DNA from: Parabacteroides sp.
Lineage (GTDB): Bacteria; Bacteroidota; Bacteroidia; Bacteroidales; Tannerellaceae
Length of the DNA stretch: 64,000 bases
NCBI GenBank assembly: GCA_017937385.1
Contig: JAGBDR010000089.1
Location: 19,604-83,603 of the forward strand
Direction of reading: 5' to 3'
Shown in pieces: positions 1-64,000 of the stretch (position 1 is its first letter; every line of letters starts with the position of its first letter). The translations under genes and the position numbers were made by a program. Under the pieces are notes generated by a model. That model saw only the letters and a list, made by a program, of their open reading frames with translations. It searched no databases and was not told the origin of the DNA.

Positions 1-2
1 GG

Positions 3-494
3 GAAATCCTGCTCTTCATCATCGGCATCCTGTTGCTTGCGGTGGAAATCTTTGTCATTCCGGGATTCGGAGTTGCCGGAATAAGCGGTATCGTATTGGT
101 TATCGGCGGTCTGGTCATGGGCTTGCTGAACAACGATCATTTCAATTTCGACGGAGTCAGCGGAAGCGAGATCGAAAAGGCGACTTTGACGGTCTTGGCA
201 GGATTGGTGGCCGGCTTCGGGTTGATGATCTGGCTGTCCAATAAGATCGGACAGCGGGGAATGTTCCGGAAAGTCGCGTTGCATACGGATTTGCAAGAGG
301 CGATATCCTCTCCCGACTTGTCTTCGCTGGTCGGGAAAGAGGGAACAGCCGCCACCGTCTTGCGCCCTTCCGGGAAAGTATCGGTCGACGGGAAATATTA
401 TGACGGCATTTCCGAATCCGGCTTCATCGAGCGGGGACGCAAGGTCCGGATTATCCGTTTCGAAAATGCACAGGTGTATGTGGAAGATTTGTAG
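3..494 (+). CDS. NfeD-like membrane protein, 5' truncated
   Basis: The reading frame is open from base 3 and enters from outside the window, so the N-terminal part is missing (163 residues visible). What remains is two or three hydrophobic segments with a glycine-rich PGFGVAGISG turn, then a soluble C-terminal domain of about 75 residues ending in a small beta-barrel-like stretch (GKEGTAATVLRPSGKVSVDG). This is the layout of NfeD/ClpP-class membrane proteins, whose C-terminal OB-fold partners a stomatin-like protein. An internal TTG at 33 is not the real start because the hydrophobic segment already begins upstream. No partner gene is visible downstream. Confidence 0.85.
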   Translation, partial: EILLFIIGILLLAVEIFVIPGFGVAGISGIVLVIGGLVMGLLNNDHFNFDGVSGSEIEKATLTVLAGLVAGFGLMIWLSNKIGQRGMFRKVALHTDLQEAISSPDLSSLVGKEGTAATVLRPSGKVSVDGKYYDGISESGFIERGRKVRIIRFENAQVYVEDL

Positions 495-513
495 GGCAAT
501 CTTTACGGTTGCC

Positions 514-1152
514 CTACGCCGGGACACGTTGATATAAAATATGCTTGTCGATTACGACATATTGCAGGGCATTCATGGCGAGGAGGTCGCTTAGGATGTT
601 CTTCGCCGTGTAATAATTGATCCGCCCGATCCGGCAAAACTGGTTGATGCTTATATAAGGATGTTCATCCAAATAGGCGAACAGACGCTCCACAGGCTTG
701 CTTATCTTCAATAAGGTTCCGTCCGTTTTATACTTTTTCTGCCAGGCAAGCACCAGCACTTCGTTTGCCAGGATGTTTTCATCGGCAACCCTTATGTAGG
801 CCTTAAACGCATCATCCTTATCGGGAGCGGTATGCGGTTTCTCCGGACTGGGGGCGACATAGACCTCAAGAACCGTTTTGCCGTTCACCTCCCAACGGGT
901 CGCCACGAAAGGGATTTCCGGGCGGGTGTACATCTTAGAAGCCGCTTCAATCATATAATATTCTTCTTCACTCCTGACACCGGAGATATTCCCGTTATCC
1001 TTCACACCGATCAAAAGGCGTCCGCCGTCAGTATTGGCAAAGGCACTCAGCGTACGTGCTATCTTCTTGCTATCGCTCACTTCAAACTTGAAATCAAGTT
1101 GTTGGTGTTCTCCTTGTGCAATCAACGCTTCTATCGGATGTATCTTCTTCAT
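514..1152 (-). CDS. AlbA_2 (Schlafen-type) domain protein
   Basis: 212 residues from the ATG at 1152. The N-terminal 120 residues carry the AlbA_2 signature: E-x-Q-x-L-D-F-K-F near residue 17, then ARTLSAFANTDGGRLLIGVKDNG and an I-x-G-V end. This is the divergent AAA_4/Schlafen nucleic-acid-binding fold. The C-terminal half, with YISINQFCRIGRINYYTAKNIL, looks like a winged helix. Together these suggest a small DNA- or RNA-binding regulator; the target is unknown. The frame stays open upstream to 1524, but that extension runs antisense through the antiporter gene and is not used. It is divergent from the antiporter gene across 70 bp. Confidence 0.8.
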   Translation of the reverse strand: MKKIHPIEALIAQGEHQQLDFKFEVSDSKKIARTLSAFANTDGGRLLIGVKDNGNISGVRSEEEYYMIEAASKMYTRPEIPFVATRWEVNGKTVLEVYVAPSPEKPHTAPDKDDAFKAYIRVADENILANEVLVLAWQKKYKTDGTLLKISKPVERLFAYLDEHPYISINQFCRIGRINYYTAKNILSDLLAMNALQYVVIDKHILYQRVPA

Positions 1153-1192
1153 TTTGGCTTTTTTTTTGACCGGCAAAATTAAAATAAATACA

Positions 1193-1200
1193 TAACTTTG
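1193..1200 (+). promoter_or_regulatory. -7 box of the antiporter gene
   Basis: TAACTTTG matches the Bacteroidales sigma-ABfr -7 consensus TAnnTTTG and lies 22 bp before the ATG at 1223. The nearest TTTG (1165-1168) is 24 bp upstream, slightly longer than the usual 19-21 bp spacing. Confidence 0.55.
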
Positions 1201-1222
1201 CCAACGTAAAAACAATGAAACC

Positions 1223-3490
1223 ATGTCAGAAATTCCATCTCTTATATCGGATCTCGCTGTCATCCTGATCTCTGCAGGATTAGTCACTTTGCTTTTCAAA
1301 CGATTAAAACAACCGGTCGTACTCGGATATATCGTAGCCGGAATCCTTGCCGGCCCGTCCATTGCCCAGATACCGACAGTCACAAATGTCGAAAGCATCC
1401 GTATCTGGGCGGACATAGGCGTCATCTTCCTCCTGTTTGCCTTAGGGCTCGACTTCAGTTTCAAGAAACTGATGAAAGTCGGCGGGACGGCGGTGATCGG
1501 TGCCGTGACCATCATGATCGGCATGATGACACTCGGCTATACGACCGGACTCTCTTTAGGCTGGGGACACATGAACAGCCTCTTCCTCGGCGGGATGCTC
1601 TCCATGTCGTCGACCACCATCATCTTCAAAGCATTCGACGATATGGGGCTACGCAACCAGCGGTTTGCCGGAGTGGTCTTCGGAATCCTGGTCGTCGAAG
1701 ACCTGTTTGCCGTCCTGCTGATGGTTTTGCTGTCCACATTGGCCGTCAGCAAACACGTAGAGGGGATGGAGCTGCTCAACAGCGTGGTCAAGTTAGGAGT
1801 CTTCCTGCTGTTCTGCTTCGTGATCGGCATTTACCTGATTCCCTCTTTCCTGAAAAAGACCCGGATTTTCCTGAACGACGAGACCTTGCTGATCGTGAGC
1901 TTAGGACTCTGCTTAGGGATGGTTATCATCGCCACGAAAGCCGGTTTCTCTTCCGCTTTGGGCGCGTTCGTCATGGGGTCTATCTTAGCTGAAACGACCG
2001 ATGCGGAGCATATCGAGCATATCATCAAACCGGTAAAAGACCTTTTCGGCGCCATCTTCTTCGTTTCGGTCGGGATGTTGATCGACCCGGCACTGTTATG
2101 GGAATACAAAGTTCCGATCCTGATCCTTACGCTGGTCGTCATGGTCGGGCAGATCGTATTTGCCGGATTCGGGGTGTTGCTTTCCGGACAAACGGTCAAG
2201 ATCGCCATACAGTCCGGTTTCTCGCTTGCGCAAATAGGCGAATTCGCCTTTATCATCGCCTCGTTGGGGTTGTCGTTAGGCGTAACCGACAATTTCCTCT
2301 ATCCCATTGTCGTGGCGGTTTCGGTGGTGACGACATTCTTCACGCCTTACATGATCCGCATGGCAGAGCCGGCATGCCGGATTGCCGACCGGGTTATCCC
2401 GAAGTCATGGATGAAATTCCTCGAACGCTATTCTTCCGGTTCCAACACCATCCACCAGAAAAGCGCCTGGAACAAGCTATTGAAATCATTGGCCCGCATC
2501 GTCGGCACCTATACGGCCGTCACCCTCGTCCTGATCTTTATCTGGCTCCAGTTTGTAGCGCCAGTTATCATGAAAGAGCTTCCCGGCATACAGGGAGCCG
2601 GCATCTCGCTTGTCCTGATCCTGCTATTAATCGCGCCCATGCTGCGTGCGATCATGATGAAGAAGAACCATTCGGCCGAATTCCAACAGCTATGGCTGGA
2701 CAGCAAGTACAACCGGGGTCCATTGGTTTCATTAGTGGTCTTGCGTATCATATTGTGTATCGGCCTGGTCATGCTGCCTGTCGCCCGCCTACTGAACGCC
2801 GCAGTCGGTATCGTGCTGGCCATCGCAGCTACCGTAATCGTCCTGGTCATCTTATCCAAACGGCTGAAAAGGCAATCCATCCTGATGGAGCGGCATTTCT
2901 TCAGCAACCTCTCCGCACGTGAATTGGAAAACGAACGGAAAGCTCCGATCAACCAACGGTTTGCCAACCACTTGTTGGAACGTGACCTGCACTTGGCGGA
3001 TTTTGAAATGAAACAGAACTCTCCCAGCATGGGAAAGACCTTGAAAGAACTCAACTTCCGCCAGAAATGCAACGTCAACATCGTGACAATCATCCGGGGA
3101 GAACAGCGCATCAATATTCCCGGAGGAGAAGAACGCCTTTATCCTTTCGACAAATTAGTCGTTGTCGGTGCGGACGATGATCTCGAACATTTCCGCCAAT
3201 ACTTGGAAGAACGCTACAAAAAGGCCCAAAACAAACGGGAACAGACGGTCCGGGAAGTCAACATGGAACAATTCACCATTGCCGAAGGCTCTCATCTGAT
3301 CGGACGTTCCATCCTGGAATCCGGCATACGCGACAAGGCAGCCTGTTTGGTGATCGGTATCGAACGAGGCGCGTCTTCTATCAAAAATCCATCTCCTTTA
3401 ACAGTTTTCGAAGAGGGAGACATTGTTTGGATTGTCGGAGAGCATGAGAAAGTACTTCGGTTAAGCGAAGGAAAAACAGTAGGCAGTTGA
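1223..3490 (+). CDS. CPA2-family cation/proton antiporter with two RCK_C domains
   Basis: 755 residues. Residues 1-390 form a Na+/H+-exchanger domain of about 12 membrane segments, with the CPA2 hallmarks LKQPVVLGYIVAGILAGP, FLLFALGLDFS and the SALGAFVMGSILAE region. A second hydrophobic block of 4-5 segments follows (about 430-570). Two soluble TrkA_C/RCK_C domains then occupy about 590-665 and 675-750. The Rossmann TrkA_N domain of E. coli KefB/KefC is absent. Expected role is K+ or Na+ efflux coupled to proton entry in the inner membrane, gated by a small ligand on the RCK_C domains. It is monocistronic and convergent with yidC. Confidence 0.9.
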   Translation: MSEIPSLISDLAVILISAGLVTLLFKRLKQPVVLGYIVAGILAGPSIAQIPTVTNVESIRIWADIGVIFLLFALGLDFSFKKLMKVGGTAVIGAVTIMIGMMTLGYTTGLSLGWGHMNSLFLGGMLSMSSTTIIFKAFDDMGLRNQRFAGVVFGILVVEDLFAVLLMVLLSTLAVSKHVEGMELLNSVVKLGVFLLFCFVIGIYLIPSFLKKTRIFLNDETLLIVSLGLCLGMVIIATKAGFSSALGAFVMGSILAETTDAEHIEHIIKPVKDLFGAIFFVSVGMLIDPALLWEYKVPILILTLVVMVGQIVFAGFGVLLSGQTVKIAIQSGFSLAQIGEFAFIIASLGLSLGVTDNFLYPIVVAVSVVTTFFTPYMIRMAEPACRIADRVIPKSWMKFLERYSSGSNTIHQKSAWNKLLKSLARIVGTYTAVTLVLIFIWLQFVAPVIMKELPGIQGAGISLVLILLLIAPMLRAIMMKKNHSAEFQQLWLDSKYNRGPLVSLVVLRIILCIGLVMLPVARLLNAAVGIVLAIAATVIVLVILSKRLKRQSILMERHFFSNLSARELENERKAPINQRFANHLLERDLHLADFEMKQNSPSMGKTLKELNFRQKCNVNIVTIIRGEQRINIPGGEERLYPFDKLVVVGADDDLEHFRQYLEERYKKAQNKREQTVREVNMEQFTIAEGSHLIGRSILESGIRDKAACLVIGIERGASSIKNPSPLTVFEEGDIVWIVGEHEKVLRLSEGKTVGS

Positions 3491-3500
3491 CAACGCACGA

Positions 3501-3600
3501 TTACAATGCCCATCCAAACCACCTTACAATGGGCATTGTAAGATCGTTAGAATAGGCATTGTAACAACCTTATAACAGGCATTCTTAAATTCTTTCGATC
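3501..3600. repeat. Degenerate 23-bp tandem repeats
   Basis: Three consecutive units begin with GGCATT at 3532, 3555 and 3578, exactly 23 bp apart, each followed by a TTnnnA-rich spacer. An inverted partner (ACAATGCCC) lies at 3503-3511, so CAATGGGCATTG at its centre is near-palindromic. The array fills the gap between the convergent antiporter and yidC genes. The same unit in the other orientation occurs at 33122-33213. Confidence 0.7.
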
Positions 3601-3631
3601 CCGACTGATTCCAATAACCAGATTGACCACA

Positions 3632-3671
3632 TAAAAAACAGGCAAAAAACGTTGATTCGTTCCTTGCCTGT
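3632..3671 (-). terminator. Rho-independent terminator of yidC
   Basis: The arms ACAGGCAA (3638-3645) and TTGCCTGT (3664-3671) form a stem. On the minus strand it is followed by a run of T (AAAAAA on the plus strand at 3633-3638). It lies 33 bp past the yidC stop. Confidence 0.75.
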
Positions 3672-3703
3672 CCATGTATGTCAAACTGTTTCGAAATAGA
3701 ATC

Positions 3704-5611
3704 CTATCGATTCCGTCTTTGCTGTTTTTGTCTTTCCAACTGGGCTTCCTGTGCTTTCTGGACCTCTTCCAAGCGTTTCATGAAACTGGATTTCTTCATA
3801 GGTTTCCGCTTGTTTTCTTCCAGCTTGGCCAAGAGCTTCTCTTCGTCAATCGTATAACGGAAGATGATTGTCTGCAAAATCGTGATCAATGTCGAGATGA
3901 AGTAATAGTAAGTCAAACCGGAAGCATACTGGTTGAAGAACACCAACATCATCAGCGGCATCATATACATCATCGCTTTCATACCCGGCATCTGCTGCTG
4001 TCCGGTGTTCGTCTGCTCCATATTGAATTTCGTATAGACGATATTCGTCACGGTCATTAACAAACAGAACAAGCTGATATGGTTGCCGAAGTACGGAGTA
4101 ATAATCGGAATATAGGTATTCCAACTGACAATCGCATCATACGTAGACAAGTCATGCGCCCAAAGGAAACTCTGGTGACGCAATTCGATCGCCGACGGGA
4201 AAAACATGAACATTGCAATCAGAATAGGCATCTGCAACAACATCGGCACACATCCTGCCATCGGGCTGGCTCCGGCACGGCTGTAGAGCTCCATCGTCGC
4301 ACGCTGGCGTTCCATCGCCTTGTCCTGTCCCGGATATTTCGCGTTGATCTCTTCCACCTGCGGACGCAACACGCGCATCTTGGCTGACGAAAGATAAGAC
4401 TTGTAGGTCAGCGGGAACAGGATCAGCTTCACGATAACCGTCAGCAAAAAAATCAACAAACCGTAACTCTGGATAAACTGTCCGAGGAAATTGAACAACG
4501 GAATGACGAAATACTGGTTCACCCAACGGAAAATCCCCCATCCCAACGGTACGATCTTGCCTAAGTTCAACCGGTCAGCTTTCTCAACATCATCGTCATA
4601 CGATTTCAACAGAGAGAACTGGTTGGGACCAAAATAAAAACGCATCTCGGTCGCCTCATTTCCTCTCAAGTCAAAAGGAACGGAAGTCGTTGTCTTGTAT
4701 TCTTTCAGATAAGAATCGCTTTCGGGCAACATCTTCGAATCGATCGTCGTCGATTCGAACCCGTCGTTACCGGCGATCAGGATAGAAGAGAAATACATAT
4801 CCTTGTAAGCGATCCATTTCAACCGGTTGGACAATTGCTTGCTGTCGTTCTTGGTTTCACTCAGATACTCAACGTCGTCTGCCACAAATTTGTAGTACAC
4901 CGTCGCATAACGGTCTTCAAACTTACGGCCTTTCTCCTGTTGGGGTATCTTTTGTTGCCACAACAGGTCCAATGCGGTCGTACCCGGCGACAGGACTCCG
5001 TTCAGGCCGGTTCCCTTCATCGAGAACTGCAACATATAATCGTCCGGTTTCAAGGTGTACATGAAATCCAAATAGCTTCCCTCGCCAATAGGCAAACGCA
5101 TGGTAATGCTGTTCGCGTCATTTCCCTTTACAGGAGTAAAATACAAATCAGCGGTGTTCACCACCCGGTTGTCAGCCGTTACCAATGTAAAATCGAACTT
5201 CGAGTCTTTCCCGTCAAAAAGCACCAAAGGCTCGCCCTTGTAGTTATCGTACTTTTTCAGACGGACAGATCCGACACGTCCTCCCTTGTTCTCCAAACGG
5301 ATTTCAACCAGCTCGTTTTCCAAAACAACGGAACCCTCCTCACCGACCATCGCATCAGCAAACACACCAAATGTATTTTGCAAACGAGCAAGTCGCACGG
5401 AATCGGGCAAACCGGCCAGTTCTTCCTCCGCTTTCGCTTCCTTATTCAACTCTTTCTGCAAATCCAATTGCTTTGCATATTCAACCTGGGCGATCGAATC
5501 CTGCATCCGGCGTTGCGCTTCTATCTGTTCCGGTGTAGGTTTGTTCAACCAGGTAAACACAACCAAGACAACTCCAATAAGCAGGAAACCTATTATCGTG
5601 TTTTTATCCAT
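3704..5611 (-). CDS. yidC: Membrane protein insertase YidC
   Basis: 635 residues from the ATG at 5611; a TTG two codons upstream is less likely. There is one N-terminal membrane anchor (NTIIGFLLIGVVLVVFTW), then a large periplasmic beta-domain to about residue 350. The conserved 60KD_IMP core follows, with five membrane segments, including GWGIFRWVNQYFVIPLFNF and SPMAGCVPMLLQMPILIAMF. The C-terminal tail is strongly basic (KKSSFMKRLEEVQKAQEAQ, ending QQRRNR), as expected for ribosome contact. It inserts and folds inner-membrane proteins with or without SecYEG. It lies 9 bp downstream of pyrG, so the two probably share a transcript. Confidence 0.97.
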   Translation of the reverse strand: MDKNTIIGFLLIGVVLVVFTWLNKPTPEQIEAQRRMQDSIAQVEYAKQLDLQKELNKEAKAEEELAGLPDSVRLARLQNTFGVFADAMVGEEGSVVLENELVEIRLENKGGRVGSVRLKKYDNYKGEPLVLFDGKDSKFDFTLVTADNRVVNTADLYFTPVKGNDANSITMRLPIGEGSYLDFMYTLKPDDYMLQFSMKGTGLNGVLSPGTTALDLLWQQKIPQQEKGRKFEDRYATVYYKFVADDVEYLSETKNDSKQLSNRLKWIAYKDMYFSSILIAGNDGFESTTIDSKMLPESDSYLKEYKTTTSVPFDLRGNEATEMRFYFGPNQFSLLKSYDDDVEKADRLNLGKIVPLGWGIFRWVNQYFVIPLFNFLGQFIQSYGLLIFLLTVIVKLILFPLTYKSYLSSAKMRVLRPQVEEINAKYPGQDKAMERQRATMELYSRAGASPMAGCVPMLLQMPILIAMFMFFPSAIELRHQSFLWAHDLSTYDAIVSWNTYIPIITPYFGNHISLFCLLMTVTNIVYTKFNMEQTNTGQQQMPGMKAMMYMMPLMMLVFFNQYASGLTYYYFISTLITILQTIIFRYTIDEEKLLAKLEENKRKPMKKSSFMKRLEEVQKAQEAQLERQKQQRRNR

Positions 5612-5620
5612 CTGCAATTC

Positions 5621-7240
<1,620 letters not shown>

Positions 7241-7279
7241 TTAATTATCTTTTAATTGCACACTCGCATTTTAAAGATG

Positions 7280-7309
7280 CAAAGTTATATATTTTCGTCT
7301 ACATGGCAA
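7280..7309 (-). promoter_or_regulatory. pyrG promoter
   Basis: On the minus strand, TTG (7309-7307) is separated by 19 bp from TAACTTTG (7287-7280), matching the Bacteroidales -33/-7 consensus. The leader to the GTG start is about 45 nt. Confidence 0.7.
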
Positions 7310-7457
7310 GGGGTAAGAAAACAAATCTGTATTCCCATACGGAAACCTTTTTACAAAGGCTTTACGGGCGGAATAAATACACATTTTCTTTCCGATTCCA
7401 AAGAAAATGGCGTATCTTCGTTGTTCTATATAAAATGGTATCTAAAAAGAGGAATAT

Positions 7458-7976
7458 ATGAAAAGTTTGAATGGTTCAGTCCTGCGTTGCCTGTTTGCAA
7501 TCGTTTTGGGACTTATATGGGTGCTTTGGCCGGAAGTGGCGGTCATCTATTTAGTGATAACGATCGGAATCTGTTTCATCCTCCCCGGACTATTCTCGCT
7601 CTTCCATTACTTTACCCGCGAAAAGGTGGAAGGCGAACCGAGCCCGATGTTTCCGATCGACGGGGCAGGCAGCATCCTGTTCGGGGCCTGGCTGGTGATC
7701 ATGCCGCAGTTTTTCGTCAACATACTCATGTATATTTTAGGCGCCTTACTGGTGCTCGCCGGCGTACAACAATGGATATCATTGGTTGCTGCCCGAAAAT
7801 GGAGCACAGTCCCGTACGTCTTTTATATCCTGCCGACACTGATACTGATAACCGGAATCATGATCCTTGCCTATCCGTTCGAATCTGCCGCCAACACATT
7901 CGTGATTTTCGGAGTCGCCTGCTTGGTCTACGGCATATCCGAACTGATCAACTGGTATAAGTTCAGACAGAGATAA
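7458..7976 (+). CDS. HdeD/DUF308-family membrane protein
   Basis: 172 residues with six predicted hydrophobic segments and little loop sequence. Typical HdeD features are LIWVLWPEVAVIYLVITIGICFIL at the start, a GAGSILFGAWLVIMPQF repeat-like second pair and a short basic C-terminus (YKFRQR). E. coli HdeD is linked to acid resistance; the function in Bacteroidales is unknown. It is a single gene with a weak -7 box (TATCTTCG at 7413-7420), convergent with the AraC gene. Confidence 0.8.
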   Translation: MKSLNGSVLRCLFAIVLGLIWVLWPEVAVIYLVITIGICFILPGLFSLFHYFTREKVEGEPSPMFPIDGAGSILFGAWLVIMPQFFVNILMYILGALLVLAGVQQWISLVAARKWSTVPYVFYILPTLILITGIMILAYPFESAANTFVIFGVACLVYGISELINWYKFRQR

Positions 7977-7984
7977 GAGCATCC

Positions 7985-8018
7985 GGAGTACCGCCTGTTT
8001 CAGGACTTGCGGTACTCC
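7985..8018. terminator. Bidirectional hairpin between hdeD-like and AraC genes
   Basis: A perfect 10-bp stem, GGAGTACCGC (7985-7994) with GCGGTACTCC (8009-8018), and a 14-nt loop. It overlaps the last codons of the AraC gene and could stop transcription from both sides, although neither side has a long T-run. Confidence 0.6.
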
Positions 8019-8908
8019 ATCGGAGAAATCCCCATGTGCTTCTTAAAGAATTTCCCGAAAGTCGACTGGTCGGAAAAATGAAGGATGTCCGCTACTTGCT
8101 GGACAGTCGCCTGTGGGGCTTTCAAAAGGATTTTCGCCTCCACGATCAAGGCATCATCGATCCATTTGTTGGCAGACTTGCCGGTCAGTTCTTTCAAGAT
8201 CAATGACAGATATTGCGGCGTGATAAACAGCTTCTCAGCATAAAAAGTGACCACATGCTGTTCCTTGCAATGTTCAAACAGCAATTGCAGGAATTGTTCG
8301 AACAACTCCTCCTTGCGGGAAAGCGTCGGCCGGATCAAATGGTCTTTCTTCCCCAACATGATATTGCCTAACTCCAACAGGAAACCAATGAAAGCATTCT
8401 GCACCAACTCTTTCTGATAGAAATGAGTGCGTTCCCTCATCTTATCCCGTATCACCTGCATACAACCGGCCAGTTTGGCGGTTTCCTCCGGTTCCAATTC
8501 AGTACAAGGGTTCTTCCGAACCTCCATATAGTTCGCAATCGCTTGAGGGCGTTTAGCACCACCCGGATTACAATCGTCCAAAAACTCCTTGGAAGCAATC
8601 AGCAAACAGCCTTTAAAATCATCACTGACCCTGTCAAGCTGAAAGGCATGCGTAGGCATGATCATTATAAAACTATTCGGTTTGACCACATAAGCGACAT
8701 AATCCAAATGGACCTCGAGCGTTCCTTCAAAAGTCAATACCATCAAAAGCGCATTCAACCGCATCGGAGCAAAACGCTCAGGCGAGCCGGGATCTCCGAA
8801 ATCCATACCTCCATCCAAATCTGCAATTGAGAAAATATCCTGAAAACTATCACGAAAAGTAATGCCTCTATTCAGATCCGCCAATTCAATCAAAGGAAGT
8901 TTCTCCAT
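8000..8908 (-). CDS. AraC-family transcriptional regulator
   Basis: 302 residues. The N-terminal 170 residues form a cupin-like sensor domain (LNALLMVLTFEGTLEVHLDYVAYVVKPNSF is typical of Bacteroidetes members). The C-terminal 100 residues hold two helix-turn-helix motifs (FITPQYLSLILKELTGKSANKWI and VQQVADILHFSDQSTFGKFFKKHMGISPMEYR), the hallmark of AraC DNA-binding domains. The effector cannot be told from sequence. It is divergent from the TetR gene that opens the steroid/RND operon, across 222 bp, so it may act on that operon; this is inferred from position only. A -7 box, TACCTTTG, lies at 8944-8937. Confidence 0.9.
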   Translation of the reverse strand: MEKLPLIELADLNRGITFRDSFQDIFSIADLDGGMDFGDPGSPERFAPMRLNALLMVLTFEGTLEVHLDYVAYVVKPNSFIMIMPTHAFQLDRVSDDFKGCLLIASKEFLDDCNPGGAKRPQAIANYMEVRKNPCTELEPEETAKLAGCMQVIRDKMRERTHFYQKELVQNAFIGFLLELGNIMLGKKDHLIRPTLSRKEELFEQFLQLLFEHCKEQHVVTFYAEKLFITPQYLSLILKELTGKSANKWIDDALIVEAKILLKAPQATVQQVADILHFSDQSTFGKFFKKHMGISPMEYRKS

Positions 8909-9130
8909 CTTTACCTATTTATTAATCATGCATTTGCAAAGGTAAACATTTTTTCAATAACCAGAAGAATGTTTCATTTTTTACCAATGAATAACGGTTT
9001 TTTAAGAATACAAACCCGCCTATTTATTCGTTTTCGACTAATTCCGTAACAGAATAAACCTTTTTAGTTTACCGGATTAAACAGAACTTTGCAATTCTCA
9101 ATCGTCGTTAAAAAAGCAATCGCAAAATCA

Positions 9131-9742
9131 ATGACCATCAAAGAACAAATACTGTCAACAGCATTCGACTTATTTTCCGAACAAGGGATCAAAAGTGTCA
9201 GCATGGACGACATCGCTCATAGCACAAGTGTCTCCAAACGGACGCTTTACGAACTCTTTGAAGACAAGGAAACGTTGCTGACAGCATGTATCAACCAGAG
9301 CTATACAAAAATGAAGTCATTCATAAAACAACTCGAATCCGAGCCGATAACGGCGCTCGATGTCGCGTTGCTTTTCTATGAAGAGCTCATGAAACGCCCC
9401 CGCTGGTTCAACCGGAAATTCTATGATGACCTGAAACGCTACCCGAAAGCCTGGCAGAAAACGGAAGAAGAAAAATCCCGGTTCCTGAAAAAATGCACCC
9501 AATTATTGGTACGAGGAGCAAAAGAAGGTGTTTTCCTATCGAATATCAACGTTGAAATTGTAGCTTTGCTGGCGAAAGAGTTAGCGCAGATGATCCGTCC
9601 GTCTAACGCTCTCTCCAACCATTCCGCATCTGAAGTGTTCAATACGATTCTGTATTCCTTCCTCCGGGGGATTTCCACAGAAAAAGGCATTGCCATTTTA
9701 GACCGCTATTTATTGAAATATACACAAAAGCTTTTAGACTGA
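9131..9742 (+). CDS. TetR/AcrR-family regulator of the downstream RND operon
   Basis: 203 residues from the ATG at 9131 (an upstream TTG at 9089 is rejected). The N-terminal TetR_N helix-turn-helix is clear: KEQILSTAFDLFSEQGIKSVSMDDIA, then STSVSKRTLYELFEDKETLL. The C-terminal ligand-binding part is all-helical and variable. Members next to RND genes usually repress the pump until a substrate binds, here perhaps a bile acid or steroid given the downstream enzymes (inference). It is the first gene of a nine-gene run, 37 bp before the TolC gene. A weak -7 (GAACTTTG, 9084-9091) precedes it. Confidence 0.9.
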   Translation: MTIKEQILSTAFDLFSEQGIKSVSMDDIAHSTSVSKRTLYELFEDKETLLTACINQSYTKMKSFIKQLESEPITALDVALLFYEELMKRPRWFNRKFYDDLKRYPKAWQKTEEEKSRFLKKCTQLLVRGAKEGVFLSNINVEIVALLAKELAQMIRPSNALSNHSASEVFNTILYSFLRGISTEKGIAILDRYLLKYTQKLLD

Positions 9743-9779
9743 ACAAACGGTCTTAGTAACAATCAAATTACCTATTTAA

Positions 9780-11162
9780 ATGAAACAACTCTTCATGACA
9801 AAAAAAGTGATGTGGGCAGTGGCCTTGCTGCTTTCCTCTTTGGCTTTCACCTCCGCTAAAGCCCAGGACACGCTCGTTCTCGACATTGGGAAAGCGCTTG
9901 AGATCGCGCTAAGCGAAAACCCCACGGTAAAAGTGGCCAATAAAGAAATCCAGAAGAAAAAATATGCGCAGAAAGGTTCCTATGCCGCCCTGTTTCCCCA
10001 AGTCGGCTTTGCCGCCGACTACAACCGGACCCTGAAAAAACAGGTGATGTATATGGACGGTTTCGACATGGGAAGTACCGAAATACCCGGCATGGAAGAT
10101 ATGCCAAGCATGGATGAAGGAATCGAAGTGGGACGTGACAACAACTGGAACCTCGGTTTCAGCGCCTCGATGCCGATCGTCAATGCCGCTCTTTGGAAAA
10201 GCCTCAGTATTTCGGCCGTCGATGTGGAACTGGCCGTCGAACAGGCACGTTCCTCCAAAATCGCAATGACCAGCCAGGTAAAGAAAGGATATTACAGTGT
10301 CCTTCTTGCCAGCGATTCCTACCGGGTATTCAAAGAAAGCTATGACAACGCGATGGAGAACTACCTGGACATCAAACGTAAGTTCGAACAGGGGACTGTT
10401 GCTGAATACGACCTGATACGCGCCAATGTGACCGTAAAGAACAGCGAGCCTAATATGTTACAGGCAAAAAACGCGCTGGTTTTTGCCAAATGGCAACTAA
10501 AGGCATTATTGGGCATGGACCTGGACATCCCCATCGAATGCGAAGGGCAACTGACCGACTTCGAAAAGGATCTATTCGGTGATTTCCTCTCGACAGACAC
10601 GACCTTGGCAAACAACACAGACTTGAAACAAATCGATTTGCAGGCCAAGCAACTGGAAAAGACGTTGACCATGCAAAAGTTCGACTATTTGCCGACACTG
10701 TCACTTACCGGTCTGTATCAGTGGACTGCCATGAACAACGATTTCAAGTTCAAGGACTACAGGTGGAACCCCTACTCGATGGTCGGTGTCTCGCTTTCCA
10801 TTCCGCTCTTCTCCGGCGGCAGCAGATTTTATAAAATCAAACAGACAAGAAACTCAATCGAACAATTGAGCCTGCAAAGAGAAGACACACAACGGAACCT
10901 GCAACTGGCAATCAGGCAGTGTATCGACAACATGAACACCTGCGTCAAACGGTTCGACGCTTCGCAGAAAGGAGTGGAACAGGCCCGACGGGGATATATG
11001 ATCTCCCAAAAGCGTTATGAGACAGGTGCCGGAACCCTACTCGAAATGAACGACTCGGAACTGGCGCTGACACAGGCCAAACTGAACTTCAACCAGGCCA
11101 TTTACGACTACATGGTAGCAAAAGCTGACTTGGAAAAAGTGTTGGGCCAACAAGAGTTTTAA
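9780..11162 (+). CDS. TolC-family outer membrane efflux protein
   Basis: 460 residues. A signal peptide (hydrophobic stretch AVALLLSSLAF, cleavage near AKAQ) is followed by two OEP repeats of about 190 residues, each with long helices. Telling segments are ALEIALSENPTVKVANKEI and RFDASQKGVEQARRGYMISQKRYETG. It forms the outer membrane channel of the tripartite RND pump encoded by the next two genes. An acidic, Met-rich insert (PGMEDMPSMDEGIEVG) near residue 100 is unusual and lies in an expected extracellular or barrel loop. Confidence 0.93.
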   Translation: MKQLFMTKKVMWAVALLLSSLAFTSAKAQDTLVLDIGKALEIALSENPTVKVANKEIQKKKYAQKGSYAALFPQVGFAADYNRTLKKQVMYMDGFDMGSTEIPGMEDMPSMDEGIEVGRDNNWNLGFSASMPIVNAALWKSLSISAVDVELAVEQARSSKIAMTSQVKKGYYSVLLASDSYRVFKESYDNAMENYLDIKRKFEQGTVAEYDLIRANVTVKNSEPNMLQAKNALVFAKWQLKALLGMDLDIPIECEGQLTDFEKDLFGDFLSTDTTLANNTDLKQIDLQAKQLEKTLTMQKFDYLPTLSLTGLYQWTAMNNDFKFKDYRWNPYSMVGVSLSIPLFSGGSRFYKIKQTRNSIEQLSLQREDTQRNLQLAIRQCIDNMNTCVKRFDASQKGVEQARRGYMISQKRYETGAGTLLEMNDSELALTQAKLNFNQAIYDYMVAKADLEKVLGQQEF

Positions 11163-11200
11163 AGTATAAATCATCGACATAGAATAAAAAACATCACAAC

Positions 11201-12226
11201 ATGGAAACAAGTAAAAAACAACGATTCATATCACTCCTCCTCTTCCCTTTATTGCTGTCCTGTTCCGGGGAAAAGAAAGATTCAGAACAACCGGAAACCG
11301 GCAGCGACAAGGCCATCGTAAGAATAGAGACCGTTTCGGCACAGGAGGTAGAGCAAATCAGTGAATTTACAGCGACCGTCGAAGCCAACATCTCCAACAA
11401 CATCGCCCCGCAAACCCCGGTGCGTATCGAGAAACTGTTTGCGGAAATCGGCGATCACGTAAAAGCCGGCCAACTCCTCGTCAGGATGGACGAGACAAAC
11501 CTCAAACAAACCCGCATACAACTGGACAATCAGGAATTGGAATTCAAGCGTATCGACGAACTATACAAAGTAGGCGGTGTTTCCAAATCGGCCTGGGACG
11601 CACAGAAAACACAGTTGGACATAAGCCGTGCGACCTACAAGAATTTGCAGGAGAACACCCAGTTGTTGAGCCCGGTCAGCGGTATCGTCACCGCCCGCAA
11701 TTATGACAGCGGCGATATGTATAGCGGAGGCTTGCCGGTTTTTACCGTAGAACAGATCCGTCCGGTCAAATTACTGATCAACGTATCCGAAAGTCTCTTC
11801 ACCCAAGTAAAAAAGGGGAAAGAGGTTGATATACGGTTGGACGTATACGGCGATGAAGTATTCAAAGGAAAAGTCAGCCTGGTCTATCCGACTATCGATC
11901 CGAACACACGCACATTCCCGGTCGAGGTCAAAATCGACAATAACGACGAACGTGTCCGTCCGGGAATGTTTGCCCGCGTGACGATCGGTTTCGGAACACA
12001 AAACCATGTGGTGGCTCCGGATCTTGCCATCGTAAAACAATCCGGCGCGGGAGACCGCTATATATATGTATATAAAGACGGCAAAGTTTTCTACGAAAAA
12101 GTAGAGTTAGGACGTCGTATGGGGAATAAATATGAAGTCATTTCGGGTGTAAACAGCGGCGACCAGGTAGTCGTATCCGGACAGAGCCGCCTGAACAACG
12201 GAATGGAAGTAGAAATCGAAAAATAA
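11201..12226 (+). CDS. RND efflux periplasmic adaptor (membrane fusion lipoprotein)
   Basis: 341 residues. The lipobox LLLSC puts the lipidated cysteine at residue 21. A barrel-sandwich/lipoyl domain (PVRIEKLFAEIGDHVKAGQLLVRMD), a short helical hairpin, the second lipoyl half (NTQLLSPVSGIVTARNYDSGD) and beta-barrel and membrane-proximal domains (PVEVKIDNNDERVRPGMFARVTIGF) follow in the family order. It bridges the RND pump and TolC. It lies 38 bp after TolC and 12 bp before the pump gene. Confidence 0.94.
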   Translation: METSKKQRFISLLLFPLLLSCSGEKKDSEQPETGSDKAIVRIETVSAQEVEQISEFTATVEANISNNIAPQTPVRIEKLFAEIGDHVKAGQLLVRMDETNLKQTRIQLDNQELEFKRIDELYKVGGVSKSAWDAQKTQLDISRATYKNLQENTQLLSPVSGIVTARNYDSGDMYSGGLPVFTVEQIRPVKLLINVSESLFTQVKKGKEVDIRLDVYGDEVFKGKVSLVYPTIDPNTRTFPVEVKIDNNDERVRPGMFARVTIGFGTQNHVVAPDLAIVKQSGAGDRYIYVYKDGKVFYEKVELGRRMGNKYEVISGVNSGDQVVVSGQSRLNNGMEVEIEK

Positions 12227-12238
12227 GAGATAAACACT

Positions 12239-15200
12239 ATGAGCTTATATGCAACAGCGGTAAAAAAACCGGTCACAACCGCCCTCGTTTTCGTGGCGAT
12301 CGTGATTTTCGGGCTTTTTTCATTGACCCGGTTATCGGTGGACCTGCTGCCGGAGATCGAGACAAACACGATCATGGTCATGACCTCCTATGCCGGTGCC
12401 AGTGCCGCGGATATCGAAATGAACGTCTCCAAACCGCTGGAGAACGTGCTGAACAGCGTCAGTGACCTGAAGCACATCACATCCCAGTCGCGTGAAAACA
12501 TCTCGATCATCACTCTCGAGTTCGACTATGGCACGGATATCGACGTGGCGACCAATGACGTGCGCGACAAACTGGACGTCGCCGAACCGATGCTTCCGGA
12601 CGATGTAGACAATCCCATTATCTTCAAATTCGGGACAAACGATATTCCGATTATCATCCTGTCGGTTACAGCGAAAGAGAGCACGAACGCCCTGTACAAA
12701 ATCCTGGACGACAAAGTGTCCAACCCGCTGGCACGTATCAGCGGCGTAGGGGCGGTTTCCATATCCGGTACGCCGACACGTGAAATACAGGTCTATTGCG
12801 ATCCGTACAAACTGGAAGCATACGGGGTTTCGATCGAGGGCATATCCGCAATCATCGCACAGGAGAACCGGAACACACCGGGCGGTAGCGTGGACATCGG
12901 TTCCAACGCTTACGCGCTCCGCGTACAGGGTGAATTCACGGATGCACATCAGATGGACAATCTGGTGATCGGCCATCAGGAAAACAAGACGGTCTACCTG
13001 CGTGACGTTGCCCGGATTGAAGACAGTATCGAAGAACGCGCCCAGGAGACTTACAACAATGGCAAGAAAGGCGGTATGATCGTTATCCAGAAGCAATCGG
13101 GAGCCAACTCGGTGAATATCGCCAAGAAGGTTCACCAGAAGCTACCGGAAATCCAGGAAAGCCTTCCTTCAGATGTCAAGTTAGGAGTGATCCTGGATAC
13201 TTCCACTAACATCCTGAATACGATCGACAGTTTGAAAGAGACCATTTTCATCACCTTTTTCATTGTTATGTTAGTGGTATTCGTGTTCCTCGGACGGTGG
13301 AGGGCGACGTTTATCATCATCCTGACCATTCCGATCTCGCTGATCGCCTCGTTCGCCTATTTGCTCGCTTCCGGCAATACCCTGAATATTATCTCGCTGA
13401 GTTCACTGTCCATCGCGATCGGTATGGTTGTGGATGACGCGATCGTGGTGTTGGAAAACATCACAACCCACATCGAAAGAGGCAGTGCGCCCAAACAGGC
13501 GGCCGTACATGCGACAAACGAGGTGGCGATCTCCGTCATCGCCTCTACCCTGACCATGTTGGCAGTGTTCCTGCCCCTGACCATGGTGACAGGTATGGCG
13601 GGTATCCTGTTCAAACAGTTAGGCTGGATCGTCAGTATCATCATGATTGTCTCGACGGTCGGCGCTTTGACACTGACTCCGATGTTGAGCTCGCAACTGC
13701 TCAGGCTGAACCCGCAAAAAGGCCGTTTGTACACCTTGTTCTTCACTCCGATCGAAAAGGCATTGGACGCTCTGGACCAGGGTTACTCCCGTTTCCTCTA
13801 TTGGGCGGTACGCCACCGGAAGACAGTCATATCCGGTGCCACTTTGATCTTCGCGGGAAGTATGCTATTGGTTCCGACTATCAAGACGGAATTCTTCCCG
13901 ACTCAGGACAACGCGCAGATCAGTGTCCATATCGAGCTTCCGGTCGGTACCCGCCAGGATATCACCCGCAAACTGGCACTGGAAATCGACGAACTGTTCC
14001 GGCAGAAGTATCCGGAGATAAAGACCAGCAACTTCACCGAAGGGCAGGCCGACTCCGATAACACCTGGGCACAAATGAGTAACAACGGGACGCATATCAT
14101 CGATTTTTACATCAATATGCTGAGTGTGGGCGACCGCGAACGCGGCATGATCGAAATCTGCGAAGAGATGCGTAAAGATCTGGCCAAATATCCGGAAATC
14201 AAAACATTCAAGGTCATTGAAGGCGGGCAGGAAGAAGGTATGGGCGGACAGAATGCCGTAGACATCGAGATTTACGGCTTCGACTTCAGCCGGACCGATG
14301 CCGTAGCCGCCGAACTGGCCGAAAGGATGCGTAAGGTGAAAGGTTGTTCGCAGGTCAACATCAGCCGCGAGGACTATATCCCCGAATACCAAGTCGATTT
14401 CGACCGAGAAAAGTTGACGATCAACGGACTGAACATCACAACGGCGGCAATGGCCTTGCGTAACCGCATCAACGGATCGACCGCTTCCAAATATCGTGAA
14501 GACGGCGACGAATATGACATAAAGGTACGTTACGCGCCCGAATTCCGCCAGTCGGTAGAAGATATCGAAAATATCCTGGTCTATAACAATGCCGGTCAGG
14601 GAATCCGCATCCGCGACCTGGGCAAAGTGGTAGAACGCATGACCCCTCCGACCATCGAGCGCAAAGACCGCGAACGTATTATTACCGTATCGGCGGTAGT
14701 CGGAAAAGGCGCAGCCATGAGCGATATCGTGACAGCCGCCCGCAGCCAGTTGAAAGAGATGGATATCCCGTCGGATGTCAGTTGGCAGTTGGGAGGAACC
14801 TACGAAGACCAGATGGACACGTTCTTCGACCTGACAATCCTGATGATCCTGATCATCATCTTAGTCTTTATCGTAATGGCGGCCCAGTTCGAATCGCTGA
14901 CAGACCCGTTCGTGATCATGTTCTCCATTCCCTTTGCCTTCACCGGTATTATCCTGGGGCTGTCCGTCACGCAGACTCCCTTGGGTGTCATGGCGCTGAT
15001 CGGCTTGATTATGTTGATGGGTATTGTCGTGAAGAACGGTATCGTGCTGATCGACTACACGATCCTCTGCCGGGAAAGAGGAATGGGAATCCTGACCGCA
15101 GTCGTAACAGCCGGAAAATCCCGCCTTCGTCCGGTATTGATGACCACCTTGACGACCGTATTGGGAATGATCCCGATGGCAGCCGGGACAGGCGAAGGTT

Positions 15201-15358
15201 CGGAAATGTGGCGGTCGATGGGTATGACAGTCGCTTGGGGACTATCGGTATCAACCCTGATTACCTTGATAATCGTACCGGTCGTATATAGTGTGTTTGC
15301 CGGAAACGGAATCCGCCGCAAACGCCGTAAAATGTCAAGAAATCGTATCGATTGCTAA
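12239..15358 (+). CDS. RND-family efflux pump, inner membrane subunit
   Basis: 1,039 residues, the normal size for AcrB/MexB-type HAE1 or related pumps. Both halves show the expected 1+5 membrane segments with large periplasmic loops. The proton-relay pair is visible in TM4 as GMVVDDAIVVLENI. The N-terminal KPVTTALVFVAIVIFGLFSL and the motif FDYGTDIDVATNDVRDKLD are family-typical. It exports amphipathic compounds driven by protons. Placement ahead of steroid-reducing enzymes suggests bile acids or steroids as substrates (inference). The C-terminus is short and very basic (RRKRRKMSRNR). Confidence 0.95.
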   Translation: MSLYATAVKKPVTTALVFVAIVIFGLFSLTRLSVDLLPEIETNTIMVMTSYAGASAADIEMNVSKPLENVLNSVSDLKHITSQSRENISIITLEFDYGTDIDVATNDVRDKLDVAEPMLPDDVDNPIIFKFGTNDIPIIILSVTAKESTNALYKILDDKVSNPLARISGVGAVSISGTPTREIQVYCDPYKLEAYGVSIEGISAIIAQENRNTPGGSVDIGSNAYALRVQGEFTDAHQMDNLVIGHQENKTVYLRDVARIEDSIEERAQETYNNGKKGGMIVIQKQSGANSVNIAKKVHQKLPEIQESLPSDVKLGVILDTSTNILNTIDSLKETIFITFFIVMLVVFVFLGRWRATFIIILTIPISLIASFAYLLASGNTLNIISLSSLSIAIGMVVDDAIVVLENITTHIERGSAPKQAAVHATNEVAISVIASTLTMLAVFLPLTMVTGMAGILFKQLGWIVSIIMIVSTVGALTLTPMLSSQLLRLNPQKGRLYTLFFTPIEKALDALDQGYSRFLYWAVRHRKTVISGATLIFAGSMLLVPTIKTEFFPTQDNAQISVHIELPVGTRQDITRKLALEIDELFRQKYPEIKTSNFTEGQADSDNTWAQMSNNGTHIIDFYINMLSVGDRERGMIEICEEMRKDLAKYPEIKTFKVIEGGQEEGMGGQNAVDIEIYGFDFSRTDAVAAELAERMRKVKGCSQVNISREDYIPEYQVDFDREKLTINGLNITTAAMALRNRINGSTASKYREDGDEYDIKVRYAPEFRQSVEDIENILVYNNAGQGIRIRDLGKVVERMTPPTIERKDRERIITVSAVVGKGAAMSDIVTAARSQLKEMDIPSDVSWQLGGTYEDQMDTFFDLTILMILIIILVFIVMAAQFESLTDPFVIMFSIPFAFTGIILGLSVTQTPLGVMALIGLIMLMGIVVKNGIVLIDYTILCRERGMGILTAVVTAGKSRLRPVLMTTLTTVLGMIPMAAGTGEGSEMWRSMGMTVAWGLSVSTLITLIIVPVVYSVFAGNGIRRKRRKMSRNRIDC

Positions 15359-15390
15359 AAAGAACAAACAACAAGAAGAAATACAGGAAT

Positions 15391-15684
15391 ATGAAAGCTA
15401 TATTTGTATCATTTAATCAAGCATATTACGAAATGATCCTGAATGTGATGGACCGGAACAACATCCGAGGCTTTACATACTGGAACGAAGTTCAGGGACG
15501 TGGAAGCAAAACCGGCGATCCGCATTATGGAAATCACGCCTGGCCGACACTGAACTCGGCAATCTTGGCGATGGTCGAAGACGAGAAAGTCGATCACTTT
15601 CTGGAAATACTTCATCAGATGGATCAGAAGACAGAAGCGCAAGGATTACGCGCTTTTGTCTGGAACATCGAAAAAACAATTTAA
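15391..15684 (+). CDS. Small PII-like protein linked to RND operon
   Basis: 97 residues from the ATG at 15391. An alternative upstream start at 15352 would overlap the pump gene and is less likely. The sequence begins KAIFVSFNQAYYEMILNVMDRNNIRGFTYW and continues with a GRGSKTGDP loop and a VDHFLEILHQMD helix. This order (beta-alpha-beta, loop, beta-alpha-beta) fits the GlnB/PII ferredoxin-like fold seen in small proteins next to Bacteroidetes RND genes. No uridylylated Tyr or ATP-binding consensus is evident, so ordinary PII function is not implied. Confidence 0.6.
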   Translation: MKAIFVSFNQAYYEMILNVMDRNNIRGFTYWNEVQGRGSKTGDPHYGNHAWPTLNSAILAMVEDEKVDHFLEILHQMDQKTEAQGLRAFVWNIEKTI

Positions 15685-15692
15685 AGAATAGA

Positions 15693-16394
15693 ATGGACGA
15701 TCTTTTTAACATACTTATTTTCTGCAAAGATTATAGCCAGGGAGTTATCATCCAAGACGCTCTGCAAACCGCCGGATGTGCCTCACAAGTATTCGACCGG
15801 GAAGAGGATGCATACGAGGGTTTCCTTTCCGGGAAATTCACTACCTGCATCATCGACCACGATATAGACAGGAAAGAGACACAGGATTTGATAACCCTGA
15901 TCAAGAGTTCGGAACGCTTCATCCCGGTTCTCTTCCTGTGTGAACATCCGACAAACAAAGAAATCGCATGGCTGTTCTCACACCATGCCGATGATGTGAT
16001 ACGCAAACCTTTCGACACTGATATCCTGCAAGCCCGGATCAAGGCAGTGCAAAGCCGTTACCATCTTCAATACAAACAAGAGGTAAAAACCTATCTGTTC
16101 GGAAAATTCAGGTTCAACCTGCCCAAACAACTCTTGTCCATCGAAGACAAAACGACCAAGCTGACAACCAAAGAGGCCGACTTGCTCACGCTGTTGTGCC
16201 AGCACGCAAACCAGATAGTAGACAGGATGTACACCTTGCAAGTCATTTGGAAAAGCGACAATTATTTCAATGCCAGAAGTATGGATGTCTACATCACCAA
16301 ATTGCGCAAACTATTGCAAGATGATCCGACCATCAAAATCATAAATGTTCACGGGAAAGGGTATAAACTATCAACACACGAAAATGACAACTGA
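15693..16394 (+). CDS. Atypical OmpR-type response regulator
   Basis: 233 residues. A receiver-like domain (1-115) is followed by a winged-helix Trans_reg_C domain (130-230), recognised from KEADLLTLLCQHANQIVDRMYTLQ, SMDVYITKLRKLLQDDPTIKIINVHGKGYKL. The phosphoacceptor Asp55 (CIIDHD) and Lys105 (IRKPFD) are present. The N-terminal acidic pair is replaced by FCKD and the switch Thr/Ser by Cys83 (VLFLCEH), so phosphorylation may be weak or absent. No kinase gene is adjacent. It overlaps the next gene by 11 bp, so it is part of the steroid-enzyme unit and a likely regulator of it. Confidence 0.88.
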   Translation: MDDLFNILIFCKDYSQGVIIQDALQTAGCASQVFDREEDAYEGFLSGKFTTCIIDHDIDRKETQDLITLIKSSERFIPVLFLCEHPTNKEIAWLFSHHADDVIRKPFDTDILQARIKAVQSRYHLQYKQEVKTYLFGKFRFNLPKQLLSIEDKTTKLTTKEADLLTLLCQHANQIVDRMYTLQVIWKSDNYFNARSMDVYITKLRKLLQDDPTIKIINVHGKGYKLSTHENDN

Positions 16395-17145
16395 ATATTT
16401 CTCCTGGTTTCAAATCATAATGGCCGCCATCGCCGCCATTGTCTTCATAGCCCTTTACTTTGTCGAAGCCGGCTATGGAATGCTGTTCGACAAAAAATGG
16501 GGATTCCCGATCCCGAACAAGATTGCCTGGATCTGTATGGAAGCGCCGGTCTTTATCGTCATGTTCCTATTATGGCACGGATCGGAACGGCAGTTTGAGA
16601 CAGTGCCGCTCCTGATCTTCCTGTTCTTCGAACTGCACTATTTCCAACGCTCTTTCATTTTTCCTTTGCTGATAAAAGGTAAAAGCAAGATGCCGGCCGG
16701 TATCATGCTGATGGGAATCACCTTCAACCTCCTGAACGGCTATATGCAAGGGGAATGGATTTTCCATCTGGCACCGCAGGACATGTACACGGACAGTTGG
16801 TTGCACAGCCCTCAATTCATCATCGGGACACTCCTGTTTTTCACCGGCATGGCCATCAATATCCAGTCGGACCATATTGTCCGCCACCTCAGAAAGCCCG
16901 GCGACACCAACCATTATCTGCCGAAAAAAGGCCTGTTCGACTATGTGACATCAGCCAACTATTTCGGGGAAATCGTGGAATGGTGCGGATTTGCTATCCT
17001 GACCTGGAGCGCAAGCGGAGCGGTTTTCGCCTGGTGGACATTTGCCAACCTCGTGCCTCGCGCAAACACCATCTATCATAAATACAAAGCGATGTTCGGC
17101 GACGAACTGGGAAACCGGAAACGGGTAATTCCTTTTATATATTAA
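16384..17145 (+). CDS. 3-oxo-5-alpha-steroid 4-dehydrogenase family enzyme (5AR)
   Basis: 253 residues from the ATG at 16384, with six or seven membrane segments. The C-terminal half has the steroid 5-alpha-reductase signature: R-H-L-R-K-P-G, K-K-G-L-F-D-Y-V near 182, N192-Y193-F-G195-E196 (NADPH contact), E199-W200, and NLVPRA near 222. Glu53 and the E-x-H-Y-F-Q-R segment at 83-89 occupy the places of known active-site residues. The family reduces the delta4 bond of 3-oxo steroids to the 5-alpha form with NADPH. Homologues in gut Bacteroidetes make 3-oxoallo bile acids. It overlaps the response regulator by 11 bp and is followed after 21 bp by the flavin reductase. Confidence 0.9.
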   Translation: MTTEYFSWFQIIMAAIAAIVFIALYFVEAGYGMLFDKKWGFPIPNKIAWICMEAPVFIVMFLLWHGSERQFETVPLLIFLFFELHYFQRSFIFPLLIKGKSKMPAGIMLMGITFNLLNGYMQGEWIFHLAPQDMYTDSWLHSPQFIIGTLLFFTGMAINIQSDHIVRHLRKPGDTNHYLPKKGLFDYVTSANYFGEIVEWCGFAILTWSASGAVFAWWTFANLVPRANTIYHKYKAMFGDELGNRKRVIPFIY

Positions 17146-17166
17146 ACGAATAACTCACAATTGGAT

Positions 17167-18393
17167 ATGGAAAAAGAATCTGTATTGTTCACTCCCGGCA
17201 AAATCGGGCCGCTGACCCTGAGGAACCGGACGATACGGGCCGCTGCATTTGAAAGCATGTGCCCGGGAAACGCACCTTCCGATATGTTGTACGACTACCA
17301 TAAGTCGGTTGCCGCCGGCGGGATCGGCATGACGACATTGGCATACGCGGCCGTCACGCAAAGCGGGCTTTCTTTCGAACGCCAACTCTGGATGCGCCCG
17401 GAAATTATCCCCGGAGTCAAACGGATGACCGATGCGATACACCAAGAAGGGGCAGCCGCCTCCATACAGCTTGGACATTGCGGTAACATGTCTCACAAAA
17501 ACATCTGCGGATGCACGCCGATCTCCGCATCCAGCGGTTTCAATATCTATTCCCCCACTATTGTCCGGGGAATGAAACCGTCTGAAATCACAGCTATGGC
17601 AAAAGCATTCGGACAAGCCGTCCACCTGGCACGCGAAGCCGGTATGGACGCAGTGGAGATACATGCCGGCCACGGCTATCTGATCAGCCAGTTCCTTTCT
17701 CCTTACACCAACCACCGGAAAGACGAATATGGAGGCAACCTGCAAAACCGGATGCGCTTCATGAAGATGTGCATGGCCGAAGTGATGAAAGCTGCCGGTC
17801 AGGATATGGCCGTACTGGTCAAGATGAATATGCGCGACGGCTTCAAAGGCGGGATGGAACTGGACGAGACGCTCGAAGTGGCCCGCACCTTGCAGGACGA
17901 ATGTGGGGCACACGCTTTGGTACTCAGCGGCGGCTTTGTCAGCCGTGCCCCAATGTATGTGATGCGAGGTTCCATGCCGATTCATACAATGACACATTAT
18001 ATGCCTTTCGGCTGGTTACCTATCGGAGTCAAAATAGCCGGGCGGTTCATGATTCCGTCTGAACCGTTCAAAGAGGCTTACTTCCTGGAGGACGCCTTAA
18101 AGTTCCGGGCGGTGCTGAAAATGCCTCTTGTCTATGTAGGCGGACTGATTTCGCGCGAAAAAATCGACGAAGTACTGAACGACGGTTTCGAGTTTGTGAG
18201 TATGGCACGCGCCCTGCTGAATGACCCGTCATTCGTAAACAAGATGAAAGCAGACGAACATGCCCGTTGTGACTGCGGACATAGCAACTATTGTATCGCC
18301 CGCATGTATTCTATCGAAATGGCATGCCACAAACATATTCAGAACTTGCCCAAAAGTATTGTCAAAGAAATAGAGAAATTAGAATACAAATAA
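17167..18393 (+). CDS. OYE-family NADH:flavin oxidoreductase, probable 3-oxo-delta4 5-beta-reductase (5BR)
   Basis: 408 residues from the ATG at 17167. The single TIM-barrel Oxidored_FMN domain is clear: FTPGKIGPLTLRNR at the N-terminus, IQLGHCGN near 100, and HAGHGYLISQFLSPYTNHR at 166-184 with substrate-binding His166 and His169. A GG-L-I-S-R phosphate-binding segment lies near 325. The C-terminal thioredoxin-reductase-like half of BaiCD/BaiH is absent. A cysteine-rich tail (Cys368, 370, 376, 387) resembles an iron-sulfur segment, but its spacing differs from the usual C-x2-C-x3-C-x11-C. Next to a 5-alpha-reductase and an SDR, the likely activity is reduction of 3-oxo-delta4 bile acids or steroids to 5-beta products (inference). 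Confidence 0.82.
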   Translation: MEKESVLFTPGKIGPLTLRNRTIRAAAFESMCPGNAPSDMLYDYHKSVAAGGIGMTTLAYAAVTQSGLSFERQLWMRPEIIPGVKRMTDAIHQEGAAASIQLGHCGNMSHKNICGCTPISASSGFNIYSPTIVRGMKPSEITAMAKAFGQAVHLAREAGMDAVEIHAGHGYLISQFLSPYTNHRKDEYGGNLQNRMRFMKMCMAEVMKAAGQDMAVLVKMNMRDGFKGGMELDETLEVARTLQDECGAHALVLSGGFVSRAPMYVMRGSMPIHTMTHYMPFGWLPIGVKIAGRFMIPSEPFKEAYFLEDALKFRAVLKMPLVYVGGLISREKIDEVLNDGFEFVSMARALLNDPSFVNKMKADEHARCDCGHSNYCIARMYSIEMACHKHIQNLPKSIVKEIEKLEYK

Positions 18394-18395
18394 AC

Positions 18396-19247
18396 ATGGA
18401 AAAAGGATTAGCCATCATAACCGGTGCCGACGGAGGCATGGGACAAGTAATCACGGCTGCTCTTGCCCAAGAGGGCTATCCGGTGATTATGGCTTGCCTC
18501 AATCCGGAAAAGGCCGCTCCCATATGCCGCCGAATCCAGCAAGAGACCGGTAACCCGCAGGTCGAAGTACGGGAAGTCAACCTTGCCTCCCTCTCATCCG
18601 TAAACCATTTCACCGGCCAGCTATTAAAGGAAGGGCGTCCCGTCAGCCGCCTGATGAACAATGCCGGAATCCTGACAACTCCGGTACGCCGGACCGAAGA
18701 CGGATTGGAGACCATCGTAAGTGTCAACTACGTGGCGCCCTATATGCTCACCCGCCAGTTATTACCGCTGATGCAACCGGGAAGCCGCATCGTGAACACG
18801 GTGTCCTGCACGTATGCCATCGGCCGGCTCGAACCGAATTTCTTTGAGAAAGGCAGGAACGGACGCTTTTTCCGCATCCCGGTCTATAGCAATACCAAAC
18901 TGGCGCTGCTCCTGTTCACCCAGGAACTGGCCGAACGGCTCCGGGACAAAGGCATCACCGTCAATGCGTCGGACCCGGGAATCGTCAGTACGGACATGAT
19001 CACGATGCAGGCTTGGTTCGACCCGCTCACCGACATCCTGTTCCGCCCTTTCATCAAGACACCGGCCCAGGGTGCGGCAACCGCCATCCATCTGGCACTT
19101 TCAGACGAGGCGAAAGACAAAAACGGATGTTGCTACGCCAATTGCAAAAAACGAAATGTGTCGGAACGCATCCGGCATCATGCGCAACAAAAACAATTGT
19201 GGGATGATACGGAAGCCCGGCTCCGACAAAAAGGCTTCCAATTCTGA
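18396..19247 (+). CDS. Short-chain dehydrogenase, probable 3-beta-hydroxysteroid dehydrogenase
   Basis: 283 residues from the ATG at 18396, 2 bp after the flavin reductase. Classical SDR features are the cofactor loop TGADGGMG (9-16), NNAG (88-91), Asn111, Ser137, and the catalytic Tyr164-x3-Lys168 (VYSNTKLA). The C-terminal 30 residues are basic and could pack near the membrane (inference). In the bile-acid context the expected reaction is 3-oxo to 3-beta-hydroxy, giving iso or isoallo bile acids. Similar SDRs act on retinol-like or other alcohols, so the substrate is not proven. It is the last gene of the operon; no strong terminator follows. Confidence 0.8.
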   Translation: MEKGLAIITGADGGMGQVITAALAQEGYPVIMACLNPEKAAPICRRIQQETGNPQVEVREVNLASLSSVNHFTGQLLKEGRPVSRLMNNAGILTTPVRRTEDGLETIVSVNYVAPYMLTRQLLPLMQPGSRIVNTVSCTYAIGRLEPNFFEKGRNGRFFRIPVYSNTKLALLLFTQELAERLRDKGITVNASDPGIVSTDMITMQAWFDPLTDILFRPFIKTPAQGAATAIHLALSDEAKDKNGCCYANCKKRNVSERIRHHAQQKQLWDDTEARLRQKGFQF

Positions 19248-19326
19248 ACCGGCATATCGTTTCAATTCCATAAGCATGGAACACAAATTTCATGCCTATG
19301 GATTTGAAAATTCATGCCGACGGGAT

Positions 19327-19357
19327 TTTGCAGATATGAATATAAATCGTACCTTTG
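19327..19357 (+). promoter_or_regulatory. Promoter of the L25 gene
   Basis: TTTG (19327-19330), a 19-bp spacer and TACCTTTG (19350-19357) give a textbook Bacteroidales -33/-7 pair. The leader to the ATG at 19441 is about 75 nt. Confidence 0.8.
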
Positions 19358-19440
19358 CACCGCTTTTAACCCCCGTACGTGTGATGGGAAATTAGAAAGC
19401 ATAAACATCTAATTTTGAGTAACACAAAAATTAAAACAAA

Positions 19441-20025
19441 ATGAAGACATTTCAATTAGAAGGAAAATCAAGAGAAGTAGCCGCTACTTCTGCAGACCAG
19501 AAGAGAGCTTTGAAGGCTATGCGTAAAAACAACGAAATTCCTGCTGTACTGTACGGCGGTGAAAAAGTATCTCACTTCTCAATCACAAAAGACAGTGTCC
19601 GTAACTTGGTTTACAGCCCTGAAATCTTTGTCGTAGAACTGACAATCGACGGCAACAAGACAATGGCTATCGTAAAAGACATCCAGTTCCAGCCTGTAAC
19701 GGATGCGATCCTGCACATGGACTTCCTGGAAGTATCGGAAAACAAACCGGTAGTCATGGAAGTTCCGGTTGTCCTGGAAGGTCACGCCGAAGGTGTTAAA
19801 GCCGGTGGTAAGCTGAACTTGCAGATGAGAAAGCTGAAAGTAAAAGCTCCTTACACAGCTATTCCTGAGAAACTGAATATCAATGTGGATAACTTGGGAT
19901 TAGGCAAGACTATGCAGGTTGGCGCATTGCATTTCGAAGGTCTTGAACTGATGAACGCCAAGAACGCTGTTGTTTGCGCTGTTCAGTTGACTCGTGCCGC
20001 TCGTGGTGCTCAGGCTAAAGCATAA
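19441..20025 (+). CDS. rplY: 50S ribosomal protein L25/CTC
   Basis: 194 residues, so the long CTC form. The N-terminal L25 5S-rRNA-binding beta-barrel (KSREVAATSADQKRALKAMRKNNEIPAVLYGG) is followed by the TL5/CTC C-terminal beta-domain (HMDFLEVSENKPVVMEVPVVLEG). It binds 5S rRNA in the central protuberance. Codon use is less GC-rich than in flanking genes, as expected for a highly expressed ribosomal gene. It is followed by a hairpin terminator and then pth, an order common in Bacteroidales. Confidence 0.96.
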   Translation: MKTFQLEGKSREVAATSADQKRALKAMRKNNEIPAVLYGGEKVSHFSITKDSVRNLVYSPEIFVVELTIDGNKTMAIVKDIQFQPVTDAILHMDFLEVSENKPVVMEVPVVLEGHAEGVKAGGKLNLQMRKLKVKAPYTAIPEKLNINVDNLGLGKTMQVGALHFEGLELMNAKNAVVCAVQLTRAARGAQAKA

Positions 20026-20050
20026 TAGAATTCTATTCTAATAATAAGGT

Positions 20051-20084
20051 AAGGGGAGAATATTCAGCAGAGTATTCTTCCCTT
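20051..20084 (+). terminator. Hairpin after the L25 gene
   Basis: AAGGGGAGAATA (20051-20062) pairs with TATTCTTCCCTT (20073-20084) with one mismatch, ending in TTTG. It separates L25 from pth; read-through is possible because the T-run is short. Confidence 0.65.
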
Positions 20085-20109
20085 TGTCATATATTCAACA
20101 CGAATTACA

Positions 20110-20676
20110 ATGAAATATCTGATAACAGGACTCGGGAATATCGGCTCCGAATATTTAGGGACCCGCCACAACATCGGATTCCGCGTTGTAAACGCTTTGG
20201 CAGAAGAGGCCGGCGCCCCTTTCACGGAAGAGCGTTATGGAGCAATCGCGCGGATGCGTGTCAAGAACTGTGAGCTGATTGTACTGAAGCCCAACACATT
20301 CATGAACCTGAGCGGCAATGCCGTCCGCTACTGGTTGCAGAAAGAAAACATTCCGGTAGAAAACCTGTTAGTCGTAGTAGACGATCTGGCACTCCCGTTC
20401 GGGACGCTCCGCCTGAAACCGAAAGGCAGCGATGCCGGACACAACGGGTTGAAGAATATCCAGCAATTGCTGGGCACACAAGTTTACAGCCGCCTCCGTT
20501 TCGGCATCGGCAGCGATTTCCCGCGCGGAGGACAAATCGACTATGTACTGGGCAAATTCCCGCCGGAAGAACTCCAGGAGATGCCGGAAAAGATCAAACG
20601 GGCAGTAGAAATCATCAAGAGCTTCTGCCTCGCCGGTGTACAGAACACAATGAACCAGTTTAATAATAAGAATTGA
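20110..20676 (+). CDS. pth: Peptidyl-tRNA hydrolase
   Basis: 188 residues, usual length. The N-terminal [18 protein letters not shown] contains the conserved Asn and catalytic His, and [30 protein letters not shown] carries the catalytic Asp and the GHNG motif. It releases peptides from peptidyl-tRNA that drops off the ribosome. Its stop codon lies inside an 18-bp perfect palindrome (20671-20688, half-site AATTGACAA). Confidence 0.97.
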
Positions 20677-20688
20677 CAATTGTCAATT
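20671..20688. repeat. 18-bp perfect palindrome of the AATTGTCAATT family
   Basis: AATTGACAATTGTCAATT is its own reverse complement. Related copies occur at 30433-30454, 33030-33056 and 50089-50170, always at gene ends. Here it spans the pth stop and the leader of the S4-domain gene. Confidence 0.8.
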
Positions 20689-20695
20689 GAAAATC

Positions 20696-21145
20696 ATGCC
20701 AATGAACGAAGTCCGTATAGACAAATGGATGTGGGCCACCCGCATATTCAAGACACGTACCATTGCAGCCGATGCTTGCAAGAAAAACAGGGTGATGATA
20801 AACGGAGTGAATGTCAAACCGTCCCGTATGATCAAAGTAGGAGAAGTGATTCAGGTACGAAAACCGCCTATCACCTTTTCCTTCAAGGTGCTCGATTTGA
20901 CCGAACGGCGTATGGGAGCCAAACTGGTCCCCAATTATTTAGAGAACGTCACAACTCCCGACCAGTACGAAATATTGGAAATGAACCGGATCTCCGGCTT
21001 CGTGGACCGGGCACGCGGTTTAGGCCGTCCAACGAAGAAAGACCGTCGCGAACTGGAACAGTTTACCGATCCGGGTCTGATGGACGATGGTTTCGATTTC
21101 GAGTTTGATTTTGATGATCCGGATGATGATACCGCCCTTTCTTGA
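20696..21145 (+). CDS. S4-domain RNA-binding protein (Hsp15-like)
   Basis: 149 residues from the ATG at 20696; the ATG at 20702 is equally possible. The N-terminal 60 residues are an S4 fold (RIDKWMWATRIFKTRTIAADACKKNRVMINGVNVKPS), as in E. coli Hsp15, which binds the 50S subunit carrying stalled nascent chains. The C-terminal tail is very acidic and Asp/Phe-rich (FDFEFDFDDPDDD), unlike the basic tail of Hsp15. It is transcribed with pth and overlaps the convergent EFR1 gene by 83 bp. Confidence 0.88.
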   Translation: MPMNEVRIDKWMWATRIFKTRTIAADACKKNRVMINGVNVKPSRMIKVGEVIQVRKPPITFSFKVLDLTERRMGAKLVPNYLENVTTPDQYEILEMNRISGFVDRARGLGRPTKKDRRELEQFTDPGLMDDGFDFEFDFDDPDDDTALS

Positions 21146-21881
21146 GCGTTTCCTTTCCATATTCAATCGCACGAACCGGACAACGGTGGATGCAAGCGAC
21201 ACACTGCACGCACGTATTCGCCCAAACGGGTTTCCCGTCTTGCATACGGATGGTTCCGGTCGGACAAATCCGTTCGCACAACCCACAGGAAATGCAAGCG
21301 TCCGTCGCCCGGAAAGCATTCCTTCCGATAGCCAGATGTGCAAAAAGAGGATAAACGCAGCGGCTTTTCAAGCCGGGCATACTACCTGTGTGATACAAAG
21401 CCTCCTGCCGATGTGTCCGGATCGCCTCGACAATCCCGTCCACACGTGCCGGAGCTTCCTGCAATTTCCGTTCCTCCACCTCTTTGCTATCGACATTGAA
21501 GCCGGGCAGCAAGATATAATTGTTCGGCATTATAACGGAGTATGCAGCTGTAAGCGGGATCGCTCTTTTTCCTAACGCTTTCCGGATAAGCCGGTCCGTA
21601 TATCCGCATTCATCTCCACAGGTAGAAACGGAATAGACCGGTTGTTCGGCATATCCATTCAAAGTCAGGCGGGAAATAAAGCGGCTCACGAGTACTGCCG
21701 GTCCCCAGGAATGCACGGGATAAACAAACAGGATCTTTTCATCCGGACGAACCGGATAAGTCAAATCTTCCGCCTCCTTACGCAACTCATCCGCAATTGA
21801 AACCAACGGTTCTCCCAACGCCTCTCCCAGTACCTTTGCCACCCAAAGAGAGTTTCCTGTTCCGGTAAAGTAAAATATCAT
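21063..21881 (-). CDS. EFR1-family flavodoxin-ferredoxin protein
   Basis: 272 residues from the ATG at 21881. The N-terminus MIFYFTGTGNSLWVAK is a flavodoxin FMN-phosphate loop. Two [4Fe-4S] motifs follow near residues 195-230 (CISCGLCERICP and CVQCVACIHRCP). EFR1 proteins are single-electron carriers of anaerobes with no settled partner. The last 20 or so residues (HHPDHQNQTRNRNHRPSDPDR) are read from the strand opposite the acidic tail of the S4 gene, so this end looks like a late extension after loss of an earlier stop. Confidence 0.88.
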   Translation of the reverse strand: MIFYFTGTGNSLWVAKVLGEALGEPLVSIADELRKEAEDLTYPVRPDEKILFVYPVHSWGPAVLVSRFISRLTLNGYAEQPVYSVSTCGDECGYTDRLIRKALGKRAIPLTAAYSVIMPNNYILLPGFNVDSKEVEERKLQEAPARVDGIVEAIRTHRQEALYHTGSMPGLKSRCVYPLFAHLAIGRNAFRATDACISCGLCERICPTGTIRMQDGKPVWANTCVQCVACIHRCPVRAIEYGKETLKKGRYHHPDHQNQTRNRNHRPSDPDR

Positions 21882-21995
21882 AGATGTCTTTTTATTTATG
21901 TGGCATAAAAAAAGAGAAATCAACCGAGAAGTGTAATCGAAAGATGCCACAGCACCTTTCGACCCACCTCATCGGTCCTTCCCTAAAAACAAAAC

Positions 21996-22026
21996 GGCAT
22001 ATCAGGCTTCAAGCCTATGGAATGCC
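21996..22026 (-). terminator. Terminator of gcvT
   Basis: GGCAT...AGGCTT pairs with AAGCCT...ATGCC around a 1-nt loop at its centre. On the minus strand a T-rich run (GTTTTGTTTTTAG) follows. Confidence 0.75.
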
Positions 22027-22041
22027 ATCCAATGGATTTTC

Positions 22042-23127
22042 TTATTTGCGGAACGGCGCCTTGACAACCTGGGCTTTCAAGTTACGGTTGCGGACTTTGA
22101 TAAAGATTTCCGTTCCGACCTTGGCAAATTCAGGTTTCAGATATCCCATACCGATTCCTTTCTTCAAGACAGGCGACATGGTTCCGGATGTAACCACCCC
22201 GATGATCTGGTCTTCCGCATCGGCAATTTCATAACCATGGCGGGGAATTCCTTTGTCTACCAGTTCGAAAGCACACAACTTACGAGTGACGCCCTCTTTC
22301 TTCTGGCGTTCCAGTTCGGCACGGTTGGTGAAGTTCTTGCCCTCAACAAACTTGGTGATCCAACCCAGACCGGCTTCGATCGGCGAAGTCGTGTCGTCGA
22401 GGTCATTACCGTACAGGCAGAAGCCCATTTCCAGACGAAGCGTGTCACGTGCACCCAGACCGATCGGCTTGATTCCTTCGGGCTTACCAGCTTCGAAGAT
22501 GGCATTCCAGATCGTCATGGCATCGTCCAAATAGAAATAAAGTTCGAAACCACCGGCTCCGGTATATCCCGTATTGGAAATGATAACATTCTTGCAACCG
22601 GCAAACTCGCCTGTCGTAAACGCATAATAAGGAATCGCAGACAGGTCGACCGAAGTCAGGCGCTGCAAAACCTCCAAGGCTTTCGGTCCCTGAACCGCCA
22701 ACTGCCCGGTACGGTCGGAAGAATTTTCCAGTTCTGCTCCTACGGTGTTATGGCTGACGCACCAGTCCCAATCCTTGGCTATATTGCCGGCATTGACAAC
22801 CAACAGGTATTTTTCCGGTTCATAATGATAGACCAACAGGTCGTCCACGATACCGCCCTTGTCATTCGGGAAGCAAGTATATTGAGCCTTGCCCAGTGGC
22901 AACACGGAAGCATCGTTTGAAGTGATGCTCTGGATAAAAGCCAATGCGTTCGGGCCTTTTACCCAAAACTCACCCATGTGGGAAACATCGAACACACCCA
23001 CTCCGTTCACTACGGTCATGTGTTCATCGATAATACCGCTATATTCGATCGGCATGTTGAAACCTGCAAATTCATGCATTTTGGCACCGAGTGCAATGTG
23101 CACGTCGGTAAATGGAGTTGTTTTCAT
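22042..23127 (-). CDS. gcvT: Glycine cleavage system T protein (aminomethyltransferase)
   Basis: 361 residues, normal length. [15 protein letters not shown] near the start, [14 protein letters not shown], the [11 protein letters not shown] segment and [33 protein letters not shown] are the family signatures for tetrahydrofolate and lipoyl-protein binding. It transfers the methylene group from aminomethyl-lipoyl H protein to tetrahydrofolate. The other glycine cleavage genes are not nearby, which is usual in Bacteroidales. It lies 17 bp after pepT in a probable pepT-gcvT unit. Confidence 0.97.
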
Positions 23128-23158
23128 GATTTATGATTTTTGATTTATGATTTATAAT
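23125..23158. repeat. ATTTATGATTT-type repeat between pepT and gcvT
   Basis: Three imperfect copies of the 8-9 nt unit GATTTATGA lie in tandem and include the pepT stop. The same unit recurs at 34831-34918, 37469-37590 and 40150-40186. Confidence 0.7.
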
Positions 23159-24374
23159 TACCTTTGACTAATAATTCAGCTATCTTGATGATTGTCTCCA
23201 TGCTCTTCTCCAACGATTTGACCGGAAGGAACTCATACCGCCCGTGGAAATTCAAACCGCCGGCAAAGATATTCGGGCAAGGCAATCCCATAAAGGAAAG
23301 ACGTGCCCCGTCCGTACCTCCACGGATCGGTTTCACCAAAGGCGTGACACCCGCCTCTTTCATGGCATCGGATGCCAGATCCACAACAAACATCTTCGGT
23401 TCGACCACTTCACGCATATTGTAATATTGGTCGCGCATTTCGAGCGTCGTACTGCCCGGATGCATCTCGTTCATCCGTTTCACCAACTCGCGCAACACCT
23501 CTTTCTTCTGTTCGAAAGCGGTACGCACATGGTCACGTATGATATAGGAAAGAGAAGCCTCCTCAACCGTCCCGCTCATACCGGTCAAGTGGAAAAAACC
23601 TTCATAGCCGGCCGTATGTTCGGGACGCTGTGCGACCGGCAACCAGGAGGCAAACTCCACCGCCAGCAACGATGCGTTCAGCATCTTGTCCTTGGCATAT
23701 CCTGGATGCACGTTCAGCCCTTTGAAAACGACTTTGGCACCGGCGGCATTGAAGTTCTCGTATTCCAGTTCACCGATCTGCCCGCCGTCGATCGTGTAGG
23801 CCCATTCCGCTCCGAACTTCTCGACATCGAAATAGTCGGCTCCTGCCCCGATCTCTTCATCGGGCGTGAACCCGACACGGATCTTGCCATGCTCGATTTC
23901 CGGATGGTCTTTCAGGTATTGCATGGCGGCGACAATAGCTGCCACGCCGCCTTTATCGTCAGCTCCCAACAGCGTCTTGCCGTTCGTCACGATGATATCC
24001 TGTTCCTTATAATCGTTCAGTTCGGGAAACATGAGCGGTGAAAGCACGATGTTTTCTTCAGCGCACAGCACGATATCGCCTCCCTTATAGTTCACGATAC
24101 GAGGCTGCACATCTTTGCCCGACATATCGGGACTGGTGTCCAGATGGGCGATAAAGCCGATCGTTGGAATCTCCTTGTCCGTATTGGCAGGCAAGGTCGC
24201 CATCAGGTAGCTTTTTTCATCCAGGGTGATCTCTTCCAATCCGATCTCTTCCAACTCTTTCACCAGTGCTTCAGCAAACACGCGCTGTCCCGGCGTACTG
24301 GGAGTCACGCCCGTCGTTTCGCTCGACTCGGTATCGAACGTCACGTACTTCAAGAATCTATCTGTTACAGTCAT
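23145..24374 (-). CDS. pepT: Peptidase T (tripeptide aminopeptidase)
   Basis: 409 residues. M20 metallopeptidase motifs are in order: [12 protein letters not shown] (Zn-ligand His and catalytic Asp), [11 protein letters not shown] (bridging Asp), [14 protein letters not shown] (catalytic Glu), AYTIDGG, and a C-terminal NFHGRYEF His ligand. It removes the N-terminal residue from tripeptides in the cytoplasm. It is the first gene of the pepT-gcvT pair; 113 bp of AT-rich sequence lies upstream. Confidence 0.97.
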
Positions 24375-24495
24375 CTTTATTCTTTATTTAAATTGTGTTT
24401 TTCGATTAACTGCGTAAAGGTAGAGAAAGTATGGAGAAAGACAAAGATTTTACCGCCAAAAGGGATAAAGTTGCATGGCTTTTCCCATAAACAAC

Positions 24496-25797
24496 TCACC
24501 CAAACACAATCCGGAACCGTGTCAGGCCGTCCGCATACGTCCTGAGGGAGAAGGAACAATTGTGTTTTTGGAGCACTTCGCGGATAAATATCAGGCCGAT
24601 ACCTTGACCGCCGCGTTTGGTGGAGAAGAACGGGCTGAACAGTTTGGCTTCCGTTTCCTTATCAATGCCTTTGCCGGTGTCGGCAATTTCCAAACAAACC
24701 GGATTACTGGAGGTCCGGATGTAGATCTCACCATCGTGGCCGATCGATTCGGAAGCATTCTTGATGATGTTGACCAATACCTGTTCGAAAAGAGAATCAT
24801 CCAGATTGACAACCGGTGAGACCGGGTCCAGCTCCATCACGATCCGGATATTCCGGTTCAGGCAAATCGTTTCCATAAAACGCTTGCACGAAAAGACAAC
24901 CGCATTCAGCGGCTGTTTCTTGATTTGCGGCTCCGGTATACGGACCACGTCGGCAAAATTCGTGATAAAACGGCTCATACTGTAACAACGTTCTATCGAA
25001 ACACGCAGGACTTCACAAATATCTTCCATATCCTGCATCTCACTGAAAGTAGCCTCAAGCGTATCCAGCGTGGATGTGATGCCCGCAGTCGTGTTGTTCA
25101 CTTCATGGGCAATCATACGGATCACTTTCTCATACGCTTTCTTTTCCGCCTTAAAGACCTCCTGTGTCAATATTTCCACTAAGTAAAAAGAGTGATGGAA
25201 ACCACGGTCAACAAATGACGAGTGCGTACATTTATAGATATTGGCATCGTTCAAACGGACCGTCTGCGAATCGTATAAAGGAATCGGTTCCAACTCGGCA
25301 GCCAAAGGCGAATCCAGTTCAGACAGGCGTTTCCCCACAATATCGGGCAGAGCATTCATCCCCAACATCTTATAAGCCGCCGGATTTACAGAGAGTATTT
25401 CCCGATCGAGGTTCAACATAATCACTCCCATCGGCGAGGCATTGATCAACAGATCCAAGAAATGGTTCTGTTCCCGCAGATGCAGGCGTTCATTCTTCAG
25501 CTGTTCCATCATCTTATTGAAAATATCGACAATGCGGTCCGCCTCTTTCTGTCCTACATATCCCAAACGGGAACTGAAGTCCTGTTCCCTCAACAGTTCC
25601 ATACCGTTTCCGATGATATCAAGAGGCTTGATGATACGGCGGTAAAACACAAACAAATACAGAATCGTCAAAATCACGATCCCTTCCACGAAAAAGAACA
25701 TGACCGGCGATTCTTCATAAAAAGCATAATAGGTAAGGATCGCCAATACGGACAACAGCAATGCCGTCAATATCCCAAACAGCCCTCTTATCTTCAT
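24496..25797 (-). CDS. NtrB/NtrY-like sensor histidine kinase
   Basis: 433 residues. Two membrane segments (about 5-25 and 32-52) are separated by a very short loop, so sensing is probably inside the membrane or cytoplasm. A HAMP-like linker (54-105), a PAS domain (about 112-215), a HisKA-type helix with the phosphoacceptor His231 (MIAHEVNN), and an HATPase_c domain (NIIKNASES N-box, ADTGKGI, GGQGIGL) follow. It lies 12 bp downstream of an NtrC-type activator gene and should phosphorylate it. Because of the sigma-54 promoters on the efflux genes nearby, the pair probably controls that export system. Confidence 0.92.
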   Translation of the reverse strand: MKIRGLFGILTALLLSVLAILTYYAFYEESPVMFFFVEGIVILTILYLFVFYRRIIKPLDIIGNGMELLREQDFSSRLGYVGQKEADRIVDIFNKMMEQLKNERLHLREQNHFLDLLINASPMGVIMLNLDREILSVNPAAYKMLGMNALPDIVGKRLSELDSPLAAELEPIPLYDSQTVRLNDANIYKCTHSSFVDRGFHHSFYLVEILTQEVFKAEKKAYEKVIRMIAHEVNNTTAGITSTLDTLEATFSEMQDMEDICEVLRVSIERCYSMSRFITNFADVVRIPEPQIKKQPLNAVVFSCKRFMETICLNRNIRIVMELDPVSPVVNLDDSLFEQVLVNIIKNASESIGHDGEIYIRTSSNPVCLEIADTGKGIDKETEAKLFSPFFSTKRGGQGIGLIFIREVLQKHNCSFSLRTYADGLTRFRIVFG

Positions 25798-25809
25798 CTG
25801 CCCTACAAT

Positions 25810-27183
25810 TTATTTGTCTACAGGGATATTATACTTCTCAAGTCGGCGATACAAAGCTGCCCGACTGATGCCGAGTGCCGTGGCAACGTGTGAAAGATTA
25901 CCGGCATGCGTCTTCAGTGCCTGGAGAATCGTTTGCTTTTCCAATTCATCCAGTGTCAGGCCCTCAAGCGAAAGAGCGGACCCACCCTTGGCCGACACAT
26001 CCGTATGGAGGCATTGGTTCTCAAAGTCGGAGGCTTCCAAAACCGTCTTCCCCGATACCAACATCGTCCGTTCCACCAGGTTCTTCAATTCACGGATATT
26101 CCCCGGATAAGGCAGTTTTTGTAGGAAAGCCAGCGCTTCTGATGAGAAACGGACAGACGGCAAACCATTCATTTCCGACTGTTTGTCTGCAAAATAGCGT
26201 GCCAGCAAGGGGATATCATCTTTGCGTTCGCGGAGCGCAGGGAGGTGGACGGTTATCAGATTGATACGGTAAAACAGATCTTCCCGGAACGTACGTTGAG
26301 TCACCATCTCGCGCAGGTTGCAATTCGTCGCGCTGACCACACGGATATCGACTTTACGGGGACGGCTGTCGCCCAGCACCTCGAACGTCTGGTCTTGCAA
26401 GACACGCAACAGTTTCACTTGGCAAGACAGTTCGAGGTCTCCGATCTCATCAAGGAAAATCGTCCCTTTGTCCGCCATCTCAAAACGTCCGGTACGGTCG
26501 ATATAAGCATCGGTAAACGCACCTTTCTTATGCCCGAACATCTCACTTTCGAACAGGCTTTGAGAGAGTCCTCCGAGATTGACTTTCACAAATGGCCCTT
26601 TCGCACGTGAACTATTCGCATGGATCGCTTCGGCAATCAGCTCTTTCCCGGTCCCACTCTCACCGGTTATCAAGACGGAAGCATTGGTCGAAGCGATACG
26701 GGAAACCGTCCCCAACACATCCATCAGCGGGGCACTCTGGCCTATGATTTTGTCAAAATGGAACTTATTATCGGCATCCAGGCGGTTCAAAGGCATCTCC
26801 TGCGCCTTCTTCTGTTCGCTCAATTCGATCGCCGTACGGATGGATTTCAGCAATACGAGATTATTCCAGGGTTTAGTTACAAAATCGAAAGCACCCGCCT
26901 GCATTCCCTGTACGGCAAGCGAAATAGAGCCCCATGCCGTCATCAGAATCACCGGGACATCCGGCTGGAAAATCTTCACCTGTCTTAACAGTTGTATGCC
27001 CTCTTCACCGGTGGTAGTCAACGTGAAGTTCATATCCATCAGGATCAGTTGCGGAGCTGTCTGGCGTACGACAGCCAACGCCTCTTCCGGTCCCGGAACT
27101 GCTTCCGGATCAAAACCGGCCCGTTTCAACAAGAAAGTCAGCGAAGAGCGGACGGCTGCATCATCGTCTATTATCAGGATCAT
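25810..27183 (-). CDS. Sigma-54-dependent response regulator (NtrC family)
   Basis: 457 residues. The receiver domain (1-120) has the acidic D6-D8 cluster and the phosphoacceptor Asp50 (LILMDMNF). The AAA+ domain (about 140-375) has Walker A GESGTGKE and Walker B GTIFLDEIGDL. The sigma-54 contact loop reads GAFTDA instead of GAFTGA. The Fis-type helix-turn-helix at the end is LSHVATALGISRAALYRRLEKY. It activates RpoN promoters from upstream sites; three matching promoters lie upstream of export genes in this window. A -7 box TATATTTG at 27227-27220 indicates that the gene itself uses the housekeeping sigma factor. Confidence 0.94.
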   Translation of the reverse strand: MILIIDDDAAVRSSLTFLLKRAGFDPEAVPGPEEALAVVRQTAPQLILMDMNFTLTTTGEEGIQLLRQVKIFQPDVPVILMTAWGSISLAVQGMQAGAFDFVTKPWNNLVLLKSIRTAIELSEQKKAQEMPLNRLDADNKFHFDKIIGQSAPLMDVLGTVSRIASTNASVLITGESGTGKELIAEAIHANSSRAKGPFVKVNLGGLSQSLFESEMFGHKKGAFTDAYIDRTGRFEMADKGTIFLDEIGDLELSCQVKLLRVLQDQTFEVLGDSRPRKVDIRVVSATNCNLREMVTQRTFREDLFYRINLITVHLPALRERKDDIPLLARYFADKQSEMNGLPSVRFSSEALAFLQKLPYPGNIRELKNLVERTMLVSGKTVLEASDFENQCLHTDVSAKGGSALSLEGLTLDELEKQTILQALKTHAGNLSHVATALGISRAALYRRLEKYNIPVDK

Positions 27184-27523
27184 GGATTTAGGATTTATAA
27201 TTTACGATTTATCCGTTTGCAAATATACATAAAAACCATCATTTCTATACGAGTCAAATAAACCTCCAAGGTAACCGGACTTTCTTCTGTTCTTCCGGTA
27301 AATTGTTTGCTTCACCCGGATGGTCTTCTGTTTTTGTAGCCATCCATTTTCTGTATCACAGCTGTGAAACAAACGGAACACAGTTGTGATATAGAAGGAA
27401 GACAGTTGTGATACAGAAAAAACACAACTGTGAAACAAACTATACAGCCGGTTTCTTCCTTTAAAATAACGGTGATAGGAGCAAAACATACCTGATAGGG
27501 AAAATGTATGGAATTTATAAGGA
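27184..27523. other. Intergenic region upstream of the activator gene
   Basis: This 340-bp gap holds the -7 box of the activator gene (27220-27227) and the 22-bp tandem repeats at 27357-27444. Nothing supports a gene; the minus-strand frame of 95 codons through it is a by-product of the repeats, whose 22-bp period is not a multiple of three. Confidence 0.7.
27357..27444. repeat. Four 22-bp tandem repeats with CACAGTTGTG core
   Basis: Ten-base cores CACAGCTGTG, CACAGTTGTG, GACAGTTGTG and CACAACTGTG start at 27357, 27379, 27401 and 27423, exactly 22 bp apart. The first is a perfect palindrome and the fourth is the inverse of the second. Spacers are A-rich (AAACAAACGGAA, ATATAGAAGGAA, ATACAGAAAAAA). 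Confidence 0.85.
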
Positions 27524-29005
27524 TTATTGTCTTACTATTTTCTCAAATTCCGCATCAAGCGTCTGGTCGTTGATAAAATCATAGAGGGTGACGCTGCGGA
27601 TATTGTAATAATAATTCCAATAATCGTACAACTCCTGGATATGCTTCTGCTTGGCCTCATCTTTCGATTGCTGCGCGTCGTTCAGATCCAGGATATTGAT
27701 CTTGCCGATCATGAACGTTTCAATAGAAGTCTTATAACGCTTCTCGGCAATCGCATCGGCCTCCTGCGCGATTTCCAGCTGGGCGGCCTGGTTGTTGAAG
27801 TTTTCCACCAACAAGAAAATATCCTGGTTGAAACTGATCTCTTCCTGACGGATCTTCGACAGAACCACGTCGCGGTTCGACTCGGCGACTTTCACCTTTC
27901 CCCGACGCTTACCCCAGTCGAGGATCGGGATCGACATACCCACTTCGACCACCTGGTTCCCTTTCAACCGGTGATAGGCAGCATCAAACGTATGATCTTT
28001 TCCGGTATAGCCGATCGTAGCGTACAGATTGATACTACGGCGGTTCCCTTTGGCGGTCGCAACGGCATAGTCGGCTTCCAACTGCCGGCGGCGGATGTTC
28101 TTGGCAAACGAATTGTTTTCCTGCGCTTTCTGCAACACGACCTCATAAATCATCCGCAAAGAAGAAACAGACTCCGGCAGAATCGGCTCGATCACCTCCT
28201 GTTCGCTCAGACCTAAAAAGGCACGGAGCCGGAACATATTGGCATTCAAGTTGGACTGCGCCTCGGTCAGCTTCCCTTTCATCTGCAAAGCAGACAACTT
28301 CAACTGCATCAGTTCGCTTTCGGAGATATGGCCGATCTTGCGTTTGGCGATGGCTATTTCATACAACTTATCGGCATTTTCAAGATTCTGCCGGGCGATC
28401 TGCAAGTTCTCATTCGCCAGCAACAGGTTGAAGAAATAGCCGATCGTGTTGATCGTCACTCCTTCCACGCTCTCGATATAAGCGGCTTTCGCCTCCTGGT
28501 AGCGGACAGGCTCGATACGCCTTTTCCATTTCAGGTTATTCACCCCGAAGATCGGCTGCGTAAGCGTCAACCCGACAGGCACGCTCATATATTCGTTGAA
28601 AGCCCCTTTCCCTAACTGCCGGTTGAAATCGAGGGAGGAGTTCAACGAGATCTTGCCGCCTGTCAGGGCGATATTCTGATCGATCGAAATCTCACCGCTC
28701 AGACCGAGCGAATTATTCTGGACAAATGTATACGAACCGTCGGACTGCTGGTATTTGGTATACTGTTTGCCGTAGGCCGGAAGCGTCCCTTTGAAATTGA
28801 TCTCCGGCAACTGGTCGGCGATATGCGTACGGTATTCCCAATAGGCAGTCTTCAATTCATTCAAAGCAACCGCAGCATCTACCGATTGAATTTGCGCCAA
28901 ATGGATCGCTTCTTTGAGAGTCAGCCTGACGGTATCTTGTTCCTGCGCTTGCAATCCGATACCCGTCCACAAGAAAGAAATGATAGCTATATAGATCTTT
29001 TTCAT
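27524..29005 (-). CDS. TolC-family outer membrane protein of the sigma-54 export locus
   Basis: 493 residues from the ATG at 29005 (the frame upstream of it crosses the promoter). The signal peptide is KKIYIAIISFLWTGIGLQAQ. Two OEP repeats with long helices follow (RLTLKEAIHLAQIQSVDAAVALNEL; AIAKRKIGHISESELMQLKLSALQ). It should provide the outer membrane exit for the adaptor and permeases encoded at 30-41 kb, because it has the same sigma-54 promoter type and upstream site. It differs clearly from the TolC protein encoded at 9.8 kb. Confidence 0.93.
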   Translation of the reverse strand: MKKIYIAIISFLWTGIGLQAQEQDTVRLTLKEAIHLAQIQSVDAAVALNELKTAYWEYRTHIADQLPEINFKGTLPAYGKQYTKYQQSDGSYTFVQNNSLGLSGEISIDQNIALTGGKISLNSSLDFNRQLGKGAFNEYMSVPVGLTLTQPIFGVNNLKWKRRIEPVRYQEAKAAYIESVEGVTINTIGYFFNLLLANENLQIARQNLENADKLYEIAIAKRKIGHISESELMQLKLSALQMKGKLTEAQSNLNANMFRLRAFLGLSEQEVIEPILPESVSSLRMIYEVVLQKAQENNSFAKNIRRRQLEADYAVATAKGNRRSINLYATIGYTGKDHTFDAAYHRLKGNQVVEVGMSIPILDWGKRRGKVKVAESNRDVVLSKIRQEEISFNQDIFLLVENFNNQAAQLEIAQEADAIAEKRYKTSIETFMIGKINILDLNDAQQSKDEAKQKHIQELYDYWNYYYNIRSVTLYDFINDQTLDAEFEKIVRQ

Positions 29006-29032
29006 CGTAATAAATGTTTTACCGTTCCGTCG

Positions 29033-29047
29033 GCAAAAGCCATGCCA
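29033..29047 (-). promoter_or_regulatory. Sigma-54 promoter of the TolC gene
   Basis: Minus strand reads TGGCATG (29047-29041), four bases, then TTGC (29036-29033). This matches the RpoN consensus TGGCACG-N4-TTGC with one change. The -12 element lies 28 bp before the ATG. Confidence 0.85.
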
Positions 29048-29091
29048 AAAAGATATACATCTGATTTTCTGCAACATGCACAAAACAACAG

Positions 29092-29126
29092 TGTCCGAAA
29101 ATGAACAGTGTGTCCGTTTTTGAAAT
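29092..29126 (-). promoter_or_regulatory. Probable activator (enhancer) sites upstream of TolC
   Basis: TGTCCGAAAATGAACA (29092-29107), followed after 3 bp by a weaker copy beginning TGTCCG at 29111. The same motif lies upstream of the other two sigma-54 promoters (34021-34055, 41571-41595). Distance to the -12/-24 element is about 45-80 bp, suitable for an NtrC-type activator. The second copy overlaps the likely dgkA promoter region. Confidence 0.7.
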
Positions 29127-29172
29127 AGAATCGTTATCTTTGTCCCATCCTCATTCAAACAATAAAAACAAG

Positions 29173-29544
29173 ATGAAAAACAGCGGCTTTACTTTTCGCA
29201 AACGACTGGCCAGTTTCCGATATGCCTTTCATGGTATTCGTTTATTAATACAAAAAGAGCACAACGCATGGATACATTGTTTTGCTGCTATTAGTGTCAT
29301 TATAGCCGGCCTTTTCTTCGGTTTATCCCAGACTGAATGGGTGGCGATCGTGATCGTAATCGGAGCCGTATTTTCGGCCGAAGCCGTCAATTCTTCCATC
29401 GAATCATTGGCCGATCTGGTTTCACCCGAATATAACGAAGCCATTAAAAAGACAAAAGACCTCGCTGCCGGCGCCGTCTTAATCATGGCAATAGCCGCAG
29501 CAATAGTCGGAGCAATTATTTTTCTTCCCAGACTGGGATTTTGA
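29173..29544 (+). CDS. dgkA: Diacylglycerol kinase (DgkA family)
   Basis: 123 residues from the ATG at 29173, with three membrane segments. RLASFRYAFHGIRLLIQKEHNAWIH and the signature AVFSAEAVNSSIESLADLVSPEYNE-like stretch contain the conserved Glu, Asn and Asp residues of the active site. In Gram-positive and Bacteroidetes members the substrate may be undecaprenol rather than diacylglycerol. A -7 box TATCTTTG lies at 29135-29142. It is divergent from the TolC gene, and the intergenic region carries that gene's activator sites. Confidence 0.93.
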   Translation: MKNSGFTFRKRLASFRYAFHGIRLLIQKEHNAWIHCFAAISVIIAGLFFGLSQTEWVAIVIVIGAVFSAEAVNSSIESLADLVSPEYNEAIKKTKDLAAGAVLIMAIAAAIVGAIIFLPRLGF

Positions 29545-29576
29545 ATGACAATCCGAAAGAATAATCCTTTATTTCA

Positions 29577-29606
29577 TTGTTTTACAATTCTATTTGTTTA
29601 TATTTG
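29577..29606 (+). promoter_or_regulatory. Promoter of the 69-residue protein gene
   Basis: TTG (29577-29579), 19 bp, then TATATTTG (29599-29606): a good Bacteroidales -33/-7 match 34 bp before the ATG at 29641. Confidence 0.7.
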
Positions 29607-29640
29607 CACCATTATTAATTAAACATTAAAACAATTAATT

Positions 29641-29850
29641 ATGGCACGTACAGTAAATTACCAGAAAAGAGCTGAAAAGATTAAAGAAATGATCGATGAA
29701 TTAGTAAAAGAGATGGGACATACCCCCCGTATTCCCGTCCAGAAAGACAAAATCAAGCTTGCCGATATTGACTTCGATAACGTTGACGTTGTAACACTCA
29801 TGCAAGTACAGGCACGCATCAGCCGGCTGATCCTTGAAAAAAGCAAATAA
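29641..29850 (+). CDS. Conserved small protein of unknown function
   Basis: 69 residues, charged, predicted mostly helical: a basic N-terminal helix (RTVNYQKRAEKIKEMIDELVKEMG), a short HTPRIPVQKDKIKLADIDFDNVD linker and a second helix ending ARISRLILEKSK. It has no signal peptide or cysteine. It has its own good promoter and an AT-rich leader, so it is very likely expressed. No family is recognised with confidence. The phosphatase gene begins 22 bp after it. Confidence 0.8.
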   Translation: MARTVNYQKRAEKIKEMIDELVKEMGHTPRIPVQKDKIKLADIDFDNVDVVTLMQVQARISRLILEKSK

Positions 29851-29872
29851 TTCCAACAAGGCATATCGATAA

Positions 29873-30430
29873 ATGAAACGAATCCTCACCTTGCTTCTCG
29901 TATTATCCGCCTGTTTATCCGGAAATGCGCAGAAGGCCGAGATCAGCGGAAACCGCAAGGCTGTCCGTACGTCGGGCGACGTATTGGCTCTTGTAACGCC
30001 GGTGGCAAGCCTGACCACCGTGTTGGTATTACAAGACTGGCAAGGATTGAAGCAAGGTGCTTTGGCTGGAGTTTCGACCATCGGTATGACCTACGCGCTG
30101 AAATACCTGATCAAGAAAGAGCGTCCGGACGGGAGCGACAACCATTCGTTCCCTTCGATGCACACCTCCGTATCATTCACGGGAGCCGCGTTTATCCAAC
30201 GGCGTTATGGCTGGAAATGGGGAATTCCGGCCTACGCGGTTGCCTCATACGTAGGATGGAGCCGCACATACGCCCGAAAACACGATTGGTGGGACGTAGT
30301 GGCAGGAGCCGCCCTCGGAGCCGGAAGTGCTTACATCTTTACCCGTCCGTTCGCCAAGAAGCATAACCTGTCTATCAGCCCTGTCGCAAGTGACAAACAC
30401 TTCGGCATCCATGCTTCCATAACGATTTGA
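29873..30430 (+). CDS. PAP2-family membrane-associated phosphatase
   Basis: 185 residues. There is a signal-like N-terminus (RILTLLLVLSACLSGNAQ) and three PAP2 motifs: KKERPDG, SFPSMHTS, and SRTYARKHDWWDV with the catalytic His. It dephosphorylates a lipid phosphate such as phosphatidate or undecaprenyl pyrophosphate, probably on the periplasmic side. With dgkA two genes upstream it could form a lipid phosphate kinase/phosphatase pair (inference). Confidence 0.92.
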   Translation: MKRILTLLLVLSACLSGNAQKAEISGNRKAVRTSGDVLALVTPVASLTTVLVLQDWQGLKQGALAGVSTIGMTYALKYLIKKERPDGSDNHSFPSMHTSVSFTGAAFIQRRYGWKWGIPAYAVASYVGWSRTYARKHDWWDVVAGAALGAGSAYIFTRPFAKKHNLSISPVASDKHFGIHASITI

Positions 30431-30454
30431 GAATTGACAATGGACAATTGACAA

Positions 30455-31729
30455 TTATTCATAGTGTATCGCCTCCGTCGGCCGCAACCGCGACGCCTGC
30501 TGTGCCGGAAACCAAATGCCGGCAAAGATCATCGCCTGCAGGACCAACCATGAGACGGCAAAGACCAGCAAGACACGCCCTCCCGTATAAGGCAAATCAT
30601 ACACATTCAGGACACCCGCCTGCAACAGGTTCACATACACCAATAACGCCGGGACTACCGCGACCGATGTCAGGCAAAGGCCCTCCCAAAAGAACAACTT
30701 CCAGATTGCCGTCCGCGACGCCCCCATCACCATACGGATGCCGATTTCAGAACGCCGCAACCGCGTCCGCAGCCAAAAGGTGCCGAACACACCGAGGAAA
30801 GCCGTCAGCAGGACAAACAGCAAGACATACATCATCGGTTCCACATTCTGCCGCATCTCCGTCTCAATGCACTTCCGGACCTCGTCTTCCATGCTGACGA
30901 CCGAAGAGACATAGATTTGTCCCGCCCAGAGCCGTTCTCCCATCTCACGCTCGAAATGCTCCCGAAAATGCACGTCGCGCCCTTCCCGGACCCGGACCCA
31001 CAATTCCGCCTGTTGAGCTTGCATACGTTGTAACTTCTCATTCCATTGCTGGCGGGTCGGCAATTCGAAGAAAGAGGATTGGTAAGGCCGGAACGGTTGG
31101 CTTTTCAAATCCGCAAAAACAGCGGAAACCAAGTACGGCTTACGTATGTTCTCACCTGCTTCCATATAGAGCGTGTCGTTCAGGACATCCGCAACGGATT
31201 CGTATGCTAATTTGTCAAAAGCCAATTTAGAGACAAGTAGTTGCGTACGGTCCGAATTCCGTATCTCCAACAGTTTTCCTTCCGAGTCACGCAGACGGAA
31301 AATCTTCAGATAATCCACATCAACTGTACGCCCCTGCAAATTGACCTGTCCCAAGCTGTCGCCTCGGTACAGCATGGTCCACCATCCGCCGGTCGCAACC
31401 GGAGAGGCCATATTCGAAAAGCTGACCAGTTCCACATCCGGATACATCCGTAGCTGCCCAATCAGTTGTTCCAGCATCTCCCCCTCGGTCTGCTCCAACT
31501 CGTCGGCAGGCCGGTACCCGACGGCGCCCGGTGTCAGCCGTTTCAACTTCAACTGGTAGGTGTTCGTCACGTCGAAGCCACGCGGCTCCCGGTAGTTCTT
31601 CAACTTGATCCAGGAGAAATCGACTTCCATCAACAAAAACAAGAAGACAACCGTCAATTCCAACAACAGCCAGACGGTCTGCCGCTTCTCGTTCCACAAT
31701 TGTTTTACAATCACTCGAAACATATTCAT
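30455..31729 (-). CDS. MacB/FtsX-like ABC permease, B-type (copy B3)
   Basis: 424 residues from the ATG at 31729, whose first base overlaps the TGA of the gene before it (TGATG), so translation is coupled. One N-terminal membrane segment, a periplasmic domain to about 300, then three C-terminal segments of an FtsX domain with GTFWLRTRLRRSEIGIRMVMGASR as coupling region, and the end RPTEAIHYE. B-type copies in this locus share a short N-terminus (x-QLWNEKRQT / IIWNQRxNNGW) and end in EAxHYE. It pairs with the A-type protein of the gene upstream. Confidence 0.92.
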   Translation of the reverse strand: MNMFRVIVKQLWNEKRQTVWLLLELTVVFLFLLMEVDFSWIKLKNYREPRGFDVTNTYQLKLKRLTPGAVGYRPADELEQTEGEMLEQLIGQLRMYPDVELVSFSNMASPVATGGWWTMLYRGDSLGQVNLQGRTVDVDYLKIFRLRDSEGKLLEIRNSDRTQLLVSKLAFDKLAYESVADVLNDTLYMEAGENIRKPYLVSAVFADLKSQPFRPYQSSFFELPTRQQWNEKLQRMQAQQAELWVRVREGRDVHFREHFEREMGERLWAGQIYVSSVVSMEDEVRKCIETEMRQNVEPMMYVLLFVLLTAFLGVFGTFWLRTRLRRSEIGIRMVMGASRTAIWKLFFWEGLCLTSVAVVPALLVYVNLLQAGVLNVYDLPYTGGRVLLVFAVSWLVLQAMIFAGIWFPAQQASRLRPTEAIHYE

Positions 31730-33012
31730 CACGCATTTAACGCCTCCACAATCTGCCGCCGCGCCACACGCCACGCCGGTATGCCGATCGAAAGGAAATT
31801 TATAAAAAGACATATCAGGAATGCCACCGGCAACAGCCAGGGCGTAAACAACATATCCGCTGTCAACAGCACATCCGTCCGCTCCAGCAAACCGTCTTTC
31901 GCCAAAAAGAAGAACAAGACGGAAAAGCATTGCCCCAGCACGCATCCGATCGCCGTCACAAGCAGGCTTTCGCAAAGCATCTGCCCCACTACACGCGAGG
32001 AGGTCGCCCCGAACGCCTTCCGCAACCCGATCTCCGGCTGCCGCCTCCGGATCTGGCTGAACGCCAGCCCTAACATATTGAATACCGGCAGGAAGAAGAA
32101 GAGCAACGCCAAGCTGATCATGCCGGTAAACAACGCCCCCATCTCCTCATCATGCCAACGTTTGAACATCCGCTGCGTCGCCGTATGCGGCTGTGCGAAC
32201 AGACCGGCCTCCCACTCCGGCGCATTGGCATTGTAGCGTTTCACGTTCTGCGCCACCTCTTCGCGGATTGCCGGGAAATCAGCAGGCGAAGCGGCCAGCA
32301 GGCAGACGTTCAGGTTACCGCAGATACCGTCCGCATTCACCGTCGCCATCATCACCTCGTCGCACGAATAGGGCACGAACACCTGCCCATACGTCTCCGA
32401 GACCGCCTCGCTGACCGACTTTACGACACCACACACGCGATACTCGACATACTCAATCTGCAACGTCTCTCCTATCACATCGACCGTGCCGAACAACTCG
32501 CGGGCGACCTCTTCTGTCAGCACCGCCTCCCGGAGGGCACTCCGGTAAGTAGCCTCGTCATAGGGCTTGCCTGCCACGAACGTAAAGTCGAACACACGCC
32601 AAAACCCGTCGTTCGTCTGCCGCAACTGATACTCGCCACTCGCTTTCCGCCCGGGAGAGGTCAGGCGCGACTGCTGTACACTGCCCGACATGACCGCCAC
32701 CCCATCGACTGTCTTCAACTCCTCGAATACCTGTCGCGTGAACGGGACGCCCAGGCCGTCCATCCACCGAGCGCCCGTCTGGACACGCCGGCCGTCTGCC
32801 TCTATCTTCATCTTATCCGCCTGTACCCCAGTCACATAAAGCATCTGCCCACGCGCCGACACCGGAGCATAGGCCGAAGTCCGCACAATATAAAACTGGA
32901 CCAAAACCAGCAACATCGCAGCAGACAACGTCGTCCCCATAACCATCAGCACACTCATCAAAGGATTCTCCCTAAGAGAAGCCCAGGCTTGTTTTAAATA
33001 TTGCCTATACAT
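31729..33012 (-). CDS. MacB/FtsX-like ABC permease, A-type (copy A3)
   Basis: 427 residues. The N-terminus YLKQAWASLRENPLMSVLMVMGTTLSAAMLLVLV is the first membrane segment, followed by a MacB periplasmic domain and an FtsX domain (FSQIRRRQPEIGLRKAFGATSSRV coupling region), ending RRQIVEALNA. A-type members have a longer N-terminus and this ending, unlike B-type EAxHYE. It would form one half of a transporter that works with the ATPase encoded upstream at 33256-33921. It is separated from that gene by 243 bp of repeats and a permease scar. Confidence 0.92.
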   Translation of the reverse strand: MYRQYLKQAWASLRENPLMSVLMVMGTTLSAAMLLVLVQFYIVRTSAYAPVSARGQMLYVTGVQADKMKIEADGRRVQTGARWMDGLGVPFTRQVFEELKTVDGVAVMSGSVQQSRLTSPGRKASGEYQLRQTNDGFWRVFDFTFVAGKPYDEATYRSALREAVLTEEVARELFGTVDVIGETLQIEYVEYRVCGVVKSVSEAVSETYGQVFVPYSCDEVMMATVNADGICGNLNVCLLAASPADFPAIREEVAQNVKRYNANAPEWEAGLFAQPHTATQRMFKRWHDEEMGALFTGMISLALLFFFLPVFNMLGLAFSQIRRRQPEIGLRKAFGATSSRVVGQMLCESLLVTAIGCVLGQCFSVLFFFLAKDGLLERTDVLLTADMLFTPWLLPVAFLICLFINFLSIGIPAWRVARRQIVEALNA

Positions 33013-33055
33013 TATATATATACATCTTTTTCAATTATCAATTCTCAATTGTCAA

Positions 33056-33076
33056 TTATTCATAGTGCAACGCCTC
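33056..33076 (-). pseudogene. Vestigial 3' end of a B-type permease
   Basis: The minus strand reads GAG GCG TTG CAC TAT GAA TAA, that is EALHYE-stop, the conserved end of the B-type permeases. The bases just past the stop (CAATTATT on the plus strand) also match the downstream flank of the B3 gene at 30447-30454. Upstream of these seven codons similarity to permeases stops. It looks like the junction left when a copy was deleted. Confidence 0.65.
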
Positions 33077-33094
33077 CTTATTATGCGAAGCGCC

Positions 33095-33120
33095 TACAGC
33101 GCTTTTCGACACAGTGCCCT
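33095..33120. repeat. 26-bp dispersed repeat, copy 1
   Basis: These 26 bases are identical, in inverted orientation, to 52813-52838. The shared segment starts AGGGCACTGTGTCG on the minus strand. Here it sits between the permease scar and the 23-bp repeats. Confidence 0.85.
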
Positions 33121-33121
33121 A

Positions 33122-33213
33122 TTCTAACAAATTTACGATGCCCGTTCTAAGAAGTTTATAATGCCTATTCTAAGAGGTTTATGATGCCCATTCTAAGAAC
33201 CTAACAATGGGCA
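33122..33213. repeat. Four 23-bp tandem repeats (GATGCCC family)
   Basis: Units start TTCTAA at 33122, 33145, 33168 and 33191 and contain TTTAYRATGCCYR; the fourth has the core inverted (CAATGGGCA). The period is exactly 23 bp. It is the same unit as at 3501-3600. It lies inside the ATPase-permease operon, so it would be transcribed. Confidence 0.85.
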
Positions 33214-33255
33214 TCGTAAGCAAAGGCATACTCAATGATAGAACCGTGCTTATCG

Positions 33256-33921
33256 TCACATCACCTGCCGCCCGTCGAAGAAGCGGACCGTGCGGCTTGT
33301 CTGCCGGGCCTGTTCCTCGTTGTGCGTGACCATAACGATGGTGCGGCCGTCCTCCTGGTTCAGCTTGTGGAGCAATTCCATGACTTCGGCACCCATCTTG
33401 GAATCCAAGTTACCGGTCGGCTCGTCGGCAAGGATGATTTCAGGGTTACCGACGATGGCACGGGCGATGGCAACGCGCTGGCACTGTCCGCCGGAAAGCT
33501 GCGTCGGAAAGTGGCGCATGCGGTGCGAGAGGCCGACCTTTTCAAGTACAGCTTCGGCAGCGGCACGGCGTTCCTTGGCGCTCACCTTGCGATAAAGCAA
33601 CGGAAGCTCAACGTTGTCGAGCACGTTCAGCGAATTAATCAGATGGAAGGACTGGAAGACGAAGCCGAGCGTCCGGTTACGGAAAGCGGCCAACTGTTTG
33701 TCGTTCATATCAGCCGTATTCGTCCCGGCAATCTCAACCGTCCCGGATGTCGGGGCGTCCAACAGCCCGATGATATTCAGCAAGGTGGACTTGCCACAGC
33801 CCGAAGGCCCCATAATACTCAGAAACTCCCCTTTATCGACCGTCAGGTTCACATTCTCCAGGGCTACCGTCTCAATCTCTTTCGTGCGATAGACTTTTTC
33901 AAGATTTGTCAGTGTAATCAT
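33256..33921 (-). CDS. ABC transporter ATPase, LolD/MacB type
   Basis: 221 residues. Walker A GPSGCGKSTLL, signature LSGGQCQRVAIARA, Walker B IILADEPTGNLD and switch His VTHNEEQA are all intact. The subfamily is that of LolD, FtsE and MacB. It is the only ATPase gene in a locus with six permease genes, so it probably serves all of them. It has its own sigma-54 promoter upstream. Confidence 0.96.
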   Translation of the reverse strand: MITLTNLEKVYRTKEIETVALENVNLTVDKGEFLSIMGPSGCGKSTLLNIIGLLDAPTSGTVEIAGTNTADMNDKQLAAFRNRTLGFVFQSFHLINSLNVLDNVELPLLYRKVSAKERRAAAEAVLEKVGLSHRMRHFPTQLSGGQCQRVAIARAIVGNPEIILADEPTGNLDSKMGAEVMELLHKLNQEDGRTIVMVTHNEEQARQTSRTVRFFDGRQVM

Positions 33922-33961
33922 GTTCGTTATTGTTTATTGCATTTTGTTTGCCATCCCTTAA

Positions 33962-33976
33962 GCAAATTGCGTGCCA
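33962..33976 (-). promoter_or_regulatory. Sigma-54 promoter of the ABC ATPase gene
   Basis: Minus strand TGGCACG (33976-33970), N4, TTGC (33965-33962): a perfect match to the RpoN consensus. It ends 41 bp before the ATG at 33921. Confidence 0.9.
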
Positions 33977-34020
33977 AAAACGTAATTCATTGATATATCA
34001 TCACATACAGAAAAACCGAA

Positions 34021-34055
34021 TGTCCGATAATGAACAGTGGATTCATTATCGGACA
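34021..34055 (-). promoter_or_regulatory. Probable activator sites upstream of the ATPase gene
   Basis: TGTCCGATAATGAACA (34021-34036) and its inverted copy TTCATTATCGGACA (34042-34055) face each other across a 5-bp gap. They lie about 45-80 bp upstream of the -24 element, as expected for enhancer sites of an NtrC-type activator. Confidence 0.75.
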
Positions 34056-34062
34056 TTCGGAA

Positions 34063-34120
34063 GCGTACAATTTACGGCAATAGCGTACGATTGGGGACAA
34101 CGGCGTACGATTTGACAACG
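34063..34120. repeat. Three 20-bp tandem repeats
   Basis: GCGTACRATT recurs at 34063, 34083 and 34103, exactly 20 bp apart, with spacers ending GGCAATA or GACAACG. Confidence 0.8.
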
Positions 34121-34148
34121 GTAGAGACGCAGGGCCCTGCGTCTCTAC
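34121..34148. repeat. 28-bp perfect palindrome
   Basis: The half-site GTAGAGACGCAGGG is followed directly by its reverse complement. A second copy with one mismatch lies at 40189-40216. It follows the toxin gene (3' side) and may work as a terminator or as a dispersed REP-like element. Confidence 0.85.
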
Positions 34149-34162
34149 AACAACAACAACCG

Positions 34163-34510
34163 TTAGGAATCATTGAAGGAGGCAAGAAGGGTAGCAATCT
34201 CGGCGGGAGAGATGGTGTCGCGATCGGCCTTGTCATAGATGGTAAGAAGCGTCACGATGCCTTCTTCATCGGCACAAATAATCGCTTCGGTATAGGTGAT
34301 TACCCGTGCCCCGTGGCTCTTGCCTTTGTGCTTGGATGTGATAGCCAGGCGTACTTTGCGCACACCGTTACCCAAGCTGACACCGAGGAGCGGACTCTCT
34401 TCCAGCTCGTCAATCAGCTCCTCCACATCGTTTTGCAGGGAACGGTAGCGTTTGCTTAATCGTTTGAACTCTCGGTCGAATGTTTCATGATGAATAATAA
34501 CTTTAGTCAT
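34163..34510 (-). CDS. Type II toxin, RelE/ParE superfamily
   Basis: 115 residues from the ATG at 34510. FDREFKRLSKRYRSL, a GVRKVRLAITSKHKGKSHGARVITY core and TLLTIYDKADRDTIS are the usual elements of RelE/ParE-like toxins. Such proteins cut mRNA on the ribosome or act on gyrase; which one cannot be told here. It starts 5 bp after the antitoxin gene. The pair sits between a permease gene and the ATPase gene, interrupting the export locus. Confidence 0.82.
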   Translation of the reverse strand: MTKVIIHHETFDREFKRLSKRYRSLQNDVEELIDELEESPLLGVSLGNGVRKVRLAITSKHKGKSHGARVITYTEAIICADEEGIVTLLTIYDKADRDTISPAEIATLLASFNDS

Positions 34511-34515
34511 AATGC

Positions 34516-34791
34516 TCAATCTAAAGTTTTCAACCACTCTCGGGCATCCATAAACTTATGCCCGACATCCTTTCCCTCACGCAGATCTTTCAAGTCTTTC
34601 AGCCCCTCCCTAATGTCCGCCAAAATCTGTTCCTTAGTCGGTTCCACATAGGCATCCATATCGACCTCCTTCGCCCATGCCTTTTCTTTCAAGCGCCGGA
34701 TGGAAGAGAGGGCCTTTTTGATCAGTTGTTCATCATCATTGAGATCCATCACCTCCTGCAACAACGACATTTTCATTTCAATAGCTGTCAT
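34516..34791 (-). CDS. Probable antitoxin partner
   Basis: 91 residues, acidic and helical (LNDDEQLIKKALSSIRRLKEK, then LADIREGLKDLKDLREGKD), with no obvious DNA-binding motif other than the N-terminal helices. It lies directly upstream of the RelE/ParE-like toxin gene with a 5-bp gap, the usual order for antitoxin then toxin. Function is assigned by this position. Confidence 0.75.
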   Translation of the reverse strand: MTAIEMKMSLLQEVMDLNDDEQLIKKALSSIRRLKEKAWAKEVDMDAYVEPTKEQILADIREGLKDLKDLREGKDVGHKFMDAREWLKTLD

Positions 34792-34830
34792 ATCTATATC
34801 CTTTCCTTTTGGTTCACAGCAAAAAAGATA

Positions 34831-34918
34831 ATGAAGATTTATGATTTATGATTTATGATTTATGACCTAAATACACCTTGTCACCATAAACCATAAATCA
34901 TAAATCTAAAATCATAAA
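34831..34918. repeat. ATTTATGATTT repeats in inverted blocks
   Basis: Four tandem GATTTATGA-like units (34836-34865) face three ATAAATCATAAATC-like units (34886-34918), so the block could fold into a long imperfect hairpin. A similar block lies at 37469-37590, after the other permease pair. Confidence 0.75.
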
Positions 34919-34923
34919 TCCTT

Positions 34924-36195
34924 TCACTCATAATGCAACGCCTCCGCCGGCGCCAGCCGCACCGCCTTACGGACGGGGAACCAGATGCCGATACAGATCA
35001 TGGCGGCCATCATCAGGTAAGCCGTAGTGAAAGTCACGAGGAAGCGTACGCAGGTGAACGGTTGCCGATAGGTGTCGAGCTTATCCAAATACACCATATT
35101 GAATGCGAAAAAGAGGACAAATGGCAACGTCAGCCCCAGCAAGCACAATCCCTCGGCATACATATAGCGTTTCAGCGTAATCCGGTGGGCACCCAACGCC
35201 ATCCGAAGACCGATCTCGCCTTTGCGGTTCTGCATACGGAACCAGAAGGTACCGATAATCCCGAAGAAGACGTTTACCAACATGAATGCCATCAGCGACA
35301 TCTGGTTATTCGCCTCCCGCTCTTTCCAGCCCAATTGCCGTTCGCGGAAAGAGGAAATCGGGGTAATGCCGTAGACATAGAGGTTATTGACCCTCAACCG
35401 CTCCCCCATACCGTCCAGGAAACGATTCATCTCGTTCTGCGTATAAGGACGTTTCATGCGGACGCAGAACTCGGCGCTACTGGCACCGAAACTATTGACG
35501 ACCGAATTGTAGAGTTCCCCCTCCAAACACTGGAAAAAAGCGGCTTCCGGACGTGCGTATTCGTTCGTGCGGATAGGAACGGAAACCGCAGCGATCTCGG
35601 ACGTCTGTTCACGCCCGCTGTGGTACATACGGCGGCCGGTAACGTTCGGGACGCCAGGATAGCACCCTTCCGCCATTTTAGGCGTGACCACAACCACGTT
35701 GTGCCGCCCGGCGACCTTATCGTAGACCGGTTCCCCGTCGGTTGTCCGGATACGGAAGAGGCGGAAATATTCGGGCGTGACGTTGCGCATCTGAAACGTT
35801 TTCATGTTTTTGGCATAAACGGTATCGCCGTCCACCGGTTTGACTTCCCGCCAGGAGTTGCCGTTCGAATAGGGACAGGAATAGAAAGTGACACAGACAT
35901 CCTCAACCTCCGGATTCAGACGGATTTGGTCCATCAGCCGCGTCAGATCTTCCGGGTCGGACGAACGGTAGAGGCTGTCGGGGACGTAATCCGGTGCTTT
36001 CGCATCCAGTTTGCTCAGTTTGAACCGCCACACGTTCTCGATATCGAAGCCCAAAGGGGCATGATAGGTACGGAAGTCCACATAAAAGGCGTCTATCATC
36101 ATCCAAAGCACGGCAGCCACCACCAACAGTTCCGCAAATATCCAGCCGTTGTTATGGCGCTGGTTCCATATTATCTTTAAAAGATGCTTGATCAT
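34924..36195 (-). CDS. MacB/FtsX-like ABC permease, B-type (copy B2)
   Basis: 423 residues. LLKIIWNQRHNNGWIFAELLVVAAVLWMM begins the first membrane segment; the large periplasmic domain runs to about 280. The FtsX part has FFGIIGTFWFRMQNRKGEIGLRMALGAHR and the protein ends APAEALHYE. It starts 10 bp after the A2 gene, so A2 and B2 form a pair. Its closest relative in the window is B1 (37593-38861), which suggests tandem duplication of the A-B pair. Confidence 0.92.
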   Translation of the reverse strand: MIKHLLKIIWNQRHNNGWIFAELLVVAAVLWMMIDAFYVDFRTYHAPLGFDIENVWRFKLSKLDAKAPDYVPDSLYRSSDPEDLTRLMDQIRLNPEVEDVCVTFYSCPYSNGNSWREVKPVDGDTVYAKNMKTFQMRNVTPEYFRLFRIRTTDGEPVYDKVAGRHNVVVVTPKMAEGCYPGVPNVTGRRMYHSGREQTSEIAAVSVPIRTNEYARPEAAFFQCLEGELYNSVVNSFGASSAEFCVRMKRPYTQNEMNRFLDGMGERLRVNNLYVYGITPISSFRERQLGWKEREANNQMSLMAFMLVNVFFGIIGTFWFRMQNRKGEIGLRMALGAHRITLKRYMYAEGLCLLGLTLPFVLFFAFNMVYLDKLDTYRQPFTCVRFLVTFTTAYLMMAAMICIGIWFPVRKAVRLAPAEALHYE

Positions 36196-36205
36196 GGTTT
36201 TGTAT

Positions 36206-37468
36206 TCATTTACTGTTCAACGCTTCTACAATCTGTTCACGGGCAATACGAAAAGCAGGAAGTCCGGCGCTCAACAAGTTCAGCAGCAGGGTGAAGAGAA
36301 GAGCGGCGACAAACAAGCCGGGCTTGAAAAGCATTTCAAAGGTAACCAGCGTATCTTTTGTCAGCAAAAACGACTTGCCTACCTGGAGCAGCACGACGGA
36401 TAGGACGATCCCGATGCCCCCGCCTATCAGGGTCGTTATCAGGTTCTCAAACAAGACCTGTGCCAACAGCCGCCCTTTCGTCGCCTCGAACGCCTTGCGA
36501 AGTCCCATTTCGGAACGCCGCTTCTGGACGGACGACTGCACGACTCCCGTCAGGTTCAGTGTCGGGACCAACAGCAGGAAAAGCAACAGAGGCGCCTTGT
36601 TGATCCAGTATTCCATCCAACCGACCCGGATACCCCCGTCCATATCGGTCGATCCCAAGGCAAGATCCAAACGGGAAAAGACGGAGTTTATCCCCAACAC
36701 GAACTCCCGGCCGGCCGCATTATAACGGCTGACCGCCTGTCCGACTTCCGCACGGATCGCCTCGAAATCCTTCTTTGAACGAGCCAGGATCACTCCCTGG
36801 AAACTACCGCTGACGCCTCCGCACGACCGACTGTTCGTGTAACCCGCATAACTGGTATAAGGCGCCCAGAGGTCGGCATAGGTACAGTCGGCAACCCGCG
36901 ACGGGTCTTCCACCACTCCCGTAACCGTATGCGGCACGGAGCCGATCAGCACCACTTTGCCGACCGGAGGTTCCGATCCGAACAATTTGCGTGCCAACCT
37001 GTTCGCCATGACCACACGTGGCAGGCCGGACTCGAAATCCGCCTCTGTAAACGGTTTGCCGGAAAGAAAACGGAAGTCGAAAATCTTCCAGAAGCCGGAG
37101 TCGGTATATTTGATCTGATACTCCTCGAACAACTGGCGGTCCGGCAAGTAGACAATCGCCTGGCTGTTCGCCATCGCCGTCACCGCTTCGGGCGTCTGAA
37201 GCGGATAAAGGCATTCTTTTACTACACCGTCGGACATGGCGGTCGAATTCAGGCTTTTGCCATCCCGCGAATCCGCCCGGATCCCCATGATATAAAGCAT
37301 CCGGTCACGGTTCGACTCCGGACGGAAACCGACCAGCCGGATCTGGAACTGCAATACGACTACCAGTATCATCGCAATCGAAAGCGCCGTCCCCAAAATC
37401 GAGACCGTACTGGTCAACCGATTCTCCTTCAACATCAGGAACGCTTGTTTAATGTATTGTTTGAACAT
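36206..37468 (-). CDS. MacB/FtsX-like ABC permease, A-type (copy A2)
   Basis: 420 residues. N-terminus YIKQAFLMLKENRLTSTVSILGTALSIAMILVVVLQF, periplasmic MacB domain with QIKYTDSGFWKIFDFRFLSGKPFT, FtsX coupling segment SSVQKRRSEMGLRKAFEATKGR, and end REQIVEALNSK. The same QIKYTDxGFWKIF motif is in A1, and a similar motif (TNDGFWRVFDFTFVAGKPY) is in A3, showing common descent. The usual GA in the coupling region is EA here. Confidence 0.92.
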   Translation of the reverse strand: MFKQYIKQAFLMLKENRLTSTVSILGTALSIAMILVVVLQFQIRLVGFRPESNRDRMLYIMGIRADSRDGKSLNSTAMSDGVVKECLYPLQTPEAVTAMANSQAIVYLPDRQLFEEYQIKYTDSGFWKIFDFRFLSGKPFTEADFESGLPRVVMANRLARKLFGSEPPVGKVVLIGSVPHTVTGVVEDPSRVADCTYADLWAPYTSYAGYTNSRSCGGVSGSFQGVILARSKKDFEAIRAEVGQAVSRYNAAGREFVLGINSVFSRLDLALGSTDMDGGIRVGWMEYWINKAPLLLFLLLVPTLNLTGVVQSSVQKRRSEMGLRKAFEATKGRLLAQVLFENLITTLIGGGIGIVLSVVLLQVGKSFLLTKDTLVTFEMLFKPGLFVAALLFTLLLNLLSAGLPAFRIAREQIVEALNSK

Positions 37469-37590
37469 AGGGAATGATTTATGATTTATGATTTATGCCA
37501 CATAATTTATGATTTCAGGTTTATGACCTACGATGAAAAACGCTATCGTTTCCCATAAATCATAAATCATAAATCTAAAATCATAAATCT
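37469..37590. repeat. ATTTATGATTT repeats in inverted blocks
   Basis: Tandem GATTTATGA units (37473-37495) and inverse ATAAATCAT units (37554-37587) flank a 60-bp centre. The block fills the 124-bp gap between the B1 stop and the A2 start, inside the permease operon. Confidence 0.75.
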
Positions 37591-37592
37591 TC

Positions 37593-38861
37593 TCACTCAT
37601 AATGCAACGCTTCCGCCGGATTCATCCTTGTGATCTTGCGTGCCGGTAGCCAGATGCCGACCCGGATCATGCCGGCCAGCAAGAGGAACGCGCCGCCGAC
37701 TACGACTAACAACCGCCACCAGGTGTAAGGCAGACGTCCGGTATCGGGCAAGTCGAAATAAATCATGTTCAGCATGAACACTAAAATCAGCGGGATTGCA
37801 AAGGCCAACAACAACAGCCCTTCTTGGTTGAGGTGGCGTTTCAACATGCCATGCGAAGCGCCGATGGCCGAACGCAACCCCATTTCGCCCCGGCGGGACT
37901 GCGTGCGGAGCCAGAACGTGCCGACGATGCCGAAAAAGACATTCACCAGCATGAAGCCGACCAGCACCATCTTCTTCTTCAGGTTGTCCGTGCGGCTTTT
38001 CAGGATAACCGGCCGTTGCTCTTCCAAGGGGATGACACAGGAAACGTACAGGTTGTTCACCGTCAGCCGTTCGCCCATCGCTTCCAGGAAGCCGTCCATC
38101 TCCTCCTTGCGGAAGCCGTCATTCATGCGGACCAGACAGTCCATGTTCTGGGCTTTCATCTCATTTACAAACTCAACTATATCCTCATCCGTTCTCATCA
38201 ATTGGTAAAAGCAAGGGGCGCTTTTCTCAAATTCATTCTGCCGGATGGGAGAGGTAACGGCGGCGACCGTCATGGAATTCGTACTCTTGTTGCTCCATTT
38301 CACCTGTTTGCCCACGCCCGATTGCCCGGCAAAGAGACTCGTCACCATATCTTCCGAAAGAACAATGTCGCCACTGTTTTGCTCCACAACCGGACGCGCC
38401 GGACGGCCCTCCTGGTCGCTAATCCGAAAGACATCAAAGTAATGGGGTGACACCGTAAACATCTGGTAATAATTAGGCTTCACGCTTGTATCGGCATCCG
38501 CCCGGACCAACTGGGCCCAGCGGTTCGACCAGGTATAAGGGCACGCGCTATAAGCCAAACACACCTCCTCCACCTCTTTCGCCTGCCGGATGTTGTCAAC
38601 CAAACGAAGGAGGTCTTCCCCCTCGGTCGTCGCCAGCGAGGAATCCGGGACATAGCCCGGTATATCGGAACTTATCTTACCGATATTTACCTTATATACA
38701 TTCGTGATGTCGAACCCCAACGGCTTGTTATAGGTGCAAAACTCAACCAGGAACGAATCCATCATGACGCACAACACGCCGAAAACCAACGCCAACTCCA
38801 TGAATATCCAACCGTTGTTCCGCCGTTGGTTCCAAATAATCGTCCATATATGCTTAATCAT
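37593..38861 (-). CDS. MacB/FtsX-like ABC permease, B-type (copy B1)
   Basis: 422 residues. IWTIIWNQRRNNGWIFMELALVFGVLCVMMD starts the first membrane segment. The FtsX domain has FFGIVGTFWLRTQSRRGEMGLRSAIGASH and the end NPAEALHYE. It begins 12 bp after A1, forming the first A-B pair behind the adaptor gene. Confidence 0.92.
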   Translation of the reverse strand: MIKHIWTIIWNQRRNNGWIFMELALVFGVLCVMMDSFLVEFCTYNKPLGFDITNVYKVNIGKISSDIPGYVPDSSLATTEGEDLLRLVDNIRQAKEVEEVCLAYSACPYTWSNRWAQLVRADADTSVKPNYYQMFTVSPHYFDVFRISDQEGRPARPVVEQNSGDIVLSEDMVTSLFAGQSGVGKQVKWSNKSTNSMTVAAVTSPIRQNEFEKSAPCFYQLMRTDEDIVEFVNEMKAQNMDCLVRMNDGFRKEEMDGFLEAMGERLTVNNLYVSCVIPLEEQRPVILKSRTDNLKKKMVLVGFMLVNVFFGIVGTFWLRTQSRRGEMGLRSAIGASHGMLKRHLNQEGLLLLAFAIPLILVFMLNMIYFDLPDTGRLPYTWWRLLVVVGGAFLLLAGMIRVGIWLPARKITRMNPAEALHYE

Positions 38862-38873
38862 TGTCTTACTTTT

Positions 38874-40145
38874 TTATCGGTTAAACTCTTCTCCGTCTTT
38901 CAAGGAGGTAACAATCTTCTGGCGGGCAATGCGCATTGCCGGCAGGCCTGCCGAAAGCAGGTTCAGCAACAGGCTGAACAGCAACGCCAAGAGGAATACG
39001 GCGGGCTGGAAAATCATGTCCCCACTCAACGACGTGTCGCGGCTCTGCAACAGGAAATCCTTGCAGATAGGCAGAAACAGTAGGGAGAGCACCAGTCCCG
39101 CCAGGCCGCCGATCAAGGTGATCACGCTATTCTCATACAGCACCTGCCGGACCAGCACGCCGCTGGTGGCGCCAAACGCCTTGCGGACCCCCATCTCCGC
39201 CCGCCGCTTCTGTACCGCCGACTGCGTGACGCCCAACAGGTTCAACGCCGGGACCAGCAACAGGAACAACAGGAGGCCGCCGGTCTCCAAAAGGTAATCT
39301 TTCAAAGCGACCTTGCGCTGCCCGATCGAGCCGATAGCGATGTCGAAGCGGGTGATGGGATTCTCGAAAAAGTTGATCTTCGCGTCCCGCTTCATCCCGT
39401 TATACCGTTCCACCTGCTTCAGCAACTCCTGCCGGATCGCGTCGAAGTCGCGGCTGTCCTTTGCCAAGAGGCAGGTGGAGAACCAGCCGGCCATATTCTC
39501 GTGGCCGGTATTGTTCATCAGGAACCAATCTGTCGTATAAGGAACCCACACATCCCCGAAAGCGGTATCGGCGGCACGGCTGACCTCTTTCACGACCCCG
39601 CAGATCGTATAGTTTGCCAAGTCGAGGATGACGGTCTTCCCGACTACATCGGTCGTCCCGTAAAGTTTCCGGGCGACGCTCTCCGACACGACCGCCAGCG
39701 GGATCGCCGAGTCGAAGTCCGCCTGCGTAAACGGTTTGCCGGCGAGGAAGCGGAAAGAAAAGATCTTCCAGAAGCCGGGGTCCGTATATTTGATCTGGTA
39801 ACCCTTGTACATCCGTTTCCCCGGTATGGACAGGGGCTTCAACTGCACGGCATAGCCGGAAACCGCCTCCGGCAACTGCAAAGAGTAGAAACATTCCTTC
39901 ACGGCTTCGGGCGACATATTCCCCCGGTTCCAACCGCTGCTGGTCTGTACCTCCGTCCCGCTGTCCACATACATCATCCGGTCGCGGTGGTTCTCCGGAT
40001 AGTAACTGGCACACTGTATCTGGAACACCAGGACGATAACCATGATCATGGCAATGGAGATGGCTGTTCCGGAAATGGAGATGACGCTGACGAGACGATT
40101 CTCCTTCAACATCTGGAGGGATTGTTTGAGATAATGTTTGAGCAT
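38874..40145 (-). CDS. MacB/FtsX-like ABC permease, A-type (copy A1)
   Basis: 423 residues. YLKQSLQMLKENRLVSVISISGTAISIAMIMVIVLVF is the first membrane segment; the periplasmic part includes QIKYTDPGFWKIFSFRFLAGKPFT. The FtsX coupling region is SAVQKRRAEMGVRKAFGATSG. The end (IVTSLKDGEEFNR) is longer than in A2 and A3. It is the first permease gene after the adaptor gene, 75 bp away. Confidence 0.92.
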   Translation of the reverse strand: MLKHYLKQSLQMLKENRLVSVISISGTAISIAMIMVIVLVFQIQCASYYPENHRDRMMYVDSGTEVQTSSGWNRGNMSPEAVKECFYSLQLPEAVSGYAVQLKPLSIPGKRMYKGYQIKYTDPGFWKIFSFRFLAGKPFTQADFDSAIPLAVVSESVARKLYGTTDVVGKTVILDLANYTICGVVKEVSRAADTAFGDVWVPYTTDWFLMNNTGHENMAGWFSTCLLAKDSRDFDAIRQELLKQVERYNGMKRDAKINFFENPITRFDIAIGSIGQRKVALKDYLLETGGLLLFLLLVPALNLLGVTQSAVQKRRAEMGVRKAFGATSGVLVRQVLYENSVITLIGGLAGLVLSLLFLPICKDFLLQSRDTSLSGDMIFQPAVFLLALLFSLLLNLLSAGLPAMRIARQKIVTSLKDGEEFNR

Positions 40146-40149
40146 AATA

Positions 40150-40216
40150 TAGGATTTATGATTTTTGATTTATGATTTATGATTTTACGTAGAGGCGCAG
40201 GGCCCTGCGTCTCTAC
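40150..40216. repeat. ATTTATGATTT repeats plus second copy of the 28-bp palindrome
   Basis: GATTTATGA units at 40152-40186 run directly into an imperfect copy (one mismatch, GAGGCG for GAGACG) of the 34121-34148 palindrome at 40189-40216. The two sit between the adaptor gene and the first permease gene. Confidence 0.8.
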
Positions 40217-40220
40217 ACAT

Positions 40221-41471
40221 TCAATTATCCCATAATTTCAATTTGTTCTTTTCCTTGTAGGCATTCATGTCCGAGATGACTACCTCGTCGCCCTCCTGCA
40301 GGCCGCTGACCACCTCGACATACTCGTAGTTGCTGTCGCCCAACTGCACCTTGCGTTTCAGCAATTGGCCTCCATTGACGACAAAGAGTTCGTACTCGCC
40401 CTTTCCGACATAATAGGAAGAGTTGGCAATGCGGAGCACGTCGTCTTTCACGGCATTCATCACATAGACATCGGTCTTCAGGCCGGAACGGAGTCGCTTG
40501 TGGTTGTCTTCCTCCAACTGGACGGTGAACGAGATCACGCCGTTCTTCGACAAAGGGGTCACATCGCTGACCGTCCCTTCCAGTTTGTCGCTGCCGATCT
40601 TGACCACCGCCTTGCTGCCGGCGGCGATGCGGTCGCCGTAGGTGTCGGCAATCTCGCCCTCGATCTTGAAGTGCGACAGGTCGGATACGATCGCCACCTT
40701 CGCCCCCTGGCCGATCTGCGCCCCGATCTCGTTGTTCACGTAGGTCAGGATCGCTTTGCGGGGCGAACGGATCCGGGCGTCCTCCAGCGTGCGCCGGGTT
40801 TCGGCAAGGCTTTTGCGGAAGATATTCAATTCCAACTCCTTTACTTTCAGATCCGCTTCGGCAAGGGCCTGTTCGTTGGCGTATTTCTGTTCGTCCTCCT
40901 TCAGTTTGAGAAGGCTCACGTTGTAGTCGAGTTCCACCTGGCGCACCTTGTCGGTCGTGCCGGCACCGAGGCTGTCCAAATAACGTTCGTTGCGGAGTTC
41001 GACCGCCTTGCGGTCCAGCTCCATGCGGGAGACCTTGAGGTTCATCTCCATTTCCGACAGCTTGTTGTGGTTCATCACGCGCTGCTGTTGCAGTTGCAGG
41101 CTCTTCATCTGCTCCTCGTCCAACTGTTTGTTGTATTCCGTCTCGGCGCTCTGCAAATCCAGCCTCAGGATCGGCGTACCGGCATCGACCGAGTCGCCGC
41201 CCCGCTTATACACCTCCACGATACGGGAATTGATCGGCGAGTTGATGATCTCCTCAAATGCCGGGACTACCTTGCCGGACGCGCTGACCGACACTTCGAT
41301 TACGCCCCGGTCGACCACCGACAGGTTCAGGTCCTTCCGCTTCAGGCTGGTTTGAAGCATGGAGATCACCACCACGACCAAGGCGACAAGACCGCCGGCA
41401 ACCGCCCCTATCTTGACAAACTGTTTGCGCTGTTCTTTTCGCTGTACTTCTTTTGAAATCGCTCTGTCCAT
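40221..41471 (-). CDS. HlyD/MacA-type periplasmic adaptor
   Basis: 416 residues. One N-terminal membrane segment (IGAVAGGLVALVVVVISML) is followed by a barrel-sandwich half, a long coiled-coil hairpin (about 110-230, EEQMKSLQLQQQRVMNHNKLSEMEM to NIFRKSLAETRRTLEDARIRSP), the second half and a beta-barrel. It should link the MacB-like permeases to TolC. It is the first gene of the permease operon, with a perfect sigma-54 promoter and upstream activator site. Confidence 0.93.
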   Translation of the reverse strand: MDRAISKEVQRKEQRKQFVKIGAVAGGLVALVVVVISMLQTSLKRKDLNLSVVDRGVIEVSVSASGKVVPAFEEIINSPINSRIVEVYKRGGDSVDAGTPILRLDLQSAETEYNKQLDEEQMKSLQLQQQRVMNHNKLSEMEMNLKVSRMELDRKAVELRNERYLDSLGAGTTDKVRQVELDYNVSLLKLKEDEQKYANEQALAEADLKVKELELNIFRKSLAETRRTLEDARIRSPRKAILTYVNNEIGAQIGQGAKVAIVSDLSHFKIEGEIADTYGDRIAAGSKAVVKIGSDKLEGTVSDVTPLSKNGVISFTVQLEEDNHKRLRSGLKTDVYVMNAVKDDVLRIANSSYYVGKGEYELFVVNGGQLLKRKVQLGDSNYEYVEVVSGLQEGDEVVISDMNAYKEKNKLKLWDN

Positions 41472-41511
41472 ATTTAATCGTGTTTGAATTCATCTTTCCG
41501 GCATTTTCATG

Positions 41512-41526
41512 GCAAACTTCGTGCCA
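41512..41526 (-). promoter_or_regulatory. Sigma-54 promoter of the adaptor-permease operon
   Basis: Minus strand TGGCACG (41526-41520), N4, TTGC (41515-41512): perfect RpoN consensus, 41 bp before the ATG at 41471. A possible -7 box (TACTTTTG, 41532-41525) overlaps it. Confidence 0.9.
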
Positions 41527-41570
41527 AAAGTATAAGTCACTGATTTTAAGAGCGTCTTCTTTTTCGCAAG

Positions 41571-41595
41571 TGTTCAATATCGGACAGTGTGTTCG
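41571..41595 (-). promoter_or_regulatory. Probable activator sites upstream of the adaptor gene
   Basis: TGTTCAATATCGGACA (41571-41586), the inverse of the TGTCCGANAATGAACA-type motif, is followed by a half-site TGTTCG at 41590. The order ACAGTGTG-TYCG is the same as upstream of TolC (29105-29116). Confidence 0.7.
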
Positions 41596-41620
41596 GTTTT
41601 GGGAAAACAAAAAACGGACA

Positions 41621-41708
41621 GGCACCGGATTCGGGACGGATGGGCATCCGTTTCCAATCCGATGCCCATCCATTACGAATCCGATGCCCGTCCGTCTATA
41701 CGGGAATC
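41621..41708. repeat. Four 22-bp tandem repeats (GATGCCC family)
   Basis: Units start at 41621, 41643, 41665 and 41687. The first two read GGCAYCSG..., the last two CCCRTCC..., and GGATGGGCATCC / GATGCCCATCC make the core near-palindromic. It lies between the GH2 stop and the adaptor promoter. Confidence 0.8.
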
Positions 41709-41730
41709 AGAAAGTATGGCAATCATATCC

Positions 41731-44235
41731 CTATTCGCTGATCAACTCGATCTTCGCGCTTTTCACTCCCGGCGCCGAAGCCTCGAAGACGATGACGCCC
41801 GGCGTTTCTTCCGTCTGTACGATGGCGGTCAGCTGCCCTTTGAAAAGGGACATCTGCGGAGCCTGGAAAGATTCGAGCGACGCTGGGTCTCCGTTGGCAG
41901 CCGCGCGGTAGGAGCCGGAGCCGCGGACGTCGAACTTCACCTTGTGGGCCGCGTCGGGACAGAGGTTGCCCTCCTTGTCGACCACCCGGACATTGATAAA
42001 GGAGAGGTCCTTGCCATCGGCTTTCAGCCGGTCACGGTCTGCCGCCAGTTCGATACGATAAGGCTTGCCGGCGGTATGCACCTCCTCTTCGGCGACGGCG
42101 TTGCCGTCCTTGTCGTATGCGACCACTTTCAACGTGCCCGGTTCATATTTCGTGTCCATCCACATCAGCCGGTAGCGTTTCTGCCGTTCGAAGCTCTTCT
42201 GGGCGGCCTCCGTGTAGCTACTGTCCAACTCGACACTCAGGTCTTTCGTGCGTCTGCCCTGGCTCTTGCCGTTGATGAACAGCTCGGCGGAAGGATAATT
42301 GGTGTAGACAAAGACCGGCGTCACTTCCCCCTCACGTCCCGGCCAGGTCCAGTGGGGCAGGATATGCAACGTGCGTTCCGCCTTGTTCCAATGGCTGCGG
42401 TAGAGATAGAAGCGGTCTTTGGGAATACCGGCGAGGTCGATGATGCCGAACAGGGAGCTATGGCTTGGCCAATCCGTATAGTAAGGAGTCGGCTCGCCCA
42501 AGTAGTCGAAGCCTGTCCACACAAACTCACCGATGCAATAGGGCAAGTCTTCATGCTGGATAAAGTCGTCTTCCGGCAGATTGGACCAACCGCAATGCTC
42601 CACGTCGTAGCCGGAACTCTGATGGTCGTCATACTTGGCCATCGCTTTCCGCTCAACCGGGAATTTATACACGCCGCGGGAACTGACCGTCGAGGCCGTT
42701 TCGCTCCCCAAAATAATCCGCTGCGGCAGCTTCTTGTAGTTAATCTTATATTTGAAAGGACGGTAGTTGAAGCCGGGGACATCCATCACGGCAGCGAAGT
42801 TGTTGTTGACAACGGCATCCGGATTATCCATTCCTTGTGTCACGGGGCGTGTCGGGTCTTCGCGGTGGCAAATGTCCTGCAACCGCTTGGCGGTCTTACA
42901 CTCGCCTTCGGGCCACTGGTTGGGCACTTCGTTGCCGATGCACCACATGACGACGCTCGGATTGTTGCGGAAGTGATGCACTAAGTTCACGAGGTCTTTC
43001 TCCACCCATTCGTCGAACAGGAGATTGTAACCGTTCTTGCACTTCGGCATGTCCCACTCGTCGAAGCTCTCCGCCATAATCATCATTCCCATCTCGTCGC
43101 AGGCCCGGACCAGTTCAGGCGCAGGCATATTGTGGGAAGTACGGATCGCATTGCATCCCATGTCTTTCAACATACGCACCTGGCGGCGGATAGCCGCATC
43201 GTTGACGGCAGCCCCCAACGGGCCGAGATCGTGGTGGTTGCAGACGCCCTTGAAGACGGTCCGCTTGCCATTCAGGAAGAAGCCCTTGTCCGGTATAATC
43301 TCGATCGAGCGGATACCGAAAGGAGTCGTGTAGATGTCTTTCAACTTGTCGCCCTCATACAGACGGGTTTCGGCCGAATACAAAGCGGGCATTTCCGGCG
43401 ACCATAAAGAGGGAGTTCGGATGACAAACTCCTGTTCTGCCTCGCCGTCGTCGTATTTCAGTTGCGCAAGGGAAGTGCGGGCAACCGTCAGCCGTTGTTT
43501 GTCCGGGTTCCACAAGCTGGTCTCCACGCTGTAACGGGCGGGATCGGCCCCTTCGGGAAGCACCACCCGGGTACGCACATTCACTTTGGCAAACGCTTCA
43601 TTGACCGAAGGAGTGGTGATGTAGGTGCCCCAAACCGGGATATAAGCATCTTCGGTCACAATCAGGTGCACATTCCGGTAAAGACCGGCGCCGGGATACC
43701 AGCGGGAAGATTCCGGCAGGTTTTCCAGACGCACCGCCAGCGTGTTCGTCTGTCCGGGCTTCAGATACTTCGTGACATCGAAGTGGAACGAATTATATCC
43801 ATACGGCCAATAGCCGACCTCCTGCCCGTTGATGTAGACACGGGCGTGGCTCATCGCTCCGTCGAACAGGATCGTGGCACGCTTGCCCGCCTGGAATTGC
43901 GGGACGTCGAACTCGGTGCGGTACCAGCCGACTCCGACAAACGGCAATCCGCCGGTACGCCCGGCATGCTCCATTGCCTCTTTCTGGCCATCCTGAGCAA
44001 TAGCCACCTCCTGTTTGTCATTCTGGGAACTGAAAGGGCCGTAGATCGCCCAATCGTGCGGGACAGTCACCGACTGCCACTTGCTGTCGTCGAAAGCAGG
44101 CTTTATGAACTCGTTGTTGTCTTCGCGTGTAAACTTCCAGTTCTTCTCCAACAGAAGCTCACTCCGTCCTTGTGCCGACAACGCCGACACGCACCCGAAC
44201 AAGCCTATCAAAGCTACGAAATAGATTCTTTTCAT
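41731..44235 (-). CDS. GH2-family beta-galactosidase-like glycosidase, secreted
   Basis: 834 residues. A signal peptide (YFVALIGLFGCVSALSAQG) is followed by the GH2 sugar-binding domain (about 30-195), an immunoglobulin-like domain (200-305), and a TIM barrel with the acid/base Asn435-Glu436 (WCIGNEVPNQ) and the probable nucleophile Glu512 (ILGSETAST). A DUF4982-type domain (about 630-700) and a further beta domain complete it. The family hydrolyses beta-galactosides or related sugars of plant or host glycans in the periplasm. There is no SusC/D or sulfatase gene beside it. It is divergent from the dicarboxylate transporter gene. Confidence 0.93.
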   Translation of the reverse strand: MKRIYFVALIGLFGCVSALSAQGRSELLLEKNWKFTREDNNEFIKPAFDDSKWQSVTVPHDWAIYGPFSSQNDKQEVAIAQDGQKEAMEHAGRTGGLPFVGVGWYRTEFDVPQFQAGKRATILFDGAMSHARVYINGQEVGYWPYGYNSFHFDVTKYLKPGQTNTLAVRLENLPESSRWYPGAGLYRNVHLIVTEDAYIPVWGTYITTPSVNEAFAKVNVRTRVVLPEGADPARYSVETSLWNPDKQRLTVARTSLAQLKYDDGEAEQEFVIRTPSLWSPEMPALYSAETRLYEGDKLKDIYTTPFGIRSIEIIPDKGFFLNGKRTVFKGVCNHHDLGPLGAAVNDAAIRRQVRMLKDMGCNAIRTSHNMPAPELVRACDEMGMMIMAESFDEWDMPKCKNGYNLLFDEWVEKDLVNLVHHFRNNPSVVMWCIGNEVPNQWPEGECKTAKRLQDICHREDPTRPVTQGMDNPDAVVNNNFAAVMDVPGFNYRPFKYKINYKKLPQRIILGSETASTVSSRGVYKFPVERKAMAKYDDHQSSGYDVEHCGWSNLPEDDFIQHEDLPYCIGEFVWTGFDYLGEPTPYYTDWPSHSSLFGIIDLAGIPKDRFYLYRSHWNKAERTLHILPHWTWPGREGEVTPVFVYTNYPSAELFINGKSQGRRTKDLSVELDSSYTEAAQKSFERQKRYRLMWMDTKYEPGTLKVVAYDKDGNAVAEEEVHTAGKPYRIELAADRDRLKADGKDLSFINVRVVDKEGNLCPDAAHKVKFDVRGSGSYRAAANGDPASLESFQAPQMSLFKGQLTAIVQTEETPGVIVFEASAPGVKSAKIELISE

Positions 44236-44268
44236 ACGTATTAATTGTATTTGTAGTACTTAACGCAA

Positions 44269-44299
44269 CAAAAATAATTAAATTTGCAACCTTTACAAA
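44269..44299 (-). promoter_or_regulatory. GH2 promoter (and overlapping dcu -7 box)
   Basis: Minus strand TTTG (44299-44296), 19 bp, TATTTTTG (44276-44269). On the plus strand TAAATTTG (44279-44286) is a -7 box for the transporter gene, so the two divergent promoters share the same 30 bp. Confidence 0.7.
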
Positions 44300-44321
44300 C
44301 AAAATCCGCATTTAACAAGAT

Positions 44322-45635
44322 ATGCTATTACAATTATTATTCGTTTTAATTGCCATCATTATCGGCGCCCGCCTCGGCGGTATCGGTTTGGGCGTATTGG
44401 GCGGCCTCGGACTGGCGGTCCTCACTTTCGTATTCGGCTTAGAGCCGACTTCTCCTCCCATCGATGTCATGCTGATGATCGTGGCCGTCATTGCTGCCGC
44501 CAGTTGCATGCAGGCGGCCGGCGGACTGGACCTGATGGTGAAATGGGCAGAAAAGCTGTTGCGCAAGAATCCCTCCAAGATCACGATTCTCAGCCCGCTG
44601 GTCACTTACCTGTTCACCCTGATTGCCGGGACAGGCCACGTGGCTTATTCGGTCCTTCCCGTAATCGCGGAGGTGGCAACGGAAACGAAGATACGTCCCG
44701 AACGGCCTTTGGGGATTGCGGTGATCGCATCCCAGCAAGCGATTACCGCCAGCCCGATCTCGGCGGCGACCGTCGCGTTGCTCAGTATGCTGTCGGGGCA
44801 TAACATCTCCTTGATGGACATCCTGATGATCTCCATACCGTCTACCCTGATCGGCGTCGTAGTGGGAGCGTTCTGCTCGTTGCGCGTCGGGAAAGAATTA
44901 GGGGAAGATCCCGAATACCTGCGCCGTGTCGCAAGCGGGGAGTTCGGTTCCGGTCAATACGTAGCAAAAGGGGTTCAAAACCATCGCGCCGCTCTCCTGT
45001 CGGTATTGATATTCATCGCGGCGACAATCGGCATCGTCCTGTTCGGCTCCATGACAGAGCTGCGCCCCTGGTTCAGCCTGCCCGACGGCAACTTCCGCCA
45101 GATGCAGATGGCGCATATCATCGAGATCCTGATGCTCTCGGCCGCCGCTCTCATCCTGCTCGTCACCCGGACAGACGGCATAAAGGCCGTACAAGGTTCC
45201 GTCTTCTCTGCCGGTATGCAGGCGGTCGTCGCGATCTTCGGCATCGCCTGGATGGGCGACACCTTCATCGGCGGCAACATGGCGGAACTGAAAGGCTCGA
45301 TTGAGCATATCGTAACGGAAATGCCATGGTTGTTCGGCCTGGCGCTGTTCGTGATGTCTATCCTGTTATTCAGCCAGGCAGCAACCATCCGCGCGATGTT
45401 GCCGTTGGGAATCGCCCTCGGTATCTCGCCTTATATGCTGATCGCATTGTTCCCGGCCGTGAACGGCTACTTCTTCATCCCGAACTACCCGACCATCGTA
45501 GCCGCCATCAATTTCGACCGCACCGGCACAACCCGCATCGGCAAATACCTCCTCAACCACTCCTTCATGATGCCGGGACTGGTCGCCACCGGGGTATCCG
45601 TAGCATTGGGACTGTTGCTGATCCAGTTGTTTTGA
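44322..45635 (+). CDS. Anaerobic C4-dicarboxylate transporter (Dcu family)
   Basis: 437 residues, about 11 membrane segments. IIIGARLGGIGLGVLGGLGLAVLTF, LIAGTGHVAYSVLPVIAEVA and ASQQAITASPISAATVALLSML are the DcuA/DcuB signatures. It exchanges fumarate, malate or aspartate for succinate in anaerobic metabolism, fitting the succinate-producing Bacteroidales. It is monocistronic. Confidence 0.95.
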   Translation: MLLQLLFVLIAIIIGARLGGIGLGVLGGLGLAVLTFVFGLEPTSPPIDVMLMIVAVIAAASCMQAAGGLDLMVKWAEKLLRKNPSKITILSPLVTYLFTLIAGTGHVAYSVLPVIAEVATETKIRPERPLGIAVIASQQAITASPISAATVALLSMLSGHNISLMDILMISIPSTLIGVVVGAFCSLRVGKELGEDPEYLRRVASGEFGSGQYVAKGVQNHRAALLSVLIFIAATIGIVLFGSMTELRPWFSLPDGNFRQMQMAHIIEILMLSAAALILLVTRTDGIKAVQGSVFSAGMQAVVAIFGIAWMGDTFIGGNMAELKGSIEHIVTEMPWLFGLALFVMSILLFSQAATIRAMLPLGIALGISPYMLIALFPAVNGYFFIPNYPTIVAAINFDRTGTTRIGKYLLNHSFMMPGLVATGVSVALGLLLIQLF

Positions 45636-45735
45636 TCGCCTTGGAACATGCTTCAGACGCAAGAACTGTTACCTCGCCCGCAAAGGCGAACTCCTCCTCC
45701 ACCCGGACGACCAAACATATATCGTCCAATTTGTG

Positions 45736-45743
45736 TAACTTTG
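45736..45743 (+). promoter_or_regulatory. -7 box of the polyferredoxin membrane gene
   Basis: TAACTTTG matches TAnnTTTG and lies 28 bp before the ATG at 45772. No good -33 element at the usual spacing. Confidence 0.5.
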
Positions 45744-45771
45744 TTCGCTCGAAACAATGAGTTAGAAAATT

Positions 45772-46452
45772 ATGGCACATAAACAGTTTTTCCGTTCTCT
45801 CCCTCAAAAGGGATTTCCGTTATATTGGATATTATTAGTGTATCTCGTTATCGGTTACTTTTATCCGGTAATCGGTTTCCTTGCTGTTATCTGTATGATA
45901 GCACCGGTCGCGTTTGCCGTACGTAAAGGGCGATGGTGGTGTGGGAATGCCTGCCCCCGTGGAAATTTTTACGATCGGGTATTGTCGAAATACTCGCCGC
46001 ACAAACCGATTCCGGCATTCGTACGCACCCAAGGATTCCGTATTTTCATGGTGATGTTTATCTTCACCATGTTCGGCACACAGATGTATCGGGCTTGGGG
46101 CAACTGGGATGATATGGGACGGGTATTCTGGACGATTATACTGATTACCACAATTGTAGGCATAGCTCTTTCATTTATTTACGCTCCACGTACATGGTGC
46201 TCGTTTTGTCCCATGGGAACGCTGTCTGCATGGGTGACACCTCGTAGCGGCAGGCTTCCCGGTAACTACCGCCGCATCTTCGTAGGAGACAAATGTACAA
46301 CCAAATGCAAACTCTGTTCCGCGGTATGCCCCATGCAACTAAAGCCGTATGAGAGCAGAGATAACGAAGAAGGATTCCTTCATCCCGATTGTATCAAGTG
46401 CGGACGTTGCATCAACGGATGTCCTCTGAAAGTCCCTGAAATGAAAGCGTAA
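45772..46452 (+). CDS. NapH/CcoG-like membrane [4Fe-4S] protein
   Basis: 226 residues. Four membrane segments with cytoplasmic cysteine pairs WCGNACPRG and WCSFCPMG, the mark of NapH/RnfC-linked polyferredoxins. Two soluble [4Fe-4S] motifs close the protein (CTTKCKLCSAVCP and CIKCGRCINGCP). It is an electron carrier at the membrane; the redox partner is not encoded nearby. Confidence 0.88.
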   Translation: MAHKQFFRSLPQKGFPLYWILLVYLVIGYFYPVIGFLAVICMIAPVAFAVRKGRWWCGNACPRGNFYDRVLSKYSPHKPIPAFVRTQGFRIFMVMFIFTMFGTQMYRAWGNWDDMGRVFWTIILITTIVGIALSFIYAPRTWCSFCPMGTLSAWVTPRSGRLPGNYRRIFVGDKCTTKCKLCSAVCPMQLKPYESRDNEEGFLHPDCIKCGRCINGCPLKVPEMKA

Positions 46453-46503
46453 CTTACAAGCATAGTATCGGCTTTCTTAAAAAGGAAATATCTGAGCCTG
46501 ACA

Positions 46504-47745
46504 TTACGGATTGCTTGACTTGCCGCACCTCCACGCAAAATACAAGATATAAAGGAATGCCGCCAGCGGAACCACGAAGCCGGTAGCCATGTTGTCTGCC
46601 CCGATGTAGCCCATCAGCATCGGGGCAAAGGCGCCGCCTGCCACTCCCATAACGATATAGGATGAGGCTTTCTTCGTATAGGTGCCCATTCCCTCTATGC
46701 CGAGCGCGAAGATGGTCGGGAACATGATGGACATAAAGAAGAAAGAGAGATAGAGCGCATACAAAGAGACCGTTCCGGCAGAAAGGATGACCAACGCCAT
46801 GCAGACCGCATCCGCCAGCGCAAACCAGGCCAGCAGACGGGCCGGCGACAGCCACTTCATCGTGAAGCTGCCGGACAGACGGCCGATCATGAACAACGCC
46901 ATTCCGCCGAAGGCCAGAATGCGCGAAGCCTCGATATTCGTCATGGAAGTATCGGCTTCCGTCACATAATTGATGAAGAAACTGAAAATCCCCGTCTGGG
47001 CGGCACAATAGCAAAACTGGGCAATGATTGCCCGGACAAACTGCGGATGTCGCCAGATCGAGACTGTTCCGGAAGCCGCCTCAGAAGCCATTGCCGCTTC
47101 GTCCGGCTCCTCCTCTAATTGCACCTCCGGCAATTTCGTGAAAAAGAAAAGCACAGCGACCAGCAAAACGACCGAGCCGACCAATAGATAAGGTTTCGTC
47201 AACGTAAACGGATCATCCTCCGCCCCACCGAAAATCAACATTCCCCCGACCAACGGGCCCAAGATCCACCCTAACCCGTTAAAGGATTGGGAAAGGTTCA
47301 AGCGTTGTGCGCCCGATTCCTCCGGTCCCAAGATCGTGGAATAAGGGTTGGCAGCCGTTTCCAAGATACAAAGTCCGCAAGCAATCACAAAAAGAGCCAC
47401 CAAAAACGGGGTTGCCGAATGCAGAAAAGCGGCCGGAATAAAGGCAAACGCCCCGACGGCAAACAGACATAACCCTAAAATAATCCCTTTCTTATATCCG
47501 AACCGCTTCATGAACAGGCCGGCAGGGAGCGCCATCAGGAAATAGGCGATATAAGTAGAGAACTGCACAAGGCCGCTCTCCGCTTTCGTCATCGTAAAGA
47601 CGCCCTGGAAATGCTTGTTCAACACATCCAGCAACCCGTGGGCAAATCCCCACAAGAGGAACAAGCTGGTGATCAAGATAAACGGAACGAGATAAGATTT
47701 CCCGTCGGGAGCGGAAAATAAGGTCTGCTGATTTTTCTTTTTCAT
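46504..47745 (-). CDS. Sugar MFS transporter, FucP/GluP-like
   Basis: 413 residues, 12 membrane segments. LFLLWGFAHGLLDVLNKHFQ at the start and ETAANPYSTILGPEESGAQRLNLSQSFNGLGWILGP are the FHS-family (fucose/glucose/galactose:H+ symporter) signatures. The substrate is a hexose or deoxyhexose; which one is not visible. The DUF4153 gene lies 12 bp upstream and both are likely co-transcribed. Confidence 0.93.
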   Translation of the reverse strand: MKKKNQQTLFSAPDGKSYLVPFILITSLFLLWGFAHGLLDVLNKHFQGVFTMTKAESGLVQFSTYIAYFLMALPAGLFMKRFGYKKGIILGLCLFAVGAFAFIPAAFLHSATPFLVALFVIACGLCILETAANPYSTILGPEESGAQRLNLSQSFNGLGWILGPLVGGMLIFGGAEDDPFTLTKPYLLVGSVVLLVAVLFFFTKLPEVQLEEEPDEAAMASEAASGTVSIWRHPQFVRAIIAQFCYCAAQTGIFSFFINYVTEADTSMTNIEASRILAFGGMALFMIGRLSGSFTMKWLSPARLLAWFALADAVCMALVILSAGTVSLYALYLSFFFMSIMFPTIFALGIEGMGTYTKKASSYIVMGVAGGAFAPMLMGYIGADNMATGFVVPLAAFLYILYFAWRCGKSSNP

Positions 47746-47757
47746 GAGTACTTCTTG

Positions 47758-49248
47758 TTATTCAGTGGGCAAAGGTACTCTTTTTTTCAGATAATAACCA
47801 CCTCCCGCATAAGAGACCGTATAAGCCGAATCCGGCGAATTACGGAAAACATCCATCTCGCCAAACACATACAAAGCCGAATCGAGTTCCAACCGGAGGA
47901 TGTCCGGATAGAATGCTTCCGGTATCGAATCGGTAGGCGACAAGCCCACCTTTTCCATCTGGCGGATAAGCAACTCGTCTTTATCCGCCCTGAAAAGGAC
48001 ATGCCTATCTTTTTCACGCAATAGGAAAATTCCTTCCGGTGTTATCGTGCTATTTACCGGTTCGTCGTAACGCCCGACCGGTTGAAGTGTTTCATATTCC
48101 GAAATGTCCAAAGGCAAATCATTGGATATGGTTATATATTCATGAGAATCATCCTGCCTTTCCGACTCCGGACCATTCCCCCGCTTTTCCTGTGAGATCC
48201 GTTCGATATCTTTGGCCGTAATGCCGGGTATGTAGGTAAAGACGGATAGCAAAACAACCGCCGACAGTGCCACATACAGGTAACGTCCTGTCCGTTTGGA
48301 GAAAAAAAGGAATGTCATGACGGTCAAGACCAGCCCGCCTAAGACTAAATAGACACGCGGTTCCGTAAATCCATATTGGGCAATGCGATAGAAAGTCCCG
48401 ACCCAAAACATGCCCAATGCCGGCAACACTACCCAGCAGCACCGGCTAAAAAACCAATCGTAATAACGTTTCGACACAAACAGCTGGCACCCCTGCAAGA
48501 GGAAAGCCATTGTGGTGAAAGCGGCGACAATCAAGGCGACTCCACCTTTAGGCAACGACCCCATCACCACAATCTTGATCAAATAGAGATACAAAATAAC
48601 GGCATATACCAACAGAGCCGGCGTCAACACGAAATTGACCAAAGCATCCAACGCCTTGTTCCGGCGAACCTCCTCTTTCGCACCTTGGTTGAACATCAGG
48701 AACAGGAGCGGCATCAACCCGAAAAAGGCGAACGCGGCCGCGTATGTAAAATAACGTTCGCTCCATCCCTCTCCTATCTCGAATATATAATGGATGGACT
48801 GATAGACCGAAATGGAAAGCAACCAGGCAACAACCGACAAAACGCCGGCGGCCAAACAGGTCCATACATACCGCAACGAGGTCTGCATGAAAACCCCGTT
48901 TTCTTTCTCCCAACGGCTCGAAAGGTATAACAGTTGCACCACCACAACCGATACGCCCCAGGTCGCACTGATAGGTTCCGTCACCCACAACCGGACCGGC
49001 AGAAAGAGAAATCCAGACAGATAATAAAGCCACCGGCTCTTGCTCCCCTGCGTCAATCCGTTCAACAGATAGACCAACAAGAACTGCACCGGAGCATACG
49101 TCAGTACCGGTTTCCACACTTGATAATTACCCGATTCATACAGATAACAATCCAACACACAGTAAAATGCAATCAACAGCACTTCGACCGGATTCTTCTT
49201 CACTGCCGCCAACATACATGACCACAACTGTTCCAACCTCTTTCCCAT
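47758..49248 (-). CDS. DUF4153 membrane protein
   Basis: 496 residues. Around ten membrane segments occupy residues 15-345, and a soluble C-terminal domain of about 140 residues follows (starting YIPGITAKDIERISQEKRG). DUF4153 proteins are common in Bacteroidetes and have no assigned role. It comes before the sugar transporter gene in the same transcript. Confidence 0.85.
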   Translation of the reverse strand: MGKRLEQLWSCMLAAVKKNPVEVLLIAFYCVLDCYLYESGNYQVWKPVLTYAPVQFLLVYLLNGLTQGSKSRWLYYLSGFLFLPVRLWVTEPISATWGVSVVVVQLLYLSSRWEKENGVFMQTSLRYVWTCLAAGVLSVVAWLLSISVYQSIHYIFEIGEGWSERYFTYAAAFAFFGLMPLLFLMFNQGAKEEVRRNKALDALVNFVLTPALLVYAVILYLYLIKIVVMGSLPKGGVALIVAAFTTMAFLLQGCQLFVSKRYYDWFFSRCCWVVLPALGMFWVGTFYRIAQYGFTEPRVYLVLGGLVLTVMTFLFFSKRTGRYLYVALSAVVLLSVFTYIPGITAKDIERISQEKRGNGPESERQDDSHEYITISNDLPLDISEYETLQPVGRYDEPVNSTITPEGIFLLREKDRHVLFRADKDELLIRQMEKVGLSPTDSIPEAFYPDILRLELDSALYVFGEMDVFRNSPDSAYTVSYAGGGYYLKKRVPLPTE

Positions 49249-49602
49249 ATCCTGTTCTTTTTCAAATTAAAACGCAAAAATGACAATATTATTACAAACA
49301 ACGCCTTTTGATACACCACCGTCTCCAGACGGCAGCCCTATTGTTCAGCGCAAGCAACACATAGGTTTAGGGCCCCTAACACAAGGTGTTGGCCCATGTA
49401 TCTTAAATGGATGTTTTTCTAAAACCAATCAATAGTACCGTTTGTTATAAAAGCAATGAAAATCGGATAATGGACTTTATGTATTACGTCATAGAAAAAG
49501 TTTATCACTTTAGAAAAACGGGCAAACAAAAAAAGTCATACATTTGCCAGCGGAATCCCAACCGATTTCATTTATACAATAACATATAAAAGTAACAGCA
49601 TT
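49249..49602. other. Intergenic region between DUF4153 and ferritin
   Basis: 354 bp without a convincing gene. The 49310-49405 part is GC-richer and contains three small inverted repeats (CCGTC-GACGG, GTTTAGGG-CCCCTAAC, AACAC-GTGTT) enclosed by GATACA and TGTATC, so a structured RNA or element remnant is possible. The remainder is AT-rich with the ferritin -7 box TACATTTG at 49539-49546. A 60-codon frame at 49407-49589 has no RBS or recognisable content. Confidence 0.5.
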
Positions 49603-50085
49603 ATGATTTTAAGTAAAAAATTATCCGAAGCATTTAACGCACAAGTAAATGCAGAAATGTGGTCATCCAACTTGTATCTGTCCATGTCCGTACACTTCCA
49701 GAAAGCCGGACTGAACGGTTTCGCCCACTGGATGAAGAAACAGGCTGAAGAAGAAATGGAACACGCTCACAAAATGATCGACTACGCGATCGACCGTGGC
49801 GGTGACATCACAATCGGCCAGATCAATGTCGTTCCGACAGCGTGGGGTAGCGTTATAGAACTGTTCGAACACGTCTACAAACACGAATGCTACGTTTCCG
49901 AACTGATCGACAAGATGGTCGATATCGCAGAAGAAGATAAAGACCATGCTTCAAGAGACTTCCTCTTCGGGTTCGTCCGCGAACAGGTAGAAGAAGAATC
50001 AACCGCCAAAGATATTGTCGACCAGTTGAAAAACTACGGCGAATGCCACATCGGTATCCTGGATCACAAATTGGGAAAAAGATAA
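49603..50085 (+). CDS. ftnA: Ferritin
   Basis: 160 residues of a single four-helix ferritin fold. Ferroxidase ligands are visible at Glu18, in QAEEEMEHAHKM (Glu and His) and in REQVEEE (helix D). It has no heme ligand Met of bacterioferritin in the usual place. It stores iron as a 24-mer cage and protects against peroxide. The gene stands alone with its own -7 box. Confidence 0.96.
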   Translation: MILSKKLSEAFNAQVNAEMWSSNLYLSMSVHFQKAGLNGFAHWMKKQAEEEMEHAHKMIDYAIDRGGDITIGQINVVPTAWGSVIELFEHVYKHECYVSELIDKMVDIAEEDKDHASRDFLFGFVREQVEEESTAKDIVDQLKNYGECHIGILDHKLGKR

Positions 50086-50170
50086 AAACAATTGACAATT
50101 GACAATTAGTTGGAAGACTTTTGTCTTTTTAATTGTCAATTGTCCATTGTCAATTGTCAATTATCAATTG
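50086..50170. repeat. AATTGTCAATT repeats between ferritin and SGNH hydrolase
   Basis: At least five copies of CAATTGAC or GTCAATTG in 85 bp, in two inverted blocks (50089-50107 and 50131-50170) around TTGGAAGACTTTTGTC, able to form a long hairpin between convergent genes. Confidence 0.8.
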
Positions 50171-50936
50171 TCCCAACTATCGCTTTCCCCCACAGCTCAC
50201 CCAAAGCGGCGGCACCTTTTTTGTTCGGGTGCAGGTAGAAAGTTCCCGCATTTCCTTTTTCAGGGAAAAGTTCCTCTTTATAATGTGTCTTGAAATAATC
50301 GAAACCGTCCGTATCTCCCAAAAAGACTTGTCCGGGGAAACGTTTGGAATAATCGAGGACCAATGCTTGCAATTCCGGATAATAGCTTTGCAAACGATTC
50401 AACCCCTCTTCCAGATATTTGGCACCGTTGTAAGTATTCGGGCTGTACCATACCGGCCGGTGCAACACGATCTTGCATTTCGGATAGAGCGCCAACAACT
50501 TGTCAAGAATTGTTTTCATATTCTCACGATACTGGTCAGCTGAAACCGGAGAGCCGTTCGGTCCTGTTATGGCACTGTCGTTTGTCCCAAGCATGACAGA
50601 AAAGAGCAAAGTGGCCCACGTTTCATCCTTGAACCGGTCGGCGGCCTGGACGACCTTCGGGAACAATAACTCGGTCTGAGGCAGAAAATCGACGGTCGTG
50701 CTTCCGCTCACGCCCTGATTGGAATAGCGGACCGTCCCGATCACCGATTGTTGCTTGCGCAAATATAAAGCGGCTTTCACAGGAGGTGCATCGTGCTTCG
50801 GATCTTCCAGCAAAGCCCCTTGCGTGATGCTATTCCCGATGAACACGATATTCAGATGCTTCTTCTCTTTTCCCATTACGGAACAACAGATTGCCAGACA
50901 GAGCAACCCGCTTACAATTTTTCGGATATTCTTCAT
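50157..50936 (-). CDS. SGNH/GDSL-family acylhydrolase, secreted
   Basis: 259 residues from the ATG at 50936. A signal peptide (KIVSGLLCLAICCSVMG) is followed by block I IVFIGNSITQG with the nucleophile Ser, GxxGSTTVD, the block III LLFSVMLGTNDSA with Asn, and a late block V FYLHPNKKG with the catalytic His. Members remove acetyl or acyl groups from carbohydrate or lipid. The GTNDS segment and signal point to a periplasmic carbohydrate esterase (inference). The C-terminus runs into the AATTGTC repeats. Confidence 0.88.
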   Translation of the reverse strand: MKNIRKIVSGLLCLAICCSVMGKEKKHLNIVFIGNSITQGALLEDPKHDAPPVKAALYLRKQQSVIGTVRYSNQGVSGSTTVDFLPQTELLFPKVVQAADRFKDETWATLLFSVMLGTNDSAITGPNGSPVSADQYRENMKTILDKLLALYPKCKIVLHRPVWYSPNTYNGAKYLEEGLNRLQSYYPELQALVLDYSKRFPGQVFLGDTDGFDYFKTHYKEELFPEKGNAGTFYLHPNKKGAAALGELWGKAIVGTIDN

Positions 50937-50951
50937 AATCAAAAAGTATAT

Positions 50952-51428
50952 TTACACGTTTATTCTCTTGCACTTACCGGAAACATGTACCATGTCCAAC
51001 CGCAAGACTTTCGTCCGGTGGAAAGACTTGTCAATATATTTCTCTCCTATCGTTTCAAAATCGGAACAATATTTCTTCACCAACAAACGCAAAGCATGCC
51101 TGCATTCTTCCTCGGCGAGGTCCGAGTGTATCGTTCCGAACACAAGCGCACTTTCATAGGCCGTCGTAAACTGGTTCGGGATAACCTGCGTTTTCCCCAC
51201 CACGCAAAAACTCACTTTCGGGTTTTCCCGGATGCATTCCAGTTTATAACCGTCCGGCGCACAATGGAAATAGATATGCTCCTCCTCTTTCACAAAAGAG
51301 ATCGGGATTCCATATCCGAAACCATCCGTTCCAGCCATCGAAAGGAAACCATATTCGCCTGTTTCCAACAGTTCCATCGCGCCTTTTTCATCCAAGACGC
51401 GGTCTTTCCTTCTTATTTCATGAAACAT
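50952..51428 (-). CDS. Nim-like pyridoxamine 5'-phosphate oxidase family protein
   Basis: 158 residues. The split-barrel flavin fold is seen from RRKDRVLDEKGAMELLETGEYGFLSMAG, the GIPISFVKEEEHIYFHCAPDGYK stretch and VSFCVVGKTQVIP. The group includes NimA nitroimidazole-resistance proteins, but most members are of unknown substrate. It lies 15 bp upstream of the SGNH hydrolase gene in the same direction. Confidence 0.85.
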   Translation of the reverse strand: MFHEIRRKDRVLDEKGAMELLETGEYGFLSMAGTDGFGYGIPISFVKEEEHIYFHCAPDGYKLECIRENPKVSFCVVGKTQVIPNQFTTAYESALVFGTIHSDLAEEECRHALRLLVKKYCSDFETIGEKYIDKSFHRTKVLRLDMVHVSGKCKRINV

Positions 51429-51475
51429 ACAAATACATATTAAATGATATTGACGGGCAAATCTACAAAAAGTCT

Positions 51476-51483
51476 TATATTTG
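51476..51483 (+). promoter_or_regulatory. -7 box of the M64 peptidase gene
   Basis: TATATTTG matches TAnnTTTG, 35 bp before the ATG at 51519. Confidence 0.5.
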
Positions 51484-51518
51484 CGAGTAAGAATTACACA
51501 TAATAACGCAATACGAAT

Positions 51519-52802
51519 ATGAAAACAAAGATTTCACTTTTGCTTCTTGCCATTCTCTGCAACGTCTCCACATTTGCCCAGAGTGACTTCGACACCTATT
51601 TTGAAAAGAAAAGCCTCCGGGTGGATTTTGCCCTGAGCGGTAATCTGAAATCGCAGTCGGCAGCCATCCAGCAACTGCGCGAAGAGCCGGTATGGGGAGG
51701 GCCGGTCAAGAACCTGATCGATCCGTTCAACTACGGCGGCTACTATATCAACGTCTATGACAAGGCGACAGACAAATTGATTTACTCACGCGGTTTCAAC
51801 ACCTTGTTCGAAGAATGGCGCTCGACGGAACAGGCCAAGACGGAAACACAGTCCTGGACAAACAGCGCATCCGTCCCCTTCCCCAAAGCACCGGTCTATA
51901 TCGAAATCACGGCACGCGACAAGGCGGACATGCAGTTCCACCCGTTGCTGAAACAGGAGGTCGATCCGAAAAGCATCTTCATCGATCGGGGCAAGCTGAA
52001 GAACAACACGGTGCACCAGATACAGAAAAACGGCGACTCCTCGGAAAAGGTGGACCTTGTTTTCATTGCCGAGGGATACACGGCTGACGAACAGGACAAA
52101 TTCGTCGCAGATGCCAAACGATTCACCGAAGCCCTGTTCGCCACCCCGCCTTTCACGACACGCCGCAACGACTTCAACGTATGGGCGGTCTGCTTGGTGT
52201 CGGAAGAATCGGGCACGGATGTTTCGGGCAAAGGCATTTTCAAGAACACAGCGCTCAACTCCGGTTACTATACGTTCGGCGTAGACCGCTATCTGACAAC
52301 TCCGGATATGAAATCGATCCGCGATGCCGTCTGGAACGTTCCTTGCGATGCCCTGTTCCTGTTGATCAACACGGATATGTATGGCGGAGGCGGTATGTAT
52401 AACTTCTATGCCTGCGGGACAGCAGACAACCCACGGACACCCGTTGTCTTCACGCATGAGTTCGGACATAGTTTTGCCGGCCTGGCAGACGAGTATTTCT
52501 CTTCGGAAGTCGCTTACCAGGATTTCTACAACCTGAAATACGAACCGTGGGAACCGAACATCACGACTTTAGTCGATTTCGACCACAAATGGAAAGACCT
52601 GTTGCCCGCCGGTACTCCGGTACCGACTCCGCTCGATGCCGAGCACAAGGACAAAGCCGGCGTATTTGAAGGAGGCGGCTACCTGTCCAAAGGTATCTAT
52701 CGCCCGATGGACCATTGCATGATGCGCGATTATGCCCCGTTCTGCCCGGCGTGCTCACGGGCGATTCTCCAGATGATCGATTTCCTGACGGACAAGAAAT
52801 AG
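51519..52802 (+). CDS. M64-family (IgA peptidase-like) zinc metallopeptidase, secreted
   Basis: 427 residues. Signal peptide KTKISLLLLAILCNVSTFAQ; an N-terminal beta domain to about 165 precedes the catalytic domain starting KVDLVFIAEGYTADE. The zinc site is HEFGHSFAGLADEY, HExxH with the third ligand Asp of the M64 family. It was named after a Clostridium ramosum IgA protease, but most Bacteroidetes members are of unknown substrate. It is convergent with the PD40 gene. Confidence 0.93.
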   Translation: MKTKISLLLLAILCNVSTFAQSDFDTYFEKKSLRVDFALSGNLKSQSAAIQQLREEPVWGGPVKNLIDPFNYGGYYINVYDKATDKLIYSRGFNTLFEEWRSTEQAKTETQSWTNSASVPFPKAPVYIEITARDKADMQFHPLLKQEVDPKSIFIDRGKLKNNTVHQIQKNGDSSEKVDLVFIAEGYTADEQDKFVADAKRFTEALFATPPFTTRRNDFNVWAVCLVSEESGTDVSGKGIFKNTALNSGYYTFGVDRYLTTPDMKSIRDAVWNVPCDALFLLINTDMYGGGGMYNFYACGTADNPRTPVVFTHEFGHSFAGLADEYFSSEVAYQDFYNLKYEPWEPNITTLVDFDHKWKDLLPAGTPVPTPLDAEHKDKAGVFEGGGYLSKGIYRPMDHCMMRDYAPFCPACSRAILQMIDFLTDKK

Positions 52803-52812
52803 ACAATAACAC

Positions 52813-52853
52813 AGGGCACTGTGTCGAAAAGCGCTGTAAGTGCCTTTCGACAC
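52813..52853. terminator. Convergent hairpin containing the 26-bp dispersed repeat
   Basis: The arms GTGTCGAAA (52821-52829) and TTTCGACAC (52845-52853) form a 9-bp perfect stem between two convergent genes. Bases 52813-52838 are identical to an inverted segment at 33095-33120. Confidence 0.65.
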
Positions 52854-52876
52854 ATCTCCCATGGCCACAGCCATTC

Positions 52877-54328
52877 TTATTTTACCTGTACCGCCTCCCC
52901 GTACTTGCTGACCTCTACCAATTCATAAGTATCTACCTTGATTTTGCCTTTGACCAGTTCGGGAATATTGAAAGAGAAGAGAGAGCGTTCATAATAGTCC
53001 GTATCTTCTTGCGGCAACAGGAAAGGTTTTCCGGATACGCCGTTCGCATCCAGATAACAAATGTAAGGCCGTGTGTACAACCCATCATCCCGACGGCTGC
53101 TGAAGACGAACCAGCGGCTGTTGCTGCTCCAGGAATGATAGCTTTCGACATCGCGACTGTTCACCTGCTGAAGAGAATCCGTTTTACGTGTCAGCATATC
53201 CCACAACCGTAAATCCGCATCCTTATGCCAGATGGAAAAGTTGCCATAATCTGAAACCGTGTACATCAGGAAACGGCCGTCAGGCGATACGCGCGGAAAC
53301 TTCGCGCTCCGCCCCTCTTCCTCCGCATGGTAAAGCGTATCGACAGCCTGCCCGAAACTACGTTTTTCCGGGTCGAAAGCGATACTTTGCAAGTTATAAC
53401 GGATCTCCCGATACGATTCGGGCATCTGTTTCGCCGGTGCGGAACAGAAATACAACCGCCTACCGTCCGGAGAGAACGCCGGAAAAGTTTCCAGGTGTTC
53501 TTCCGAAGACAAATGAGGAGCCGTTATGATTTCATGCCGTTCCACATCATAGACCACGACATCCGACCGGTTGTCGAACACCTCCACCCGGTTCGCATCC
53601 GAAAGGTGGAAATCTTGCTTCGTGTCGTTGGTCGAGAATGCCACATACCGCCCGGACGGATGCCAGGCAGGATAGACCAGAGCAGAAATCGTCCGCCCAG
53701 TCTTCGTATCCAATTTCTCGATATGCCCGTCCGCCAGGATATAGGTACCGGCATGTAACGCCCGTTGGTGGAAAAGCATCCGGTCCGGATTCTGCATACA
53801 GAAGGAATGGCAGTTCATGCAATTATTGTTCGTCAGCTTATTGTCGAGAAAAGTCTCCTCCGTAAAATCCTCCAGACAACGCTGGTAGATCCCCATCCGG
53901 TTCCACATCCGGTAGCCCGGCGCGATACGGCGATAGACCAAATAGGGATCGATCTGGTCTTTGGCAACCTGAATGGAAAAAGCGGGATACCGAAACCAGC
54001 GGCCCTCCTTGCGGATATAGATTCCGACCGAAACAGTACTACCGGCCGATGCCTCCAACAATCGCCTCCACGCCTTCGCCGGAATCCGGAAAGAACCGTT
54101 ATCCGCGTCCACGCGCATGTGCGACTCCTTGCCGGTAAAAAAGGCAATCGCTTCGCAAGGCTCTTTCAGCTTGAAGTTCAGCGGAGCGATATTGCAGGGG
54201 ATGGTGACCTCCCTATAATCAGGGACGATTTCGACCTCACCTTCCGCTTTCTCCGCAGCGGGTAACGCCCCGTTGCAAGACAAGAGGAGAAACATACCCA
54301 ACCCTAATATGAAATATCGGTAATTCAT
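52877..54328 (-). CDS. TolB/PD40-repeat lipoprotein with CxxCH motif
   Basis: 483 residues. A lipobox LLLSC gives a lipidated Cys18. An N-terminal beta domain leads to Cys170-x2-Cys173-His174 (NCMNCHSF), a heme c-binding motif. Four or more PD40 blades follow (YVAFSTNDTKQDF, ETFPAFSPDGRRLYF, AKFPRVSPDGRFLMY and others), making a beta-propeller. The order (lipidated, CxxCH, propeller) suggests a cell-surface or periplasmic redox-sensing or binding protein. It lies 3 bp downstream of the DUF6057 gene and follows SusC/D in the same direction. Confidence 0.82.
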   Translation of the reverse strand: MNYRYFILGLGMFLLLSCNGALPAAEKAEGEVEIVPDYREVTIPCNIAPLNFKLKEPCEAIAFFTGKESHMRVDADNGSFRIPAKAWRRLLEASAGSTVSVGIYIRKEGRWFRYPAFSIQVAKDQIDPYLVYRRIAPGYRMWNRMGIYQRCLEDFTEETFLDNKLTNNNCMNCHSFCMQNPDRMLFHQRALHAGTYILADGHIEKLDTKTGRTISALVYPAWHPSGRYVAFSTNDTKQDFHLSDANRVEVFDNRSDVVVYDVERHEIITAPHLSSEEHLETFPAFSPDGRRLYFCSAPAKQMPESYREIRYNLQSIAFDPEKRSFGQAVDTLYHAEEEGRSAKFPRVSPDGRFLMYTVSDYGNFSIWHKDADLRLWDMLTRKTDSLQQVNSRDVESYHSWSSNSRWFVFSSRRDDGLYTRPYICYLDANGVSGKPFLLPQEDTDYYERSLFSFNIPELVKGKIKVDTYELVEVSKYGEAVQVK

Positions 54329-54331
54329 AGG

Positions 54332-56104
54332 CTATCCATTCAATTTTTTGCAATAATAATAAAACCAGAAAGTATCTCCATATTGCCGGTAAAGCTCCGG
54401 CAACCCGTCACCGCTGTTCTTGACCTTCAGGATATCAGCCTGGAATTGTTTGTAGCGTTTCACGATTTCCGGCCGGACAGAGACCTTGCCCAAAACAGAA
54501 AGGTCCTCGACCGCCAAGACCAATGCCGCCTCCTGGAAATGAACGGGAAGTGCGGGCTCTTTCGAAGAGATTCCGGTACGTAACAAGAACGCCTTGAACT
54601 TCTCCATCTCCTTTGCCAACAGATAGGAACAACCCCAATATTCCCAGGCAACCCGGTTTTCGGCAGGTTCCGAAAGATGTCCCGCCCAAAGGCTGTCGAT
54701 ATCGATCAGGCAAAGCAAATTGTCCGGCTGGAAAGCCGGTATCGTCTTCGCGGAAAGTTCTTCATCCTGTCCGATCTTTTCAGGATGGCGGACATAGCCG
54801 GCATAGGTTTCCGCCCAATGCCGATAGCCGGGCAACCGGCGGAGTATGCCCAGATATTTATCGGCCAACGCCCAGTCCTTCCGTATCAGACTGATCTGGA
54901 CCAGCCGTTGAAGCATCCGGGGGCTTCCTCCCCGTTTGGCAAGCGTCAACCCTTCCATCGCATAGCCTTCCGCAAGGCTGATATCCCCAATTCGATAATG
55001 GATATCACTCAACAGGCAGCTCATGTAATACGTCCGGTCCCAGGGGATCAGAAGACCTTGCGGCCCTTTCTGGTCATAATGGAACAAACGGTCGCCCAAA
55101 ATACCTTTTTGGGCCAATGCCATATTCAAATAGTTCAGGTCGGCATAATCCGTCACTCCTTTCTCCGGATGTTCACGGATAATGGTATCCCAATCGTTTC
55201 TTTGCGCCCAAACGGACAGCTCGTTCATCCGGTTGTTCCGCACTTCATACGCTCTCGGCAGGCAGAATGAGGAGAAGACAAACAAAACCGCCGACAAGCC
55301 ACCGACGACACCCCCTCTCACCAGACGCTTCCCCCAAGGAAGCGCTTTCAGGACAAAAGCCGTCACAAACAAAACCAAAAGCAAAGCCGTAAAACGAATC
55401 CAGACATAATACAGATAAGAGTCCGGTTGCAACTGGGCCTCCTGATACCGCTCCGAATAGATCCCGTCGGTCAGCGGAACACCATCCCCCCAACGCATAT
55501 CGGCGCAGGCCAACAGGATCCCGGACAACCCCACGACAACGGAAACATACCGTTTCTCTTTCCGGCACACCCAACACATGGCAAGCACGACACAACCATA
55601 AAGCGCCACCAGTTGGCCCGCCAAGCCATAGAGAAGAACCACACTCGTCACCCTATAAAACAACCGTACTCCTGTTCGCCGGATCCGGATAAAACCATAG
55701 GAAAACAGCAAAAGCAAAAAAATCCCCAACGTTCCGTCCAACACATAAAACGGACTGATGTGAACCTTCAACAAGCCTAAAACAGGAAATAAGGCAAGCA
55801 ACAAATGATACCCACGCGGCGCGACTTCCTGTAAAAGCAAATAGCACAAAAAACCGACTCCACACAAGCACACACTGTTTACCCACAACACAAACCAGGA
55901 AGAGGTATAATATTGGACCAAAGCCTCTCCCGCCACCGTACAGAAACCACCGGGAACAGACAACATATCCCGAAGAACCGCCCATTCAGGAATAAACAAC
56001 TGCACCTCTTCCTGCCGTTGGAACGTGGCAGTACCGAATGTGCCAAAGAAAGCCCAAAGCCCGACCAGCACCAATAGCCAGAAACCTACTATTTTCCACT
56101 TCAT
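54332..56104 (-). CDS. DUF6057-type membrane protein with TPR-like tail
   Basis: 590 residues from the ATG at 56104; an in-frame ATG at 56185 would add 27 residues but reads through a poor region. About ten membrane segments fill residues 1-310. The soluble remainder is helical with repeats (LNMALAQKGILGDRLF, YAMEGLTLAKRGGSPRMLQRL) resembling TPR. The family is Bacteroidetes-specific with no set function. It belongs to the run SusC, SusD, DUF6057, PD40 lipoprotein. Confidence 0.78.
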   Translation of the reverse strand: MKWKIVGFWLLVLVGLWAFFGTFGTATFQRQEEVQLFIPEWAVLRDMLSVPGGFCTVAGEALVQYYTSSWFVLWVNSVCLCGVGFLCYLLLQEVAPRGYHLLLALFPVLGLLKVHISPFYVLDGTLGIFLLLLFSYGFIRIRRTGVRLFYRVTSVVLLYGLAGQLVALYGCVVLAMCWVCRKEKRYVSVVVGLSGILLACADMRWGDGVPLTDGIYSERYQEAQLQPDSYLYYVWIRFTALLLVLFVTAFVLKALPWGKRLVRGGVVGGLSAVLFVFSSFCLPRAYEVRNNRMNELSVWAQRNDWDTIIREHPEKGVTDYADLNYLNMALAQKGILGDRLFHYDQKGPQGLLIPWDRTYYMSCLLSDIHYRIGDISLAEGYAMEGLTLAKRGGSPRMLQRLVQISLIRKDWALADKYLGILRRLPGYRHWAETYAGYVRHPEKIGQDEELSAKTIPAFQPDNLLCLIDIDSLWAGHLSEPAENRVAWEYWGCSYLLAKEMEKFKAFLLRTGISSKEPALPVHFQEAALVLAVEDLSVLGKVSVRPEIVKRYKQFQADILKVKNSGDGLPELYRQYGDTFWFYYYCKKLNG

Positions 56105-56223
56105 AAGCAAAGCCGTTTTTTTATTGTAAAGAAACAAAAGAAGAGAGGAAGTAACCGGGCGGCTACCATTCCTCTCTCTTTTCACAGGTCTAAAGACAGA
56201 ATTTTAATATTTCAATTCATCCA

Positions 56224-57948
56224 TTACTTTTTACCTCCATAACCCGGATTTTGTTCCAACAGGTTATTTGCACCGATCAGACTATAATGAACCGGGAAAC
56301 GATTGAAATTCGGATTGTTCGTTGCCTTATGATCCCACCAGTCTTCCGTCACGTAAGCATCCCAGCGGACCAAGTCCGTACGACGACGGCCTTCAGCCAG
56401 GAATTCCAATTGCCATTCGTCCAGCATACGGTACTTGTCCAGATTTGCGGCAGTTACCGGGTCCGGATCGTTTCCACCTTCGAAATAGCGTTTACGGACC
56501 GTGTTGATCAGATCGGCAGCCCCTTGCTTGTCGCCGGCACGCATCTTGCATTCAGCCAACATATAATAAATTTCAGCCAAACGAATCACCGGACAGTCGG
56601 GATCGCCTTTTCGTTTTACTTCATCCTGGCTCGGGCGCGGGCTACGTTTTACGACACGTACACAAGAGTTTTCTTCGGCAGTCGCAATCGTTGACGGCAG
56701 AGATTCCACAGTCGGATATTGCGGATCTTTTCCGACTTTAGCGAAATAAGCTACCTGATCGACAACGGTGATCACTTCACCACTATATTCGCGTGTACCT
56801 TTGCAAACCCATTCCGGATGTATCGGATTGACCAGTTCACCCACGATAAACATACCGCGGTATTTACCGTTTCCTTCATATACATACGGCTGTTTACGGA
56901 TATCCTTGTCATTAAACTTGGCATACGCACCACCCAATTTGTACGGATAACGCTTGCCGGTCGGGTCCAAACTCGGAATCAAGCCGATACCATTATTGGA
57001 ACCGGAACCTTCCAGACCGCCTAAATAATCCTTATAGTTGTAAGGTACCTGCCAAGTCCAATAGCCGGCATCCGTTTCCGTTTTGGCATTCTGGCTCGGT
57101 ACGGACCAGATGATTTCCGTACTACGTTCGTTATCAAAACCGAAGATATTTGTCCAGTCTGATTCCAACGCATATTTACCATATTTACCGTCGATGATGT
57201 CCTGACAGATCTGAGCGGCTTCCGCATACATTTCCTTGCCGATATAGGGTTTCGCATTGAAATACAGACGAGCCTGCAAAGCAGCTCCGGCAGCCCGGTT
57301 GATCGAACCGTTTTCCATTCCGCCCAACGTTTCTTTGATCGGCAGGTTCGGAACGGCAATCTTCAACAGAGAGTCGATAAAGTTGAATGTTTCGACATCC
57401 GTCGAACGTCCTTTCACTTCGCTCTGCGTAGTCGTGTACAGAGGCACACCGCCAAAGAGGTCCAAACCGTCCAGATAGAAAGAAGCGGCCAACGCACGTT
57501 GCTGGTTCAACATGGACTCACGAGTGCCATCGGGGAAACCTAACGCATCGAAATCGACCTGTTCCAGATCTTCCAGCGCATCCCAAGACAAAGCGACACC
57601 CATCGCAAAGTTGGTCCAACCCGTTTCCACGCGGGTCATATCTTCCGTGTACTCATGATGATGGAATTTCTGATAGTTGGCACCGTCATACCAGTCGCTA
57701 CCACGTGTCGGCAAACAGAATTCATCCGTACCCAATTCCTGCAACGCCCACCGCGGTTCATCGTGAGCGATATACCAACGCCAGTGTGTGAACGGACGAT
57801 TGAAACGTTGCCATACGGCATCCTGCGAACTATAGAAAGTCTCCGGTACTACCTGCGAATAAAATTCAGGTTCAACGCTACAAGATGTAGCCCCCAACAG
57901 GCCAACAACCCCGGATAAAACCAATTTGAATATACTTTTATTTTTCAT
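56224..57948 (-). CDS. SusD/RagB-like nutrient-binding lipoprotein
   Basis: 574 residues. The lipobox LGATSC is followed by VEPEFYSQVVPETFYSSQDAVW, the RagB/SusD N-terminal domain. A later conserved stretch (RLAEIYYMLAECKMRAGDKQGAADLINTVRKRY) and DEWQLEFLAEGRRRTDLVRW mark the C-terminal TPR-like half. It captures glycan or peptide at the cell surface and forms the lid of the SusC pore. It lies 14 bp after susC. The substrate cannot be deduced, and no glycosidase is in the unit. Confidence 0.95.
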   Translation of the reverse strand: MKNKSIFKLVLSGVVGLLGATSCSVEPEFYSQVVPETFYSSQDAVWQRFNRPFTHWRWYIAHDEPRWALQELGTDEFCLPTRGSDWYDGANYQKFHHHEYTEDMTRVETGWTNFAMGVALSWDALEDLEQVDFDALGFPDGTRESMLNQQRALAASFYLDGLDLFGGVPLYTTTQSEVKGRSTDVETFNFIDSLLKIAVPNLPIKETLGGMENGSINRAAGAALQARLYFNAKPYIGKEMYAEAAQICQDIIDGKYGKYALESDWTNIFGFDNERSTEIIWSVPSQNAKTETDAGYWTWQVPYNYKDYLGGLEGSGSNNGIGLIPSLDPTGKRYPYKLGGAYAKFNDKDIRKQPYVYEGNGKYRGMFIVGELVNPIHPEWVCKGTREYSGEVITVVDQVAYFAKVGKDPQYPTVESLPSTIATAEENSCVRVVKRSPRPSQDEVKRKGDPDCPVIRLAEIYYMLAECKMRAGDKQGAADLINTVRKRYFEGGNDPDPVTAANLDKYRMLDEWQLEFLAEGRRRTDLVRWDAYVTEDWWDHKATNNPNFNRFPVHYSLIGANNLLEQNPGYGGKK

Positions 57949-57962
57949 CTTACAATCTTGTA

Positions 57963-60900
57963 TTAGAAGTTAAACTGCATACCTAATGTCCAAGTGCGGA
58001 CTACCGGATAGAAATCACTCCAGAAACGTTCTGTACCCTGGTCCCAACCTGTAATATTGACTTCCGGATTCATACCGCTGTAACCGGTGATCGTACAGAC
58101 ATTACCAACCGTACCATAAATACGGATGCGATCGATCAAGTTGTTCGTGTATTTTTTCATCGGAAGCGTGTAGCCCAACGTAATCGCATCGATCTTCAGG
58201 AATGAACCATCTTCCAGATAGTAGTCGCAAATCTGTTTTTCGCCCTTGATATGGTTGAACTTGCCATACGCATCTTTCAAGACGTTCAGATTACCCTGTC
58301 CCTGAATACCATAATACATATTGATTGTGTTATACACATCAAAATCAATCCAGCTACGCATATTGATACCCAAATCAAAATTCTTGTATGTCAGCGTGTG
58401 GCTCCATCCGAGAATCAATTTCGGCGTATAGTTACCCATGAACTGCTTGTCATTTTCAGTTTTCTGGGCGGCCGGAATCACTTCGCCATCCTTGTTGTAC
58501 AACAAGAAGCTGCCATCATCATCGAATCCCGCAAATTTCCAGATATAGAACGAACCGATCGTCGAACCGGCTTCCATACGGGAAGCATCACCCGGAGAAC
58601 CCGGAGCTACGAAACCGTTACCGTTGTGATAAGAGTTATCACCTTCCAACGTCAGGATCTTTCCCTTATTGTGACTCAGGTTCAAGTTGGAAGACCAAGT
58701 GAAGTCTTTCGTACGGATGATATCGCCGCCAACTTCAAATTCCCAACCTTTACTTTCCATCGAACCGATGTTCTGCATCTGGCTACCCTGCGTAAAAGGC
58801 GGCTGTGGCACCTTCACGCTGAATAGCAAGTTATCCACCTTACGGCGATAGTAGTCGAACTTACCATACAGACGGCCGTCGAAGAACGAATAGTCGGCAC
58901 CCAAGTTCCACTCTTTCTTTTCTTCCCATCCCAAATTCGGGTTGACATTTTGAGACTTTCCATACGAATAAGCCCAAGAACCATTCGGCATCATCCAGTT
59001 TGTGTCTGAGCCTAACATATTGGCCATATAGGTCGCATTGAAGTCATTATTACCGGTCACACCATAACCGAAACGGAACTTCAAATCATCCAACCAATCG
59101 AAATCTTTCATGAACTCTTCGTTCGAGATACGCCAACCGGCCGTTACAGACCAGAAGTTTGCCCAACGGTTGTCGGCTGCAAACTTGGAAGAACCTTCAT
59201 GGCGGATCGAAGCGGAAGCCATATACTTATCTTGATAAGAATAGTTGGCACGGGCAAACAGAGAGAACAAGCGTTCCGTCACATTCTTGCTGGAACTCAT
59301 AGCAGCCTTACCATCAGACAGGTAACTACCTTGTCCCATATCCCAGTACTTGATACCATCGACGGAGAAATTGTAGTTACGCATATTGAAACCTTCTCCG
59401 TTTGTTTCAAAATAAGAGTAACCTGCCGTTGCATTCAAGCTATGACCGCCTTTCAGCTCTTTCACATAAGAGAAATAACCTTCAGAAGTCAGATTTTCCG
59501 TTTTGCTGAACCCTAAATACCCTTGTCCTTTACGGGATTCCTCGATTTCCGCACGGTGTGTACTCGGCCAATACAGATGATTTTCCCACTGACGGTTTTC
59601 ATAACCGACAATCTGCTGATAAGACAATCCCTCGATCGGTTTAACATTTAACTTCAAGTTCACTTCCGGTTTAAACCATTTGTCCAGACCAAAATAATCT
59701 TCCAACATTGCATCGGCTACCACATTATAGTCCAACGATTCACTTGTCCATACATTATAACCGGTTTCGCTTTCCGGATCATACGGAGAACGGGTTGGGT
59801 TATTACGCATAGCTTGTTGAAAATTCGGGAAGTGGTTGTTACGCTTTGCCTGACGATAATCTACAGCCGGACGTATTTCCAACCAGTCGTCAAACAACTT
59901 GAACATTGCGTTAAGACGTCCACCATAATCCTGGCGTTCATCCTGTTTAGCGATACCCTGATTCTTTTCATAGAAGAAAGAGGTATATAGCTGGGCTTTT
60001 TCAGTACCCATTTCCAAAGCCAAGTGATGCTTCTGAGAGAAATTGTCCTTATTCAACAATTCATCCCACCAGTTCGTATCCGATCCGTAATCCGTACCGA
60101 TATTGTGTTCGGCATATTCACGGCCCGTCAACATCTCCGGAGCGTTGTAGTTCTGCTTCTTCGTAAATTCATTGCTATACGTCAATTTCACTTTTCCGCT
60201 TGTGTCCGAACCGCTCTTGGTCGTGATCAAGATCACACCGGATGCAGCGCGTGTACCATAGATAGCAGCAGCCGAACCGTCCTTCAAAACGTCAATAGAC
60301 TTGATGTCTTCTTGTGTCAACGAACGGATATCACCACCCGGGAAACCATCGATTACGATAAGCGGAGCTCTACCTGAATTAATGGAAGTCATACCGCGCA
60401 ACTGAATGGTCGTCCCAGAGTTGGCACTACCCAAATTGTTCATCACCAAACCGCCGATCTTACCTTGCAAGGAAGCCGTAATATCCGCACCACTCACACC
60501 GACCATCATATCGTCAGCCTTTATAGAAGTAATCGCACTGGTTACCTGTTTCTTATCCAAAGAGCCATAACCGATTACCACGACTTCTTCCAAAGCCTGC
60601 GAATCTTCTACAAGTTTAACACTGATTGTTGCTTGGCTGCCAACTTTCACTTCTTGCGTCACATAACCGATATAAGATACAACCAAAGTTGCATTAGCAG
60701 GAACCCCCTCCAATACAACCTTACCGTTCACATCAGAGATATTCCCGTTTGTCGTACCTTTTACTACCACATTCGCACCAATTACCGGTCCCATTTCATC
60801 TTGAACGACAACGGTAATGGTCTTTCCAACCTGATTCGAAACAGTTTTTTCCAACCTATTCGCCGTTAACAATTCAGTATTTTCACCAACAGCAAAAACA

Positions 60901-60998
60901 CTTGTCGTCAAGCAAAAAAGTAATCCGCAAGTTATTTTTGAAACCTGGGATAACGAACCTTTTCTCCCTAAAGGAAGATCACAATTCTTCTTTTGCAT
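57963..60998 (-). CDS. SusC/RagA-like TonB-dependent transporter
   Basis: 1,011 residues. Signal-like N-terminus (ITCGLLFCLTTSVFA), a CarboxypepD_reg-like domain (ITVVVQDEMGPVIGANVVVKG), TonB box region ALEEVVVIGYG, plug (LQGKIGGLVMNN, RGMTSINSGRAPLIVIDGFP, IYGTRAASGVILITTK) and a long beta-barrel ending WTLGMQFNF. There is no STN (anti-sigma-linked) domain. It imports large ligands across the outer membrane with SusD. No sigma factor or hybrid two-component gene is adjacent; the promoter region has inverted repeats (see 61120-61354). Confidence 0.96.
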   Translation of the reverse strand: MQKKNCDLPLGRKGSLSQVSKITCGLLFCLTTSVFAVGENTELLTANRLEKTVSNQVGKTITVVVQDEMGPVIGANVVVKGTTNGNISDVNGKVVLEGVPANATLVVSYIGYVTQEVKVGSQATISVKLVEDSQALEEVVVIGYGSLDKKQVTSAITSIKADDMMVGVSGADITASLQGKIGGLVMNNLGSANSGTTIQLRGMTSINSGRAPLIVIDGFPGGDIRSLTQEDIKSIDVLKDGSAAAIYGTRAASGVILITTKSGSDTSGKVKLTYSNEFTKKQNYNAPEMLTGREYAEHNIGTDYGSDTNWWDELLNKDNFSQKHHLALEMGTEKAQLYTSFFYEKNQGIAKQDERQDYGGRLNAMFKLFDDWLEIRPAVDYRQAKRNNHFPNFQQAMRNNPTRSPYDPESETGYNVWTSESLDYNVVADAMLEDYFGLDKWFKPEVNLKLNVKPIEGLSYQQIVGYENRQWENHLYWPSTHRAEIEESRKGQGYLGFSKTENLTSEGYFSYVKELKGGHSLNATAGYSYFETNGEGFNMRNYNFSVDGIKYWDMGQGSYLSDGKAAMSSSKNVTERLFSLFARANYSYQDKYMASASIRHEGSSKFAADNRWANFWSVTAGWRISNEEFMKDFDWLDDLKFRFGYGVTGNNDFNATYMANMLGSDTNWMMPNGSWAYSYGKSQNVNPNLGWEEKKEWNLGADYSFFDGRLYGKFDYYRRKVDNLLFSVKVPQPPFTQGSQMQNIGSMESKGWEFEVGGDIIRTKDFTWSSNLNLSHNKGKILTLEGDNSYHNGNGFVAPGSPGDASRMEAGSTIGSFYIWKFAGFDDDGSFLLYNKDGEVIPAAQKTENDKQFMGNYTPKLILGWSHTLTYKNFDLGINMRSWIDFDVYNTINMYYGIQGQGNLNVLKDAYGKFNHIKGEKQICDYYLEDGSFLKIDAITLGYTLPMKKYTNNLIDRIRIYGTVGNVCTITGYSGMNPEVNITGWDQGTERFWSDFYPVVRTWTLGMQFNF

Positions 60999-61119
60999 TT
61001 TCTTTTTTTTATAAGGTTAATATTAAGACTTATCTATCAATACCTTTCGGCAATCAATGATAAGGCTTTAATTTTATCACATATTCAACACATAACACGT
61101 TGTTTATCATGATATCAGA

Positions 61120-61354
61120 CTTTAGTTCTTGAGGAACTAAGGTCACTTCACTCTTGATTTCGGCGTCAAAGTTAGAAATATTTAGCAATATAACATTTAA
61201 AAAAATGATATTTTAATTACCAAAATTGACATTTTAGTAGATATCTTTCGTTTATCCCGTCTGTATAGAGTTAATAAAATAGCGTAATATTACATTAATA
61301 ATCAATCAGAATCTCTTAAGAGTGAAAAAAACCTTAGTTCCTCAAGGACTAAAG
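61120..61354. repeat. 24-bp inverted repeats enclosing the susC promoter
   Basis: Left copy 61120-61143 starts CTTTAGTTCTTGAGG; the right copy 61331-61354 starts ACCTTAGTTCCTCAAG and is its reverse complement with one mismatch. Each arm is itself near-palindromic (TTAGTTC-GAACTAA). The 187 bp between them contain TAACTTTG, a -7 box aimed at susC. Confidence 0.8.
61167..61174 (-). promoter_or_regulatory. -7 box of susC
   Basis: Minus strand TAACTTTG (TAnnTTTG). Start of transcription would be near 61160, giving a leader of about 160 nt that includes the left inverted repeat as a 9-bp hairpin. No clear -33 element. Confidence 0.5.
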
Positions 61355-61652
61355 CCAAGATATTTGTGAGCAAAATCTACAATATCCCCTTCTAAGTGCA
61401 TTTTTCTATTTGGCATGAAATTTTGAACGAATTAGATCTGCCATTTTTCTCTTTCAAAACGGTATTTGGAAACAATCGGCAAAATGAGCATGGCAATCCG
61501 ATCGAAAGATTATGTTCTTTTGCTATCGAAATGCAAGAAATCCTGACATTGTGAAAAAGCTGAACTCCCGGAGAATCGCTTGTAGCAAACAAAAGTCTCC
61601 GTTAGGTCTGAATATCTCAAAAGGAATCTCCCCCTTTTCCGCCGTGAAGACG

Positions 61653-61702
61653 GTCTTCATCGCTCTGACGACCGTCTTCATCGCCCTGAAGTCGGACTTC
61701 AT
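61653..61702. repeat. Three 21-bp tandem repeats
   Basis: GTCTTCAT or GACTTCAT recurs at 61653, 61674 and 61695, exactly 21 bp apart; an inverse copy (ATGAAGAC) lies at 61729. Read in one frame they give a repeating MKTVxRA heptapeptide. Confidence 0.75.
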
Positions 61703-61930
61703 ACCCGATGAACCCGACAACCCGGGACGATGAAGACCGACTTCGCAGTAAAAAACTGCGCACCTCCTGGCAGAATCTCCTTCTTTTTCATTGAAAAACC
61801 GGAATTTTCAGTCTCCTTTAAAGAATGCTCTTTATTGTTAACAAAACAATATTATACAATAACCCCCTTCTTTCTTCCCGAAATTCATATTTTTTTCTTT
61901 CCCGACCATACATGATACAAGAGAATTGAG

Positions 61931-61938
61931 TACTTTTG
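61931..61938 (+). promoter_or_regulatory. -7 box of guaB
   Basis: TACTTTTG matches TAnnTTTG, 34 bp before the ATG at 61973. No clear -33 element at 19-21 bp. Confidence 0.5.
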
Positions 61939-61972
61939 TGCCCTAATAAATCATCCAGTAAATATAAACACT

Positions 61973-63466
61973 ATGGCAGTTTACTTAAACGATGTATCAA
62001 GAACATTCGGTGAATACTTGCTTATTCCCGGTCTAACCACCAAACAATGTGTGCCTACCAACGTTTCACTGAAAACTCCGCTTGTGAGACACAAAGTGGG
62101 CGAAAAGCCTGCGATTGAATTAAATATTCCTTTCGTATCAGCGATCATGCAATCGGTGTCCGGTCCTAAGTTGGCCATCGAACTGGCACGCAACGGAGGT
62201 TTGTCATTCATCTTCGGTTCGCAACCGATCGACAGCCAGGCAGAAATGGTTCGGAAAGTCAAAAAATTCAAAGCCGGATTCGTAATCAGCGATTCCAACC
62301 TGACTCCCGAAAATACGCTGGCAGATGTAATCGCTTTGGTTCAGCGTACTGAACACTCCACGATCGGTGTGACGGACGACGGTACTCCTAACGGTAAATT
62401 GCTGGGAATGGTGACCAGTCGCGACTATCGTGCAGAGAAAGACCCGCTTGACAAGAAAGTAAAAGACTTTATGACTCCGTTCTCCAAACTGATCGTCGGC
62501 GAACTGGGCATGACGTTAAGCGAAGCCAACCAGATCATTTACGATCACAAACTGAACACATTGCCGATCATCGACAAAGAACAGAACCTGCAATATTTCG
62601 TCTTCCGCAAAGACTATGACAGCCATCGCGACAATCCGAAAGAATTGTCCGGAAGCGACAAGAAATTGCTCGTAGGTGCCGGAATCAATACGCGCGACTA
62701 CAAAGAACGTGTTCCAGCCTTGATCGAAGCTGGTGTCGACGTATTGTGTATCGACTCGTCTGACGGTTATTCCGAATGGCAACAGGATACATTGCAATGG
62801 ATCAAGAAAACGTATGGCGACAAAGTGCTGGTAGGTGCCGGAAATGTTGTCGACAAGGAAGGTTTCAACTACTTGGTCGAAGCCGGAGCGGATTTCATAA
62901 AAGTAGGTATCGGCGGTGGTTCCATCTGTATCACCCGTGAACAGAAAGGTATTGGCCGTGGACAGGCTACGGCATTGATCGACGTGGCGCAGGCTCGCGA
63001 CGAATATATGAAAAAGACAGGTATCTATGTACCTATCTGCAGCGACGGTGGTTTGGTTCATGACTATCACATGGTCCTTGCCTTGGCAATGGGTGCGGAC
63101 TTCCTGATGATGGGACGCTATTTTGCCCGTTTCGACGAATCTCCTACGAAAAAGATGAAGATCGGAAACAATTTCGTAAAAGAATATTGGGGCGAAGGTT
63201 CCAACCGCGCCAAGAACTGGCAACGTTACGACATGGGCGGTAGCGAAGCGCTCAAATTCGAAGAAGGCGTTGACAGTTATGTTCCGTACGCAGGAAAGAT
63301 GAAAGACAACCTCAACCTCACATTGGGCAAGATCATCGCCACCATGTGCAGTTGCGGTGCCATCACCATCCCCGATTTGCAGAAGAACGCCAAAATCACA
63401 TTGGTCTCTTCAACCAGTATCGTAGAAGGTGGCGCACATGATGTGATCTTGAAGGAACAGAACTAA
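61973..63466 (+). CDS. guaB: Inosine-5'-monophosphate dehydrogenase
   Basis: 497 residues. The (beta/alpha)8 barrel is interrupted by two CBS domains (about 105-210; [20 protein letters not shown] and [19 protein letters not shown]). The active-site loop is [18 protein letters not shown] with the catalytic Cys319. [18 protein letters not shown], in the IMP-binding region, follows. It oxidises IMP to XMP with NAD+, the first committed step to GMP. The gene is single, with a strong terminator after it. Confidence 0.97.
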
Positions 63467-63495
63467 ACCGGAATATTCCGGAAACAACAAAAATC

Positions 63496-63542
63496 AGCCA
63501 ACTAATCCAAGCTCAAAGACTTGCTGATTAGTTGGCTTTTTT
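63496..63542 (+). terminator. Rho-independent terminator of guaB
   Basis: AGCCAACTAATC (63496-63507) and GATTAGTTGGCT (63526-63537) form a perfect 12-bp stem with an 18-nt loop, followed by TTTTTT. Confidence 0.93.
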
Positions 63543-63605
63543 GTATCATTTTACCATGTTCCAAGAAAAATACTTCCACTTTCACTTCCATCCAAATAAT
63601 TGTAC

Positions 63606-63613
63606 TACATTTG
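63606..63613 (+). promoter_or_regulatory. -7 box of the AAA-ATPase-like gene
   Basis: TACATTTG matches TAnnTTTG, 24 bp before the ATG at 63638; a TTTC at 63580-63583 could be a poor -33. Confidence 0.45.
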
Positions 63614-63637
63614 TAAAATGATAAAATACAAGCAATC

Positions 63638-64000
63638 ATGAACCAAGTCATTTATCCCATCGGCATACAGAACTTCGAGAAAATCCGTAAGGATGGCTAT
63701 CTTTACATTGATAAAACCGCCTTGATTTATCAATTGGCCCATACCGGAAGCTATTATTTCCTGAGCCGCCCCAGACGTTTCGGGAAAAGCCTGTTGCTTT
63801 CCACCCTTGAAGCCTATTTACAAGGGAAAAAAGAGCTGTTCAACGGATTGGCGATAGAACATTTGGAAAAGGAATGGACCGAATATCCGGTGTTGCATCT
63901 GGACCTGAACGCACGTCACTATAAAGACGCCGCCGCTTTGACCAGCATCTTGAACGAATATTTGGAGAAGTGGGAAGCCTTGTACGGCAACGAAAAACAA
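63638..64000 (+). CDS. AAA-ATPase-like/DUF1703 protein, 3' truncated
   Basis: The first 121 codons are present; the gene runs past the window end. PIGIQNFEKIRKDGYLYIDKT is the typical opening, followed by the degenerate P-loop LSRPRRFGKSLLLSTLEAYLQGKKELF. Such proteins are numerous in Bacteroidales and carry an AAA-ATPase-like domain and usually a C-terminal PD-(D/E)XK nuclease domain (not visible here). Role unknown; perhaps mobile or defence-related. Confidence 0.88.
   Translation, partial: MNQVIYPIGIQNFEKIRKDGYLYIDKTALIYQLAHTGSYYFLSRPRRFGKSLLLSTLEAYLQGKKELFNGLAIEHLEKEWTEYPVLHLDLNARHYKDAAALTSILNEYLEKWEALYGNEKQ

Follow-up and report, generated by a model that had tools for sequence, protein, structure and literature searches.

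A Parabacteroides gene cluster joining an RND efflux pump to candidate steroid and bile acid A-ring enzymes

In the window, the 64,000-nucleotide stretch of Parabacteroides DNA that we analyzed as a whole, we found nine open reading frames on the plus strand (positions 9131 to 19247) that place a TetR-family regulator and an RND efflux pump ahead of a candidate set of steroid A-ring enzymes. The gene order is TetR, TolC, adaptor (MFP), RND pump, PG0541-family PII-like protein, RprY-like regulator (RR), steroid 5-alpha-reductase (5AR), OYE-family flavin reductase (OYE), and short-chain dehydrogenase (SDR), and it is kept across many Parabacteroides species, more than expected by chance. The reading we favor, and consider somewhat probable, is a steroid/bile acid response operon in which TetR with its operator and an AraC-family regulator control one transcript carrying the pump, regulators, and A-ring enzymes.

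A sequence-only reading had described nine tightly packed genes in a single direction, and this was borne out, as all frames were recovered in place on the plus strand, with neighbors 2 to 38 bp apart or overlapping. Successive spacings are 37 bp (TetR to TolC), 38 bp (TolC to MFP), 12 bp (MFP to RND), 32 bp (RND to PG0541), and 8 bp (PG0541 to RR), followed by an 11-bp overlap of RR and 5AR, whose ATG at 16384 lies within the RR gene, and by 21 bp (5AR to OYE) and 2 bp (OYE to SDR); rplY follows SDR after 193 bp. By this layout, the nine genes look like a single transcription unit, and we infer cotranscription of the pump and enzyme genes. A scan of positions 8909 to 19440 for Bacteroidota-type promoters found no match inside the operon, its sole site (two overlapping hits) lying before rplY (19327 to 19357, plus strand), where the operon likely ends. 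Since the scan missed the operon's own promoter and its lone site is unexceptional next to the counts from 50 mononucleotide shuffles (mean, 0.56; maximum, 3), it speaks only weakly for a single transcript. Sigma-70 sites numbered 10 in a second scan, with a shuffle mean of 13.0. The gaps and the promoter scan agree with a TetR-to-SDR transcript; against it, terminator-like sites, several of them within genes on the plus strand, were commoner than expected (24 versus a shuffle mean of 13.7).

The TolC-like outer membrane channel (9780 to 11162, plus strand; OEP E 1.6e-60), the periplasmic HlyD/RND_mfp adaptor (11201 to 12226, plus strand; RND_mfp above cutoff), and the RND inner membrane pump (12239 to 15358, plus strand; ACR_tran E 2e-256) are adjacent, as in tripartite RND efflux pumps. 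Behind them, the PII-like transporter-associated protein (15391 to 15684, plus strand) belongs to the PG0541 family, scoring 126 bits against NF045581 (cutoff, 45), while its Pfam P-II match is weak and its matches to solved structures are weak only (E 0.48 or more). This pump module is widespread in Bacteroidales. TolC-MFP-RND-PG0541 occurred in the same order in all 20 loci fetched from outside the genus, with PG0541 directly behind RND in each and TetR detected in 13. Orthologs of the pump in Bacteroides ovatus (G359) and Bacteroides salyersiae (G333) have neighbors, identified by eye from protein starts, that resemble histidine utilization and rpoA/rplQ genes. These two loci may correspond to the bile-induced BT2685-2689, which we offer as a lead only; the pump is at most a possible ortholog of any bile pump already named. 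Some Bacteroides thetaiotaomicron RND pumps are bile induced or needed for bile tolerance, according to the available portions of three papers (PMC11078008, PMC10994844, and PMC12596196).

The next gene encodes an RprY-like regulator with a degenerate receiver (15693 to 16394, plus strand; Trans_reg_C plus a weak receiver match). Its DNA-binding domain is 67% identical to that of the genome's own RprY, with an identical recognition helix stretch, whereas its receiver is only 30% identical and lacks conserved residues. Phosphorylatable receivers have an acidic pair, an acceptor Asp, an S/T, and a Lys. The S/T is missing from the conserved position in all 12 rows aligned, the acceptor Asp from 4 of the 12, and the Lys from 2 of the 12, the latter two residues being present in the window's protein, so that RR does not qualify as a phosphorylatable response regulator. 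In contrast to RprY response regulators, it also has no adjoining kinase gene. Its best NCBIfam match is RprY (NF051850) at 230 bits, under the cutoff of 370, and this score and the degenerate receiver rule out an ordinary RprY. Judged from these residues, RR probably acts independently of phosphorylation.

The last three genes follow the order 5AR, OYE, SDR of the Bacteroidota bile acid A-ring cluster. 5AR (16384 to 17145, plus strand; Steroid_dh above cutoff, E 2.5e-44) has the features of an SRD5A enzyme: it matches the structures PDB 7c83 (E 5e-61) and 7bw1 (human SRD5A2, E 3.5e-42), and the aligned active-site Glu and Tyr are retained. The OYE protein (17167 to 18393, plus strand; Oxidored_FMN E 2e-53) is a candidate 5-beta-reductase (5BR) and resembles BaiCD and other OYE-type 3-oxo-delta4 reductases in its OYE barrel and in H166, H169, and Y171, which are retained in 86 of 87 rows (the other has a gap). 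It is unlike BaiCD in its length of 408 amino acids and in its score of 184 bits against a cutoff of 825 over the 642-position model NF041087, which rules out BaiCD proper; it also falls far under the cutoffs of the other NCBIfam models compared, including mycofactocin OYE, and is filed as OYE family only. Cys 368, 370, 376, and 387 of this protein were examined as what may be a 4Fe-4S site; the last three are present in 86 of 87 rows and Cys 368 in only 58.

SDR (18396 to 19247, plus strand; adh_short E 2e-29) is a candidate 3beta-HSDH. From 3-oxo-delta4 compounds, the trio could yield products of the iso-allo or 5-beta type, but conversion starting from LCA or DCA needs an additional 3alpha-HSDH. 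In the distasonis group, loci without 5AR have a different SDR (SDR2) in the place of SDR, and SDR2 could be a 3alpha-HSDH; no distasonis-type SDR2 was found in the present genome at E <= 1e-70. The description of the trio as a "complete" reducing set was therefore too strong, although all three enzyme types are present. The SDR/SDR2 split between genomes of the genus fits a review table that, in its available part, lists Parabacteroides merdae for 5AR and 3beta-HSD and Parabacteroides distasonis for 3alpha-HSD (PMC12789469).

The trio itself is already known from gut Bacteroidetes, as the sequence-only reading had noted. The available text of a review (PMC10382948) describes, from the Honda laboratory, a Bacteroidota cluster of P. 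merdae and other species with the same three enzyme types, in the same genus as the window, in which 5AR lies with a predicted 3beta-HSDH and an NADH:flavin oxidoreductase. There, P. merdae is said to act on 3-oxo-delta4-LCA in a 5AR-dependent manner, and 5AR disruption prevents formation of alloLCA derivatives. That text makes no mention of an RND pump, a PII-like protein, or regulators, and no joining of the pump with the enzymes was encountered in the portions of the literature searched (PMC11722256, PMC10382948, PMC9645264, and PMC12789469 included); the primary P. merdae paper, outside the search, may show the neighbors. These activities also bear on the idea of a multidrug pump accompanied by 5AR, OYE, and SDR enzymes whose substrates are not bile acids but enones or sterols from plants or the diet. 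OYE and SDR are indeed broad families, and the RND pump falls under the cutoffs of all 20 NCBIfam models among the matches listed, but the action of P. merdae on 3-oxo-delta4-LCA and the use of 3-oxo-delta4 steroids as substrates by SRD5A enzymes (PMC7815742, available text) lead us to consider this idea very unlikely.

Within the genus, RND homologs (80 to 100% identity, E <= 1e-250) are present in 20 of 38 genomes, the window's own included. In 18 of these 20, the pump lies directly beside 5AR or OYE, one of the remaining two carries a deletion remnant and the other is split by a contig edge, and in none was the pump seen away from 5AR or OYE. Seven of the 38 (G011, G019, G021, G024, G027, G029, and G035) have the enzymes at the same site with no pump, showing that the coupling is not obligatory. 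These seven are scattered on an OYE tree with an unresolved backbone, on which two further genomes were labeled as pump-less, G020 through a contig edge and G009 through the separation of OYE-SDR from pump-RR-5AR. The linkage expected between RND and 5AR thus held inside Parabacteroides but did not extend further, as pump genes were found upstream of 5AR in 0 of 50 outside loci with 8 kb of upstream sequence, which rules out an arrangement general in Bacteroidota. Among 5AR loci from outside the genus, OYE lay downstream in 55 of the 66 that extend 1.6 kb beyond 5AR, and both OYE and an SDR-type hit did so in 39 of the 59 that extend 3.6 kb.

One could suppose that a steroid cassette landed by chance behind a general efflux operon and borrowed its promoter, with the pump having no steroid role and the gene order reflecting vertical inheritance. 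Among the loci compared, the TetR-TolC-MFP-RND-PG0541 module carries the enzymes only in Parabacteroides; no 5AR, OYE, or SDR of these types was present in any of the 20 outside pump loci, two of which (L164 and L167) span under 2 kb beyond PG0541. G241, from another genus of the same family, has AraC-TetR-TolC-MFP-RND-PG0541-rplY with no enzymes, so the enzymes were probably inserted into a resident pump operon. These loci and the seven pump-less genomes favor chance landing, and together they rule out a mutual requirement of pump and enzymes everywhere. Against it stand the absence of any separated pump among the 20 pump genomes and the persistence of the pump-OYE union in two contexts, one having both 5AR and SDR and the other having SDR2 but no 5AR; we regard it as somewhat unlikely. 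The proposed detoxify-and-export union survives in part: the linkage is real and kept in a large part of the genus, but each half also occurs alone.

TetR (9131 to 9742, plus strand; TetR_N E 1e-12) matches structures that include Mce3R, MtrR, and AcrR in profile searches at E 6e-10 or weaker, all covering the N-terminal DNA-binding part and some extending beyond. A putative TetR operator, (CC)GTAACAGAATAAACCTTTTTAGTTT(AC) (9044 to 9072, plus strand), is kept and lost together with TetR. In a comparison that left out the TetR-less pump loci of G007, G022, and G030 and used a pattern (9046 to 9072) that was itself derived by visual inspection of these sequences, it had at most one mismatch in each of the 18 TetR-bearing loci and was retained in 0 of 4 TetR-less loci, where it is degraded (5 to 7 mismatches). 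The pump is retained in G006, where TetR is absent, and in G007, G022, and G030, where TetR was not seen in the stretches fetched. With up to 3 mismatches allowed, the operator pattern at 9044 to 9070 occurs once in its own genome. Its short palindrome core, taken by itself, does not reach significance within the window (1 match; 64 of 100 shuffles also have one). A poor -7-like GAACTTTG lies downstream of it at 9084.

A divergent AraC-family gene (8000 to 8908, minus strand; HTH_18 E 1e-17), missing from the gene list of the earlier reading, shares a 222-bp promoter region with TetR, and a homolog was found in 17 of 31 rplY-anchored loci of the genus, some on short stretches. Conservation across loci marks a putative site, GTTTCATTTTTTACCAAT (8971 to 8988, plus strand), whose assignment to AraC is a guess. 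Its pattern, derived from the same sequences with which it was compared, has 0 to 1 mismatch in 19 of 22 loci and 2 to 4 in PH5-46, G024, and G035; the window has 1 match, while shuffles average 0.06, with a match in 6 of 100.

MtrR-mtrCDE of Neisseria gonorrhoeae combines a TetR-type regulator and an RND pump in a like manner, as a works-like analogue only, since TetR matches MtrR weakly (E 7e-8 to 9e-8, profile positions 2 to 140). To our knowledge, the mtrCDE operon has no enzymes of such types. MtrR, which represses its RND pump, has progesterone, estradiol, and testosterone among its ligands (PMC10850145, available text).

In the response operon as we propose it, TetR on its dedicated operator and the divergent AraC regulator would control a single transcript for the RND pump, its PII-like partner, the RprY-type regulator, and the A-ring processing set. 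OYE, as 5BR, would interconvert 3-oxo-5beta and 3-oxo-delta4 forms, membrane-bound 5AR would take 3-oxo-delta4 to 3-oxo-5alpha forms, SDR would reduce the 3-oxo group to 3beta (iso-allo), and the pump would lower the cell's load of substrate, reactive enone intermediates, or products. Such a joint process-and-export role is reasonable because the linkage is real, is shared by much of the genus, and has the appearance of a single transcription unit. A dedicated make-and-export system, in which host steroids or bile acids relieve TetR repression, the enzymes convert them to flat iso-allo products, the cotranscribed RND pump with a PII-like gauge secretes these, and a kinase-free RprY mimic ties in the RprY stress regulon, seems to us unlikely; if true, it would shield the producing cell and at the same time supply the gut with compounds that are toxic to competing Gram-positive bacteria.

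Bile acid forms related to isoalloLCA reportedly influence gut immunity. At low micromolar levels, isoalloLCA itself is inhibitory to Gram-positive pathogens, Clostridioides difficile among them (PMC10382948, available text). A conserved operon joining the enzymes, one pump, and several regulators would be a single locus for induction, conversion, and export, which matters for how isoalloLCA-making Bacteroidota sense, tolerate, and release such compounds, and it suggests that the production and export of these molecules, or survival of them, may be controlled together.

On the plus strand of the window, which comes from a Parabacteroides assembly of 3.73 Mb in 128 contigs (G000; close to P. 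massiliensis, with 94% identity in the 5AR), nine genes follow one another from 9131 to 19247, and their families, as assigned by searches, are in order TetR, outer-membrane channel (TolC), adaptor (MFP), RND pump, PG0541-family PII-like protein, RprY-like regulator, steroid 5-alpha-reductase (5AR), OYE-family flavin reductase, and SDR. The gaps between them are 37, 38, 12, 32, 8, -11, 21, and 2 bp, confirming the tight same-strand packing (largest gap, 38 bp; one overlap of 11 bp) from which the sequence-only reading had proposed an operon joining a TetR-controlled pump to steroid- or bile acid-reducing enzymes. Upstream, 222 bp separate TetR from a divergent AraC-family gene. A scan of 8909 to 19440 for Bacteroidota-type promoters missed the operon's own promoter and found a single site, immediately upstream of rplY (two overlapping hits, where shuffled sequences averaged 0.56 and reached 3). 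As this sole site lies just before rplY, the row looks like one unit that ends at the SDR gene, but the scans are weak evidence for this: besides the missed promoter, a generic terminator scan returned 24 sites, compared to 13.7 in shuffles, several of them intragenic on the plus strand.

We also found a 27-letter pattern upstream of TetR, drawn by eye from the compared sequences (G007, G022, and G030 lay outside the comparison), that has 0 to 1 mismatch in all 18 loci with TetR, including G241, a genome of another genus of the same family, and 5 to 7 mismatches in all four loci without it (G006, where the pump remains, and G019, G024, and G035, which have no pump). The element occurs once in G000 at ≤3 mismatches; its short palindromic core, taken alone, was not significant within the window. 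Because the element is kept with TetR, degraded without it, and single in the genome, these comparisons support TetR control of the unit. Among solved regulators, the TetR profile gave weak matches that include MtrR, an RND pump repressor described as steroid binding (PMC10850145), and the two may be compared only in how they would work.

The RprY-like regulator (15693 to 16394, before 5AR) was the least conserved member of the row in all 10 comparisons where this was measured. Its receiver lacks the conserved S/T in 12 of 12 rows and the acceptor Asp in 4 of 12, the latter being present in the window. The DNA-binding domains of these regulators are 53 to 67% identical to that of the genome's RprY, which adjoins a kinase-like gene, and the stretch that we take to be the recognition helix is identical in the window's regulator. 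The protein is probably a phosphorylation-independent RprY relative, and it could bind RprY-like sites.

Among solved structures, the 5AR aligns with SRD5A enzymes (7c83, E = 5e-61; human SRD5A2, E = 3.5e-42), whose Glu and Tyr, presumably the active-site residues, it retains. In the OYE alignment, H166, H169, and Y171 are conserved in 86 of 87 rows. Disruption of the P. merdae 5AR is reported to prevent formation of alloLCA derivatives, and its gene to cluster with those of a predicted 3beta-HSDH and an NADH:flavin oxidoreductase (PMC10382948); the indirect pathway is described as 3alpha-HSDH, 5BR, 5AR, and 3beta-HSDH (PMC9645264), so the trio of 5AR, OYE, and SDR is already known. A review table places P. 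merdae under 5AR and 3beta-HSD and P. distasonis under 3alpha-HSD (PMC12789469), a split that fits a 3beta activity for SDR and a 3alpha activity for SDR2, the distasonis-type SDR.

Among 38 Parabacteroides genomes searched, 20 encode the RND pump (80 to 100% identity, E ≤ 1e-250), 20 encode 5AR, and 36 encode rplY. The row has two forms, pump-PG0541-(regulator)-5AR-OYE-SDR and, in the distasonis group, pump-PG0541-(regulator)-OYE-SDR2 without 5AR. SDR2 was found in 14 genomes (E ≤ 1e-70); in 13 it lies at the rplY site, and all 13 lack 5AR. The pump lies directly beside 5AR or OYE in 18 of the 20 pump-bearing genomes; in some of these, PG0541, the regulator, or one small gene intervenes. In G009, one of the 18, the row is split between contigs (pump-regulator-5AR in L123, OYE-SDR-rplY in L094). 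Of the other two genomes, G020 carries pump and enzymes on separate contigs, and G004 (L090) has undergone a deletion that took out the RND end, PG0541, and the OYE start, so that what is left of the RND and OYE frames now abuts, with both frames incomplete. In five loci of the goldsteinii/gordonii group and PH5-46 (L011, L012, L013, L014, and L116), a gene of 185 to 191 aa with no assigned family follows PG0541 and precedes the regulator (5AR in L013).

One scan of named genomes, which may miss records close to G000, gave 164 relatives of 5AR. The best 80 were kept, and among those whose sequence extends 8 kb or more upstream, pump genes precede 5AR in 7 of 8 Parabacteroides-titled loci and in 0 of 50 others. 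Of the 66 other loci that have 1.6 kb downstream, 55 show OYE after 5AR. The RND-5AR linkage raised by the sequence-only reading was thus seen in much of the genus and in none of these 50 outside loci. Rows of the form 5AR-OYE-SDR2-SDR, with two distinct SDRs, occur among the loci of Odoribacter, Butyricimonas, Alistipes, and Coprobacter. Two SDR-type genes stand behind 5AR-OYE in L018, L036, L055, and L063 of other Bacteroidales, which suggests that Parabacteroides lineages retained one or the other.

The 20 pump loci outside the genus (62 to 80% identity) all have TolC, MFP, RND, and PG0541 in order, with TetR detected in 13, and 5AR, OYE, and SDR in none of the fetched stretches (L164 and L167 extend <2 kb past PG0541). 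The order in G241, AraC-TetR-TolC-MFP-RND-PG0541-rplY, suggests an ancestral site that the enzymes later entered. The 18 pump-less Parabacteroides genomes comprise seven with enzymes at the rplY site (G011, G019, G021, G024, G027, G029, and G035), six with enzymes elsewhere (G008, G016, G026, G033, G034, and G036), one with an incomplete 5AR at the end of a contig (G025), and four without enzymes in the fetched stretches (G010, G017, G028, and G032; contigs of G010 and G032 are too short to judge). These pump-less rows show that the enzymes do not require the pump. Upstream of 5AR-OYE-SDR in G034 (L122, 7023 to 9515) are a different adaptor, 24% identical to the window's, and two short frames of RND type, which may be what is left of another pump-enzyme neighborhood after decay. 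In the OYE tree, whose backbone lacks resolution and fixes no number of events, a single clade (100/98) unites 27 genes from this row or site, and the pump-less rows are dispersed inside it; G020 (contig edge) and G009 (OYE apart from pump) are labeled pump-less there though they bear the pump. Repeated pump loss is the simplest reading of this dispersal because G241 has the pump at the rplY site.

The chief rival explanation is that the enzymes hitchhike behind the promoter of a resident pump; against it, the pump was never seen apart from 5AR/OYE/SDR-type enzymes in any of the 38 Parabacteroides genomes, and for this reason we favor some functional tie. Under such a tie, bile acids or steroids would relieve TetR, and perhaps also engage AraC; the transcript would supply both the pump and the A-ring set, of which OYE, 5AR, and SDR would reshape the steroid, and the pump would limit its level inside the cell. 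Several RND pumps of B. thetaiotaomicron are reported to be bile induced, and BT2792-2795 to be critical for bile tolerance (PMC11078008, PMC10994844, PMC12596196); the row's pump was not matched to any one of the reported bile-related pumps. The parts of the row are themselves known, and what appears to be new, as judged from the literature searched, is the conserved union of known enzymes with a pump, a PII-like protein, and regulators.
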